A stretch of 41,972 bases of DNA from Nitrospinae bacterium CG11_big_fil_rev_8_21_14_0_20_45_15 (lineage in GTDB: Bacteria > Nitrospinota > Nitrospinia > Nitrospinales > VA-1), in contig PCWG01000010.1 of NCBI GenBank assembly GCA_002787235.1, positions 156,708 to 198,679 on the forward strand, read 5' to 3'. The notes under the pieces are model-generated. The model was not told the origin of the DNA. It made no database searches and saw nothing but the letters and a program-made list of their open reading frames with translations. Shown here piece by piece: positions 1 through 41,972 of this stretch. The number at the start of each line of letters is the position of its first letter. Positions within the stretch are counted from its first letter, which is position 1. The position numbers were made by a program, and so were the translations under genes.

Positions 1-105
1 CCTAAAAAAAAGGCGGCTCCTAAGGCAAAAGCAGCTCCTAAAAAGAAGGCGGCTCCTAAAGCAAAAGCAGCTCCTAAAAAGAAGGCAGCTCCTAAAAAGA
101 AGTAA
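1..105 (+). CDS. Histone H1-like Lys/Ala/Pro-rich protein, C-terminal tail (partial)
   Basis: The frame is open from the window edge to a TAA at 103-105 and encodes 34 residues made only of P, K and A. The unit PKKKAAPKAKAA (36 bp) is repeated and then shortened. Such tails occur on bacterial histone H1-like proteins and on HU proteins with PAKKA extensions, where the basic tail binds DNA without sequence specificity. The N-terminal domain is outside the window, so the family cannot be fixed. A ribosomal protein with a basic tail is a less likely alternative. It converges on the minus-strand operon that ends at 244. Confidence 0.6.
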   Translation, partial: PKKKAAPKAKAAPKKKAAPKAKAAPKKKAAPKKK

Positions 106-243
106 CACTACTAAAGAGTGTGACATAGGTCAGCTCAAAAAGCCGATCCAAAGTTTTTTACCGGTCAAACAGGCAATAAACCAAAATTCGTTTCAGCACC
201 CCAATACTGTTTTACAAAAGTCTTTTCCTCAGTCTGCTTACCA

Positions 244-1455
244 TCAATATTCTATTTGAAGATAAATAGCCTTCAAGTAGTTATCTTCAGGGGAAATCGT
301 GAGGTGGTCCAAAGCATGCTCACTCCTCCCGCATTCCTTAAAGCCGAACCCCGCGTTCTTCACTCCGCCAACTATCGTATTAAAAAACTGCACGGAACTC
401 ACTGGCTTGGAACACGACGCCGCAAGCAAAATCCCATTTTTTTTCACTAAACGGACTCCAGCCTGTGCCAGTCGATAATATGACTTGAGTGCGGCTTCGA
501 TCTGCTTCTTATTCCGAGCGAATGCAGGCGGATCGAGTATTACGATATCCCACTGCATCTTCTTTCGATGCAAGTCCTCCAAATGAAGAAAAGCATCGCC
601 TTCCAATTGACTCAATTCTTTTCCACCAGATGCATCGTCTTCACCAAAATTCATCTGCCAGTGACGACGCGAAACCCCCAGTGCCTTTCCATTCGCATCG
701 ATTTCTAAAACCGACTCGGCCCCACCCGCTCGGGCATAAACTGAAAATGCTCCGGTGTAGCTGAAAACGTTCAGCACACTTTTGCCCTTTGACAATTCTT
801 TCACACGTTCTCTGTTTTCTCGTTGATCGAGAAAAAAACCGGTCTTTTGTCCTTTGACCAAATCAGCAGTAAAAGTCAATCCATTCTCACTGAAGGCAAC
901 GGGTGCCAACAAGGGTTCGCCTTCCAATATTTGACCGTCGTAAAAATGTGAAAACGATTCATGACTCAATAAATTGTCCTGCATCTCTCGACTCAAACGT
1001 AAAACGATCTGTTTGAAATTCACGACCGACTGAAGGGCCTCTAATATCGCATCCAAATGAGGCAACCAGCACATGGCGTATAATTTCAGGACTGCCGCTT
1101 CTCCATAACAATCCAGAACCAAACCCGAAAAGCCATCTCCTTCGCCATTGACCAGGCGATAACCGGTCGTGCCATTTTTTGCAAGTGGCTTTCGTTTTTC
1201 TACGGCTTCGCAAAACAACTTGCGGAAAAATTCAATGGAAATCGCAGTGGGTTTTCCTGTTTGCAGGACTCGAAAACGAACAGGAGAAAACGGATCGTAA
1301 AGACCAATCGCCAGAAAACGGTTGTTGTTATTATAGATCACTCCCAAGTCACCGGGCTCTCCTCCCGGATCATTCTCGATTTGATAATGGAAAATTTTAG
1401 GCAAGCCCTTGCGAACTTTATCCTGCAATGTTTTTGAAATTTGTATTTTCAGCAT
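244..1455 (-). CDS. rlmI: RlmI-like class I SAM-dependent rRNA methyltransferase
   Basis: Predicted 23S rRNA (cytosine-5) methyltransferase of the RlmI/RlmK family, about 403 residues, the usual length. The N-terminal ~80 residues fit a PUA RNA-binding domain. The Rossmann methyltransferase domain follows, with the SAM-binding stretch VLNVFSYTGAFSVYA, the motif-IV segment DIVILDPPAF and the late ASCS motif expected for a cysteine-dependent m5C enzyme. The ATG at 1455 is chosen. A TTG at 1464 would overlap the TGA of the upstream gene as TTGA and is also possible, since neither has a strong ribosome binding site. It is the last gene of the minus-strand operon, directly after the NamZ-like gene. 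The family is clear; the exact target base is inferred. Confidence 0.82.
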   Translation of the reverse strand: MLKIQISKTLQDKVRKGLPKIFHYQIENDPGGEPGDLGVIYNNNNRFLAIGLYDPFSPVRFRVLQTGKPTAISIEFFRKLFCEAVEKRKPLAKNGTTGYRLVNGEGDGFSGLVLDCYGEAAVLKLYAMCWLPHLDAILEALQSVVNFKQIVLRLSREMQDNLLSHESFSHFYDGQILEGEPLLAPVAFSENGLTFTADLVKGQKTGFFLDQRENRERVKELSKGKSVLNVFSYTGAFSVYARAGGAESVLEIDANGKALGVSRRHWQMNFGEDDASGGKELSQLEGDAFLHLEDLHRKKMQWDIVILDPPAFARNKKQIEAALKSYYRLAQAGVRLVKKNGILLAASCSKPVSSVQFFNTIVGGVKNAGFGFKECGRSEHALDHLTISPEDNYLKAIYLQIEY

Positions 1456-1460
1456 TCTTT

Positions 1461-2642
1461 TCAATACATCATGTAATTGGAACGCAGGTCTTTAAATTCC
1501 TGCAATTCAGCTTCCCAACTGCGTTCTATGCCTTCCAGATTGTTTCGTTTTCCCACCCACTCGTTTCTGAAACCGTCATTGCCATAAAGCAGGTCGATGG
1601 CCAGACGGTCGGAAACAAATTCGTAAGGTTCTTCGCGCCATTGAAAGGATGCGGGATACATTTTTTGAACGGTATGAATCACTGCAAGTCCCGTCAACAG
1701 AGGTCTGAAAACTTCGCGATCACGCACATGCATCTGCGCACCGCCGCTCACTTGTCCTGCACATTTTTGAAACATGGCCTGAAAATAATGCGGTCGGAAA
1801 TAAACGCCGGGCAAGTTGAGCCCATTCAGTTCTTTCGCCAGCGCATGCGCGTCGATGAACGGTGCCCCAAACAATTCAAATGGCAATGTCGTCCCGCGTC
1901 CTTCTGAAAGCAGAGTGCCTTCGATCAGGCACATTCCGGGATACACCGTAGCGGTTGCGAGGGTCGGCATATTGGGAGATGGCAGTGTCCAGGAAAGTCC
2001 GGTCTGATCGAACCACATTTCACGTTCCCACCCTTGCATGGGAACCACGCACAAATCGCAGTGGATGCCGTAATGCTCGTTGAACATTTTTGCCAGCTCT
2101 CCCGCCGTCATGCCATGTCGATTCGCCAACGGGTAGCGTCCAACAAAAGATTTCCACGCTTCCCCCACGCGATTTCCTTCGACCTGCACTCCGTTGATGG
2201 GATTGGGCCGATCACAAACCACCATGCGGGTTCCCGTCTTCGCACAGGTTTCCATGCAATGAGCCATGGTGTAGATGAAGGTGTAGTAACGCGAGCCGAT
2301 ATCCTGAATGTCAAAAATCAACTCATCGAGACCGGTCACGTCTTCTACCTTTGGGGTCAGCGATGCCTCTTCTTTGCCATAAAGACTGATGATTTTCAGT
2401 CCGGTTGCGGGGTCCATCGTATCCGCAACCGAAATCATGTCCTGTGCCACGCCATAAAGGCCATGCTCAGGCGCAAATAATTTTTCCAGAGACCAGCCCT
2501 TCAATTTTAAAAAAGCCTCTGCGGAGTATTCTCCGGCCTTTGTCTGGCTGGTGTGGTTGACGACCATTCCAATCTTTTTACCTTTGAGGTATGAAGATGG
2601 ATTGGAGAGAAGCCGATCGATTCCAGGAATGATTGAAGACAT
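1461..2642 (-). CDS. DUF1343/NamZ-family exo-beta-N-acetylmuramidase-like protein
   Basis: About 393 residues across the whole DUF1343 domain. Family signatures are GKKIGMVVNHTS near the N-terminus, FAPEHGLYG, LIFDIQDIGSRYYTFIYTM, VCDRPNPINGVQVEG and the C-terminal region. NamZ of Bacillus subtilis removes terminal MurNAc from muropeptides, so peptidoglycan recycling is the natural role. The ATG at 2642 is chosen because translation upstream of it adds only a non-conserved 13 residues. From this start (MSSIIPGIDRLL) there is no signal peptide, unlike the secreted Bacillus enzyme, which points to a cytoplasmic recycling step. It lies 86 nt after ispF and just before rlmI in the same direction. 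Confidence 0.85.
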   Translation of the reverse strand: MSSIIPGIDRLLSNPSSYLKGKKIGMVVNHTSQTKAGEYSAEAFLKLKGWSLEKLFAPEHGLYGVAQDMISVADTMDPATGLKIISLYGKEEASLTPKVEDVTGLDELIFDIQDIGSRYYTFIYTMAHCMETCAKTGTRMVVCDRPNPINGVQVEGNRVGEAWKSFVGRYPLANRHGMTAGELAKMFNEHYGIHCDLCVVPMQGWEREMWFDQTGLSWTLPSPNMPTLATATVYPGMCLIEGTLLSEGRGTTLPFELFGAPFIDAHALAKELNGLNLPGVYFRPHYFQAMFQKCAGQVSGGAQMHVRDREVFRPLLTGLAVIHTVQKMYPASFQWREEPYEFVSDRLAIDLLYGNDGFRNEWVGKRNNLEGIERSWEAELQEFKDLRSNYMMY

Positions 2643-2728
2643 AAAATTTAACGTTGAATGTAAAATGAAACGATAAAACAAATAAAAGCAAAACTGCTCT
2701 TATTCAACTCAGAGTTCGAAGACTCTTT

Positions 2729-3211
2729 TCAAACGCTGGTTTTCTTGAGCAGGACCACGGCGTATGCGGCAATGCCTTCTTCACGTCCGGCAAACCCCAG
2801 TTTCTCGGTGGTGGTGGCTTTGACGTTGATTTCCTCTATGGGGATTTTCAGGGCTTTGGCCAGATTGAGCTTCATTTGCGGGATGTGGGGGGCCAACTTG
2901 GGTTTCTGTGCGACGATGGTTGCATCTATATTGACGATCTGCCTTCCGTAGCGGGCGCAAATCTCAACCACTTTTTCAAGCAACAAGAGACTGGAGATAC
3001 CTTTCCATTGCGCGTCGGTGTCCGGGAAATGGGAACCGATGTCGCCTGCACCGCAGGCTCCCAGCAGGGCATCGCAAAGCGCATGAAGCAATACATCGGC
3101 GTCGGAATGACCGTCGAGTCCCAGACTGTGCGGGACATCGACTCCGCCGATGATGAGCTTTCTGCCTTCTACCAGACGATGAACGTCGTAACCATTGCCA
3201 ATGCGATACAT
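2729..3211 (-). CDS. ispF: 2-C-methyl-D-erythritol 2,4-cyclodiphosphate synthase
   Basis: Converts CDP-ME 2-phosphate to MEcPP, the fifth step of the MEP isoprenoid pathway, in a cytoplasmic homotrimer. The protein begins [13 protein letters not shown], with the metal ligands D9 and H11. It continues with the conserved [21 protein letters not shown] (third metal His) and [11 protein letters not shown], and ends with [16 protein letters not shown]. At 160 residues from this ATG it matches the family length. The longer frame back to 3286 would run into dxr and add non-conserved residues. It starts 4 nt after the dxr stop, so the two MEP enzymes are very probably co-translated. Confidence 0.95.
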
Positions 3212-3215
3212 AGAA

Positions 3216-4367
3216 TCAGTGAACGACGGTGATTTGTTTGCGCGCGTTTTCACGAGCCCAAAGGTCGGCCGCAAGCACATCTTCAATGCAGGTGAGGGAA
3301 ACCGCTTTGTGGCTGTCCAGCGTTCGACGTATGGTTTCTGGAATTTCTTTATAGGAAATCAATTCGTCGAGAAAGGCTTGCACAGCTATTTCGTTGGCGG
3401 CATTCAATACGGCGGGATAGGTTTTCCCCTCGCGCAACACTTCCTGAGCCAGTTTGAGACAGGGGAAACGTTCGTAATCGGGTGCTTCAAAAGTCAATTT
3501 ACCAATCGCCGCGAGATCCAGTGAGGGCAAATCCAGTTGCAAGCGATCAGGGTAAGACAGGGCGTATGCGATCGGCACGCGCATGTCGGGGATGCCCAAT
3601 TGAGCGATGATGGAAGTATCCACAAACTCAACCATGGAGTGGATGATGCTTTGCGCATGCACCACAATATCCACTTCCGTTTCGAGGCCGAAGAGCCATT
3701 TTGCTTCAATGTACTCCAGCCCTTTGTTCATCATCGTCGCAGAATCGATGGTGATCTTGGCACCCATGTTCCAGTTGGGATGCTTGAGCGCATCGGCCAC
3801 CGTCACATGCTCCATTTGCTCCTGAGTGAAGGTGCGGAAAGGTCCACCCGATGCGGTGAGCGTAATTTTTTTCACACGTTTCTGCGATTCGCCATTGAGG
3901 GCCTGAAAAATGGCACTGTGCTCGCTGTCGACGGGAAGGATTCTGGATTTTCCCAAGGCCGCTTTCAAAACCAGCTCGCCCGCGACCACCAGAGTTTCCT
4001 TGTTGGCCAGAGCAAGATCTTTGCCCGCCGCAATGCCCGCAAGCGTGGGGACCAGGCCTGCACTTCCCACAATGGCAGAAACCAGCAGATCGGATTCGGG
4101 CAAAGAAGCGATCACAGACGCGCCTTCTTCACCGCACAGAATCTCTACTTTTTCACCGGATAATTTATCTTTCAACTCGTCCCGTTTCGCGGGATTCATT
4201 ACCGAAATGGCTCGCGGTCGAAATTTACGGGTCTGCTCGACCAGCAAGTCGATGTTGTTTCCTGCCGCCAAACCGCAAACTTTGAATTGCTCCGGGTTAC
4301 GCGCGACAACATCCAGTGTATTGACTCCAATGGAACCCGTTGATCCCAGAATGGATATAGTTTTCAT
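3216..4367 (-). CDS. dxr: 1-deoxy-D-xylulose 5-phosphate reductoisomerase
   Basis: Commits DXP to MEP using NADPH and a divalent metal. The 383 residues begin with the NADPH-binding [16 protein letters not shown]. The metal-site segments [13 protein letters not shown] and [14 protein letters not shown] are intact, as is the flexible-loop region around ASGGPFR and [10 protein letters not shown] start at 4367. It is part of the rpsB-to-rlmI operon: cdsA lies 45 nt upstream and ispF 4 nt downstream. In many bacteria dxr is followed by rseP and bamA; neither is present here. Confidence 0.96.
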
Positions 4368-4412
4368 AAATTTTTTGTCTCTTTCAAGAGAGTTGTTCCT
4401 GAGAACGGGCCG

Positions 4413-5204
4413 TCAAACAACGAGGTATTTGAGGTAAAGGTAGAAGGCCGGCGCGGCAAACAGCAGGCTGTCGATCCGGTCCAAAATACCACCATGCCCG
4501 GGAAGCAATGTGCCGGAATCTTTAACGCCGCAATTGCGTTTCAACAACGATTCGGCAAGATCACCCAACTGACCGATGATACCGCAAATGAGCGCAACAA
4601 GCAAACAATGCAACAGGCCCACTTGCTGAAGAAAAACATAATGTCCGATCGTCGCAAACACCAGAGTTCCAAACAATCCGCCCCAGGCACCTTCGATGGT
4701 CTTGCCGGGACTGAGCAAGGGAGCGAGCAGTCTTTCATTGTAGTTCCTGCCGACATAATAGGCACTGGCATCGCCGACCCAAATGACCAGCAGAACAAAC
4801 AGAATGAGTTTTTCGCCGCCGGGAATTTCACGGATCAATAAAAAGTAACCAAGAAATCCGCCGCAGTACAACGCACCAAAGAGCGTGAAGGCGATCTGAT
4901 CGAGCGCGATTTTCAAATCCACTTCTTTCCATATCCAGCGTCCAAAAATCAGAAATCCCGCGAACGCGCCCCACTCCAGAAAATAACCGGAACCGAATTG
5001 AAAATTTACAAGCAAGAGGAAAGTCAAAACCGCCCCAACCACCGGGAAACAGTTTCTGCCAGAGCGCGAAATCATGGCACTCAATTCCAGATTGGCGAGG
5101 ACTCCAGCGATTGCAACGAGGAGGAAAAATCCCCAAATACCGCCGTAAAACAAAATTCCCAATAAAATGGGAACGCCAACGACGCTGGTCAGAATACGAA
5201 TCAA
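4413..5204 (-). CDS. cdsA: Phosphatidate cytidylyltransferase (CDP-diglyceride synthase)
   Basis: Integral membrane enzyme that makes CDP-diacylglycerol from phosphatidic acid and CTP for phospholipid synthesis. The 263 residues contain about seven to eight hydrophobic helices. The CDP-diglyceride synthetase signature is complete near the C-terminus: SLLKR, then KDSGTLLPGHGG, then ILDRID. The start is a TTG at 5204, preceded by the strong site GGGAGAA 5 nt upstream, and no ATG fits. It begins 18 nt after the uppS stop. Its CDP-DAG product is the likely co-substrate for the CDP-alcohol phosphatidyltransferase at 17.2-18.0 kb. Confidence 0.93.
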   Translation of the reverse strand: MIRILTSVVGVPILLGILFYGGIWGFFLLVAIAGVLANLELSAMISRSGRNCFPVVGAVLTFLLLVNFQFGSGYFLEWGAFAGFLIFGRWIWKEVDLKIALDQIAFTLFGALYCGGFLGYFLLIREIPGGEKLILFVLLVIWVGDASAYYVGRNYNERLLAPLLSPGKTIEGAWGGLFGTLVFATIGHYVFLQQVGLLHCLLVALICGIIGQLGDLAESLLKRNCGVKDSGTLLPGHGGILDRIDSLLFAAPAFYLYLKYLVV

Positions 5205-5222
5205 GGGTTCTCCCGTCGCAGA

Positions 5223-5996
5223 TCAATAGGGCGTGATTTGCCCGGTATTGTAGATTTGTTCCTGAGTCTTGCCAAAACGACGTTCTCGCTGTTGAAAATC
5301 AATGATGGCCTTGAGCATCTCAGCCTCATTAAAATCGGGCCACAAAACGTCCGTGTAGTACAGCTCTGTGTACGCAGATTGATACAGCAAAAAATTACTG
5401 ATTCGTTTTTCACCACTGGTCCGGATGAGCAGATCGGGATCGGGCAACGGGGCTGTCGCAAGGTGATCGGAAAAAACCTGAAAATCTATGTCATCGACTT
5501 TCAATTCTCCGTCACGTGCTTTTTCGGCAATGCGTTTGACAGCGTCGAGAATTTCTTGCCGCCCCCCATAACTCAATGCCAGGGTCAGAACCATGCCATT
5601 ACAATCGCTGGTAAAATCCTTGGAGTATTGAATGAGTTTTTGGATGTTGTCGGGCAATTCGTGAATATGACCGATGGTGTTGAAACGGATGTTTTCGTCC
5701 TTCATCCGCTTGATCTCTTTTTTCAGGTAATGATCGAGAATCTTCATGAGCGCGCTGACCTCAGATATGGGCCGCTTCCAATTCTCGTCGGAAAACGAAT
5801 ACAACGTCAAGGCAGGTATTTTGATTTCTCTACAGAGGGTAACAACACGATCAACGGTCTTAACTCCTTCGCGGTGTCCTTCGACACGTTGCAGGAAGTT
5901 TTTCCGTGCCCATCGACCGTTGCCATCCATAATAACGGCAATGTGTTGAGGCAGGCGGTCGAGATCAATTTGATCGAGCAGTTCACGAGGAATCAT
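5223..5996 (-). CDS. uppS: Undecaprenyl diphosphate synthase (cis-prenyltransferase)
   Basis: Condenses IPP onto FPP to make C55-PP, the carrier lipid for peptidoglycan and surface glycans. The 257 residues from MIPRELLDQ contain the signature VIMDGNGRWA with catalytic D24, LYSFSDENWKRP, ALSYGGRQEI and the C-terminal RTSGEKRISNFLLYQSAYTE. The frame stays open to 6170, but that extension lies inside frr and is not conserved, so the ATG at 5996, 4 nt after the frr stop, is the start. Carrier lipid made here would serve the glycan cluster at 33-40 kb. Confidence 0.95.
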   Translation of the reverse strand: MIPRELLDQIDLDRLPQHIAVIMDGNGRWARKNFLQRVEGHREGVKTVDRVVTLCREIKIPALTLYSFSDENWKRPISEVSALMKILDHYLKKEIKRMKDENIRFNTIGHIHELPDNIQKLIQYSKDFTSDCNGMVLTLALSYGGRQEILDAVKRIAEKARDGELKVDDIDFQVFSDHLATAPLPDPDLLIRTSGEKRISNFLLYQSAYTELYYTDVLWPDFNEAEMLKAIIDFQQRERRFGKTQEQIYNTGQITPY

Positions 5997-6000
5997 GAAA

Positions 6001-6558
6001 TCATGTTTCCAGCAGGTCTTTTTCCTTGGCCAGAGCCAGTTTGCCTGCGGAGGCAATGTGTTTGTCGGTTGACTTCTGTATCTCGTCATGGGCTTTACGA
6101 CTGTCATCTTCAGAGACTTCATGCTTTTTCTCTGCGGCTTTGATCTTGTCGTTGAATTCTCTACGCACATTCCGAATGGCTACTTTGCAATCCTCTTCAT
6201 GTTTCTTCACCAGCTTGACCAGTTGCAAGCGTCGGTCATGGGTAAGAGGAGGAATGTTCAGGCGGATCATTTTCCCATCGTTTGAGGGAGTCATTCCAAG
6301 ATCGGAATTGACAATCGCTTTTTCAATTTCTTTGAGCAGAGAAGCATCCCAAGGCTGGATAGTGAGGGTATGCGTGTCCGGGGCACCTAATGTTGCGGCT
6401 TGACTGAGTGGAGTTTTGTTTCCGTAATAATCTACCTTGATCCCATCAAGTAACGACAAAGTGGCCTGCCCGGTACGGAGCTTGCCCAACTCTTCCTTTA
6501 AATGCTCCAGTGCCTGTTGCATCCGATCATCACTGCTTTTCTTAAATTCGCTAATCAC
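6001..6558 (-). CDS. frr: Ribosome recycling factor
   Basis: Splits post-termination ribosomes together with EF-G. At 185 residues it has the standard length, and features such as [20 protein letters not shown], the [14 protein letters not shown] segment and [30 protein letters not shown] are present. The start is GTG: its last two bases plus one form the TGA stop of pyrH, a GTGA overlap, with AGGAG about 6 nt upstream inside pyrH. This points to translational coupling of pyrH and frr. Confidence 0.96.
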
Positions 6559-7280
6559 AACTCAACTCCTACGCTGGTTCCAATTTTTTCACCCATCAAT
6601 GCACGTTTGATGCTTCCCTTCTCACGCACATTGAAGATGACCATAGGCAATTTATTATCCATACACAAGGAGACAGAAGTAGAATCCATCACTTTCAAGC
6701 CCTTCTTCAAAACATCCAGATAAGTGAGGTGTTCGTATTTTACTGCATCTTTATCGGTCATTGGGTCCGACGTATAAACACCATCGACCTTGGTGGCTTT
6801 AAAAATGATGTCCGCATTGATTTCCATGGCACGCAGAGATGCGGCGGTATCGGTCGTAAAATACGGATTGCCCGTGCCTGCGGCAAAAATGACGATACGC
6901 CCCTTTTCCAGATGACGGATAGCTCGACGGCGCACATAAGCTTCAGCCACTTGATGTATCTCGATAGCGGTTTGAACACGGGTTGGCAAACCCACAGACT
7001 CCAATGCATGTTGCAGAGCCAGAGCATTGATGACCGTTGCCAGCATCCCCATATGATCTGCCGTGACACGTTCCATCCCTAAAGCACTCGCAGTAGCACC
7101 CCTGAAGATATTACCGCCACCAATGACAATCGCAAATTCTACGCCCAAACCATGTGCGGCAAGAATCTCTTCGGCAATATTCTTTATTGCGTCTTGATCA
7201 ATACCAAATCCGGCATTTTCGTCTGCCAGACTTTCCCCTCCCAGTTTTAGGAGGGCTCGCCTATATACAATCTCGCTCAC
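6555..7280 (-). CDS. pyrH: UMP kinase
   Basis: Phosphorylates UMP to UDP in pyrimidine nucleotide synthesis; bacterial UMP kinases are hexamers of the amino-acid-kinase fold. The 241 residues show [21 protein letters not shown], the acceptor region [19 protein letters not shown] and [14 protein letters not shown]. The start is GTG at 7280, preceded by AAGGGG, and lies 12 nt after the tsf stop. The order tsf-pyrH-frr is the classic bacterial one. Confidence 0.96.
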
Positions 7281-7292
7281 TCAGCCCCTTAA

Positions 7293-7886
7293 TTATTTAG
7301 AAATTTCAAGACGGCGGAAATTACCGACGACAATGTTTTCGCCCAATAGCGCAATCTTCTGTTTTATCAATTCTTGAATGGTGACACTGTTGTCTTTTAC
7401 AAACGCCTGTTCCAACAAACAGTTTTCCTCATAAAATTTTTCCATTTTGCCCTGTACCATTTTTTCGATGATATTTTCGGGCTTGCCAGACTCTTTCGCC
7501 TGATGGATAAAAATCTCTCGTTCTGTTGCGAGATCCGCGTCTGTCACTTCTTCACGTGCTATGAAACGGGGTCGTGCGGCGGCAATGTGCATGCAGATAT
7601 CCCTGAGAAGTCCTTGAAAATCGGGGGTGTTGGCCACAAAATCGGTTTCGCAGTTCAACTCAACAAGCACGCCAATTTTGGCTCCTTGATGAATGTAGGA
7701 ACCCACCGCGCCATCGCCAGTTTCCCGACCTGCTTTTTTATTGGCACTTGCCAGACCTTTTTTACGCAAAAAGGTAATCGCTTCTTCCACATCGCCATTT
7801 ACTTCTTTAAGAGCTTTCTTGCATTCCATGATTCCCGCGCCTGATCGTGCGCGCAGGTCTTTGACCATTCCTGCGGTGATTTCCAT
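7293..7886 (-). CDS. tsf: Elongation factor Ts (short form)
   Basis: Nucleotide exchange factor for EF-Tu. The N-terminal UBA-like part (MVKDLRARSGAGIMECKKAL) and the EF-Tu contact motif ETDFVA (in LNCETDFVANTPDF) are clear. At 197 residues it is much shorter than the ~280-residue E. coli protein and resembles the short EF-Ts with one core subdomain known from Thermus and cyanobacteria. ATG start at 7886 with AAGGAAA just upstream. The gap to rpsB contains a strong hairpin listed separately. Confidence 0.95.
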   Translation of the reverse strand: MEITAGMVKDLRARSGAGIMECKKALKEVNGDVEEAITFLRKKGLASANKKAGRETGDGAVGSYIHQGAKIGVLVELNCETDFVANTPDFQGLLRDICMHIAAARPRFIAREEVTDADLATEREIFIHQAKESGKPENIIEKMVQGKMEKFYEENCLLEQAFVKDNSVTIQELIKQKIALLGENIVVGNFRRLEISK

Positions 7887-7936
7887 TCTATTTCCTTTGT
7901 TCTTTCGAGTGTTTTTTAAAGTAAGAGTGTGTTGAA

Positions 7937-7964
7937 GCCCCGTAGCATATTCGTGCTACGGGGC
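7937..7964 (-). terminator. Perfect 11-bp hairpin between rpsB and tsf (attenuator or stability element)
   Basis: GCCCCGTAGCA (7937-7947), a 6-nt loop, then the exact complement TGCTACGGGGC (7954-7964). It lies in the 100-nt gap after rpsB and before tsf. No U-run follows directly in the minus-strand direction, so a full intrinsic terminator is unlikely. Partial termination, 3'-end protection of an rpsB-only transcript, or a protein-binding site are possible. Confidence 0.6.
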
Positions 7965-7986
7965 CCAGATTATCGAATCAACCGTT

Positions 7987-8811
7987 TTATTCAGTTTCAG
8001 TTTCAGCTTCAGCTACTGGTGCTGGTGCAGGTGCTTTCTTTACGGCTTCTCGCTTTGACGATGAGCGTGGCTCGGATTTTCTATCGCCCTTTTCCTCACG
8101 TCCTTTGGATTCCGCTTGTCGCGCACGGTGAAGCTCCTGACCTTCCAGACACAAATCCGCAATCCGCGAAATGAACAATTTGAGAGATCGAATCGCATCA
8201 TCGTTGGCAGGAATAGGAAGGTCCACACCATCCGGATTACAATTAGAGTCAACCAAAGCGATGATTTTCACTCCCAGTTTGCGGGCTTCTTTCAATGCGA
8301 TATGCTCTTTTTCAATATCGACAAGGAAAATGGCATCTGGAATGCCTTTCATGCTTTTGATTCCGTTAAAAAATTTGTTGAGCTTGACGATTTCCTTACG
8401 TTTTTTGACAGCTTCTTTCTTGTGAAGCCTTTCAAACTCACCTTCAGCTTCCATTCGTTCAAGTTCCAGCAAACGATCGATGCTCTTGCGCATGGTGGGG
8501 AAATTGGTGAGGGTTCCACCCAACCAACGTTCGTTAATAAAGAACATTCCACAGCGTCCCGCCTCATCAGCGATCAATTTCTGAGCTTGCTTTTTGGTAC
8601 CAACGAAAAGAAGCTTTTTGCCTTCCTGAGCCATTTTTCGCACGTATTCTTCCGCTCGTCTGAATTCAACCAGTGTCTTTTGCAGGTTGAGGATATGAAT
8701 CCCATTTCTGGATGCATAAATATACTTGGTCATCTTGGGGTTCCAGCGTGTGGTTTGATGGCCAAAGTGGGCACCACATTCCAGCATGGTCTTCATCGTA
8801 ATTTCCGTCAT
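7987..8811 (-). CDS. rpsB: 30S ribosomal protein S2 with extended C-terminal tail
   Basis: Small-subunit protein needed for S1 docking. The conserved body runs from MLECGAHFGHQTTRWNPKM through FVGTKKQAQKLI, ERWLGGTLTNF, PDAIFLVDIEKE and VDSNCNPDGVDLPIPANDDA. At 274 residues it carries a tail of about 45 low-complexity residues (Lys/Arg/Glu/Ser, then Ala/Pro/Glu/Thr) beyond the usual end. ATG at 8811 with GGAG about 7 nt upstream. It is the first gene of the long minus-strand operon, behind a predicted promoter near 9135-9162 and a leader of roughly 315 nt. Confidence 0.97.
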   Translation of the reverse strand: MTEITMKTMLECGAHFGHQTTRWNPKMTKYIYASRNGIHILNLQKTLVEFRRAEEYVRKMAQEGKKLLFVGTKKQAQKLIADEAGRCGMFFINERWLGGTLTNFPTMRKSIDRLLELERMEAEGEFERLHKKEAVKKRKEIVKLNKFFNGIKSMKGIPDAIFLVDIEKEHIALKEARKLGVKIIALVDSNCNPDGVDLPIPANDDAIRSLKLFISRIADLCLEGQELHRARQAESKGREEKGDRKSEPRSSSKREAVKKAPAPAPVAEAETETE

Positions 8812-9126
8812 TTACAACTCCTTCTTCTTTAAGTTTTGGTTTGAGCCTCCGCCGCAGTCTGTTTGAACGAAGAACCTCTGGAAATCTCTGCTGAACTGCA
8901 TCATGGAAATTCTCAGGTTTTTTAAACTGAAACAAAAACCCGATCCTGATCCAAAAGCAATCTTCTATAGAGATATCTGAAGGCCACCCTCCGCTCAATC
9001 CTACAGCGTGTGAATTTTGCAGGGATTCAATTCGATCCATTTCCCAATGATTTCAACGGGTCTAAAAGACCTAAATCATTGAAATTTTCAGTTTCGAGAA
9101 TATCAGGAATACTCTGCAAGGATTTG
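8812..9126 (-). promoter_or_regulatory. Predicted rpsB 5' leader with inverted repeat
   Basis: About 315 nt of gene-free leader between the inferred start point (~9127) and rpsB. The clearest structure is AATGATTT (9046-9053) pairing with AAATCATT (9073-9080), enclosing GGTCT/AGACC around an AAA loop. In several bacteria S2 represses its own operon through the rpsB leader, so an autoregulatory RNA is a reasonable inference. I do not recognise a specific family. Reading frames in this stretch are not coding-like. Confidence 0.4.
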
Positions 9127-9133
9127 ACCGGCT

Positions 9134-9162
9134 ACTCTAGCACAATGAGTCTGGAGTGACAA
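9134..9162 (-). promoter_or_regulatory. Sigma70-type promoter for the rpsB operon
   Basis: On the minus strand, TTGTCA (9157-9162) and TAGAGT (9134-9139) are separated by exactly 17 nt, and TG-C before the -10 gives an extended -10. It is the best promoter match in the rpsB-slyD divergent region and points toward rpsB. The start site would be near 9127. Confidence 0.5.
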
Positions 9163-9417
9163 GTCATTAAAACAACCTTCAGCAATCAAAAATATGGGTA
9201 CGGGGTCTTTCTGTAAATAAAAAATCATGTCTATTTCAAACTTCAGGGTGTGTGTTTTAAACATTTCGGACCTTTTGGCAAATTTTAACATACAAAATGC
9301 AGGTTCAAACGAGCGTCCAAACTGCCAGACACGAGCTCCAAACTGAAATTCTGGCGCGCTTTGCACAGGTTTTCTGCCTGATATAACAATTAGGGTTTAT
9401 TTTTTTTTCCTGTCACT

Positions 9418-9455
9418 TATAATAATGGCTCAAATTTAAAAATTTTATAGGGGAA
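9418..9455 (+). promoter_or_regulatory. Putative -10 element and ribosome binding site of the slyD-like gene
   Basis: TATAAT at 9418-9423 is a perfect -10 hexamer; no good -35 is visible 16-18 nt upstream. AGGGGAA at 9449-9455 lies 4 nt before the GTG at 9460 and fixes that start. Confidence 0.4.
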
Positions 9456-9459
9456 TTTT

Positions 9460-9939
9460 GTGATTAAAAAAAATGACGTTGTGAGCATTAGCTATATCTT
9501 GAAAAATGCCAAAGGTGAAGAACTGGGACGCGCCGAAGTAAAAGAACCTTTGAACTACCTTCACGGAGCGGGAAACATTGTTCCCGGTTTGGAATCTGCG
9601 ATTACCGGGTTGGCTGTCGGGGATAAAAAGGAAGTAACCATTTTGCCGGAAAATGGCTATGGTGAAGTTGATCCCGCACTCATGCTTAAAATTGCTCGAA
9701 CAAATTTCCCCGCTGACATTGATATCCAGCCTAATATGCAATTTTCTTCGGATATGGGCGGTCAGGAACGTATTTTTACGGTGGATCGTATTGAAGGAAC
9801 GGATGTTTGTGTGAATGGCAATCACCCGCTTGCGGGGGAAACTCTCAACTTCAGCGTTGAAATTCTTGCCGTCCGCGAGGCAACTCAGGAAGAACTGGCG
9901 CACGGTCATGTTCACGACGGTAGCGGCCATCACCATTGA
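9460..9939 (+). CDS. slyD: SlyD-like FKBP-type peptidyl-prolyl cis-trans isomerase
   Basis: Cytoplasmic prolyl isomerase and chaperone, 159 residues. The split FKBP domain shows the N-terminal strand VVSISYILKNAKGEELG, the active-site segment YLHGAGNIVPGLESAITGL and VTILPENGYGEVDPAL; the region in between matches the IF chaperone insert. The C-terminus HGHVHDGSGHHH is a short histidine-rich tail of the kind that binds nickel or zinc in SlyD. GTG start with a strong ribosome binding site. It diverges from rpsB. Whether it supplies nickel to an enzyme cannot be told from the window. Confidence 0.9.
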   Translation: MIKKNDVVSISYILKNAKGEELGRAEVKEPLNYLHGAGNIVPGLESAITGLAVGDKKEVTILPENGYGEVDPALMLKIARTNFPADIDIQPNMQFSSDMGGQERIFTVDRIEGTDVCVNGNHPLAGETLNFSVEILAVREATQEELAHGHVHDGSGHHH

Positions 9940-9993
9940 TTCCTGACAGGTGTTTCAAAGAAAAGCCTGTTTAGTTTCCTCAATCAGTATAAG

Positions 9994-10046
9994 GCTCAAT
10001 CCTATTGAGCAGGCACCGTGGCCGTAAACTGCGGTGCTTGCTCAAT
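9994..10046 (+). promoter_or_regulatory. Three-arm competing hairpin in the queE upstream region
   Basis: GCTCAAT (9994-10000) can pair with ATTGAGC (10004-10010) over a 3-nt loop. ATTGAGC can instead pair with a second GCTCAAT (10040-10046), a helix extended by GCACCG (10013-10018) with CGGTGC (10032-10037). The two folds exclude each other. It does not match the preQ1 riboswitch consensus as I know it. It lies 55 nt after slyD and 75 nt before queE. Confidence 0.45.
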
Positions 10047-10120
10047 TTCCCAATAAGTTTTATGGCATTGCCTTTTCATTGCCCAACCCCCTCTGGTTTT
10101 ATAAAAAGAGCTCTTATTTC

Positions 10121-10756
10121 ATGCTGCAAATTCACGAAATTTATAAAAGCATTCAGGGTGAATCGACCTATGCCGGACTGCCCTGCATTTTTGTTCGGTT
10201 GACAGGCTGTAATTTGCGTTGCAAATGGTGCGATACGCCGCAGGCTTTTTTTGGCGGCAAAGAAATGTCCATCGCACAAATACTGACCCATACGGCCGAG
10301 ATGAATTGCAAGTTGATCGAAATCACGGGCGGTGAACCGCTTTTGCAGGATGCGGTTTATCCTCTGATGCAAAAATTTCTGGAACGCGGGGATCGGGTCT
10401 TACTGGAAACGAGTGGCTCTATCTCATTAGAGCAAGTTCCATCCGATGTTATCAAAATAATGGACTTGAAATGCCCCGCAAGTGGCGAGTCGGAAAAGAA
10501 TCTTTTTGAGAACCTCAAACTTCTCAGTCCCGCAGACGAAATCAAATTCGTCATCGCTGACCGGGCAGATTACGATTGGTGCAAGGAACAAATCAAATGC
10601 TTTTCCATCCCGCAAAATCAGGTCTTGTTTTCATCGGTTTGCGATCGTCTGGAACTCAAAGATCTTGCCAAGTGGATTCTTGAAGACGGCTTGAACGTTC
10701 GCCTGCAAGCGCAACTCCATAAATTCATTTGGGATAAAAACGCAGTGGGTTGCTGA
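10121..10756 (+). CDS. queE: 7-carboxy-7-deazaguanine synthase
   Basis: Radical SAM enzyme that turns 6-carboxytetrahydropterin into CDG on the way to queuosine. The 211 residues start MLQIHEIYKSIQGESTYAG and carry the cluster motif in VRLTGCNLRCKWCDT (CX3CX2C) and the SAM-binding ITGGEPLLQ. The frame is open to 10034, but the extension is not conserved and runs through the hairpin region, so the ATG at 10121 is used. No other queuosine gene is in the window. mutY follows 108 nt later. Confidence 0.93.
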   Translation: MLQIHEIYKSIQGESTYAGLPCIFVRLTGCNLRCKWCDTPQAFFGGKEMSIAQILTHTAEMNCKLIEITGGEPLLQDAVYPLMQKFLERGDRVLLETSGSISLEQVPSDVIKIMDLKCPASGESEKNLFENLKLLSPADEIKFVIADRADYDWCKEQIKCFSIPQNQVLFSSVCDRLELKDLAKWILEDGLNVRLQAQLHKFIWDKNAVGC

Positions 10757-10864
10757 GCCAGACAAGACCCAGTGCAACCGACGGGGTGCTCTAACAAATT
10801 CTTTGGCGAATCAAATTTATTTTTTTCAACAGGCCTTCCAACCTTCAGATTCGCCTTTTCAGGT

Positions 10865-11926
10865 ATGTCCGATACATTTATCATTCAAAAATCCCTTCTT
10901 TGCTGGTACCGAAAAGAACGTCGCGACCTCCCCTGGCGTCGCAGTCAAGACCCTTATGCGATATGGGTCTCAGAGATCATGCTTCAGCAGACTCAGGTCA
11001 AAACCGTTCTCCCCTACTTCGACCGCTGGATGAAGGCTTTCCCGACGGTAGAAGATTTAGCCTCTGCACCGGAAAGCAAAGTTCTTAAATTATGGGAAGG
11101 ATTGGGTTATTATTCGCGTGCGAAAAATCTGAAAAAAGCGGCGGGTCTGGTTAGAGACCAGTATGCTGGCAGGCTCCCTTCCACACGGAAAGAAATTCTT
11201 GCATTGCCGGGCATTGGGCCATACACCGCAGGGGCCATCCTCAGCATCGCCTTTGGTATGCGCGCGCCGGTCCTTGACGGTAACGTCAAGAGGGTGCTGT
11301 CCCGTTTGCTCCGCCTCAACGAAAATGGAAAAACCTCGAAAAGCGAAAAAATCCTCTGGGCCGAAGCCGAACGACTTTTGCCGGAAGAAGATGTCGGCGA
11401 CTTCAATCAGGCCTTGATGGAATTGGGCGCACAGGTCTGCCTGCCGCAAAAACCACAGTGCATGATTTGTCCTCTCAAAAAAATTTGTCAGGCTTTTTTG
11501 CAGGCTGATGTCGAAAATTTCCCGCCCCCAAAACCTCAACCGGTGATCCAGAAGATTGAGGTTTCCGCCGCTGTGTTGTTTCAAAACGGGAAAGTTTACA
11601 TTCAACAACGGGTAGAAAATGGATTGATGGCGGGGTTATGGGAATTCCCCGGCGGTAAAATTGAAGAAGGCGAATCTCCTGAAGAATGTATCGTGCGTGA
11701 AATTCGAGAGGAATTGGGTCCCGAAATGGAAATCGAAGAAAAGATGACCACTATTCGCCATAGCTACACCCAATTTAGAGTCACCTTGCACGTTTTCAAA
11801 GGTCGTCTTTTGTCGGACAATATCACTCCAACGGCTTGCCAGAGCTGGAAATGGGTTTTGCCCAAAAAGCTGGTAGATTACCCCTTTCCCTCGGCAAATG
11901 TTAAAATCATAAAGCTATTGCAATGA
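10865..11926 (+). CDS. mutY: Adenine DNA glycosylase MutY with intact C-terminal Nudix motif
   Basis: Removes adenine opposite 8-oxoguanine. From MSDTF the protein has 353 residues. The HhH-GPD domain carries catalytic E37 in WVSEIMLQQTQV, the hairpin LPGIGPYTAGA and D138 in PVLDGNVKRV; the 4Fe-4S ligands are C192, C199, C202 and C208 (CX6CX2CX5C). The C-terminal domain (about 230-353) should read 8-oxoG, but it also carries the Nudix signature: G264, E270, R278-E279, E282-E283, G285. Most MutY proteins lack this, so a second dNTP-hydrolase activity is possible. The ATG at 10865 matches family N-termini; upstream in-frame residues are not conserved. Confidence 0.94.
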   Translation: MSDTFIIQKSLLCWYRKERRDLPWRRSQDPYAIWVSEIMLQQTQVKTVLPYFDRWMKAFPTVEDLASAPESKVLKLWEGLGYYSRAKNLKKAAGLVRDQYAGRLPSTRKEILALPGIGPYTAGAILSIAFGMRAPVLDGNVKRVLSRLLRLNENGKTSKSEKILWAEAERLLPEEDVGDFNQALMELGAQVCLPQKPQCMICPLKKICQAFLQADVENFPPPKPQPVIQKIEVSAAVLFQNGKVYIQQRVENGLMAGLWEFPGGKIEEGESPEECIVREIREELGPEMEIEEKMTTIRHSYTQFRVTLHVFKGRLLSDNITPTACQSWKWVLPKKLVDYPFPSANVKIIKLLQ

Positions 11927-11998
11927 TTTTCCGGATTCAGGAAATCGGGACAATATCTTTTCCATTTATCGCTTCAAGTCTGATCCTGGAGTTTTTTC

Positions 11999-13147
11999 AT
12001 GCTTAATTTTGTAAAAAAAGATCCGGGTATGTTCGCCATTTTTGTTGGCATTCTGGGAAATATATTTCTCACGGCGATTAAATTCTGGGGAGGGATTTGG
12101 GGCAACAGTGCCGCTCTGATTGCTGATGCCATCCATTCACTTTCCGACTTATTGTCGGATGGCATTGCGTTGTTCACCTATAAAATCGGTCAACTTCCCA
12201 GCGACGACAATCACCCTTATGGCCACGGTCGTTTTGAAACGGTTGGAAGTGTTTTGATCGGAACGGTCATTGCCCTAGCCGGTTTGGGATTACTGTTTGA
12301 ACTGGTGGAAACGCTTCGGGCTGGCAACGAACATATTCTTGATATCTGGGTTTTAATCCCTGCCGTCTTATCCATCCTCATCAACGAATGGCTTTTTTGG
12401 TACACCTACCGACTGGGTAAAAAAATTCACAGTCCCACTCTCGTGGCGAACGCCTGGCATCACCGAAGCGATGCGATTTCTTCGGTTGCGGCTTTGGCTG
12501 GAATCGGCGGTGCGTTGGCAGGCTGGCCTATCCTCGATCCACTGGCAGGGGGGGTGGTCGCTCTCATGATTATTGGGACCGGATGCAAAATCATTGTGGA
12601 AGGTTGCCGCGATCTTATGGATGAAGGACTCGATGAAGTGAAAATCGAACAAATTGAAGAGATCATCCTCGAAACACCGGGCATATCAGGTTTTCATCAA
12701 TTGCGAAGCAGAAAAGTGGGCGGAAAAAGCTTCATTGATACAAACATCCTCGTTGACAAAGACCTCACCGTTTCGGAAGGCCATCATATTGCGGAAACTT
12801 TACGGCGAAATTTATTCAGGAAATTTTCGTTTATAGAAGACGCGCTCATTCATGTCGATGTCGAGGACGATAGCAACGTCGAATCTATTTATCAGGCTTC
12901 GCGTGAGGAGTTGGAACAACATGTCGCTGAAATTTTGAAGTTGGAACCAGCGATTTTAGAACTGCGCGCTTTGCGCCTGCATTACTGGAAGGGGAAAAAT
13001 ACCCTGGAAGTTTTTCTCAGGGTAACACCTGAGAAAACGATCGAAGAAACGGCGGAAATCTTGCAAAAGATTCGACACAAATTACTCGAACTGGAAACCG
13101 TTCGCGAAGCGCGTCTTTATTTGGACCCGGGGTTATCGGGAAAGTAG
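11999..13147 (+). CDS. Cation diffusion facilitator family divalent-metal efflux transporter
   Basis: Inner-membrane metal/proton antiporter, 382 residues. Residues ~10-210 hold six predicted helices with the CDF site IADAIHSLSDLLSD in TM2, the HPYGHGRFE loop, and a second site in NAWHHRSDAISS of TM5. The C-terminal cytoplasmic domain is long, about 170 residues; the usual dimerisation module is followed by a second similar stretch (LELRALRLHYWKGKNTLEVFLRV), which suggests two C-terminal modules. Metal choice (Zn, Fe or Mn) cannot be read safely. CTGGAG precedes the ATG. Its last 31 bp overlap the convergent cupin gene. Confidence 0.9.
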   Translation: MLNFVKKDPGMFAIFVGILGNIFLTAIKFWGGIWGNSAALIADAIHSLSDLLSDGIALFTYKIGQLPSDDNHPYGHGRFETVGSVLIGTVIALAGLGLLFELVETLRAGNEHILDIWVLIPAVLSILINEWLFWYTYRLGKKIHSPTLVANAWHHRSDAISSVAALAGIGGALAGWPILDPLAGGVVALMIIGTGCKIIVEGCRDLMDEGLDEVKIEQIEEIILETPGISGFHQLRSRKVGGKSFIDTNILVDKDLTVSEGHHIAETLRRNLFRKFSFIEDALIHVDVEDDSNVESIYQASREELEQHVAEILKLEPAILELRALRLHYWKGKNTLEVFLRVTPEKTIEETAEILQKIRHKLLELETVREARLYLDPGLSGK

Positions 13148-13506
13148 GTGTCGTGATCGGAAAATACTGGCGGACTGTGAAAGTTAAGAAGGTCCAGTCC
13201 TTCTCTGTGGGCTGAAAATTCGTGCAGGGTTTTTGCCGGCACACGAAAAAAACAGCCCGCTTGCAATTCGTAATTTTTATTGCCAAGACGCGCGGTTCCC
13301 CGCCCTGAAATTACGTAATACAGCTCCTCGGCTTCTTTATGGAAACTGGGTTTTTTGATCTGGCCGGGTTCGATATGCACTCGGTAGGCAGAAAACTGCT
13401 GGCAGACCTCCCGGCTCAGATATTGTTCGATGCGAATGCCCTTCAAAACAAATTCCGGGGCCGTTCCCGGTTCGACAAACACCACTTCGTTTTGAAAATT
13501 CTTCAT
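13117..13506 (-). CDS. Small single-domain cupin protein
   Basis: A 129-residue beta-barrel protein. Cupin motif 1 is visible as HKEAEELYYVISGRGTARLG, with H and E as likely metal ligands, and motif 2 as GCFFRVPAKTLHEFSA with the second His. No catalytic role can be assigned; small cupins act as isomerases, dioxygenases or sugar/ligand binders. It starts 15 nt after the stop of the deoxyhypusine-synthase-like gene in the same direction and is probably co-transcribed with it. Its 3' end overlaps the CDF transporter gene on the opposite strand. Confidence 0.75.
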   Translation of the reverse strand: MKNFQNEVVFVEPGTAPEFVLKGIRIEQYLSREVCQQFSAYRVHIEPGQIKKPSFHKEAEELYYVISGRGTARLGNKNYELQAGCFFRVPAKTLHEFSAHREGLDLLNFHSPPVFSDHDTYFPDNPGSK

Positions 13507-13521
13507 TTCAACGGGCCCGAC

Positions 13522-14619
13522 TTATTTTTTCACCGTCAAGCTTTTCAAAACATCGCCTTCCCACTCACAAACCAGCGCAGATCGCCCTTTGTGCAATCCT
13601 TTTTGGTAAGCATAACCATATATCAGTGGAAGGGAAACGCTGGGCTCCACAAACGCCATCGCAAAATTGGCATTTTTATTCACTTTGCCCCAGGACTGCG
13701 CTTCTGCCAGAGTGCTTCCACTCAAACCGCCCCAATGTGGAACGTCGGTGGTTACCTGAAGCGCGTATTTGTGCCCGCCTGTGTTTTTTCCGAAAACAAA
13801 AGCCATCACCACAGAGTCATTGATATAATTTTTGGGGACGCCACCGGCTACGTAAAAAGCGGCCGTGCGTGAGGAATTGACCACAATTTGCGTCAATTCA
13901 TAATTGTCGCGGATGGAATCGATGGTGATCGGAGTCCGCCCTGCTTTGCGAGCGTTATTATAATGTTCGGTGAGACCAATGCCGATGCTGGAATCGTTGA
14001 TGGCCGGACAGAAAATTGGCACGCCCTGTTTTCGCGCGGTGACAAGAATGGAATCGTCATCGTCAATCGTTTCCGACATGAGGTGTAAAAACTCTCGGGT
14101 GGAATAACAGCGTGGCTCAAGAGTGTCTGCAAATTTTCCTACCAGCGTATCGTCCTCCGCAAACAACTCTTCATCCACATAGGTATCGTAAATGCGGTTG
14201 ATAAACAATTCCCTCAATTTGGTATCATCCGCAAGCGCACTGCCATAATAATGCCCGCCACCCAGTGCGGCATAATAATCCTGATACATCACGGCGCCGG
14301 TAGAAACGACGACATCCACCATCTTGTTATGAATCATATCGCGGATCACTTTGCGCAAGCCTGCCGCAATCAATGGACCTGCCAAACCGAGGATGATGGT
14401 GGGTCGCTCTTCATCGGTCAACATTTTTCCAAAAACACCCGCCGCCAGACCTATGTTGCGAGCTTGAATGGAAGTGGACTGAAAGCTTTCAACGAGATCG
14501 GCGACACTCTCAACTTTTTCAAAATCGACGGGAGCAATGCGGGTATTCAGCAATTCCTTTTTCAGATTTTTTTGTTCATCGTTCAAAGGATCTTCCATTA
14601 AATAATCTTTGTAAACCAT
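13522..14619 (-). CDS. Deoxyhypusine synthase-like protein
   Basis: NAD- and spermidine-type aminobutyl transferase fold, 365 residues. Family segments include LGLAGPLIAAGLRKVIRDM, VVVSTGAVMYQDYY, PIFCPAINDSSIG and VAGGVPKNYINDSVVMAF followed by EAQSWGKV. K263 in PKNY aligns with the lysine that forms the enzyme intermediate in eukaryotic DHS. Bacteria lack eIF5A, so relatives of this kind are thought to make homospermidine or an unknown conjugate; the substrate here is unknown. The ATG at 14619 is chosen because GGAG sits about 8 nt upstream. A cupin gene follows at 15 nt. Confidence 0.85.
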   Translation of the reverse strand: MVYKDYLMEDPLNDEQKNLKKELLNTRIAPVDFEKVESVADLVESFQSTSIQARNIGLAAGVFGKMLTDEERPTIILGLAGPLIAAGLRKVIRDMIHNKMVDVVVSTGAVMYQDYYAALGGGHYYGSALADDTKLRELFINRIYDTYVDEELFAEDDTLVGKFADTLEPRCYSTREFLHLMSETIDDDDSILVTARKQGVPIFCPAINDSSIGIGLTEHYNNARKAGRTPITIDSIRDNYELTQIVVNSSRTAAFYVAGGVPKNYINDSVVMAFVFGKNTGGHKYALQVTTDVPHWGGLSGSTLAEAQSWGKVNKNANFAMAFVEPSVSLPLIYGYAYQKGLHKGRSALVCEWEGDVLKSLTVKK

Positions 14620-14934
14620 AAGGGCAACTCCAGAAAAATCAATCAAAAGGAAATAGGAAAATGATCACAAGTTTTGCGACCCGCGCAAACTTGCTCCACC
14701 GTCGGTTGAAACGCAGGCATGACTGTTGAATTTGCAGAAAGACCGATGCGCTACGCCAAATCTTTATACTAAAGCTTGAGGGGGACTCAGGTCAAGCAAG
14801 ACCTGATCTCTACGGGAAAAAAGAATCACTACGGGAGGACGTGCTATCTTTTCTATATGAAAGAAATTCAACCGATAGCGGATATCATTTCATTCTACCG
14901 TATGAATGAGGAACCTCCTTCTGTCAGCAGAAAA
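14620..14934 (-). promoter_or_regulatory. Gene-free stretch: candidate promoter and leader hairpin of the DHS-like gene
   Basis: Minus strand: TTGACC (14790-14795) and TAGTAT (14766-14771) at 18-nt spacing form a plausible promoter. Its -35 lies inside the inverted repeat TCAGGTC/GACCTGA (14787-14793, 14800-14806). The leader then holds CAAGTTTTGCG (14668-14678) pairing with CGCAAACTTG (14684-14693) with one bulged base, ending 48 nt before the start codon. Plus-strand frames here look non-coding. Confidence 0.35.
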
Positions 14935-15798
14935 TCAGCCGACCATGATTTCTACAGCTTCTACACTTTCCTTAATTTCTTCCTCCAATACATTCAGGTC
15001 GTCCTCTGTCATTTCCCAGGCCTGGAGCTCTTCTTCACTCAACGCTTGCACAGGCCCCATTTTGATGCCATTGTTCATCCCGAAATGGTCTGAAATTTTA
15101 TGGGCAATCGCAATCACAGATGTCAAACCTTTCGGTTTTATCGGCGAACGCTGAGGCTTGTCTTGATTGAGGATAGCGGCGATTAATTTGTCGGACATGG
15201 GCCAGGACTTTTTAATGAATGCGGCTCCCAATTGATGGTGATTCACACCGAAGGCCTTCTCTTCCAACTGAATCAAAGGAACCTCGGCCCCATAGTTTTC
15301 TCTGATAAACATACCGTATTCTTCGGGTAGCAGATAATCAAATATGACCATCCCAATGTCATGAGAAAGACCCGCCATATACACCTCATCCATGACCTTC
15401 AAAAGAACACGATTGGAACTGGGGGTTGCAATATTGCGCGCAATGCATGCAACTGCCAGAGAGTGTTTCCAGTATTGCTTCTGATCGAACGATCGGGGAG
15501 GGGGGAAAATACCCGGCATTGCGAGTGAATAAACCATGTCCAGAACCATCTTTGCTCCCAGACGCAGGAGAGCAGAGTTCAGATCATTCGCCTGCTCCCT
15601 GCCACCCCCAAAAAACACGCTATTGGCCATTTTGATCAAGTTGCCGGCCAGGATCGGCTCGCTCGCGATCAACTGCGAGATGACCCAGATATCAGAATCC
15701 GGATTGTCCACCTCTCGTTGCACACGATTGATGATATCTGGAAAAGGAGGAGGATCACCTTTTTCTACAAGAAGTTTTATAATGTCTTCTTTTTTCAT
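14935..15798 (-). CDS. HDOD domain protein
   Basis: A 287-residue protein built on one HDOD domain, an HD-related fold that usually lacks phosphohydrolase activity and acts in signalling. The signature regions are PPPFPDIINRVQREVDNPDSD, the LLRLGAKMVLDMVYSLAMPG core, the HSLAVACIARNIA helix, AGLSHDIGMVIFDYLLP and the FGVNHHQLGAAFIKKSWPMSD segment. The last 50 residues are acidic and helical. There is no receiver or GGDEF domain. ATG at 15798. Relatives act in chemotaxis, flagellar or stress control, but nothing nearby fixes the pathway. Confidence 0.88.
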   Translation of the reverse strand: MKKEDIIKLLVEKGDPPPFPDIINRVQREVDNPDSDIWVISQLIASEPILAGNLIKMANSVFFGGGREQANDLNSALLRLGAKMVLDMVYSLAMPGIFPPPRSFDQKQYWKHSLAVACIARNIATPSSNRVLLKVMDEVYMAGLSHDIGMVIFDYLLPEEYGMFIRENYGAEVPLIQLEEKAFGVNHHQLGAAFIKKSWPMSDKLIAAILNQDKPQRSPIKPKGLTSVIAIAHKISDHFGMNNGIKMGPVQALSEEELQAWEMTEDDLNVLEEEIKESVEAVEIMVG

Positions 15799-16072
15799 AA
15801 GCTCACAGTGCTGTATGGCGAGAGCACCTGCTGATTTGAAACCAGCGATTCAATCTCATGAAGAAATGATGTCAGAAGGAACGTGTCAGCTGGGTCAATT
15901 TAATTTTTTTATGTTTTGACCAGAATTATACTGACTGTATCTACCATCTTATGAACAATTTTTCAAAATTTCTTAATTTCCAGATACTCCGCAAGCAAAA
16001 AAATGCATTACAAATCGCTCCGTCATTCATCACCCCAAAAAACTTCTGCAAATCCATCAAACCGTAATTTTT

Positions 16073-16101
16073 TCGACACTTTTTAAAAATTAAGGTATAT
16101 A
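16073..16101 (+). promoter_or_regulatory. Predicted promoter of the lipoprotein gene
   Basis: TCGACA (16073-16078) and TATATA (16096-16101) are spaced by exactly 17 nt, matching the -35 consensus at five of six positions and the -10 at four. Transcription would start near 16108 and leave a leader of about 150 nt. Confidence 0.4.
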
Positions 16102-16123
16102 TAAGCAATCAATCGCGTGAAAA

Positions 16124-16239
16124 TCGCTTCGACCGCGCAATAGAACTGCGCGAAGAGATTCATTCTCTTAACACAGTCAAAAGTTGTGCACGCAATTCTA
16201 AAATCATAATTAGGTATGATTGTCAGGGCATACAATCAT
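16124..16239 (+). promoter_or_regulatory. Structured leader with mutually exclusive hairpins before the lipoprotein gene
   Basis: First a hairpin: CGCGCA and TGCGCG around a 7-nt loop near 16134-16152, flanked by CTTC/GAAG. Then three arms: AATCATA (16202-16208) pairs with TATGATT (16215-16221), or ATGATTGT (16216-16223) pairs with ACAATCAT (16232-16239). The middle arm cannot do both. The start codon is 20 nt further on and no Shine-Dalgarno sequence is visible. Confidence 0.4.
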
Positions 16240-16258
16240 TTAACTATTTCTAACTAAA

Positions 16259-17107
16259 ATGAATATTTTAAAGAAAATTTTCTCTGTAGTACTTTTCAGC
16301 GCAGTGTGCACAATTTTTCTTTCCTCCTGCACCGAAGATGAAGAAGCCCAGGACAAAAAGTCACTCAAGCTCATTGAGCGAGAAGTCACCTGGGTCAAAG
16401 AAAAACCCGTTGCCTCCACTCAGGAAGAAGCCCTGGCTCAAAAAAAGGATACTTCTCGTGACATTGAACCCATCGAAATACTGGCGCAACGTTTGAAAAA
16501 AGAAACAGCCGGTACCCCCGTTACCGACAGAGCCACTTGCCTCGCCCAGGTAGTCGTTCAGGATAAAATACGAACCGAAGTTCAGGTCAGAGGTGGATTG
16601 TGGGGCTGGTTTGAAAAAAATCCGGACATAAAAAAATATTCCGACCGCGGGATGCAGTTGGACAGCTCTATCAATAAATTGGTTTTTGCCTTGGGGCGAC
16701 TCTGTCAAACGGCAGAGGGTGCGCCGATGAACAACCACGCACGAAGAATATTAAGGGACCTTCAAGAAAAAGGCGAAGATCGGGTTAGAAAAGAATTGGT
16801 CTTGCAGGGTCGTGCCCCCGAAGACATCGACATCTGGATCAATTTTGCCCGGGCGTCAGATGCAATAAAAGACCGCAATCTGAACTATTCCGAACTCGGC
16901 ACTTTAATAAATCAGGCGGCCACATTGACTCATTTTTATGCCGAACTTTCCAATCGCCAGGTCGATACAAACAATGCCGAAAATTCTCAAGCATCGGCAC
17001 AAACCCTGCTGACCGTTTTGAAAGACCTGTTGGAGAATAACAGCCATGTAACCATGGCCCTTAAAGAAGACAACAGAGTTCCCTACGAATCGCCAGCCGA
17101 GATGTGA
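16259..17107 (+). CDS. Lipoprotein of unknown function
   Basis: The 282-residue protein starts with a lipoprotein signal: positive NILKK, a hydrophobic stretch and the lipobox LSSC with C24 as lipidation site. The mature part is charged, mostly helical by composition, and I recognise no domain. Residues 40-75 are rich in Lys, Glu and Gln. A later segment, VVQDKIRTEVQVRGGLWGWFEKNPDIKKYSD split at V-R, could form a compact domain with the LVFALGRLCQTAEGAPMNNHARRILRDL helix. D follows the lipobox cysteine only at position +3, so outer-membrane sorting cannot be predicted firmly. It stands alone, flanked by opposite-strand genes. Confidence 0.8.
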   Translation: MNILKKIFSVVLFSAVCTIFLSSCTEDEEAQDKKSLKLIEREVTWVKEKPVASTQEEALAQKKDTSRDIEPIEILAQRLKKETAGTPVTDRATCLAQVVVQDKIRTEVQVRGGLWGWFEKNPDIKKYSDRGMQLDSSINKLVFALGRLCQTAEGAPMNNHARRILRDLQEKGEDRVRKELVLQGRAPEDIDIWINFARASDAIKDRNLNYSELGTLINQAATLTHFYAELSNRQVDTNNAENSQASAQTLLTVLKDLLENNSHVTMALKEDNRVPYESPAEM

Positions 17108-17188
17108 TTTTTCCTCCAGGCGGCCGATAAAAATCCTGTCGCATCATTCAAAATCGCCTCCCATTTTGGGGCATCCCAGAAAATCCCT

Positions 17189-18040
17189 TTATGCCTGCCT
17201 GAGGTTTTTCCAGGCGATCAACACCGCCCAGTAAGCATTGCCAAAGACCACTACCAGACCAAAGAACACATCCACCCGGTCTGCCAAAGCAAAAATCACA
17301 AACATCATATTATTCGTACACGCACATAAAGGACTCGCCCAGGTCATGAAACATTTGTCCTCATACCAAATCCCGTTTGCCACAGCCGAGCGCGATCGGA
17401 AATGCCGATCGAGACTGGCAATGGCACGGTCCTGCCAGCCATAAACCACGGAATGAAAAACTTGCAGTTTTAATATAAAACGCGAGGCCTCATCTCTCTT
17501 ACCCTTTTCGATATCCTTGCGCGTCACCGACTCATCCGCACGGTTCTTGGTGTACGTTCCACATTGATCCGTGTATTTGACCAAATAATAAACGAAGTAC
17601 GAACAATGCAAATAAGAAGAGAGTAGTGCCGCCAGAGCCAGAAACACCCAGCCCCATTCCCCCGTATCCACCACAAGACGCCACATGGCAGAGCAATAAA
17701 CAAGCAAAGAAACTGTAAAATCAGTCAGCGAATCAAAAAAACGGCCGAGCCGCGATTCCTCTCCCCGAACCCGGGCGAGGTTGCCATCCACGTTGTCCAA
17801 AATAATTTTCAGGTATAAGAAAAATCCGGCCCACAGATGGGAAGACTCCGCTCCCCATATAAAACTGACCGCCGACAACACCCCCATCACAAGCGACAAT
17901 CCCGTCACCTGATTGGCCGTGATCCGGGTGGGATACAACAAACGAACGATCCACACATTCCAAAAATACCAGAGATCATTCACATCAAAGAAACGATCTT
18001 CAACCGGTAATTTATTCATCTTTTGAACATCAAACGACAT
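17189..18040 (-). CDS. CDP-alcohol phosphatidyltransferase family membrane protein
   Basis: Integral membrane enzyme that moves a phosphoalcohol group from a CDP-alcohol to an acceptor. The catalytic motif is complete: D82, D85, G86, A89, R90, G99, D103 and D107, at the family spacing, within DNVDGNLARVRGEES. At 283 residues it is longer than phosphatidylglycerophosphate synthases (~190), with an extra cytoplasmic loop near 165-215 rich in charged residues. Substrate (inositol, glycerol, serine or a sugar alcohol) cannot be told. ATG at 18040 with AGAGGAT upstream. It is monocistronic, so context gives no pathway. Confidence 0.88.
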   Translation of the reverse strand: MSFDVQKMNKLPVEDRFFDVNDLWYFWNVWIVRLLYPTRITANQVTGLSLVMGVLSAVSFIWGAESSHLWAGFFLYLKIILDNVDGNLARVRGEESRLGRFFDSLTDFTVSLLVYCSAMWRLVVDTGEWGWVFLALAALLSSYLHCSYFVYYLVKYTDQCGTYTKNRADESVTRKDIEKGKRDEASRFILKLQVFHSVVYGWQDRAIASLDRHFRSRSAVANGIWYEDKCFMTWASPLCACTNNMMFVIFALADRVDVFFGLVVVFGNAYWAVLIAWKNLRQA

Positions 18041-18707
18041 GAGAATCCTCTGAGTTTACTCAGCCAAACAATCTTATTTATTTCATAAAGAAAAGTTTCG
18101 TGTGATTAAAACATATTTTTGCCCAACAATTCAGTCCAAATTTATTATCAATCAAACCAGACCCTTCAGCGTATCTGCCCAACCACAATAAACACTTGTT
18201 CACTCCACGCTAAAAGGCTTAATAAATCTCCGGTTCCACACCACAAAACAATCCTTTCTCAAATTATTTTCACCCTCGAATTCAATCGACACAAATTATC
18301 TTACATTGCATGAGAAAAATTTTTACGTGATACAATAGAAGAATTCTTACATTGGCATTGGAAAAATTATTAAATGTAAAAAGGGACTGCAAAATTTTAG
18401 GAATCAAATAAAAAACTCAGGCGTTAACAAGGCGATGCATTTGAAAATGCACACGTCATTTAAGAAACGAAAGTTTATAAAGTAGAAGCGCAAAACCGGG
18501 GAAGGATGGCCATCGAGTGCTCCATTTGCACGAGCCCTTCGATAACAATCTCCATCGGATTTTAAACGCTGGCTGTGAAAACTCCATCTTTTCTAGAAAA
18601 GTCCTGTCTGTTTTTAAGAGATGGGAATAGCCAGTATACATAGCTAATCCAGGAGGTTAGGGACCTTTTCCTCCTGAAATAAAAATAACTTTCTCCATTT
18701 ATAGCGC
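18041..18707. other. 667-nt gene-free region with predicted RNA structure in its right half
   Basis: The left 370 nt are AT-rich and featureless apart from possible promoter material for the leftward gene. From about 18410 the plus strand is unusually rich in inverted repeats, listed next. No tRNA, tmRNA, SRP RNA, 6S or RNase P signature could be recognised. A 61-codon minus-strand frame at 18456-18641 shows no family likeness. Confidence 0.6.
18410..18680 (+). ncRNA. Candidate structured RNA or long leader of the downstream radical SAM gene
   Basis: Successive plus-strand foldings can be seen. GCATT/AATGC closes over TGAA near 18437. AAAC-GAAA-GTTT is a GNRA-capped hairpin near 18465. GTGC/GCAC lies inside a TCGA-flanked stem near 18515-18540. 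CTGGCT pairs with AGCCAG and encloses CCATCT/AGATGG and the palindrome TTTTCTAGAAAA, about 18570-18635. Last, CAGGAGG (18650-18656) pairs with CCTCCTG (18670-18676). The ATG of the radical SAM gene at 18708 has no visible ribosome binding site. The family is unrecognised and transcription is inferred only. Confidence 0.35.
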
Positions 18708-20510
18708 ATGAAAACGGCACTGATATTTCCTCCGCAATGGTACCCTAGCCAACCCTATCTGGCTTTGCCTACGTTGAAAGCCTACCTTGAAGGAAAAGGA
18801 TTTTCAGTCGATCAATTTGATTTCAATATTGAGAGTTACGACATCATCCTCAGCCGCGATTACCTCACTCATTGTATCGAGCAAATTCAGCGACGACTCA
18901 CCGCTCCCCCTATCACCGAAGAAGACCGCGAAGTACGACCGGTGTATCGTCAAATATTGGGGGATACAAACTACCTTGAATCGATTCTGTCTGAAGTGGA
19001 GTCTGCAAAAAATGTGTTACGAAACGAAGAGCTTTTCTTCCAGTTTGACCTCTACAAGGATGCCTACACGACCTTAAAAATTGCGATGCAGTTGGTCTCC
19101 TTCGCACATCACCCCAGTCGGCTCGATCTCGATTCGTTTTTCATGCAAGGCAACCCCGAAGAAAGTTTGCACGGTATCCTTTCTGCCACGCAGGACCGGC
19201 TGAGAAATCCATTCGTTCACCTTTTGGAAAAACAACTCCTGCCCAAAATTTCGTTTGAGGATTACGGGCTGTTGGGGATATCCATCATCCATGCGGGTCA
19301 AGTGATTCCAGCTCTGACACTGGCTCGACAAGTGAAACGAAATCACCCTCATTTGCACATCACCATTGGCGGTAGTATTTTTGCACGCCATCAAGACTTG
19401 CTGGAAGACAAACAGGTTTTGTTTGAAGAATTTTTTGACAGCATCCTTTTGTACGAAGGGGAACTTCCGCTGGAAAAACTCATTCAGCAATTGGAGGAAG
19501 GTAAAGACCCCAACGAAACACCCAATATGATTTACATGCGCGATGAGAAAATCATACGCACACCGAAAGCCAAAGCCCTCCCTTACGAGCTATTAAAACG
19601 TCCGAATTTTGATGGATTTCATCTCGAAAAATACCTGATGCCATTTCCTGTCCTGCCTTATATGGCCAGCCGGGGTTGTTATTGGGGGAAATGTACTTTC
19701 TGCACACACAGCTTCACCTACGACTCGCATTACCGCAAAGAAAACGAATCGCGCGTCGCGGAAGACCTCGACTATCTGGGCAAACGCTACAACACGCGAT
19801 ACTTCACCTTCTCCGATGAAGCCATTTCACCGAGTGCTTTCAGCCGGATGTCGAAAGCCATCCTGTCAAAAAAAGTGGATATGCGGGCCTTGGGGATGCT
19901 CAAGTTTGAATCGGGAGAAGTAGAATCTCCTGAGCTGTTTGATGAAATGTTTCGAGCCGGATTCCTCATGCTCTTCTTTGGATTGGAAAGTGCGAATGAT
20001 CGCATCCTCTCCATCATCGACAAAGGTTGTGACCAGAAAACCGAAGGCCGTGTTCTGAAACACAGTTCCGAAGCCGGGATATGGAATCATCTCTATCTGT
20101 TTTTCGGCTTCCCCACTGAAACTCGGGAAGAAGCCGAAGACACCATCGACTTCACTATCAAAAACGGTGAGACCGGCGCAGGACACATTCATTCCGTAGG
20201 ACAATCCATCTTCTCACTGGAAAAAGATTCTGCTATCTATCACAATCCCGGAAAATTTAAAATCGACCGAATCATCAAGTCGCCAGAAAGAGATATGGCC
20301 ATCGTCTTCGATTACGAAATCAATGAGGGCATGAACCGCGACGAAATTTTGGACGTCTACAAAAACTTCGATACGGTGATTGAAGATCATTTTGAATCGC
20401 GCACAGTCTGGAAATATTTATCACGCGAACATTTTCTGCTCTACCTTGACCGCTTCGGACGCGATGGGATATTGGAAATGTCCCGAAACTCCTCTGATGT
20501 AGTGAGTTAG
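18708..20510 (+). CDS. B12-binding-type radical SAM protein with CX4CX2C cluster motif
   Basis: A 600-residue cytoplasmic radical SAM enzyme. Residues 1-50 and ~190-270 form a split cobalamin-binding-like Rossmann domain (MKTALIFPPQWYPSQPYLAL; GLLGISIIHAGQVIPALTLA; ITIGGSIF), interrupted by a ~130-residue helical insert. No DXHXXG motif is visible, so B12 may be bound base-off or not at all. The radical SAM core has C324, C329 and C332 in RGCYWGKCTFC, which is CX4CX2C and not the usual CX3CX2C. SAM contacts such as FGLESANDRILSIIDKG follow. It is a single-gene unit behind a long structured leader. The reaction is unknown; methyl transfer or RiPP/lipid modification are only guesses. Confidence 0.85.
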   Translation: MKTALIFPPQWYPSQPYLALPTLKAYLEGKGFSVDQFDFNIESYDIILSRDYLTHCIEQIQRRLTAPPITEEDREVRPVYRQILGDTNYLESILSEVESAKNVLRNEELFFQFDLYKDAYTTLKIAMQLVSFAHHPSRLDLDSFFMQGNPEESLHGILSATQDRLRNPFVHLLEKQLLPKISFEDYGLLGISIIHAGQVIPALTLARQVKRNHPHLHITIGGSIFARHQDLLEDKQVLFEEFFDSILLYEGELPLEKLIQQLEEGKDPNETPNMIYMRDEKIIRTPKAKALPYELLKRPNFDGFHLEKYLMPFPVLPYMASRGCYWGKCTFCTHSFTYDSHYRKENESRVAEDLDYLGKRYNTRYFTFSDEAISPSAFSRMSKAILSKKVDMRALGMLKFESGEVESPELFDEMFRAGFLMLFFGLESANDRILSIIDKGCDQKTEGRVLKHSSEAGIWNHLYLFFGFPTETREEAEDTIDFTIKNGETGAGHIHSVGQSIFSLEKDSAIYHNPGKFKIDRIIKSPERDMAIVFDYEINEGMNRDEILDVYKNFDTVIEDHFESRTVWKYLSREHFLLYLDRFGRDGILEMSRNSSDVVS

Positions 20511-20595
20511 CCTCCACGACTCCAACAGCGCAAAAAATCGCCTTAATATAGAAAATATAGATTTGACCCCTAATGAACCCCCGCCAACTTCAAGC

Positions 20596-20970
20596 TCACT
20601 CCTTTTTAAGAGCAGAATTCACCTTCCCCAAAACCTCATCCAAATTGATGGGTTTAGTGATAAATGCATAAGCCCCCAAATCAAGGCACTCGTCTCTTCC
20701 TTTTATATCGAGTGCTCCTGAAACAATAATTACAGGTGAAGAAGTAATCGCACTGATTCTTTTCAAACATTCAACACCGCCCATCATAGGCATTTTTTTG
20801 TCTAACAAAATCACATCCGGCTGGAATGTCTCCACTTTGGACAAGCCTTCCACCCCGCTATTGGCCATTTCTACAGAAAATCCTTCTTCTGAGAAAAAAT
20901 CTTCCATAAGAGAACAATATTCTTTTTCATCATCTATGATCAATAATTTAGGTGGGCTATTTGATTGCAT
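20596..20970 (-). CDS. Single-domain response regulator (CheY-like receiver)
   Basis: A 124-residue receiver domain with nothing attached. The acidic pair D13-D14, phospho-acceptor D57 in VILLDKKMP, S84 in VSGA and K106 in ITKPI are all present. It follows the hemerythrin-histidine kinase gene by 76 nt on the same strand and is the obvious partner. Output must pass through another protein, such as a diguanylate cyclase, flagellar switch or phosphorelay, that is not in the window. Confidence 0.93.
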   Translation of the reverse strand: MQSNSPPKLLIIDDEKEYCSLMEDFFSEEGFSVEMANSGVEGLSKVETFQPDVILLDKKMPMMGGVECLKRISAITSSPVIIVSGALDIKGRDECLDLGAYAFITKPINLDEVLGKVNSALKKE

Positions 20971-21046
20971 GACAGTTATAGAATATTATAGATAAAATTT
21001 TTTAAAGAGTTTGAAAAAAACGAGGCCGTGATAGTCCGTTTATCAC

Positions 21047-22402
21047 TCAATCTGCAATGGGAAGATCTATTAAAAATGTTGTGCCTTTACCTTCGGCAGA
21101 TTCAACTGAAATCTCCCCACCATGTTCTTGGATAATTCCGTGCACTACCGATAGCCCCATCCCCGCTCCCTCGCCTTCAGGCTTTGTTGTAAAAAAGGGA
21201 TCGAATATTTTTGAAACCACTTCTGGGCTCATACCTGTTCCATTATCGCTGACCTTGAATCTGTGGAATCCCCTTTTCTTACCCTTCAGCTGTTCACAGG
21301 ATAAAGTTATAACACCACCGTTTGGCATCGCATATTTTGCATTTTGGAGAAGATTCACGAACACCTGATGTATTTTATCTGCGTCATATAAAATCGGGGT
21401 AAGGTCAGAACACCAATGCTTCTCAATCTGGATACTATCTAATTTGTACTCCTCTTCCACGAGGTTCAGCATGCTTTCAATTGTAACCTTTAAGAACCCT
21501 TTCTTTAGTTTAGCTTCTCCCTGCCTGGAAAATGCCAAAAGCAAGCCCACGATCTTTTTTATACGCTCGATTTGAAAATCAACTTTCCCGCAAAATGATT
21601 GAATTATTTCATTATCGTTATTACGTCTTTTCAGCATCTGATTTTGAAGACCGATTATATTTAATGGATTCAGGACTTCATGACAAACACCTGCTGACAA
21701 TTCGCCTACGGCGGCGAGTTTCAGAGAAGTCAACAATCGCCCTTCAGCTATCTCAATCTTTTGCTCCAAAACCTTTTTCAGTTCATTCAATTCTTCAGTG
21801 TTTTTTCGTAACGCGTCTTCGGTCTGCTTGCGATTTTCTATCTCTCTTATAAGGTCCAATGTACGTACTGAAAGGCTGCTGTACATGCCTGACATTGCGT
21901 CGATTAATATTTTAACCGAATCACTCATTTCCCTATTCGAAATTATTTTGGCCTGTTCCAAAGATTGGCCGGAATCGATTTGATGTAAAACAATAGCCAG
22001 ACGTTTGTCACTGTCCAAGATGTGATAGATCAGCCAGCGAATCAGAAATTTGATGACGTCTTCAACAACACGTCCACCAAAAGGTGCTCCATCTTTTTCC
22101 TTTATTTTTGACACTTCAGGTAAAAAAGAGCTGTGAGTTTGCTGGTGCTCGGTAAACCAGACATCATCTTTAAAATAAGGCCGCCAGATACTTTCTTCCG
22201 TTTTGAAATGGTAATCTGCATATGCCGCTAACTCGTCAAAAACTCGAGTCAACTCAATCTCGTCATTGGCAATCAGATGGGAACCCAGTTGATTCAAGAG
22301 GTCTACCAATTTTTTATGCTGTTCATCAATCAGCGGTATCCCCGTCTCAAAATTCTCATTCCAGAAAAAAACATTACAATCCAGACTTTTATCTTCTGTC
22401 AT
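21047..22402 (-). CDS. Hemerythrin-domain sensor histidine kinase
   Basis: A 451-residue soluble kinase. Residues 10-140 form a bacteriohemerythrin domain with every canonical diiron ligand: H29, H65, E69, H86, H90, H127 and D132. A helical linker (150-225, coiled-coil-like) leads to HisKA, with H241 in CHEVLNPL, and HATPase_c, with N354 in LLQNAKYA, the G1 box DNGTGM, F-box FFTTKPEG and G2 GAGMGLSVVHGI. There is no transmembrane segment. Hemerythrins bind O2 reversibly and respond to redox state or NO, so a cytoplasmic oxygen or redox sensor is inferred. GAGAGAC precedes the ATG; the receiver gene lies downstream. Confidence 0.93.
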   Translation of the reverse strand: MTEDKSLDCNVFFWNENFETGIPLIDEQHKKLVDLLNQLGSHLIANDEIELTRVFDELAAYADYHFKTEESIWRPYFKDDVWFTEHQQTHSSFLPEVSKIKEKDGAPFGGRVVEDVIKFLIRWLIYHILDSDKRLAIVLHQIDSGQSLEQAKIISNREMSDSVKILIDAMSGMYSSLSVRTLDLIREIENRKQTEDALRKNTEELNELKKVLEQKIEIAEGRLLTSLKLAAVGELSAGVCHEVLNPLNIIGLQNQMLKRRNNDNEIIQSFCGKVDFQIERIKKIVGLLLAFSRQGEAKLKKGFLKVTIESMLNLVEEEYKLDSIQIEKHWCSDLTPILYDADKIHQVFVNLLQNAKYAMPNGGVITLSCEQLKGKKRGFHRFKVSDNGTGMSPEVVSKIFDPFFTTKPEGEGAGMGLSVVHGIIQEHGGEISVESAEGKGTTFLIDLPIAD

Positions 22403-22463
22403 AGTCTCTCAATTGACCTGTGCGAATAGCCTGGAAAATGACGCAAACTATTAAAGTGTTTCC

Positions 22464-23561
22464 CTAAGCAGCAGGGCCATCAACATATTGGTAGCGCATG
22501 TTCCGACGTTGGGGGGTCCGACCCGCATCCTTAATGAGGCGGCAGATGGCTTCCTCATCAAGACAGTGAACCGTACCCGCGGCGGCAACTACATTTTCTT
22601 CCAGCATGGTGCTTCCCATATCGTTGGCCCCATAACTCAAAGAAACCTGCCCTATTTTAGGGCCTTGGGTGACCCAGGAAGCTTGCAGGTTGTCAAAATT
22701 ATCCAGAACGATTCGGCTGATGGCCAGTGTTTTGAGATAGTCCAGTCCGGTGACCGCCGAGCGAATACCCATATCCAGACTCAGTTCCGTGTTCCCCGGT
22801 TGATAAGTCCAGGGAATGAACGCCGTGAATCCCCCCGTCTTGTCTTGTTGGTCGCGAATGCGAAGGAGATGTTCGACCCTTTCTTCCAACGTTTCAACAT
22901 GACCAAACATCATCGTCGCAGTCGTCGGGATGTCCATCCGGTGCGCTACATCCATGATCTCCAGCCATTCGTCCGAATTGCACTTATGAGGACTGATTTT
23001 TTGTCGCACTCGATCGACCAGAATTTCAGCACCGCCGCCCGGAATGGAATCGAGCCCCGCCTGTTTCAATCGCTCCAGAGTTTCCTTCAGTGACAATTTG
23101 GAAACCTTACGGATATGATGGATTTCCGATGGTGACAAGGCGTGCAGATGAATTTCAAAACGTTGCTTGATCCGGCGAAACAAGTCTTCATAATAATCGA
23201 TTTTTAAATCGATATTATGCCCACCCTGCAACAGGATCTGGCTTCCCCCCAGATCAAGCGTTTCCTGAATTTTCTGCGCGATGGTTTCAAACGGAAGGAC
23301 GTAGGCATCCTCATCTTTTTCCTTACGGTAAAAAGCACAAAAAGAGCAGTCCGTAACGCAAATGTTGGTGTAATTGATATTGCGATCAACAATATAAGTG
23401 ACGGTATCCGAGCTTTGTTTTCTGCGCATCAGGCGCGAGGCAACATTGCCCAGAAGGAGATTGTCCTTGATGGAAAAAAGTTGCAGTGCTTCCGCTCCGT
23501 CGATGCGTTCGCCCGCCAATGCTTTTTGTAAAATAGTTTCTATGGTGTTCAATGGTCGCAA
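22464..23561 (-). CDS. mqnC: Cyclic dehypoxanthinyl futalosine synthase (radical SAM)
   Basis: Closes dehypoxanthine futalosine to the cyclic intermediate in the futalosine menaquinone pathway. The 365 residues show the cluster motif CVTDCSFC (CX3CX2C), AFYRKEKDEDAYVL, LLQGGHNIDLKIDYYEDL, LHALSPSEIHHI and GGGAEILVDRVRQKISP, the last two diagnostic for MqnC/MqnE-type enzymes. The best start is a TTG at 23561 overlapping the end of the VOC gene; no ATG is available nearby. No other mqn gene is in the window. The organism probably respires with menaquinone. Confidence 0.93.
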   Translation of the reverse strand: MRPLNTIETILQKALAGERIDGAEALQLFSIKDNLLLGNVASRLMRRKQSSDTVTYIVDRNINYTNICVTDCSFCAFYRKEKDEDAYVLPFETIAQKIQETLDLGGSQILLQGGHNIDLKIDYYEDLFRRIKQRFEIHLHALSPSEIHHIRKVSKLSLKETLERLKQAGLDSIPGGGAEILVDRVRQKISPHKCNSDEWLEIMDVAHRMDIPTTATMMFGHVETLEERVEHLLRIRDQQDKTGGFTAFIPWTYQPGNTELSLDMGIRSAVTGLDYLKTLAISRIVLDNFDNLQASWVTQGPKIGQVSLSYGANDMGSTMLEENVVAAAGTVHCLDEEAICRLIKDAGRTPQRRNMRYQYVDGPAA

Positions 23562-23935
23562 TGAATTTCGAGATGGTTAAAATCGGGATCGTTGAAATAG
23601 ACAGACACACCGTCCCCGCGTTTGACAGGGCCACTGGTAAGGGCCACATCTTTAGATTTGAGTTCCTGGATTATTTCTTCAAAATGTTCCGGCGAGGCCT
23701 GAAAAGCAAAGTGCAAATACCCTTCGTCGCTCAACTGCTCCAGCGGTTTTCGGGTTGCAAGTTCGGGAACTTCAAAAAGGGCGATAGCGGCGTTTCCCGT
23801 ATCGAGCATCATATGACGCAGACCTTTGGAGAATCTCTGTAGCACCTTGAACCCAAGCACATCAACGTAGAACCGCTCAGCGCGATCAAGATCCGCTACA
23901 TTCAAGGCGATGTGATGAATTCCGTCGAGTTTCAT
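23549..23935 (-). CDS. VOC superfamily (glyoxalase-fold) protein
   Basis: A 128-residue protein with two beta-alpha-beta-beta-beta modules. LDGIHHIALNVADLDRAERFYVD split at the V is the N-terminal module, and GDGVSVYFNDPDFNHLEIHCDH holds the likely C-terminal metal ligands (H and E). H8, the E in IALFEV, the H in LHFAF and E near the end could form the metal site. The substrate is unknown; the family includes glyoxalase I, dioxygenases and antibiotic-resistance proteins. The ATG at 23935 is chosen over a TTG two codons earlier. It overlaps the start of mqnC and follows the parvulin gene by 12 nt, so these form one operon. Confidence 0.82.
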   Translation of the reverse strand: MKLDGIHHIALNVADLDRAERFYVDVLGFKVLQRFSKGLRHMMLDTGNAAIALFEVPELATRKPLEQLSDEGYLHFAFQASPEHFEEIIQELKSKDVALTSGPVKRGDGVSVYFNDPDFNHLEIHCDH

Positions 23936-23947
23936 GACCAAAACGGA

Positions 23948-24316
23948 TTAAAGCGTTCCATCGCCGGCACCCATGGGCAGGTTGATTCCGTCCATCCCAG
24001 TATCACCCATCGCCTCTTCATCCGTCACCAGAAAAACATGGTAACCAAATCGGCTCTTGATAGGGCCACCCAATTCGTGAACGGGAGTTGCCATGGCGGC
24101 TTTTTCAAGTTCGGGTGCCGCCGTGTTGAATTCGAGAAAACCGAGGTCGCCGCCTTTGTTTCGCGTACCACAGGCACTGTATTTTTTTGCCAGGCGTTCG
24201 AAGGTTTTGAACAACAATTCTCTGCTCTCGCAGGATTTCAGATTTTCCATCAACAAGTCGGCCAACTCTCTTGTTGATAAAACAATGTGGCTGACGCGGA
24301 TGGATCGAATAGACAT
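23948..24316 (-). CDS. Parvulin-type (PpiC/rotamase) peptidyl-prolyl isomerase
   Basis: A 122-residue single-domain parvulin. The rotamase core is visible: RVSHIVLSTRE at the start, FERLAKKYSACGTRNKGGDLGFLEF in the middle (active-site GGDLGF), and GGPIKSRFGYHVFLVTDEEA near the end. There is no signal peptide or chaperone domain, so it should be cytoplasmic like E. coli PpiC, not like SurA. The final ~20 residues (Gly/Met-rich) are not part of the domain. AAGGAA lies 7 nt before the ATG. It stands between the ferritin-like gene and the VOC-mqnC pair on the same strand. Confidence 0.88.
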   Translation of the reverse strand: MSIRSIRVSHIVLSTRELADLLMENLKSCESRELLFKTFERLAKKYSACGTRNKGGDLGFLEFNTAAPELEKAAMATPVHELGGPIKSRFGYHVFLVTDEEAMGDTGMDGINLPMGAGDGTL

Positions 24317-24428
24317 CTTGAATTCCTTTTAAAACTGGGTTGGAGTGATTTATCATTATACCTGCCAGGGAAAAATCGGGCAATGTATAAAGCAATTTTT
24401 TCCGGGACCATTCCCACAATACTATTTT

Positions 24429-25229
24429 CTACAGGAAAAAACTTGCAAAACTCATGGTGCGAGGAATCAGCTTGGGGCGGGCCAATCGAGGATCGAATTC
24501 TCGCATCCTGCGCTTGTTCTCACGCATGCAAAGTGACACAAATTCCTTGGGCGACAGTGATGAATTTTCATGCTCCCGGGCTTGAATCGTAAACGAGGAA
24601 CCGCCAAGGTTTTTGATGTCCATGAGTCGAGACCATCCTGCATCCGCAAACGCCCATAAGTTGCGGATAAAATGCACCGGTTGCATTAAAAACGGTTGTC
24701 GATGCCTTTGATAATGCATCCAGTTCTGAATAAATAATATGTGCCGGGCTTCTTCCTGAACGATGGGTTCCATGACTTCGATCAACTCAATCGGATAATC
24801 TCCCGTTGACTTGGAAATTTCCAAAAATCCAAATGCAAAAAAAGAATCAATGCACTCCCCTGCGCCTGTACTCATAAAAGCCCATTCCAGATCAGGTGGG
24901 AGAGGCTTATCCGGGATTTCATTGAACGGGATATCGTAATGTTTGAGAAAGTATTTGAGGATATCCGCGTGCCGTCCTTCTTCGTAGGCTTGCAAAGCAA
25001 GGGCTTCTTTAATCAGAGGATCGGGTTCTTCTCTGGAATAGGCATCCAGTTTGTTGAAAACCTGACGTTCCGTATGAACGGCATAATCCCAGATAGGGAA
25101 ATCGGTCAGTTTTTTTAAAACGTTCGCATCCAATTCAGGCCAGGGAAGTTCTTCTGGCGTAAAAACTTTATGCGTTTCAATAAAAAATTTACAGAACAGT
25201 TCTTTATGTTCTTCCGATCCCAATTCCAT
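24429..25229 (-). CDS. Ferritin-like diiron protein
   Basis: A 266-residue mostly helical protein. Two ExxH motifs (E84-H87 in YEEGRHADIL and E160-H163 in QEEARHILFI) plus E54 in VHTERQVFN and E125 in GAGECIDSFF give the six carboxylate/His ligands of a four-helix-bundle diiron site. This matches ferritin-like oxidases/hydroxylases more than storage ferritins, because of its length and the extra ~80 C-terminal residues. Substrate unknown. GAGGAA precedes the ATG. The parvulin gene is 112 nt downstream on the same strand. A tRNA or lipid hydroxylase, or an oxygen-scavenging rubrerythrin relative, are possible. Confidence 0.75.
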   Translation of the reverse strand: MELGSEEHKELFCKFFIETHKVFTPEELPWPELDANVLKKLTDFPIWDYAVHTERQVFNKLDAYSREEPDPLIKEALALQAYEEGRHADILKYFLKHYDIPFNEIPDKPLPPDLEWAFMSTGAGECIDSFFAFGFLEISKSTGDYPIELIEVMEPIVQEEARHILFIQNWMHYQRHRQPFLMQPVHFIRNLWAFADAGWSRLMDIKNLGGSSFTIQAREHENSSLSPKEFVSLCMRENKRRMREFDPRLARPKLIPRTMSFASFFL

Positions 25230-25303
25230 TTTTTCCTCACTAAATTAAATAATATTAGGATTTTTAAAAAGAAAAATGCAGTCGGGCATTTTAATCGTTT
25301 CCA

Positions 25304-26860
25304 TTATGAATCGAAAGGTTTTTTCTGCGCAATAAAATAGGACTCAATCGCATCGGCCAAGGCATCTGCCGTGTAATCTTGCGGCACAATATCAACGCTC
25401 AAACCCTTTTGACGTGCCGTATCAGCAGTGATGGGACCAATGCAGGCAACGGCTACCGATTTCAGTTTTTCTAAATCTGCCCCCTCGATCAATTCCATAA
25501 AATTGATCACGGTCGATGATGAGGTGAAAGTGAGTGCATCGATTTCTCCGTCATTCAGCTTCCGCATAAATTCTTCCCGCATTATAGATAATGGCGCAAT
25601 CGTTTGATAAGCAGGAACGACATCGATTTCCGCGCCTAATTTTATGATTTCTTGTGGCAAAATTTCACGGGCAACTTTTGCGCGCGGAAGCAGGAAACGT
25701 TTGCCTGCAATCGGTTCCTCTTGCAAACATTCGAGCAACGCCTCAGCAATAAATTCTTTGGGGCTTGCGGTGACACGCAATCCCAGGTTGCGAACGGCCT
25801 GCTCTGTTTTGGGACCAATCGCATAGATGCGAACACCTTTCAAATCACGCAAATCGTGGTCTGTTTCCTTCAGCCTCTGCATGAAAAAATCAACGCCATT
25901 GACGCTCGTAAAGATCAGGCCATAATAGCTGTCCAAATTCTGCAATGCCTTGTCCAGTGGGCCCCAATCGTCTGGCGGAATCGTCTTTATCACCGGCATG
26001 GCGAGGGGTTCTGCGCCCATTTCTTCCAATGCCCGAATAAACGATTCGGATTGTCTTTCGGGTCGAGTGACGACAATGGTCTTACCGAAAAGAGGCAGTT
26101 TTTCGTACCAGTCGATTTCCTTCTTCAAATTGACCACTTCGCCGATAACTGTTAAAGCGGGCGGTGAGATATTTTCCTGCCTTGCTATTTCGCTGATAGT
26201 TGCCAACGTCCCGATACAGGTTTTTTGTTCACCGGTGGTGCCTTTTCGAATAACCGCAACAGGTGTTTCAGGATCTTTCCCGTATTCAATCAGCTTGGCA
26301 ACGATGTGCGGCAGTCGGCGCGCGCCCATGAGAAAAACCAGAGTGCCACTGCGCTTCGCTATATTTTCCCAGTCAATGGTTTCATCCTCCTGCGATTTTT
26401 CAGCACTTCCGGTAATGACTGAAAACGACGAGGACAGATGGCGATGCGTCAAGGGGATGCCTGCGTAGGCCGAAACGCCGGTGAATGAGGAAACTCCGGG
26501 AATGACAACAAAAGGGATGCCCGCTCGATTCAATGCCTGCGCTTCTTCGCCGCCGCGTCCAAATATAAAGGGATCGCCGCCTTTGAGGCGGGAGACTATT
26601 TTGCCTTCTCCGGCTTTTTCGATCAACAGTTCGTTGATCTCTTCCTGCTGGAGACTCGCAGTGCCGGCAATTTTTCCTGCATAAATCAATTCGCAGGAGT
26701 CCGGCGCATAACGCAAAAGAGCTTTGTTCACCAAGTGATCGTAGACGATGACATCCGACTTGATGAGGGTGTCTCGCCCTTTCAAAGTAAGGAGACCCGC
26801 ATCGCCCGGCCCCGCACCTATCAAATAAACAAAGCCTGTTTTATTTTTCAAATTCTTCAT
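25304..26860 (-). CDS. cobA-hemD: Uroporphyrinogen-III C-methyltransferase / uroporphyrinogen-III synthase fusion
   Basis: Bifunctional tetrapyrrole enzyme of 518 residues. The N-terminal ~245 residues are a SUMT/CobA domain (VYLIGAGPGDAGLLTLKG, VSRLKGGDPFIFGRGGEEA, VIPGVSSFTGVSAYAGIPLTHR split at S-F, FLMGARRLP). It turns uro'gen III into precorrin-2 for siroheme, heme d1 or B12. The C-terminal ~270 residues are HemD (TIVVTRPERQSESFIRAL, IFTSVNGVDFF, LPRAKVAREILPQEI, TFTSSSTVINF), which closes hydroxymethylbilane. Such fusions are common in anaerobes and delta-type lineages. The ATG at 26860 overlaps the rsmA end by 20 bp; the frame before it is not conserved. Confidence 0.94.
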   Translation of the reverse strand: MKNLKNKTGFVYLIGAGPGDAGLLTLKGRDTLIKSDVIVYDHLVNKALLRYAPDSCELIYAGKIAGTASLQQEEINELLIEKAGEGKIVSRLKGGDPFIFGRGGEEAQALNRAGIPFVVIPGVSSFTGVSAYAGIPLTHRHLSSSFSVITGSAEKSQEDETIDWENIAKRSGTLVFLMGARRLPHIVAKLIEYGKDPETPVAVIRKGTTGEQKTCIGTLATISEIARQENISPPALTVIGEVVNLKKEIDWYEKLPLFGKTIVVTRPERQSESFIRALEEMGAEPLAMPVIKTIPPDDWGPLDKALQNLDSYYGLIFTSVNGVDFFMQRLKETDHDLRDLKGVRIYAIGPKTEQAVRNLGLRVTASPKEFIAEALLECLQEEPIAGKRFLLPRAKVAREILPQEIIKLGAEIDVVPAYQTIAPLSIMREEFMRKLNDGEIDALTFTSSSTVINFMELIEGADLEKLKSVAVACIGPITADTARQKGLSVDIVPQDYTADALADAIESYFIAQKKPFDS

Positions 26861-27638
26861 TAGAATGATAGAGAAAATCAGCAAGATCTGCAAATTCCTG
26901 CAAAGAGAGTGTTTCTCCTCTGCGGGAAAGGTCAATATCTGCAAGGAAAGTATGATCTTTCTCTTTTTTGAATTGTTTGTGCCAAAGTTTGAAATTATTC
27001 TTCAGCATTTTTCGTTTGTGAAAAAATGCCGCATGAACCACTTTGAAAAAAATCTTCTCATCCAAAGTCTGAACACGTGGTTTTTCAAGAGGTGTGATTT
27101 TAACAACAGAGGAATCCACTTTCGGTGCGGGCAAAAAAGCATTTTTCCCAACCTCAAGCACACGCTCTACATCACAATGATATTGCAAATATACGGTGAG
27201 GGATCCGTACTCTTTACTGTCTGGCTCGGCTGAAAATCGATCCACCACTTCTTTCTGCAACATCAGCGTCATGTCCTGAATATGAGCGCGATAAGTTATC
27301 AAACGCTTCAGGATATGCGTGGCGGCATAATAGGGTAAATTGGAAACGACTTTGAACGGATGCGGCAGAGAACCGAAATCGAATTTCAAGGCATCGGCGA
27401 GTATGAACTCGACGTGTTCCTGTGAAGCAAATTCTTTTTTTATCGGACCAAAAAGTTTGGGATCGATTTCAATGGCAATCAATCGCCCGGCCTGTTCTGC
27501 CAGTCGATGAGTCAACACACCCTTCCCCGGCCCTATCTCTACAACGCAATCGTCTTTGGAAATTCCAGCACTCGCTACAATCTCGTCGGCAACTTCTTCA
27601 TCGATCAGGAAATTCTGTCCCAGCGGTCTTTTCTTCAT
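26841..27638 (-). CDS. rsmA: 16S rRNA (A1518/A1519-N6,N6)-dimethyltransferase
   Basis: KsgA enzyme that dimethylates two adenosines in helix 45 late in 30S assembly. The 265 residues show RPLGQNFLID, the SAM loop VVEIGPGKGVLTHRL, IEIDPKL, the catalytic NLPYYAATHIL and FLPAPKVDSSVVKI. The ATG at 27638 overlaps the pdxA stop as ATGA, so the two are translationally coupled. cobA-hemD overlaps its 3' end. The rsmA-pdxA pairing is common in proteobacteria. Confidence 0.96.
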   Translation of the reverse strand: MKKRPLGQNFLIDEEVADEIVASAGISKDDCVVEIGPGKGVLTHRLAEQAGRLIAIEIDPKLFGPIKKEFASQEHVEFILADALKFDFGSLPHPFKVVSNLPYYAATHILKRLITYRAHIQDMTLMLQKEVVDRFSAEPDSKEYGSLTVYLQYHCDVERVLEVGKNAFLPAPKVDSSVVKITPLEKPRVQTLDEKIFFKVVHAAFFHKRKMLKNNFKLWHKQFKKEKDHTFLADIDLSRRGETLSLQEFADLADFLYHSNEEFEK

Positions 27639-28636
27639 CCCTTCCCCACACAGGCACTTTTGGAAAATTGCGCGGCTGACTGGAGAACATTGATCATGCT
27701 GGTGGGATCGGCTATGCCTTTCCAGGCAATGTCGAACGCTGTCCCATGATCCACCGAAATACGCAGGATGGGAAGGCCGAGGGTGATGTTGATGGCATGA
27801 CCTTGCGATTCCATTTTAACAGGTATCATTCCCTGATCGTGGTACATGGCAATCACCGCATCGTGTTGGATCGTTCGCGAAAACAGGGCATCGGCTGAAA
27901 ACGGACCCTCTGCCAGTATCCCTTCTTTTTGGGCTTTTTCAATGGCAGGCACAATCGTTTCAGCTTCTTCTTTGCCAAACACGCCACCGTCTCCACAATG
28001 CGGATTGAGTCCGACCACTGCAATCCGCGGTTGCGCGGTGACATGACGGACCAACCAATTGTTGACTAATTTGAGAGTATCGTAAATGGCTTCTGTTGTG
28101 ATGAGTCCGGGAACATCCTGGATACTCGCATGGGTGGTGACCAGGGCAACACGAAGTTTCTTGCCCGCAAGCATGAGTACCGTTTTCGATGCACCGGTCA
28201 ACTCGCCCAGCAACTCGGTGTGTCCGGGATAATGATGGCCCGCCTTGTGAATGCTTTCCTTACTGATGGGAGCGGTGACGATGATGTCAATCTCCTGTTG
28301 CAAAGCCATTTGAACCGCTTTCTTAATATACTCAACGGATGCGGAACCCCCTGCAAGACTGGCAACACCGGGCGCGATGTCTTCCGACATTGTGTTTGGA
28401 TCAAGCACACAGAGTTGATTTTTTTCCGCGGGCAATTCCGGAAAACTTGTAACGGGGACAATGCTCAATCCAGTCGCCCAAAGGCGGGCGGCTCTTTCAA
28501 GAGTGCAAACATCTCCAATGACGACGACTCGACTGCTTGCAGGTAAAGGGTATTGGGAAAAACTTTTGACGATGATTTCGGGGCCCACCCCAGCTGGGTC
28601 TCCCATCGTCACAGCAATTCTTTGAAACGATTCCAA
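27635..28636 (-). CDS. pdxA: 4-hydroxythreonine-4-phosphate dehydrogenase
   Basis: Oxidises 4-phosphohydroxy-L-threonine in the DXP-dependent route to pyridoxal phosphate. It uses the same DXP pool as dxr in this window. The 333 residues carry VTMGDPAGVGPEI, VTAPISKESIHKAGHHYPGHTE split at H-K with a metal His, LVTTHASI, GLNPHCGDGGVFG and MYHDQGMIPVKM. The start is TTG at 28636, supported by GGAG about 8 nt upstream. The first ATG downstream would cut into the MGDPAG motif. Confidence 0.95.
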   Translation of the reverse strand: MESFQRIAVTMGDPAGVGPEIIVKSFSQYPLPASSRVVVIGDVCTLERAARLWATGLSIVPVTSFPELPAEKNQLCVLDPNTMSEDIAPGVASLAGGSASVEYIKKAVQMALQQEIDIIVTAPISKESIHKAGHHYPGHTELLGELTGASKTVLMLAGKKLRVALVTTHASIQDVPGLITTEAIYDTLKLVNNWLVRHVTAQPRIAVVGLNPHCGDGGVFGKEEAETIVPAIEKAQKEGILAEGPFSADALFSRTIQHDAVIAMYHDQGMIPVKMESQGHAINITLGLPILRISVDHGTAFDIAWKGIADPTSMINVLQSAAQFSKSACVGKG

Positions 28637-28661
28637 GGATTAGGCTCCGCAAATGAATTTT

Positions 28662-28687
28662 CCGGTCGGGCAGGACTGCCCGACCGG
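28662..28687 (-). terminator. Perfect 12-bp hairpin between pckA and pdxA
   Basis: CCGGTCGGGCAG (28662-28673) and CTGCCCGACCGG (28676-28687) with only GA between them. The stem is very GC-rich. On the minus strand it follows pckA by 15 nt and is followed by AAAATTC, not a clear U-run. It probably ends or stabilises the pckA transcript. Confidence 0.55.
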
Positions 28688-28702
28688 GAAGGGATCAACT
28701 GA

Positions 28703-30352
28703 TTATTTTATTTTACGTACTGTGCCCTTGATCTTGCTGGCAGGAGTTGGACTGGGGCTGGCAGAAAGGATTTCTTTGCTGACCCCTTGCTCGTATTGTT
28801 TGAAATTTTCGATGAACTGCGCGGCGAGTTCCTGAGCTTTTTTATCGTACTCGTTCTTTTTCTTCCAGGTATTTCGCGGGTTCAACACATCATCTGGAAC
28901 ATTGGGAACTGACTTGGGAATATGCAATCCAAAAATCGGGTCGGCCTCAGTTTCAACATTGTTCAACGAGCCATCCAATATCGCGTGGATCATTGCGCGC
29001 GTGTGTGCAATCTCCATGCGGTTGCCAACGCCATACGGTCCACCCGTCCATCCCGTATTCACCAGCCAGCAGGAAACTTTGTGCTCGGCGATTTTTTTAC
29101 CCAGCATATTGGCGTAAACCGAGGGATGAAGCGTCATGAACGGCGCACCAAAACAGGTACTGAAAATAGCAGAAGGTTCACGGCTCAAACCCTTTTCGGT
29201 TCCCGCTACTTTAGCGGTGTACCCTGAAATAAAGTGATACATCGCCTGTTCTGGTGTCATCCTTGAAACCGGAGGCATAACGCCATAGGCATCGCAGGTG
29301 AGCATGATAACGTGTTTGGGATGCCCGCCCATGCCCGATGGAACCGCGTTCGCGATGTGGGAAATGGGATAACTGGCGCGCGTATTTTCGGTGAGACTGG
29401 CATTGTCCAAATCCAATCGACGGGTATCTGGATCGATCATCACATTTTCCAAAATAGTACCAAATCGTCGGGTACATGCGAAAATTTCCGGCTCGGCTTG
29501 TTCCGACAAGCGGATCACTTTGGCATAACAACCGCCTTCAAAATTGAACACACCCTTGTCACTCCAACCATGCTCGTCGTCACCAATCAATTGACGATCG
29601 GGATCGGCCGACAGAGTGGTTTTTCCTGTTCCCGATAAACCAAAAAAGATCGCTGATTCGTCATTGGCCCCGATATTGGCAGAACAATGCATCGACATGA
29701 CATTGTGTTTTTGGGGCAACAAATAGTTGAGTACGGAAAAAACAGATTTTTTGATCTCGCCTGCGTAGCTGGTTCCACCAATAAGAACCAATTGGCGTCC
29801 GTAATCGACGACCACAAATACTTCTGAATTGGTACCGTCAATTTCTGGAACGGCCTGGAAATCCGGAACGTGGATGATGGTGAATCCCGGATCGTGCGTT
29901 TCGAGTTTCTCTGGATCCTTGATTTGAATGAACATGTTGCGCGCAAACAAACTATGCCAGGCATGCTGGGTAATCACCCTTATGTGAAGCTGGTGATCGG
30001 GATCCGCACCGGCGCAACAATCCTGTATATAAAGATCTCTGCCTTGAAGATAGGCGAGCACGCGGGAATACAAAGCTTCAAATTGGTCTACAGTGAAAGG
30101 GCGATTGACTTTGCCCCACCAGACGTTCTCTTCACTGGAGGATTCCTTAACTATAAATTTATCATTGGGAGCCCGGCCCGTGTGTTGTCCGGTTTCAATG
30201 CAGACAGGCCCCATATGTGCAAGCATACCCTCTTTGTTCTCAACGATTTTTTCGTAGAGCTGGGCGGTTGTTAGATTCCAATAAATTTCTTTAACGTTCT
30301 TTATGCCGTGTTGTCCTAAGCCAACTTTGTGTTTTAAGCCTTTTTTGGGCAT
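28703..30352 (-). CDS. pckA: Phosphoenolpyruvate carboxykinase (ATP)
   Basis: Interconverts oxaloacetate and PEP with ATP; gluconeogenic, or anaplerotic in some autotrophs. The 549 residues include the P-loop kinase-1a motif GLSGTGKTTLSADP, kinase-2 LIGDDEHGW, the FEGGCYAK segment with metal-binding residues, and TGWTGGPYGVG. It is about 10-20 residues longer than usual because of a Pro/Ser/Lys tail (SPTPASKIKGTVRKIK). AGAGGGAT sits about 6 nt before the ATG. It diverges from the spermidine-synthase-like gene. Confidence 0.96.
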   Translation of the reverse strand: MPKKGLKHKVGLGQHGIKNVKEIYWNLTTAQLYEKIVENKEGMLAHMGPVCIETGQHTGRAPNDKFIVKESSSEENVWWGKVNRPFTVDQFEALYSRVLAYLQGRDLYIQDCCAGADPDHQLHIRVITQHAWHSLFARNMFIQIKDPEKLETHDPGFTIIHVPDFQAVPEIDGTNSEVFVVVDYGRQLVLIGGTSYAGEIKKSVFSVLNYLLPQKHNVMSMHCSANIGANDESAIFFGLSGTGKTTLSADPDRQLIGDDEHGWSDKGVFNFEGGCYAKVIRLSEQAEPEIFACTRRFGTILENVMIDPDTRRLDLDNASLTENTRASYPISHIANAVPSGMGGHPKHVIMLTCDAYGVMPPVSRMTPEQAMYHFISGYTAKVAGTEKGLSREPSAIFSTCFGAPFMTLHPSVYANMLGKKIAEHKVSCWLVNTGWTGGPYGVGNRMEIAHTRAMIHAILDGSLNNVETEADPIFGLHIPKSVPNVPDDVLNPRNTWKKKNEYDKKAQELAAQFIENFKQYEQGVSKEILSASPSPTPASKIKGTVRKIK

Positions 30353-30413
30353 CGCGTATCCCTCTGGACAGAAATGTAAACTAAATGAATTGATAAAAAC
30401 ATACTATCATAGA

Positions 30414-30440
30414 CGGCTTTATCAGCCGAATATTTTTTTT
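30414..30440 (+). terminator. Intrinsic-terminator-like hairpin upstream of the spermidine-synthase-like gene
   Basis: CGGCT (30414-30418), loop TTATC, AGCCG (30424-30428), then AATA and eight T residues. It has the right shape for plus-strand termination but lies in the divergent pckA/SpeE-like intergenic region. It would act as an attenuator in the leader of the rightward gene or end a small transcript. Confidence 0.4.
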
Positions 30441-30491
30441 CTAAGGAACCAAGACGAAAAGTATTGTAAAATATGCACTTACTAACACCCG

Positions 30492-31421
30492 ATGGAGAGA
30501 AATCTGTTGACGGACAACAATAAAACTGCAAATAGTCCGGTAATCCTTGCCAAAACCGAGACGAAATTCAACCTGATTTATGTGATCCAAACAGGAGACT
30601 TTCGAGAAATCTGGTTTAAAGGCAAGGGGGAACGCGATTTTTTCCTGCAGAGCCGTATCAACCTGCAAAGCCCTTTCGATCCTGAGCTGGTGTATTCACA
30701 AATGATGATGGCCTCTCTCTTTTTGAAACCGAATCCAAAACGAATCTTAATGATCGGTTTGGGAGCCGCCGTGGTCTCCAACTTTATGCACCATCAATTT
30801 TCCAATCTTCATCTGGATGTGGTGGAAATCGACCCGATGGTACTGACGGCCGCAAAAAAGTATTTTTTTCTGAAAGAATCACCCCGCTACAAGGTGCATA
30901 TTCTGGATGGACGCGTCTTTCTGAAAAACCAGATCGGCGGTGAAACCTACGATATGGTTTTTTTAGATGCTTTCAAGAGCGGTTCGGTTCCTTATCACTT
31001 AAAAACGGTTGAGTTTTACCGCGAAATCAAAGCGGTCTTGTGTCCCGACGGACTGGTCTGCTCCAACCTTTACGGCAAAAGCAACGAGATGAAACCCAGC
31101 GACCGCAAATCCTTCCAAAAAGTATTCTCCAATATTTACACTTTTGAAGATCCCGATCGGGTCGCTACGGTTCTTTTAGCCCAAAATGGAGAAAAGCAGT
31201 GGTCTGCTAAAGACTTTAGGAATTCAGCAAATCAATGGGAGGGGAAATTTGGATTTTCCATGAAATCCGTCGCGAGTTATTTCAAACAGGGTCAATTTGC
31301 CCCCGACTCTGGAAGCGAATTCAAAGACGACTTTACGAATGCGGAGTTTGCCCGCGCGGTCGAAAAAAACAACTCCAACGATTCGCTGTACCGGCCCTAC
31401 CCCATCCAGAACACGCATTGA
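30492..31421 (+). CDS. Spermidine synthase-like (SpeE-fold) protein
   Basis: A 309-residue protein with the spermidine-synthase Rossmann domain. ILMIGLGAAVVSNFMH is the cosubstrate-binding loop, DVVEIDPMVLTAAKKYF the motif-II acid, ILDGRVFL the next loop and YDMVFLDAFKSGSVPYHL the catalytic region. The usual D-S-x-D-P catalytic motif is replaced by LDAFKSG, so aminopropyl transfer is uncertain; many such proteins are non-polyamine methyltransferases or unknown. Two starts are possible: the ATG at 30492, or the TTG at 30507 preceded by GGAGAG. A polyamine link with the DHS-like gene at 13.5 kb is only suggestive. Confidence 0.78.
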   Translation: MERNLLTDNNKTANSPVILAKTETKFNLIYVIQTGDFREIWFKGKGERDFFLQSRINLQSPFDPELVYSQMMMASLFLKPNPKRILMIGLGAAVVSNFMHHQFSNLHLDVVEIDPMVLTAAKKYFFLKESPRYKVHILDGRVFLKNQIGGETYDMVFLDAFKSGSVPYHLKTVEFYREIKAVLCPDGLVCSNLYGKSNEMKPSDRKSFQKVFSNIYTFEDPDRVATVLLAQNGEKQWSAKDFRNSANQWEGKFGFSMKSVASYFKQGQFAPDSGSEFKDDFTNAEFARAVEKNNSNDSLYRPYPIQNTH

Positions 31422-31439
31422 ACTCTTTGCAAAGCCCCA

Positions 31440-32849
31440 TCACGCTTTGCCTTTCCAGCGGCGTACGTCTTTCATGAATTTGTTGCGGTCCATTTCGCTG
31501 TCCCAGGGGAAAGCATCCATCAAGGGTTCGAAGGCGTAATTCGATTTGTCTTTCGGCGGTATCTCGAAACTGCCGTTTGCCACTCGATAAATATTATTGA
31601 AGGTTCGGTAATTTCCACACAGGGCAACATAATCCCACGACGTCTCTCCCTGAATCAAGGCATGCAATTCAGACGCTGAAATGCCTTCGTAGAGGCTGAT
31701 TTTCCCAAGCGCGCCGTTTTGAATGACGAAGGGCACTTGCTCGAAATCCACGCTCCATATTTCCGAACCGTCTTGCCCGAACACTTCCAATTGATAAGCG
31801 ATCTGCCAATGTTGCCAACCGGCCAGGGTATCGCTTTTTCTCCAGCGATCAGCCAGTTCATTTTCTATAAAGTTCCGAATGTTTGCCATTTCCTCTTCGT
31901 GACATTTGGGGTCTTTCGTCTGTGTCCGAATCGGTGGCACCTCTGCACCGGGCTTGAAAACAACTTTGTGGCTGTCGTCTTCTGCCACACGCACAAAAGG
32001 GGACGATTGCTTTTCAATCCGAATCTCATTCGCAGAAATATGCGCAACGTCGCCGGGAAAATAACATTCGCATTGAACATCAGGATAAAACGCTTTCAAA
32101 TCCTGGAGGTACTGCTCCTGTGTGGTGGGAAAGGAATAACGGTTGAGAAAGGTGAATTCATCGCGATAACGAAATGCGGCGGAACCGGGGACCACAAACC
32201 GGGGCTCCAGTGCGCGGATGATATTCAAAAAGGAACAGTACTCATCCATCGGCAATTCCATCGGCTTGTTGTACGAAAAATTTCCTTCCAGCAGGGGAAG
32301 AAAACGGGCGTGTGCAAAATCGAGATGCCCGTACAATTCACGAATGTGCTGGATGATCTCGGGACTGACGATGGTATCGACTTGATTCCACACCGTTACT
32401 TCGCCATCGTGAACGATGAGTCCATGCTCGGGAAAATAATCCTGAGCGGTGCTGGACTGATTGAGCGACGGGGTGGGGATCAGCGTCACATCGCGAATTT
32501 TGATCGGTTCAAAATCGGCAACGATGCGGACGTTTTCAAATTCCAATTCTTTTATGACTTCGATGAGAATGTCATCGTTGGGAACGAGTATCGTCGCATC
32601 GGGCTTGAGAATGTTTTTTCTATTACGCGCAATATAAGCAAGGGTGCGAACGTCGAAATGATCTTGATGCCGATGGGAAATATTGAGGACATCGACGGGT
32701 GGAATTTTATCTATTTCCAACTTTATCTTCGGACAGAGAACGTTGATTTCCTCCCAAAGATAATCAAACCATACGGGATCGGACAAAATAACGGTTTCGG
32801 CAGATTGGGTAACAAGACAGGCGTGCCCGACCAATGTGGTTTTTATCAC
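31440..32849 (-). CDS. Metallo-beta-lactamase-fold hydrolase with long C-terminal domain
   Basis: A 469-residue cytoplasmic protein. Residues 1-~270 are an MBL-fold domain of the UlaG/NAPE-PLD-like type: TTLVGHACLV at the start, zinc motif H59-R-H61-Q-D63-H64, and later His/Asp ligands around FAHARFLPLLEGNF and VVPGSAAFRYRDE. The remaining ~200 residues are unassigned; they contain IWSVDFEQVPFVIQNG and an aromatic C-terminus, and resemble the C-terminal part of CMP-Neu5Ac-hydroxylase-like MBL proteins only loosely. Start is GTG at 32849, with AAGGAA 6 nt upstream. It converges on the SpeE-like gene with an 18-nt gap. Confidence 0.8.
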   Translation of the reverse strand: MIKTTLVGHACLVTQSAETVILSDPVWFDYLWEEINVLCPKIKLEIDKIPPVDVLNISHRHQDHFDVRTLAYIARNRKNILKPDATILVPNDDILIEVIKELEFENVRIVADFEPIKIRDVTLIPTPSLNQSSTAQDYFPEHGLIVHDGEVTVWNQVDTIVSPEIIQHIRELYGHLDFAHARFLPLLEGNFSYNKPMELPMDEYCSFLNIIRALEPRFVVPGSAAFRYRDEFTFLNRYSFPTTQEQYLQDLKAFYPDVQCECYFPGDVAHISANEIRIEKQSSPFVRVAEDDSHKVVFKPGAEVPPIRTQTKDPKCHEEEMANIRNFIENELADRWRKSDTLAGWQHWQIAYQLEVFGQDGSEIWSVDFEQVPFVIQNGALGKISLYEGISASELHALIQGETSWDYVALCGNYRTFNNIYRVANGSFEIPPKDKSNYAFEPLMDAFPWDSEMDRNKFMKDVRRWKGKA

Positions 32850-32915
32850 GATGCATTCCTTAATTTAAGAAGTCAAAAGAGGGAGGATACCCGAAGGGAC
32901 GTCGTAATTCAAGCG

Positions 32916-33100
32916 GGCAACCGGGCCTCGCCCGATAGAAATTGAACTATCCAGAGATCGTTGCTATAAAATTCAAAGTTTCTAAATGGACCCCGCTTCC
33001 GGCGGGTGCGTGCTAAAATACAATTAGATTTGCGATTGCGCACAACCCGCTAGCTAGATAGATAGGCAAGGTAAAACCAGTTCACTCCCGCTTGGCGGGC
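32916..33100. repeat. Cluster of GC-rich inverted repeats before the MBL gene
   Basis: CGGGC/GCCCG over an 11-nt loop near 32916-32936; GATAG/CTATC next to it; CCCGC (32992-32996) with GCGGG (33002-33006); the latter, extended as GCGGGTGCG, can also pair with CGCAC-AA-CCCGC near 33041-33052. CCCGC/GCGGG recurs at the methyltransferase stop (33087-33100). The composition is unlike the AT-rich spacers elsewhere. No T-run follows any stem. Confidence 0.45.
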
Positions 33101-33915
33101 GGGGATGGCTCGTCAGGCAGACGGGCTAAAAGGTTGAAGGTGTTTTCAGATTTGAGCAAGCGGTTGGCGATCCAGGCGACGACTCCATACCGGCGCGAGC
33201 AATACTTTTCGAGATGAAGGATTTCCATCCCTTGCGAACGCAAAACTTCTGTAACCAAATTGGGATCGATCCCGCCAAATTGGCGTTGATAATCGGCCAA
33301 TTCGTATTTGTCTTCAAACAATGCGATGCCGCGCCATTTCATTTCCATCCGATAAGCGACCTCGTGCACCCAGGTCAGCAAACGATGCAGTTGATAACGA
33401 AACGGCGATTTTATTTTTTGTTTTAAAGGTTCAAAAAAAATCAGAAGCACTCCACCAGGTTTTAATTTATCGCACATCTTCTTTAGATTCGTCTCGGGAT
33501 CGTAGAGATGGTGCAGGAGTGCCGAGGCGACGATGGCAGACCACTGATCTTCGTTTTCTTCCAAAAAACTTTCGACATCGGAGCAGATCAACCGCGCACG
33601 CTCCTGATCCTTATCTTCGATTTTACTTTTCAAAACATCGAGCATGGCTTCGGATAAATCCACTCCTGTCATTGCGTAACCACGCTCAAGAAATTTCAGG
33701 TAGAGATAGCCCGTTCCACAACCCAGATCCAGAATCTGCCCGTCGTCTGATCCGATTTCCTTGCAGACCTTATGCACGGCGCGCCGCAACACACGTTTCT
33801 GAAAAAAATTGGTTTGCTCGGGATGGCGTTCGAGGTAGAGCGGGCCTTCCAATCGGTGAACGACTCTGTTTTCCTCAAGAATTTTTTCGCGAAGCTCGGG
33901 ATTGAGATCATTCAT
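33082..33915 (-). CDS. Class I SAM-dependent methyltransferase
   Basis: A 277-residue methyltransferase. Motif I is ILDLGCGTGYLYLKFLERGY, motif II TGVDLSEAML, motif IV AIVASALLHHLYDPE and the post-motif LKPGGVLLIFFEPL. The N-terminal RLEGPLYLERHPEQTN and the C-terminal amphipathic region (RYQLHRLLTWVHEVAYRM) suggest a lipid- or glycan-associated substrate, but no family gives the acceptor. It is the last gene of the 33-40 kb cluster, 24 nt after the SPASM-type radical SAM gene. Confidence 0.85.
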   Translation of the reverse strand: MNDLNPELREKILEENRVVHRLEGPLYLERHPEQTNFFQKRVLRRAVHKVCKEIGSDDGQILDLGCGTGYLYLKFLERGYAMTGVDLSEAMLDVLKSKIEDKDQERARLICSDVESFLEENEDQWSAIVASALLHHLYDPETNLKKMCDKLKPGGVLLIFFEPLKQKIKSPFRYQLHRLLTWVHEVAYRMEMKWRGIALFEDKYELADYQRQFGGIDPNLVTEVLRSQGMEILHLEKYCSRRYGVVAWIANRLLKSENTFNLLARLPDEPSPPAKRE

Positions 33916-33939
33916 GATAGATACTCTGCATTAGGAAAT

Positions 33940-34782
33940 TCAGACTTGCTGGAAGAAGAACCGTTTGGGGGTTTTGGAAGTCTCGCATTCGTTGCAGTTG
34001 ACACAAACTTCCGGGAATTCTTTTGCCTCATGCGCCTGACGCAAATCTTCGATGGCTCCCCTCTGCCACAAGTCCGTGATTTTATCATCCCAGGCGTTGC
34101 CCAAAACCAGTGTGGCGTTGTAATCGACGCAACAGGGAATCACCCTGCCATCCCACAGCGCGACCAGTTTGCCGTAGTCTTTGCCAAAGGGTTCCGGGCA
34201 GGCAGACTCGCGCGGACTCTGAATCAATTTGGGTTGCAGGCGCACATGATCGACAATGTTTTCCCAGTAGGCAATGTATTCTTCAACGTCTTCCTGACTT
34301 TCCTCTTCGACCGTGAACACCACGCCAAGGCTGAGTGCCGGGCGCAATCGATCTCTCGCTTCTTTGACTTTCAGAATATTTTTTTCGATTTCCGCAAGTT
34401 CCACACCACGCACGCGCTTGTATGTTTCGGGTGAGCCGTCGATGGAAAATCGCAGGATCGTCAACGGACCTCTCACAATCCGGTCGATCGTTGCATCGTC
34501 GAGCAGTGTTCCATTCGTGTTCATGACGATGTTGGGGATGCCGGACTGCGATGCGTAGTCGAACATTCGGAACAAATCTTTGTTCAAAAGCGGCTCGCCC
34601 CAATTGTGCATGCACAGGTGTTCGAGGTCGGGACAATCGTCGATGATTTTTCTGAAGAGGTCGAATTCCATGAACCCGCCCTTGCGTGTCATGCCCTCGG
34701 TCACAAAGCAAAACGAGCATTTCAAATTGCAAACATTCGTCGGCTCGATGATGAGTGAGGTCAGCTTTTTTACAGGTATCAT
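33940..34782 (-). CDS. Radical SAM protein with SPASM-like C-terminus (280 aa)
   Basis: Cluster cysteines C18, C22 and C25 in NVCNLKCSFC (CX3CX2C), then LCMHNWGEPLLN (the GGEP-like SAM motif, here WGEP), FSIDGSPETYKRVRG and a C-terminal cysteine-rich segment: IPCCVDYN, then CVNCNEC. This fits an auxiliary-cluster SPASM/twitch domain. SPASM enzymes modify peptides, tRNA-like or small-molecule substrates. Its ATG overlaps the GT2 stop as ATGA, so it is coupled to a glycosyltransferase, which favours a glycan or carrier-lipid substrate. The precise reaction is unknown. Confidence 0.87.
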   Translation of the reverse strand: MIPVKKLTSLIIEPTNVCNLKCSFCFVTEGMTRKGGFMEFDLFRKIIDDCPDLEHLCMHNWGEPLLNKDLFRMFDYASQSGIPNIVMNTNGTLLDDATIDRIVRGPLTILRFSIDGSPETYKRVRGVELAEIEKNILKVKEARDRLRPALSLGVVFTVEEESQEDVEEYIAYWENIVDHVRLQPKLIQSPRESACPEPFGKDYGKLVALWDGRVIPCCVDYNATLVLGNAWDDKITDLWQRGAIEDLRQAHEAKEFPEVCVNCNECETSKTPKRFFFQQV

Positions 34783-35762
34783 TCGATCACCTTATCGACG
34801 ATGTAATCGGGCCGATCCTGCACCCGTAAATGGACCCGCCCCAGATATTCGCCCAACAATCCCATGGACAGCAATTGAATGCCCGCGAGGAAAGCGAATG
34901 CGGCAGAAAGCAAAACCATGCCGTCTACCAAAATGCCACGCACAACGCGTTGGAATATCAAAAAAACCATCAAACCAAATCCGGTGCCGGCACCGAGCAA
35001 TCCCATGTAGGTGACCAGGCGCAGTGGGAAATTGGAGTATCCCGTGACGATGTCCCAGGTCAATCGAATCAACTGCGACAGGCCATATTTCGTGACACCT
35101 TTTTCACGCGCAGAGTGTTCAACTTCCACCTCCGCAGTGGGAACGCCCATCCAACTCATGAGCACCGCCATGAATTGCGATTTGTCTTTGCATTGATCGA
35201 TCTTGTCCACCACGCTCGGACGCAAAGCGCGGAACGAGCTGAGGTTCAGTTTGCAGGAAGGACCGAGCATCCTTTGCGCGATGCATTGCAACAATCGCGA
35301 ACCTGCCACGCGCGTCCAGGTGTCTTTGCGTTTTCTTGGAATCGTTACGACAAGGTCGATCGTGTCCGTCATCGCATTCAGCAATTTGGGAATTTCTTCA
35401 GGCGGATTCTGCAAATCGGAATCGAGTTGCACAATGATCTCGCCTCGACAATGACGAAAGCCTGCCAGCACGGCGGCCTGTTGACCAAAATTGCGGGTGA
35501 AGCGCAGGATACGGATGGAGGGATCGCCTGCGCGTAAAACTTTCAATCGCTCGAAAGAACCGTCGTCGCTTCCATCATCAATGAAAAGTATTTCGCATTT
35601 TTTACCAAGACCCGCGACCACCTTGCTCAGACGTGCATAAAGTTCGTCCAGTATCTGAACCTCGTTATAGACAGGAATCACAACGGATATATCGACAGAC
35701 CCTTTCAGCGATGAGTCATTGCCTGTCAATGATTCCGTGTCGGATTGTGATCGTTCTCCCAT
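34779..35762 (-). CDS. GT2 glycosyltransferase, DPM1/GtrB type, with two C-terminal membrane helices
   Basis: Transfers a sugar from an NDP-sugar to a polyprenyl phosphate or related lipid. The catalytic domain (about 25-245) shows VVIPVYNE, FIDDGSDDGSFE, LDSDLQNPPEEIP (DXD-like) and the RKRKDTW region. Two hydrophobic helices follow ([34 protein letters not shown]), as in ArnC/GtrB. The ATG at 35762 is preferred; a TTG at 35777 would overlap the upstream stop as TTGA. Neither has a strong ribosome binding site. It lies in the middle of the surface-glycan cluster. Confidence 0.9.
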   Translation of the reverse strand: MGERSQSDTESLTGNDSSLKGSVDISVVIPVYNEVQILDELYARLSKVVAGLGKKCEILFIDDGSDDGSFERLKVLRAGDPSIRILRFTRNFGQQAAVLAGFRHCRGEIIVQLDSDLQNPPEEIPKLLNAMTDTIDLVVTIPRKRKDTWTRVAGSRLLQCIAQRMLGPSCKLNLSSFRALRPSVVDKIDQCKDKSQFMAVLMSWMGVPTAEVEVEHSAREKGVTKYGLSQLIRLTWDIVTGYSNFPLRLVTYMGLLGAGTGFGLMVFLIFQRVVRGILVDGMVLLSAAFAFLAGIQLLSMGLLGEYLGRVHLRVQDRPDYIVDKVIE

Positions 35763-35773
35763 CGGATTCCGTA

Positions 35774-37207
35774 TCAATTCGACGACGAAGTCGGTGCGTT
35801 GGTGGGGGCAATGGCGTTACGCCACAACAGGGCCAGCGGAGTTTTGAGGGCCGAACGAACCAGCCACTTGAACTCCATCGTTTGCAAAACCTTCCGCGCC
35901 CGTCGGGCACTCAAATAAAATCTGCGATGCCCTTCTCTTTTGATTTCGAGCAATTCTCTCGCGCTGACCTTGCACGCTGTTTTATCAATATTGAAAGTCG
36001 TGTACTGGGAAAATTCCTGACTGTTTTTTTCATTTTCAGAAATAACCGTTTGCCGGATTTCTGTTCCGGGATTGGGAATCACCAACGAAAAGTTTACCGT
36101 GGTGAATCCCGAACGACAGGCCAGATCGAGGGTCTCGTACATTTCTTCACGCGTTTCGGTTGGAAAACCGAGCATGAAGAATCCATGCACGCTGATTTTT
36201 GAGTTCGTCAGGCGCTTGACCACACCTTCAACGAGGCCAATATCCAAATCTTTTTTGATCATCTCCTGAATACGTTGCGAACCCGCCTCGACGCCCAGTG
36301 CCATGCGGTAAACCCCGGCGCGCTTCATGATGTCGATCAATTCATCATCGAAGAAATCGACACGCAATCCGTTGGGAAAGCTGATATGGATATCGAGTCC
36401 GCGATCGATGATCATTTGCAGGATCAGTTTCGCGCGCGGCATATTCAAATTGAACATGTCGTCCACGATATGAAATTCTTTCACGCCGTAGCGTTGCATG
36501 AGAAATTCAATCTCATCTAATACCACCTCGGGCGAACGATAATGCATGGTCTTGGAAAAAATATCGTGACAGTAGGTGCAAAGGAAGGGGCATCCTCTCG
36601 AAGTCACAATGGGCAAGAAGTGACGATCACGGTAGGCCGGGAAAAAATCCATTGAGCTTCGGAAATCAAAATACCGCTCGACCTCTATCAAATCGTATTC
36701 CTGCTGAAGCCAGTCAAGATCGGTGATAACAGGACGGTCCATCGTTTGAACACATTCGCCATTTTTCCGATAGGCTATGCCTTTGACCCCGCTCAAATCA
36801 GCAGAAGCTTCTAACGCGCTGATCAATTCGACGATGGTGCGGTCGCCTTCGCCACGCACGACATAGTCCACATTGGGATCGCTCAAAATATATTGTGGTT
36901 CGTGCGAACAATGCGGCCCGCCAAAAATAACAGGGACATTGGGTTTTAATTTTTTCACTTCCGCCGCGCCGATGAATCCGCATTCAGCCTCAATGGTCAT
37001 GATGCCGATGCCAACCACCTCGGGATCAAACGCCGCCATATTTTGCTTCAATTCAGCGTCTGGCGTATTGGAAATTCGCAGATCGAGTATTTTTACTTCA
37101 TGTCCTGCACGTTTGAGGACAGAACCAATGGCAACCAGTCCCAGCGGGAAAGATCGAGCCATGGATGCGTTGCCTCCTGCGGCGGGTCTCAGTAATAATA
37201 TTCGCAT
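35774..37207 (-). CDS. B12-binding-domain radical SAM protein
   Basis: A 477-residue enzyme. Residues 1-~140 form a cobalamin-binding Rossmann domain (MRILLLRPAAGGNASMARSF, VGIGIMTIE, VIFGGPHCSHEP, YVVRGEGDRTIVEL). The core has C206, C210 and C213 in RGCPFLCTYC, followed by VDDMFNLNMPRAKLI, ALGVEAGSQRI and FFMLGFPTETREEM. Relatives methylate or rearrange unreactive carbons in lipids, hopanoids, antibiotics and sugars. AAGGAAA lies about 9 nt before the ATG. It sits between a SPASM radical SAM gene and the GT2 gene. Confidence 0.92.
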   Translation of the reverse strand: MRILLLRPAAGGNASMARSFPLGLVAIGSVLKRAGHEVKILDLRISNTPDAELKQNMAAFDPEVVGIGIMTIEAECGFIGAAEVKKLKPNVPVIFGGPHCSHEPQYILSDPNVDYVVRGEGDRTIVELISALEASADLSGVKGIAYRKNGECVQTMDRPVITDLDWLQQEYDLIEVERYFDFRSSMDFFPAYRDRHFLPIVTSRGCPFLCTYCHDIFSKTMHYRSPEVVLDEIEFLMQRYGVKEFHIVDDMFNLNMPRAKLILQMIIDRGLDIHISFPNGLRVDFFDDELIDIMKRAGVYRMALGVEAGSQRIQEMIKKDLDIGLVEGVVKRLTNSKISVHGFFMLGFPTETREEMYETLDLACRSGFTTVNFSLVIPNPGTEIRQTVISENEKNSQEFSQYTTFNIDKTACKVSARELLEIKREGHRRFYLSARRARKVLQTMEFKWLVRSALKTPLALLWRNAIAPTNAPTSSSN

Positions 37208-37265
37208 AATATATATTTTCCTTTATATCGCATGTGCGATGTTTGAGGTAAATTGTACCACAATC

Positions 37266-38390
37266 TCAGCTTGCATCGGTTCCGACATATTCGGACTGAC
37301 AACAGCCGAGGCATCCGGGAAATATCTTTTCCTGAATGATTTTTGCTCTAAAATTTTTGGCCCTTTCAGCGTTCCAGAAAAAAGCGCGACTCCCCGCATT
37401 GCCATCGCTGTCAAAATTTCCAAGCGGATAATGCGGGCAACTGTGCACATCACCGTAGGCGGAAAACGCCACTTTGCTCCAGGCAATGTTGCAACGGTAA
37501 TCTTTATAGGAACTCTGGTTCGAGTAATAACGCACGATTTCGTCGGTGCTGATATAGTTCGGTGAAAATCGCAATTGCGATTTGTAACTTTTGCTTTTTT
37601 CGACCAGCAAATCCAATTGTTCCTTCAACACAATCGGATCAATGGGGTTTACAGGACGCGGTGGAACGGCGAGCCGCTCTTCCTGATTGTAACCCTTGCG
37701 ATGCCCGTATTCGGCGGTGTTTTCCAAGACAAAATTGCAGACTTCGATGCCCAGTTTCTCACTGTAATCGTACAAGGAAACCAGATCGAGCACGTTGTCT
37801 TTACCGATCACACAAGTCAGATGAATTTGCGGGTACTTGGCATTCAATTGACGACGCTTTTGAATCAATGCTTCCAGACCTTTCAGGGTCTTGCGATGCG
37901 AGCCGGGTATCTGGGTGATCTTGTCGTGCAAGGCTTCGCCCCCCTCCAGCGAAACGCCCAGAAAAAACAATCCCGAACCCCAAATCGAGCGCAATCGTTT
38001 GGCAAGCAATCGGTCGATCACCGCGTCGGTCAATAACGTACCGTTGCTGATGATATGAACTTTATTACGCGAGCAGGCATAATCGAAGATCTCCTGAAAA
38101 TCACTTTTCATGATCGCCTCACCGCCGGTGAAGGTGATCGCTGAAAAACGACTCAGCGAGTCTATCGCGCGGCAGACTTCTTCCGCGTTCCGCTCTTCCT
38201 TGTATTTTCGTTGTGTCTCGGTTTCTTCAATGATCTCAAGATAATGGCACATTTCGCAACGCAGGTTGCACCTGTACGTCACTTCAAAATAGGCATGGAT
38301 CGGCGGCAAGGCGTATTTCGGCGCAATGACTTGTGGCAGTAGGGACACGAGACGCGGTAGCGTCCTCTGCAAATATTTAAAGGAAAGCAT
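37266..38390 (-). CDS. Radical SAM protein with SPASM-like C-terminus (374 aa)
   Basis: Cluster cysteines C41, C45 and C48 in YRCNLRCEMC; TFTGGEAIM supplies the GGE SAM motif. The C-terminal part holds CNIAWSKVAFSAYGDVHSCPHYPLG and CLGCC, typical of SPASM auxiliary Fe-S ligands. Between them, a ~60-residue insert (EYGHRKGYNQEERLAVPPR) is not conserved in families I know. An N-terminal ~30 residues (LQRTLPRLVSLLPQV) look amphipathic and may touch the membrane. It lies 5 nt after the WbqC-like gene, in the same operon. Substrate unknown. Confidence 0.87.
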   Translation of the reverse strand: MLSFKYLQRTLPRLVSLLPQVIAPKYALPPIHAYFEVTYRCNLRCEMCHYLEIIEETETQRKYKEERNAEEVCRAIDSLSRFSAITFTGGEAIMKSDFQEIFDYACSRNKVHIISNGTLLTDAVIDRLLAKRLRSIWGSGLFFLGVSLEGGEALHDKITQIPGSHRKTLKGLEALIQKRRQLNAKYPQIHLTCVIGKDNVLDLVSLYDYSEKLGIEVCNFVLENTAEYGHRKGYNQEERLAVPPRPVNPIDPIVLKEQLDLLVEKSKSYKSQLRFSPNYISTDEIVRYYSNQSSYKDYRCNIAWSKVAFSAYGDVHSCPHYPLGNFDSDGNAGSRAFFWNAERAKNFRAKIIQEKIFPGCLGCCQSEYVGTDAS

Positions 38391-38395
38391 AGGTT

Positions 38396-39082
38396 TTAAT
38401 CCGGTCCACGCAATATTTTCAGACTGTTTTCCCCACAGTTGAACAACAAATCAACCGCTGACAGATAAGGAACAAAACCTGGAAAACATTGACCATACTC
38501 AGGGTGCTGATAATGCTGGAATTCCAGCCCCACCGCACGTTGCTCGAACGCCTTGGGATCGAGATAGTTTTCCGCCGCATCGCCACTCAAATAATTATCC
38601 GCTTGCAAGGCCTCACAAATTCCAAGAATGCGGTCGCCCTTGGAACCGCCAACATTTAGATCTGAAGAAAGAAAGGTTGGCGTCTCTATTTTGAATGATT
38701 CTTTCAGAAACTCGATGCCCGTATAACAAAGATCGGTGAGAAAACGGTAGTCTCTATTATATATCGACTCAAGCGCAGGAAAATAAAGATCAAAGTACGG
38801 AGCGCGTGAATAATTGGAGCGTATGGCTTCGCAATGTTTTCTCTTCCATGAAGATGCCGGGTCGATTTCGGTCTCCTGCAAGGATTGCTGATAGCGGTTT
38901 TTTTGCAAAACCGGCACCGTCAACCAGGCCGATCCCTGAGGCGTCCGAATCCTGTTACGGTTTCTCCAGTCGCGGCGAGTGAATTGAACGTCGTCTAAAA
39001 ATACAAATTTATCGACACGCGCCATCTGATCGAAATAACCGATCCAGGGCAGATAGGAAGGTTGCAGGATCGCAATTTTCAT
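38396..39082 (-). CDS. WbqC-like family protein
   Basis: A 228-residue protein of the WbqC family, found in O-antigen and other surface-glycan clusters. The N-terminal signature is MKIAILQPSYLPWIGYFDQM, followed by FVFLDDVQFTRRDWRNRNRI, LTVPV and a C-terminal GFVPYLSAVDLLFNCG. The family has been linked to acyl or aminoacyl decoration of sugars, but its chemistry is not well established. The ATG at 39082 is conserved; the TTG 11 codons upstream is not needed. The epimerase gene ends 39 nt upstream. Confidence 0.88.
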   Translation of the reverse strand: MKIAILQPSYLPWIGYFDQMARVDKFVFLDDVQFTRRDWRNRNRIRTPQGSAWLTVPVLQKNRYQQSLQETEIDPASSWKRKHCEAIRSNYSRAPYFDLYFPALESIYNRDYRFLTDLCYTGIEFLKESFKIETPTFLSSDLNVGGSKGDRILGICEALQADNYLSGDAAENYLDPKAFEQRAVGLEFQHYQHPEYGQCFPGFVPYLSAVDLLFNCGENSLKILRGPD

Positions 39083-39121
39083 ATTGCGGGAAACCTTGAT
39101 TTCATGGGCAAACAATGCCGT

Positions 39122-40150
39122 TCAGTTTTTCCAGCGCAAGTCGTCATCCAGACGGCCTCGTTTCATCAAATCCTTGATACAACCGATGCGGAAATACTTC
39201 CCCGACGCCATACCTTCGAGAGACAGTTTTTTTTCAAGATAGGCCTTGTGCAATTCCTCGATGCCCTTCTGTAAATTCCATTGTGGTTTGAAACTAGGAA
39301 GAACTTTCTGAATTTTTGAGCAATCGACCCGATATGTACGACCGCCTTCGCCCGGAACAAACACAATCTCAATCTCTGGATAGGGAAGCGATTCTTTGAC
39401 CTTCTCGGCGATTTCCCGGACCTGGAAATTTTCTTCGGTGATACCGACGTTGATCGCCTGATTGTGAATGGTTTGCGCCGGTGCCTGCAAGGCACAGGTA
39501 AACGCCCGACACAAATCCTCAACATGAACCATGGGACGCCAGTGCGCGCCATCACTGAAAACGGTGATCTTTTTTTTCAGCAAGGCATCCGCCGTCATGA
39601 TATTCAACACCAGGTCGAGTCTCAGTGCTGGCGACAACCCGTAGACCGTTGCATTCCGCATGAAAACCGGATGAAAGGAATCATCCGCAAGTTTTGCGAT
39701 TTCATCTTCTGCCCGGGCCTTGGCCTTGGCGTATGCGGTGATGGGATTCAGTTTTCCCGTTTCAATGATCGCTTGCGAATCATCGGAAACACCGTACAAA
39801 CTGCATGAAGATGAAAAAATGAAACGCTCGACCCCCGCATTTTTTGCTTTCCGGGCCAGTTCCCAGGTTGCCATGCCGTTGATATCATGCGTGAGAGCCG
39901 GGTTCATTTCGCCCAGAAAATCGGTGGACAAGGCGGCCAGATGGATCACCGCCTCAACCCCTTCCAAATCCTTTTCTTCCACATCGCGGATGTCTTTATA
40001 CAACTGTCTGGCAGGTGGAAAACTATCTTCGTAAAAAAGATTTTCCTTATAAAAACCCGCATCCACCCCGAGCACATCGAATCCCACTTTGCCAAGATAA
40101 CGCGTCATGATTCGACCGATGTAACCCAGATTTCCTGTGACAAGTATCAT
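39122..40150 (-). CDS. NAD-dependent epimerase/dehydratase (extended SDR)
   Basis: A 342-residue NDP-sugar enzyme. The NAD loop is VTGNLGYIG; SSSCSLYG gives the catalytic Ser, and AYAKAKARAEDEIA the Y-x-x-x-K pair. RPMVHVEDLCRAF is the sugar-nucleotide-binding part. The exact reaction (4-epimerase, 4,6-dehydratase or reductase) is not fixed by these motifs. ATG at 40150. It is the first gene of the seven-gene cluster that runs to 33082, and no promoter stands out in the 215 nt before it. Confidence 0.88.
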   Translation of the reverse strand: MILVTGNLGYIGRIMTRYLGKVGFDVLGVDAGFYKENLFYEDSFPPARQLYKDIRDVEEKDLEGVEAVIHLAALSTDFLGEMNPALTHDINGMATWELARKAKNAGVERFIFSSSCSLYGVSDDSQAIIETGKLNPITAYAKAKARAEDEIAKLADDSFHPVFMRNATVYGLSPALRLDLVLNIMTADALLKKKITVFSDGAHWRPMVHVEDLCRAFTCALQAPAQTIHNQAINVGITEENFQVREIAEKVKESLPYPEIEIVFVPGEGGRTYRVDCSKIQKVLPSFKPQWNLQKGIEELHKAYLEKKLSLEGMASGKYFRIGCIKDLMKRGRLDDDLRWKN

Positions 40151-40301
40151 TGAAATAATTTTCTTTATATTTATATTAGAGGACGCAGAACATCGCGACT
40201 AGAGACAGAGCATCTCTTCTTAACGGGATTCCGGCCGCTTTACTTTAAGACAACTCGCAGGCGCATGCTTCACAAGAACCCACACATCGTTTTCAGAAAG
40301 C

Positions 40302-40323
40302 CCTCGCCTGAGGATGGCGAAGG
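40302..40323 (-). terminator. Imperfect hairpin downstream of elbB
   Basis: CCTCGCC (40302-40308), 7-nt loop, GGCGAAGG (40316-40323) with one bulge. In the minus direction it follows elbB by about 43 nt and is followed by GGCTTTCTG, a weak U-rich stretch. It may separate elbB from the epimerase operon. Confidence 0.35.
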
Positions 40324-40365
40324 AAATGGATCACCAAAGGCCGTTTGGAAATGACAGGGAAATGT

Positions 40366-41031
40366 CTAAAGCATCTTGATCAATTGCTCAACTGCTCTCT
40401 CAATACCGTCCGCAACTTCTGCTATATTTTGCCCCAGCATATACGCCGGACCCGTGACAATTTTGTTTTCCACATCCACTACAAAATTTTGAACTCCGCA
40501 GTCTTGATGTTTGCTTCCCATGCTTTCGATTTTTGAACCGATCCCTTTGTCATTGCCTATCGTGAGCGTGGGATGCACATCGGTAGAATCGAAAACCTTG
40601 GCAACCATCGCCGGAGCAATACAAACAGCCCCCTGTGGTTTGTTTTTTTCACGCAGTTGTTTGACCAGCCGCGAAACTTCAGGATGGACCTGGCAATTTT
40701 CACCCGTCACCGCAAAATCACTTAAATTCTTTGCGGCTCCAAAACCACCGGGGAAAAACAGACCGTCGATATCATCCGCCGAAATTTCCGCAATGTCTTT
40801 AATATCACCGCGCGCGATGCGCGCCGACTCGATGAGAACGTTGCGTTGTTCGCCTTCCATCGGCTCACCTGTCAAGTGATTGACAACATGCATCTGAGAC
40901 ATGTTCGGGGCCATGCAAACAGCCGTCGCGCCACCTCTTTCGATCGCCAACAGGGAAATCACCGCTTCATGAATTTCGGTACCGTCGTACACACCACAAC
41001 CAGATAAAACCACTCCAATTTTCTTTTTCAT
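40366..41031 (-). CDS. elbB: Isoprenoid biosynthesis glyoxalase-like protein ElbB
   Basis: A 221-residue DJ-1/PfpI-fold protein, named from its effect on lycopene yield in E. coli. The signatures are VVLSGCGVYDGTEIHEAV, FPGGFGAAKNLSDFA, the nucleophile-elbow-like GAVCIAPAM and CGVQNFVVD. It may act as a glyoxalase or protein deglycase; its true substrate is not known. GAGGTGA lies 4 nt before the ATG, the strongest ribosome binding site in this part. It is monocistronic. Confidence 0.92.
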   Translation of the reverse strand: MKKKIGVVLSGCGVYDGTEIHEAVISLLAIERGGATAVCMAPNMSQMHVVNHLTGEPMEGEQRNVLIESARIARGDIKDIAEISADDIDGLFFPGGFGAAKNLSDFAVTGENCQVHPEVSRLVKQLREKNKPQGAVCIAPAMVAKVFDSTDVHPTLTIGNDKGIGSKIESMGSKHQDCGVQNFVVDVENKIVTGPAYMLGQNIAEVADGIERAVEQLIKML

Positions 41032-41442
41032 GAGTCACCTCGTTGCACAATTGAACAGGAAGAATGATTGACTAAAAAATCGGACTCAGCTTAGCATAAT
41101 TCGATAATTTTTTTCCATAAGGCAAAGAAATCCAAGCATAAACCGATCAGCGACATGATAGTGGTCAAGAAGAAGATGATCTTGTCCTTAACCTTGACTC
41201 AAAAAGTAACAATTTAGCTCAATGATCAACTGAAAGTATATTTTTTGTTGAAATTTTTGAATGTCTGTCTGAACATATTTATATAGACCTGTTTGATTGT
41301 AAATCAACCATATCAATGTAATTCAAACACTGGATTGCCGTTGTGGTCTCTTGCAACAAGTAAGGCTCTATCGATTGATAGCGAAATATTCAACATTTGA
41401 ATTTCCTCCATAAATCGCAGTTGATCTAGGAAATGGTTAGAC
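41032..41442. other. 411-nt AT-rich divergent region with a TTGATT/AATCAA palindrome
   Basis: Between elbB (leftward) and the PAS protein (rightward). TTGATT (41293-41298) and AATCAA (41302-41307) form a 15-bp palindrome resembling the FNR box, but with 5 instead of 4 bases between TTGAT and ATCAA. GTCAAG/CTTGAC near 41163-41198 could form a hairpin. No reading frame here is convincing. Confidence 0.4.
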
Positions 41443-41972
41443 ATGACAACAAAACAAAAATCAGGAATATTTGGATTTTTTAGTAACAGCAATCATGCGG
41501 TTGAAGAATTGCAGGCTAAAATAGATGCGATTGGAAAATCTCAAGGCGTCATCGAGTTCAATTTAGATGGCACCGTTATCACGGCCAATGAAAATTTTCT
41601 CAATGTTTTGGGCTACTCTCTAAATGAGGTGGTTGGGGCACACCATCGACAATTTGTTGAACCTGCTTATGCCAAAAGCAACGAGTATCGACAATTCTGG
41701 GAAAAACTCAATCGCGGTGAGTTTGATGCCGGCGAGTATAAGCGCATCGGCAAGGGGGGAAAGGAAGTTTATATTCAGGCTTCCTACAACCCTATTCTTG
41801 ATCCTGAGGGAAAACCTTACAAAGTTGTTAAATTTGCTACAGACATAACAGAACAGAAATTAAGAAACGCGGATTCTCAAGGCAAGATAGATGCGATTGG
41901 AAAATCTCAAGGCGTCATCGAGTTCAATTTAGATGGCACCGTTATCACGGCCAATGAAAATTTTCTCAATGT
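41443..41972 (+). CDS. Tandem-PAS sensory protein, probably a chemoreceptor (5' part)
   Basis: Open at the window end. The 176 visible residues start [21 protein letters not shown] first PAS domain (about residues 27-142) follows: [38 protein letters not shown] and a C-terminal [15 protein letters not shown] second copy begins at residue 149 and is identical as far as it goes. This layout is typical of Aer-like soluble methyl-accepting proteins with PAS domains that bind heme or FAD, though the signalling domain is not visible. AGGAAA stands about 8 nt before the ATG. The repeat unit is 122 codons. Confidence 0.8.
41521..41972 (+). repeat. Tandem direct repeat of 366 bp encoding identical PAS modules
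   Basis: Bases 41521-41606 recur without a single change at 41887-41972, where the window ends. The offset is 366 bp, a whole number of codons. Identity at silent positions shows that the copies are young or kept equal by gene conversion. Confidence 0.9.

Follow-up and report, generated by a model that had tools for sequence, protein, structure and literature searches.

A gene in the 41,972-nt stretch of DNA analysed here (the window) encodes a protein in which a hemerythrin sensor module is joined to a histidine kinase core between residues 208 and 209. Our preferred reading, which we consider reasonably probable, is that this protein is a cytosolic sensor kinase produced by module swapping, in which the redox or oxygen state of a diiron site controls the balance of kinase and phosphatase activity toward a lone receiver encoded beside it. 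The features concerned are the following, in window coordinates:

21047 to 22402, minus strand: hemerythrin-histidine kinase gene, an ORF of 451 aa with an ATG start (Pfam; hydropathy; ortholog in the congener at 77% identity)
21998 to 22363, minus strand: hemerythrin domain, residues 14-135 (Pfam match 20-135), with ligands H29, H65, E69, H86, H90, H127 and D132
21779 to 21997, minus strand: helical transmitter and start of the coiled coil, residues 136-208 (alignments, spacing, AlphaFold2 helix)
21778 to 21779, minus strand: mosaic junction, residues 208/209 (two abutting blastp matches)
21518 to 21706, minus strand: HisKA (DHp) domain, residues 233-295, with phospho-acceptor H241 in HEVLN (Pfam)
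21056 to 21385, minus strand: HATPase_c domain, residues 340-449 (Pfam, alignments)
20596 to 20970, minus strand: lone receiver of 124 aa with D57 (Pfam Response_reg, E 3.8e-25)
22464 to 23561, minus strand: mqnC, cyclic dehypoxanthinyl futalosine synthase (NCBIfam TIGR03699, above cut-off)

A first-pass annotation of the same DNA had proposed that all seven hemerythrin ligands are present, that they are fused to a complete HisKA-HATPase unit lacking membrane segments, and that a single-domain receiver with D57 lies 76 nt downstream; each of these points was borne out. The Pfam matches of the kinase (Hemerythrin, E 3.8e-13, 50.4 bits against a cut-off of 25.3; HisKA, E 5.5e-8; HATPase_c, E 5.1e-27) all exceed the curated cut-offs, and the NCBIfam bacteriohemerythrin model (bact_hemeryth) scores 88.4 bits against a cut-off of 84. 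The five His, one Glu and one Asp of the ligand set stand at the expected letters, and the seven columns are filled in 17 of 17 aligned hemerythrin domains, which include those of 11 non-hybrid and two hybrid kinase fusions, three cyclases and an own-genome receiver-hemerythrin protein. Hydropathy revealed no membrane segment, the best 19-residue Kyte-Doolittle mean being 1.14, against 2.35 in a membrane paralog. As in other direct-fusion hemerythrin-histidine kinases, the hemerythrin domain directly precedes the HisKA-HATPase unit, with neither PAS nor membrane segments.

H241, E242, N245 and P246 are conserved in the HisKA alignments, and the N, G1, F and G2 boxes of the HATPase_c domain are kept (N350, N354, D386, G388, G390, F400, G414 and G416). 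The protein hence has the features of an orthodox sensor histidine kinase (HisKA with HATPase_c, the histidine and the boxes), with one deviation: position 413 of the G2 box is Ala, where at least 90% of the aligned kinases carry Thr, as does the congener ortholog at the matching position. The HEVLN motif at H241, which we take to be the HExxN phosphatase motif, suggests that the kinase may be able to act also as a phosphatase.

In an AlphaFold2 model of the full-length protein (mean pLDDT 81.8, pTM 0.46), built on an alignment of 16 rows of which only two cover the sensor half, residues 148-260 form a single helix that runs into the DHp domain. The solved structure closest to the hemerythrin domain by sequence search is DcrH-Hr (E 1.4e-13), which was also the best fold match of the sensor module folded alone (TM 0.82-0.83 by target length, from a prediction built on two sequences). 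Full-length fold searches produced matches confined to the kinase part, with ZraS at the top.

The composite nature of the gene, which goes beyond what the first-pass annotation had noted, emerges from two blastp matches that abut exactly at 208/209. Residues 1-208 are 53.4% identical over 208 residues to the hemerythrin-GGDEF protein L193, and residues 209-451 are 61.5% identical over 244 to L203, an own-genome kinase that contains two hydrophobic segments besides its CHASE and PAS domains. The front half of this mosaic gene is the sensor module of hemerythrin-diguanylate cyclases. A hemerythrin-GGDEF protein of a Vibrio alginolyticus plasmid, the best of 38 records in the plasmid search (the remaining ones at or below 35% identity), aligns at 47% over 204 residues, gap-free and with the transmitter included. 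In the sensor-half tree, the window and G002 proteins share a starred set of 8 (98/97) with L193, L180, L194, L181, L189 and L195; its rows other than these two hemerythrin-kinase orthologs come from the class of G085 and from a Vibrio plasmid. Single-domain, chemoreceptor and receiver-linked hemerythrins of the window's own phylum are placed apart from the window sensor in the careful sensor-half tree. An origin of the sensor from own-phylum hemerythrins was rejected: among the other matches listed (77 genomes), the alignments end at residues 137-141, without the transmitter.

The kinase half has a different affinity. It belongs to a starred set of 11 rows (97), 10 from the own genome and its congener plus one phylum relative; the kinase-core tree holds 122 cores and was built by a quick method without bootstrap. 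The cores of L006, L184 and L191, the three other hemerythrin-kinases assigned to a clade by a starred branch, are in a clade distinct from that of the window core. A single ancestral fusion for all hemerythrin-kinases was rejected, since their kinase halves fall into separate starred clades. At least six own-genome kinases (L203-L207 and that of the window) have cores 54-63% identical to the window core and differing sensors; judged from these sequences, the kinase family has expanded in this lineage through the replacement of sensors. Core identity to the window is 63.1% for L204, 61.5% for L203 and 60.1% for L206, and the L203-type CHASE sensor is found on other cores in G019 and G001. Sensors therefore move freely in this kinase family. 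Two narrower proposals were rejected on the same data: L203 as the only possible core donor, because L204 and L206 are equally close and only the receiver points to L203, and the CHASE sensor of L203 as the mark of an older, fixed pair, because the same sensor sits on those other cores.

The receiver provides the more specific link. In its tree, the window receiver groups with the C32 receiver beside L203 in a starred set of three rows (98). The two are 65.6% identical, the next best receiver reaching 42.5-44%, and the receiver beside L203 is the closest relative of the window receiver outside its ortholog. The L203 pair has the same kinase-receiver order, with a gap of 89 nt, compared with 76 nt (20971-21046) in the window. 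This second own-genome pair, by best score the closest relative of both the kinase core and the receiver, strengthens the earlier suggestion that kinase and receiver belong together. The simplest account seems to be that a kinase-receiver pair was duplicated and its membrane sensor then replaced by the hemerythrin module, and it seems that a membrane CHASE-PAS input was thereby turned into a cytosolic diiron input. The receiver was most likely duplicated together with the kinase core.

The pair is retained in G002, a genome of the same genus (kinase 77%, receiver 79% identity), where it has the same radical SAM neighbour and the end of mqnC is encoded at the contig end just upstream. In the window, mqnC lies 61 nt upstream of the kinase gene on the same strand, and it was used as the synteny anchor. 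In two other genomes, G001 of the same genus (one contig) and G004 of the same family, mqnC is followed by different genes, without the pair. Among 77 phylum genomes, matches across both hemerythrin and kinase were found in G000 and G002 only; the pair is thus a lineage-specific gain at this site. Between G000 and G002, dN/dS is 0.13 for the hemerythrin domain, 0.13 for the transmitter, 0.21 for the kinase core and 0.20 for the receiver, values that indicate purifying selection on the pair, strongest in the sensor half. Conservation in the congener and these ratios together confirm, at the level of sequence, that the pair is not a chance occurrence. Two contig ends of G002, L117 and L136, carry slightly different mqnC 3' ends, probably a strain mixture in the assembly.

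Upstream of mqnC lie genes for a glyoxalase-like protein, a PpiC-type isomerase, a 266-residue protein and a fused uroporphyrinogen-III methyltransferase/synthase. The 266-residue protein (24429-25229, minus strand) is rich in E and H, is kept beside mqnC in G001 and G004, and has no Pfam or NCBIfam match; it is perhaps, as a guess, a ferritin-like diiron protein. The other flank of the pair is formed by a convergent gene for a B12-binding radical SAM protein (18708-20510, plus strand), kept in G002, which comes nearest to models of RiPP C-methyltransferases and P-methyltransferases, with scores below their cut-offs. No minus-strand promoter or terminator in the kinase-receiver gap (20971-21046) passed the scans, and one may still be present. 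The sole terminator-like site found by the terminator scan in 20450-23700 falls inside mqnC. A structured RNA near the pair was rejected, as Rfam gave zero matches in 20400-22700.

The conservation of the pair also bears on the identity of the kinase's partner. It might be argued that the kinase has its main partner elsewhere, or uses the lone receiver only to drain off or pass on phosphate, and that it signals to other receivers, for instance an own-genome receiver-hemerythrin fusion. The receiver of that Pfam-confirmed protein is 42.5% identical to the lone receiver, cross-talk is conceivable given cores 54-63% identical across the own-genome family, and the two genes are separated by 76 nt. 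We nevertheless regard this as unlikely, because the two genes stay side by side in two genomes and because the paralogous pair repeats the arrangement, its gene order being the same, its gap 89 nt and its receiver 65.6% identical.

A receiver-hemerythrin fusion of 262 aa with all seven ligands is encoded about 17 kb before the window (L138:1558-2346, minus strand, G000:C39). Its ortholog in G002 is L239, and MEDS/DcmR-type sensory-like genes, recognized by reading, adjoin both. Kinases of the same family could use the L138 product, with its hemerythrin, as a phosphate acceptor.

The sensor module itself is larger than the hemerythrin fold, extending about 70 residues past the last ligand, D132. 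From D132 to a conserved aromatic (Y174) there are 42 residues in the window protein and in most proteins measured. The window protein has the hemerythrin-plus-transmitter module shared with the Bhr-DGC family and lacks the C-terminal GGDEF domain, the module comparison having been made with hemerythrin-GGDEF proteins found in this analysis. Matches to hemerythrin plus transmitter at E 1e-20 or better occur in 10 of 369 genomes of the class of G085. With L006 as query, 13 of 399 genomes in the order of G085 matched at 1e-28 or better; the class of G086 gave one match, at 1e-22, among 385 genomes. The phylum of G078 yielded 17 of 395 genomes at 1e-16; among the matches listed, all six that cover the transmitter are GGDEF fusions by motif, and no kinase was recognized (13 of 18 rows). 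On these counts from the G085, G086 and G078 lineages, kinase fusions would therefore make up the smaller part of the cassette's outputs within the sampled genomes. A hemerythrin-diguanylate cyclase (L180:3998-5122) is carried by the Vibrio alginolyticus plasmid pVAS114, which is typed as conjugative; the cassette is therefore mobile in certain hosts. Three viral contigs of IMG/VR (L214, L215 and L216) encode hemerythrin domains with 27-31% identity to the module.

In another reading, the hemerythrin domain would have no control over the kinase, serving instead for dimerization, as a structural domain inert to iron or redox, or for oxygen storage. Against this, the same cassette on several different catalytic domains is what would be expected of an input module; furthermore, kinase and cyclase fusions alike keep the ligands and the transmitter, and the dN/dS of the sensor, 0.13, is the lowest in the protein. 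We consider an inert domain very improbable.

The preferred reading of a redox- or oxygen-controlled kinase draws on the two characterized enzymes of this sensor class. The available part of a 2022 review states that Bhr-DGC is 10x more active when reduced than when oxidized and that Bhr-HD-GYP is active only when reduced; both oxidize quickly, without an oxy form, and bind azide without being activated (PMC9388753). As the window sensor belongs with those of diguanylate cyclases, redox or oxygen control via a helical transmitter is the best guess, and by this analogy the window protein probably senses oxygen or redox state. The diiron site would follow oxygen or cellular redox, being diferrous at low oxygen and diferric after autoxidation. 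Its change of state would reach the DHp helix by way of the transmitter and an unbroken coiled coil, and would there set autophosphorylation of H241 against dephosphorylation, and hence the phosphorylation of the receiver at D57. The receiver has a complete catalytic set (D13, D14, D57, S84 and K106), and its 124 residues hold Response_reg alone by Pfam, with no output domain; the signal would consequently be relayed by protein contact or phosphorelay.

A different ligand might also be envisaged, with the hemerythrin domain sensing nitric oxide or another small molecule, oxygen or redox acting indirectly, and the output being a nitrosative-stress response in a nitrite oxidizer. The own genome holds a nitrite-oxidoreductase-like gene pair, which we take to be NXR, with a NarG model score below the cut-off; these genes suggest a nitrite oxidizer of the Nitrospinota type. 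According to the available text of PMC9052748, YtfE-type proteins, which are hemerythrin-like and diiron, have a role in nitrosative stress. In the two characterized hemerythrin enzymes, however, activity tracks redox and not azide binding, as far as the accessible part of the review goes (PMC9388753), and Pfam and NCBIfam identified no NO-related gene adjoining the kinase-receiver pair. We judge a nitric oxide sensor to be rather unlikely.

The distance from the conserved aromatic to the phospho-accepting histidine is 67, 74, 81 or 88 residues, all equal to 4 modulo 7, in 11 of 11 non-hybrid direct fusions (the window, L087, L006, L257, L191, L258, L260, L184, L261, L262 and L265; L260 has a His at the aromatic position). 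Six of these 11 rows were scanned with Pfam and the other five classed by motif only; HisKA was below the cut-off in L006, L184, L261 and L257 and absent in L265. Four proteins were dropped before the count, L186 and L272 for a PAS-like segment in between and L259 and L274 as duplicates. The phase pattern first showed up when L006 and the window were seen to differ by a net insertion of 21 residues, and fusions added later gave one new length (81). The heptad count was initially anchored on D132 and re-anchored post hoc on the aromatic; the original anchor gives agreement in 10 of 11, L265 being off. Two hybrid kinases, L189 (classed from reading its sequence) and L273 (Pfam-confirmed), have distances of 54 and 47, both 5 modulo 7. 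For GGDEF fusions, the majority show a distance of 42 or 49, and the two closest to the window one of 38. Four distinct lengths sharing one phase would arise with a chance of about 0.003 if independent; the rows are not fully independent, and the statistic weighs less than this figure suggests because eight of the 11 fusions carry one kinase type (SEK..AHEINNP, by reading).

The 67/74/81/88 ladder would fit coiled-coil signalling. In the available text of PMC6798134, the linkers of sensor kinases are described as coiled coils in which the phase of the length governs the response, and the engineered kinase YF1 reverses its response to light between linkers of 7n and of 7n+1 residues. By analogy with this inversion, opposite responses are predicted for the 4 modulo 7 and 5 modulo 7 groups. 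We put forward only tentatively, as a possible extension, that hemerythrin and transmitter may form a portable cassette of fixed mechanical register, placed on several kinase types and on diguanylate cyclases, always at a helical phase in which one and the same diiron-driven twist would drive the output, and that non-hybrid and hybrid kinases may answer oxygen or redox in opposite ways.

The architecture as such is already known. The first-pass annotation, which took hemerythrin-coupled diguanylate cyclases as known, overstated the unfamiliarity of a kinase fusion. Indeed, a 2008 survey (Bailly et al.) counts four histidine-kinase and four CheY-like fusions among multidomain hemerythrins, fusions that enter here by count alone, as given in the available text (PMC2556348), and the present analysis found 10 further direct non-hybrid fusions and two hybrids. 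On these grounds, the fusion as a unique or new architecture was rejected. A 2016 survey reports 56 hemerythrin architectures (PMC4919030, available part), and hemerythrin is present in the domain graph of a 2006 signalling-helix paper, in the portion available (PMC1592074). Surveyed hemerythrin-histidine kinases resemble the window protein, as far as their published descriptions were accessible, in having an N-terminal hemerythrin and a kinase or kinase-like output. For Bhr-66 of Methylomonas denitrificans, an oxygen-sensing two-component role was suggested in 2025; in the available text it has response regulator genes nearby, like the window kinase, and PAS-like folds, which the window protein lacks (PMC12607906). 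A kinase is absent from the characterized hemerythrin sensors in the available part of the 2022 review (PMC9388753), and we found no published test of any hemerythrin-kinase in the open-licence literature.

Bhr-DGC (Vibrio cholerae) and Bhr-HD-GYP (Ferrovum) likewise carry an N-terminal hemerythrin on a catalytic output, according to the same part of the review (PMC9388753), but the outputs are GGDEF and HD-GYP, respectively, instead of HisKA-HATPase. DcrH of Desulfovibrio vulgaris has the same hemerythrin fold as the window sensor; it is described there as a membrane chemoreceptor with a C-terminal hemerythrin, whereas the window protein is soluble and its hemerythrin N-terminal (PMC9388753). 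With kinases of the ZraS/AtoS/NtrB type the core is shared: the AtoS model scores 196.9 bits over window residues 226-450, far under its equivalog cut-off of 646. The regulators of AtoSC, ZraSR and NtrBC have an output domain, whereas the window receiver has neither an AAA nor a DNA-binding domain and the input to the kinase is a cytosolic hemerythrin.

What is new here is the anatomy, a mosaic gene with its junction at 208/209, and the locus exemplifies sensor swapping clearly, a kinase-receiver pair having received a new sensor at a sharp junction. It offers a small soluble kinase, a dedicated receiver, a characterized sensor class and an own-genome paralogous pair that differs only in the sensor. 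These properties make two ideas testable, namely that a diiron site drives a helical transmitter and that the register of the linker sets the direction of the response.

Follow-up and report, generated by a model that had tools for sequence, protein, structure and literature searches.

Gene content and organization of the locus

The window, by which we mean the whole stretch of 41,972 nucleotides analysed here, derives from a Nitrospinota genome (Nitrospinaceae) and carries seven genes, all on the minus strand, spanning positions 33082 to 40150. In cassette order, and following the conserved 5' boundary gene elbB, these are:

40366..41031, minus strand: elbB, conserved 5' boundary gene (NF008747, 325 bits)
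39122..40150, minus strand: first gene, extended SDR of the epimerase/dehydratase family (PF01370, 140 bits)
38396..39082 (start corrected), minus strand: WbqC-family protein (PF08889, 275 bits)
37266..38390, minus strand: rSAM1, radical SAM protein 1, single-copy core gene (Radical_SAM, CxxxCxxC)
35774..37207, minus strand: optional member, BchE/HpnJ-like radical SAM protein with a B12-binding domain (PF02310 and PF04055)
34779..35762 (start corrected), minus strand: GT2 of the ArnC/GtrB type with two C-terminal transmembrane (TM) helices (PF00535)
33940..34782, minus strand: rSAM2, radical SAM/SPASM protein 2, 280 aa, BtrN-like, core gene (profile comparison with BtrN)
33082..33915, minus strand: class I SAM-dependent methyltransferase (MT), last cassette gene (PF13649/PF08241)

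An earlier reading, made from the letters alone (the sequence-only reading), had described seven co-directional genes at these positions, one pair being joined by ATGA; the ORF coordinates were confirmed, as was the pair, which proved to be the overlap of GT2 and rSAM2 (34782-34779). All the domains it had named were recovered by Pfam, save that the SPASM domain of rSAM1 scored below the cut-off in the window (19 vs 21.5 bits); it is detectable in 17/17 aligned orthologues. Because start positions are conserved in a related genome (G002), WbqC probably begins at ATG 39082 instead of the upstream TTG 39115, and GT2 probably at ATG 35762 instead of an upstream TTG, which leaves gaps of about 39 nt and 11 nt, respectively. 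The elbB gene is found also where the cassette is missing and is outside the pathway.

None of the seven proteins reached any NCBIfam equivalog cut-off, and an Rfam search of the window returned no matches. Predicted promoters were no more frequent than in shuffled sequences, and 16 terminators were found, compared with 11.2 +/- 3.6 in shuffles. A test for a polysaccharide-export locus (flippase, exporter or polymerase) was negative in the window, and no flippase, exporter or GT-C was linked to the cassette there or in most relatives, in line with the earlier statement that no exporter or ligase is visible; this absence counts against the explanation favoured below. As the genome yields 58 radical SAM matches, such genes are common in it, and the informative part is their conserved arrangement.

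Distribution and inheritance of the block in Nitrospinota

The SDR-WbqC-rSAM1-[B12]-GT2-rSAM2-MT block was syntenic in about 40 of the 77 Nitrospinota genomes compared. Both rSAM1 and rSAM2 were present in 40 genomes and neither in 32; five were discordant, in four of which the region is broken off at contig ends. Absence of the cassette is absence of the whole block: at the empty sites, elbB lies 22 nt (G003) and 20 nt (G011) from the flanking LRR-type gene, and 337 nt from it in G009, which also lacks the block. The six- or seven-gene block is gained or lost as a single unit. The methyltransferase follows rSAM2 in 34 regions. The B12-radical SAM gene is missing in four genera and present twice in one genome, so that, in correction of the sequence-only reading, it is an optional gene outside the core; where it is lost, GT2-rSAM2-MT is kept, and the ArnC-type GT2 is constant in this second module.

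The dN/dS values of the cassette genes relative to G002 (0.03-0.12) indicate purifying selection, and their distances correlate with those of SMC (r = 0.91-0.95). Judged by these comparisons, the cassette genes follow the species tree, are vertically inherited and have a core-genome location. A single-sequence scan of genome contigs detected three loci, all in Nitrospinota, fewer than are known and hence at low sensitivity; an rSAM2 profile had no matches among viral contigs. Relatives on plasmids were all below 60% identity, those listed being below 30%, and did not share the gene order where this was looked at. One of them, the glycan locus of the Brachyspira hyodysenteriae plasmid pBHWA1, likewise combines rfbBADC, epimerase and glycosyltransferase genes with several radical SAM/SPASM genes, its proteins matching rSAM1 and rSAM2 at 20-28% identity, but it is larger, plasmid-borne, belongs to another phylum and has a different gene order. 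Our literature search found no published description of the cassette.

In deeper families the block is divided into SDR-WbqC-rSAM1 and B12-GT2-rSAM2-MT. When separate, the latter has as neighbours a gene for a GT-C, genes for nucleotide sugars, a flippase of the Wzx type or an exporter of the Wzm/Wzt type. In G038 the genes ahead of it encode a GT-C of the PMT_2 family, three SDRs, a cupin (Polysacc_synt_C) and a methyltransferase, and a Polysacc_synt flippase/GT9 fusion is also adjacent. Nearby genes in G041 are ABC genes of the ABC2_membrane and Wzt_C families and one for a group-1 glycosyltransferase. These neighbours support the reading of a carrier-linked glycan, and the comparison supports the view that the exporter and ligase missing from the window are supplied by such neighbourhoods in relatives. 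By comparison, GT-C genes of the PF13231 family, considered as a partner, occur in 76/77 genomes and are lacking in the cassette-bearing G040; their distribution does not follow the cassette.

The individual enzymes

Two types of SDR occupy the first slot. The 'epimerase' of the sequence-only reading stands for the window's genus and one other genome; elsewhere the slot is usually filled by a different, RmlB-like SDR, about 27% identical to that of the window and bearing the motif SSEVYG or TSEVYG in place of the classical TDEVYG. This departure from the classical motif makes even the SDR product uncertain, which counts against the explanation favoured below. For WbqC, no relative was found among PDB sequences. 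Its AF2 model (pLDDT 82) gave weak fold matches (best E 0.04-0.07), many of them to HIGH-motif nucleotidylyl/aminoacyl enzymes, a likeness that we treat as a lead only.

GT2, the sole membrane protein among the seven, scores 106 bits with PF00535 and 239 bits with NF007986 (cut-off 529 bits), and on these scores is of the ArnC type but not ArnC itself. With TM segments spanning residues 257-275 and 282-300 (numbering of the longer ORF), it is a probable polyprenyl-phosphate glycosyltransferase, and its membrane-anchored, ArnC-type architecture supports a glycan or glycolipid built on a lipid carrier. The ArnC/GtrB pathways, such as L-Ara4N modification of lipid A, share with the cassette the GT2 domain followed by two C-terminal TM helices, an SDR-made NDP-sugar as presumed donor and, presumably, completion by flipping and GT-C transfer; the cassette differs in lacking an ArnT-like transferase, an aminotransferase and a formyltransferase, their place being taken by three radical SAM enzymes.

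Among proteins of solved structure, BtrN, the radical SAM dehydrogenase of the butirosin aminocyclitol, is the best relative of rSAM2 (profile E = 3.4e-19). The match comprises two stretches, the radical SAM core and the short C-terminal cluster domain, and the two proteins fall in the same length range (about 270-280 aa). The SPASM domain of rSAM2 is clear; C18, C22 and C25 form its CxxxCxxC motif, and C195, C217, C218, C260, C263 and C266 are invariant in 19 sequences. Likeness to BtrN suggests alcohol dehydrogenation on a sugar, a predicted activity resting on distant homology, BtrN belonging to an antibiotic cluster and rSAM2 to a membrane-glycan context. In rSAM1 the invariant C-terminal cysteines are C300, C318, C360, C363 and C364. 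Structural matches of its model include the sugar and nucleoside enzymes DesII and BlsE, with SkfB the best match by E-value and SuiB a good one; both of the latter are RiPP maturases, and this modelled likeness counts against a sugar cassette. A defence-system reading was set aside, as the PADLOC matches (a viperin-like one on the radical SAM core and a mads methyltransferase) look superfamily-level only.

Interpretation of the cassette

That the genes serve one pathway, as the sequence-only reading had proposed, is strongly supported by synteny in about 40 genomes, co-inheritance and the empty sites; scattering of the genes, or differing partners in relatives, was checked for, and the cluster reading was not refuted. 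Chance clustering of unrelated genes, conceivable in a genome so rich in radical SAM genes, is refuted by synteny, gene order being conserved across families and the genes being jointly absent and co-inherited, and we regard it as extremely improbable. Maturation of a RiPP would account for the radical SAM/SPASM enzymes, among which peptide modification is frequent, and would suit the SkfB and SuiB matches of rSAM1. It is nonetheless very unlikely, since a small-ORF comparison of intergenic gaps across genomes found no precursor conserved beyond a few genomes, as had been stated for the window, no score against a RiPP equivalog model attained the cut-off, and the SDR and ArnC-type GT2 would be left unexplained.

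Tailoring of hopanoids or other membrane lipids, with HpnI-like glycosylation by GT2 and an HpnJ/HpnR-like rearrangement or methylation by the B12 enzyme, also seems unlikely. The B12 enzyme does score with BchE and HpnJ, albeit below the cut-offs (194 vs 481 and 159 vs 578 bits, respectively), squalene-hopene cyclase matches occur in this genome and in 66/77 genomes of the phylum, and a glycosyltransferase and a B12-radical SAM enzyme of this class are common to the HpnI/HpnJ system and the cassette. Yet GT2-rSAM2-MT persists where the B12 enzyme has been dispensed with, the closest GT2 models are polyprenyl-phosphate transferases, and hopene cyclase is equally present in cassette-free genera, so that the distribution of the cassette is not tied to hopanoid synthesis. 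Of similarly low probability is a secreted or intracellular small molecule (an aminocyclitol, nucleoside or deoxysugar natural product) that GT2 merely tailors: it fits the BtrN-like rSAM2 and the DesII- and BlsE-like fold of rSAM1, but not the constant membrane-anchored GT2, the vertically inherited core-genome location or the polysaccharide export genes beside split modules.

We consider it reasonably likely that the genes form a single functional cassette making an unusual carrier-linked sugar. The carrier-linked glycan or glycolipid of the sequence-only reading gains support from the GT2 type and from the export, flippase and GT-C genes of split modules; the chemistry, sugar substrate, reaction order and acceptor we infer as follows. 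The SDR would prepare an NDP-sugar (4-keto/6-deoxy or epimerised), which GT2 would load on polyprenyl phosphate at the inner membrane face. By analogy with BtrN and its aminocyclitol, rSAM2 may oxidise one of the ring hydroxyls, and a further radical step, preceding or following the loading, may be carried out on the sugar by rSAM1; where present, the B12-radical SAM enzyme could add a C-methyl group or rearrange the ring. The methyltransferase would cap the product, and WbqC would act on the sugar in a manner that we leave unspecified. Flippase/GT-C or ABC-exporter systems, which most genomes encode outside the cassette, would then flip the finished lipid-linked sugar and pass it to an acceptor, either a glycan or a lipid. 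Tentatively, and with less assurance, we propose a previously undescribed polyprenyl-linked sugar pathway that belongs to the core inherited in many Nitrospinota lineages. In it, radical SAM enzymes, among them a BtrN-like dehydrogenase and an optional B12-dependent member, would remodel the sugar while it is on the lipid carrier or shortly before it is loaded, yielding a new surface sugar.

Radical SAM enzymes are known from the biosynthesis of antibiotics, cofactors, RiPPs and hopanoids. The cassette gives WbqC, a family for which no assigned function was found, a constant set of partners. Since this compact and genetically clean block occurs whole or not at all, natural pairs (G009 or G015 and their genus-mates) permit direct glycan comparison. 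If the proposal is true, the range of radical SAM chemistry would come to include an envelope sugar built on a carrier, in bacteria that are abundant in the sea, and a vertically inherited cassette would predict a so far unidentified sugar.

Organization of the locus

Open reading frame calls and Pfam searches bore out the sequence-only reading of seven co-directional genes, whose products carry Epimerase, WbqC, Radical_SAM (three proteins), B12-binding, GT2, SPASM and methyltransferase domains; none of the seven proteins reached an NCBIfam cut-off. The features of the window are as follows.

13522-14646, minus: ORF resembling, by eye, the deoxyhypusine synthase type, which is unusual in bacteria
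18708-20510, plus: further 600-aa radical SAM protein, separate from the cassette (match G000:C39:176375-176860, G000 being the window's genome)
31440-32849, minus: MBL-fold protein (Lactamase_B_3)
33082-40150, minus: cassette of SDR, WbqC, rSAM1 (radical SAM protein 1), B12-radical SAM, GT2, rSAM2 (radical SAM protein 2) and MT (methyltransferase) genes
40366-41031, minus: elbB, the 5' boundary gene, outside the pathway
41443-41970, plus: PAS-like protein extending past the window edge, with a near-identical 29-residue internal repeat (two copies)

The GT2/rSAM2 junction is an ATGA overlap and the remaining gaps measure about 5 to 58 nt. Preferable starts are ATG 39082 for WbqC and ATG 35762 for GT2, both kept in the relative G002. 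The MBL-fold gene has a 93% identical counterpart at the same position in G002 and was not found next to the block in the remaining relatives examined; it is possibly a genus-specific addition. The whole 3.37 Mb genome holds 58 radical SAM matches.

Conservation within Nitrospinota

Across 77 Nitrospinota genomes, orthologues were found in about 42 for rSAM1 (53-90% identity) and about 43 for rSAM2; the close relatives bearing names are Nitrospinaceae/Nitrospinae MAGs. Tallying the two orthologue tables gave 40 genomes with both and 32 with neither at orthologue level. Two (G035 and G047) have rSAM1 only, their contigs ending within or just past the B12 gene, and three have rSAM2 only, the contigs of G013 and G050 ending at the B12 gene and G043 being a real exception. 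The order elbB-SDR-WbqC-rSAM1-[B12]-GT2-rSAM2-MT recurs in the fetched regions, with GT2-rSAM2 adjacent in 36 (median gap -2.5 nt), rSAM2-MT in 34 (-1 nt) and WbqC-rSAM1 in 32 (10 nt). Beyond the block, many relatives carry a GGDEF-like gene (judged by eye), a 450-aa leucine-rich-repeat (LRR)-type gene and smc.

In block-free genomes elbB adjoins the LRR-type gene, at a spacing of 20 nt (G011), 22 nt (G003), 337 nt (G009) or 880 nt (G015), leaving natural empty sites; G009 (98% complete) and G015 (97%) lack the block although most members of their genus have it. Pairwise distances of WbqC, rSAM1, GT2, rSAM2, MT and the RmlB-like SDR of relatives correlate with those of SMC (r = 0.91-0.95), and dN/dS between the window and G002 is 0.03-0.12. 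It follows that the cassette is an ancient unit, passed on vertically and kept by selection. Scattered genes or differing partners, proposed beforehand as marks of an accidental cluster, are not the pattern seen; genomes without the block lack all of it.

Variable genes and two modules

The B12-radical SAM gene is optional, being missing from the block in four genera (g4, g5, g7 and g8), located elsewhere in G012 and G016, and doubled in G004, where tandem copies, sharing 72% and 63% identity with the window's gene, lie between rSAM1 and GT2 (region L036, 6228-9131). The kind of SDR also varies: the window's genus and G004 share one type, and the remaining genomes have an RmlB-like one. The latter has dTDP-glucose 4,6-dehydratases as closest PDB relatives (E 1e-88) and scores 326-334 bits against TIGR01181 (cut-off 365), but reads SSEVYG/TSEVYG in place of the TDEVYG of classical RmlB. 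In G038 the block lies in two pieces on separate contigs, SDR-WbqC-rSAM1 and B12-GT2-rSAM2-MT, and in G041 the second piece is likewise away from rSAM1, so that the cassette consists of two modules, the second always centred on GT2, rSAM2 and MT. On G041 contig C51 (L101:15-4967), a second set beside the RmlB-like SDR and rSAM1, comprising an SDR, a GT2 and two more B12-radical SAM genes, possibly represents a paralogous pathway.

The sequence-only reading had seen no exporter or ligase, and the window indeed shows none; these functions are encoded near the split modules of relatives. Upstream of the second module, G038 carries a PMT_2 GT-C, three nucleotide-sugar SDRs, a Polysacc_synt_C cupin and a methyltransferase, the module facing a Polysacc_synt flippase-GT9 fusion; G041 carries an ABC2 permease, a Wzt_C ABC protein and a group-1 glycosyltransferase. 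Detached B12 orthologues adjoin a PMT_2 protein in G043 and, in G012, a large membrane protein containing a GT2 domain. G076, a distant genome, has an rSAM1-like gene overlapping that of a 9-TM protein that matches no Pfam family, with an ArnC-like GT2, a second radical SAM/SPASM gene and a DegT aminotransferase at most 15 kb away.

Enzymes and proposed function

The individual parts are members of known families. Of the NCBIfam models, ArnC (239 bits) and PgfS (192 bits) match GT2 best, and the protein has two C-terminal TM helices, which the other six proteins lack. The closest solved relative of rSAM2 is BtrN, over both the core and C-terminal domain; rSAM2 has six additional invariant Cys. 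The rSAM1 model (pLDDT 78) matches SkfB, DesII, SuiB and BlsE, among which are both sugar/nucleoside and peptide enzymes. The B12 enzyme belongs with the BchE/HpnJ-like proteins, scoring under every cut-off. For WbqC, a PDB sequence search returned no relatives and the model (pLDDT 82) only weak matches, many of them HIGH-motif enzymes. Brachyspira hyodysenteriae plasmid pBHWA1 (L143), where several radical SAM/SPASM genes lie amid rfb and glycosyltransferase genes, one pair being distantly related to rSAM2, offers a parallel of radical SAM enzymes within a glycan locus. Literature searches turned up no paper that links WbqC to radical SAM enzymes in a pathway, or that connects radical SAM/SPASM proteins to a glycosyltransferase and undecaprenyl phosphate, which is weak evidence as most subscription papers lay outside them; neither the combination nor its phylum-level conservation appears to have been described.

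Hopanoid tailoring by the cassette is less likely: genomes without the cassette have hopene cyclase just as often, and the B12 enzyme is dispensable. RiPP maturation is unlikely, since no precursor is widely conserved among small ORFs in the gaps of the relatives' regions.

The most economical reading remains a carrier-linked sugar pathway. That the genes form one pathway, as first proposed, is upheld by synteny, whole-block absence and the SMC correlation, and the carrier-linked sugar is favoured by the GT2 type and the glycan-export context of the split modules; the sugar's identity, the reaction order and the acceptor we infer. The cassette would prepare an NDP-sugar, which would be loaded onto polyprenyl phosphate and altered by radical chemistry, with flipping and transfer provided in trans.
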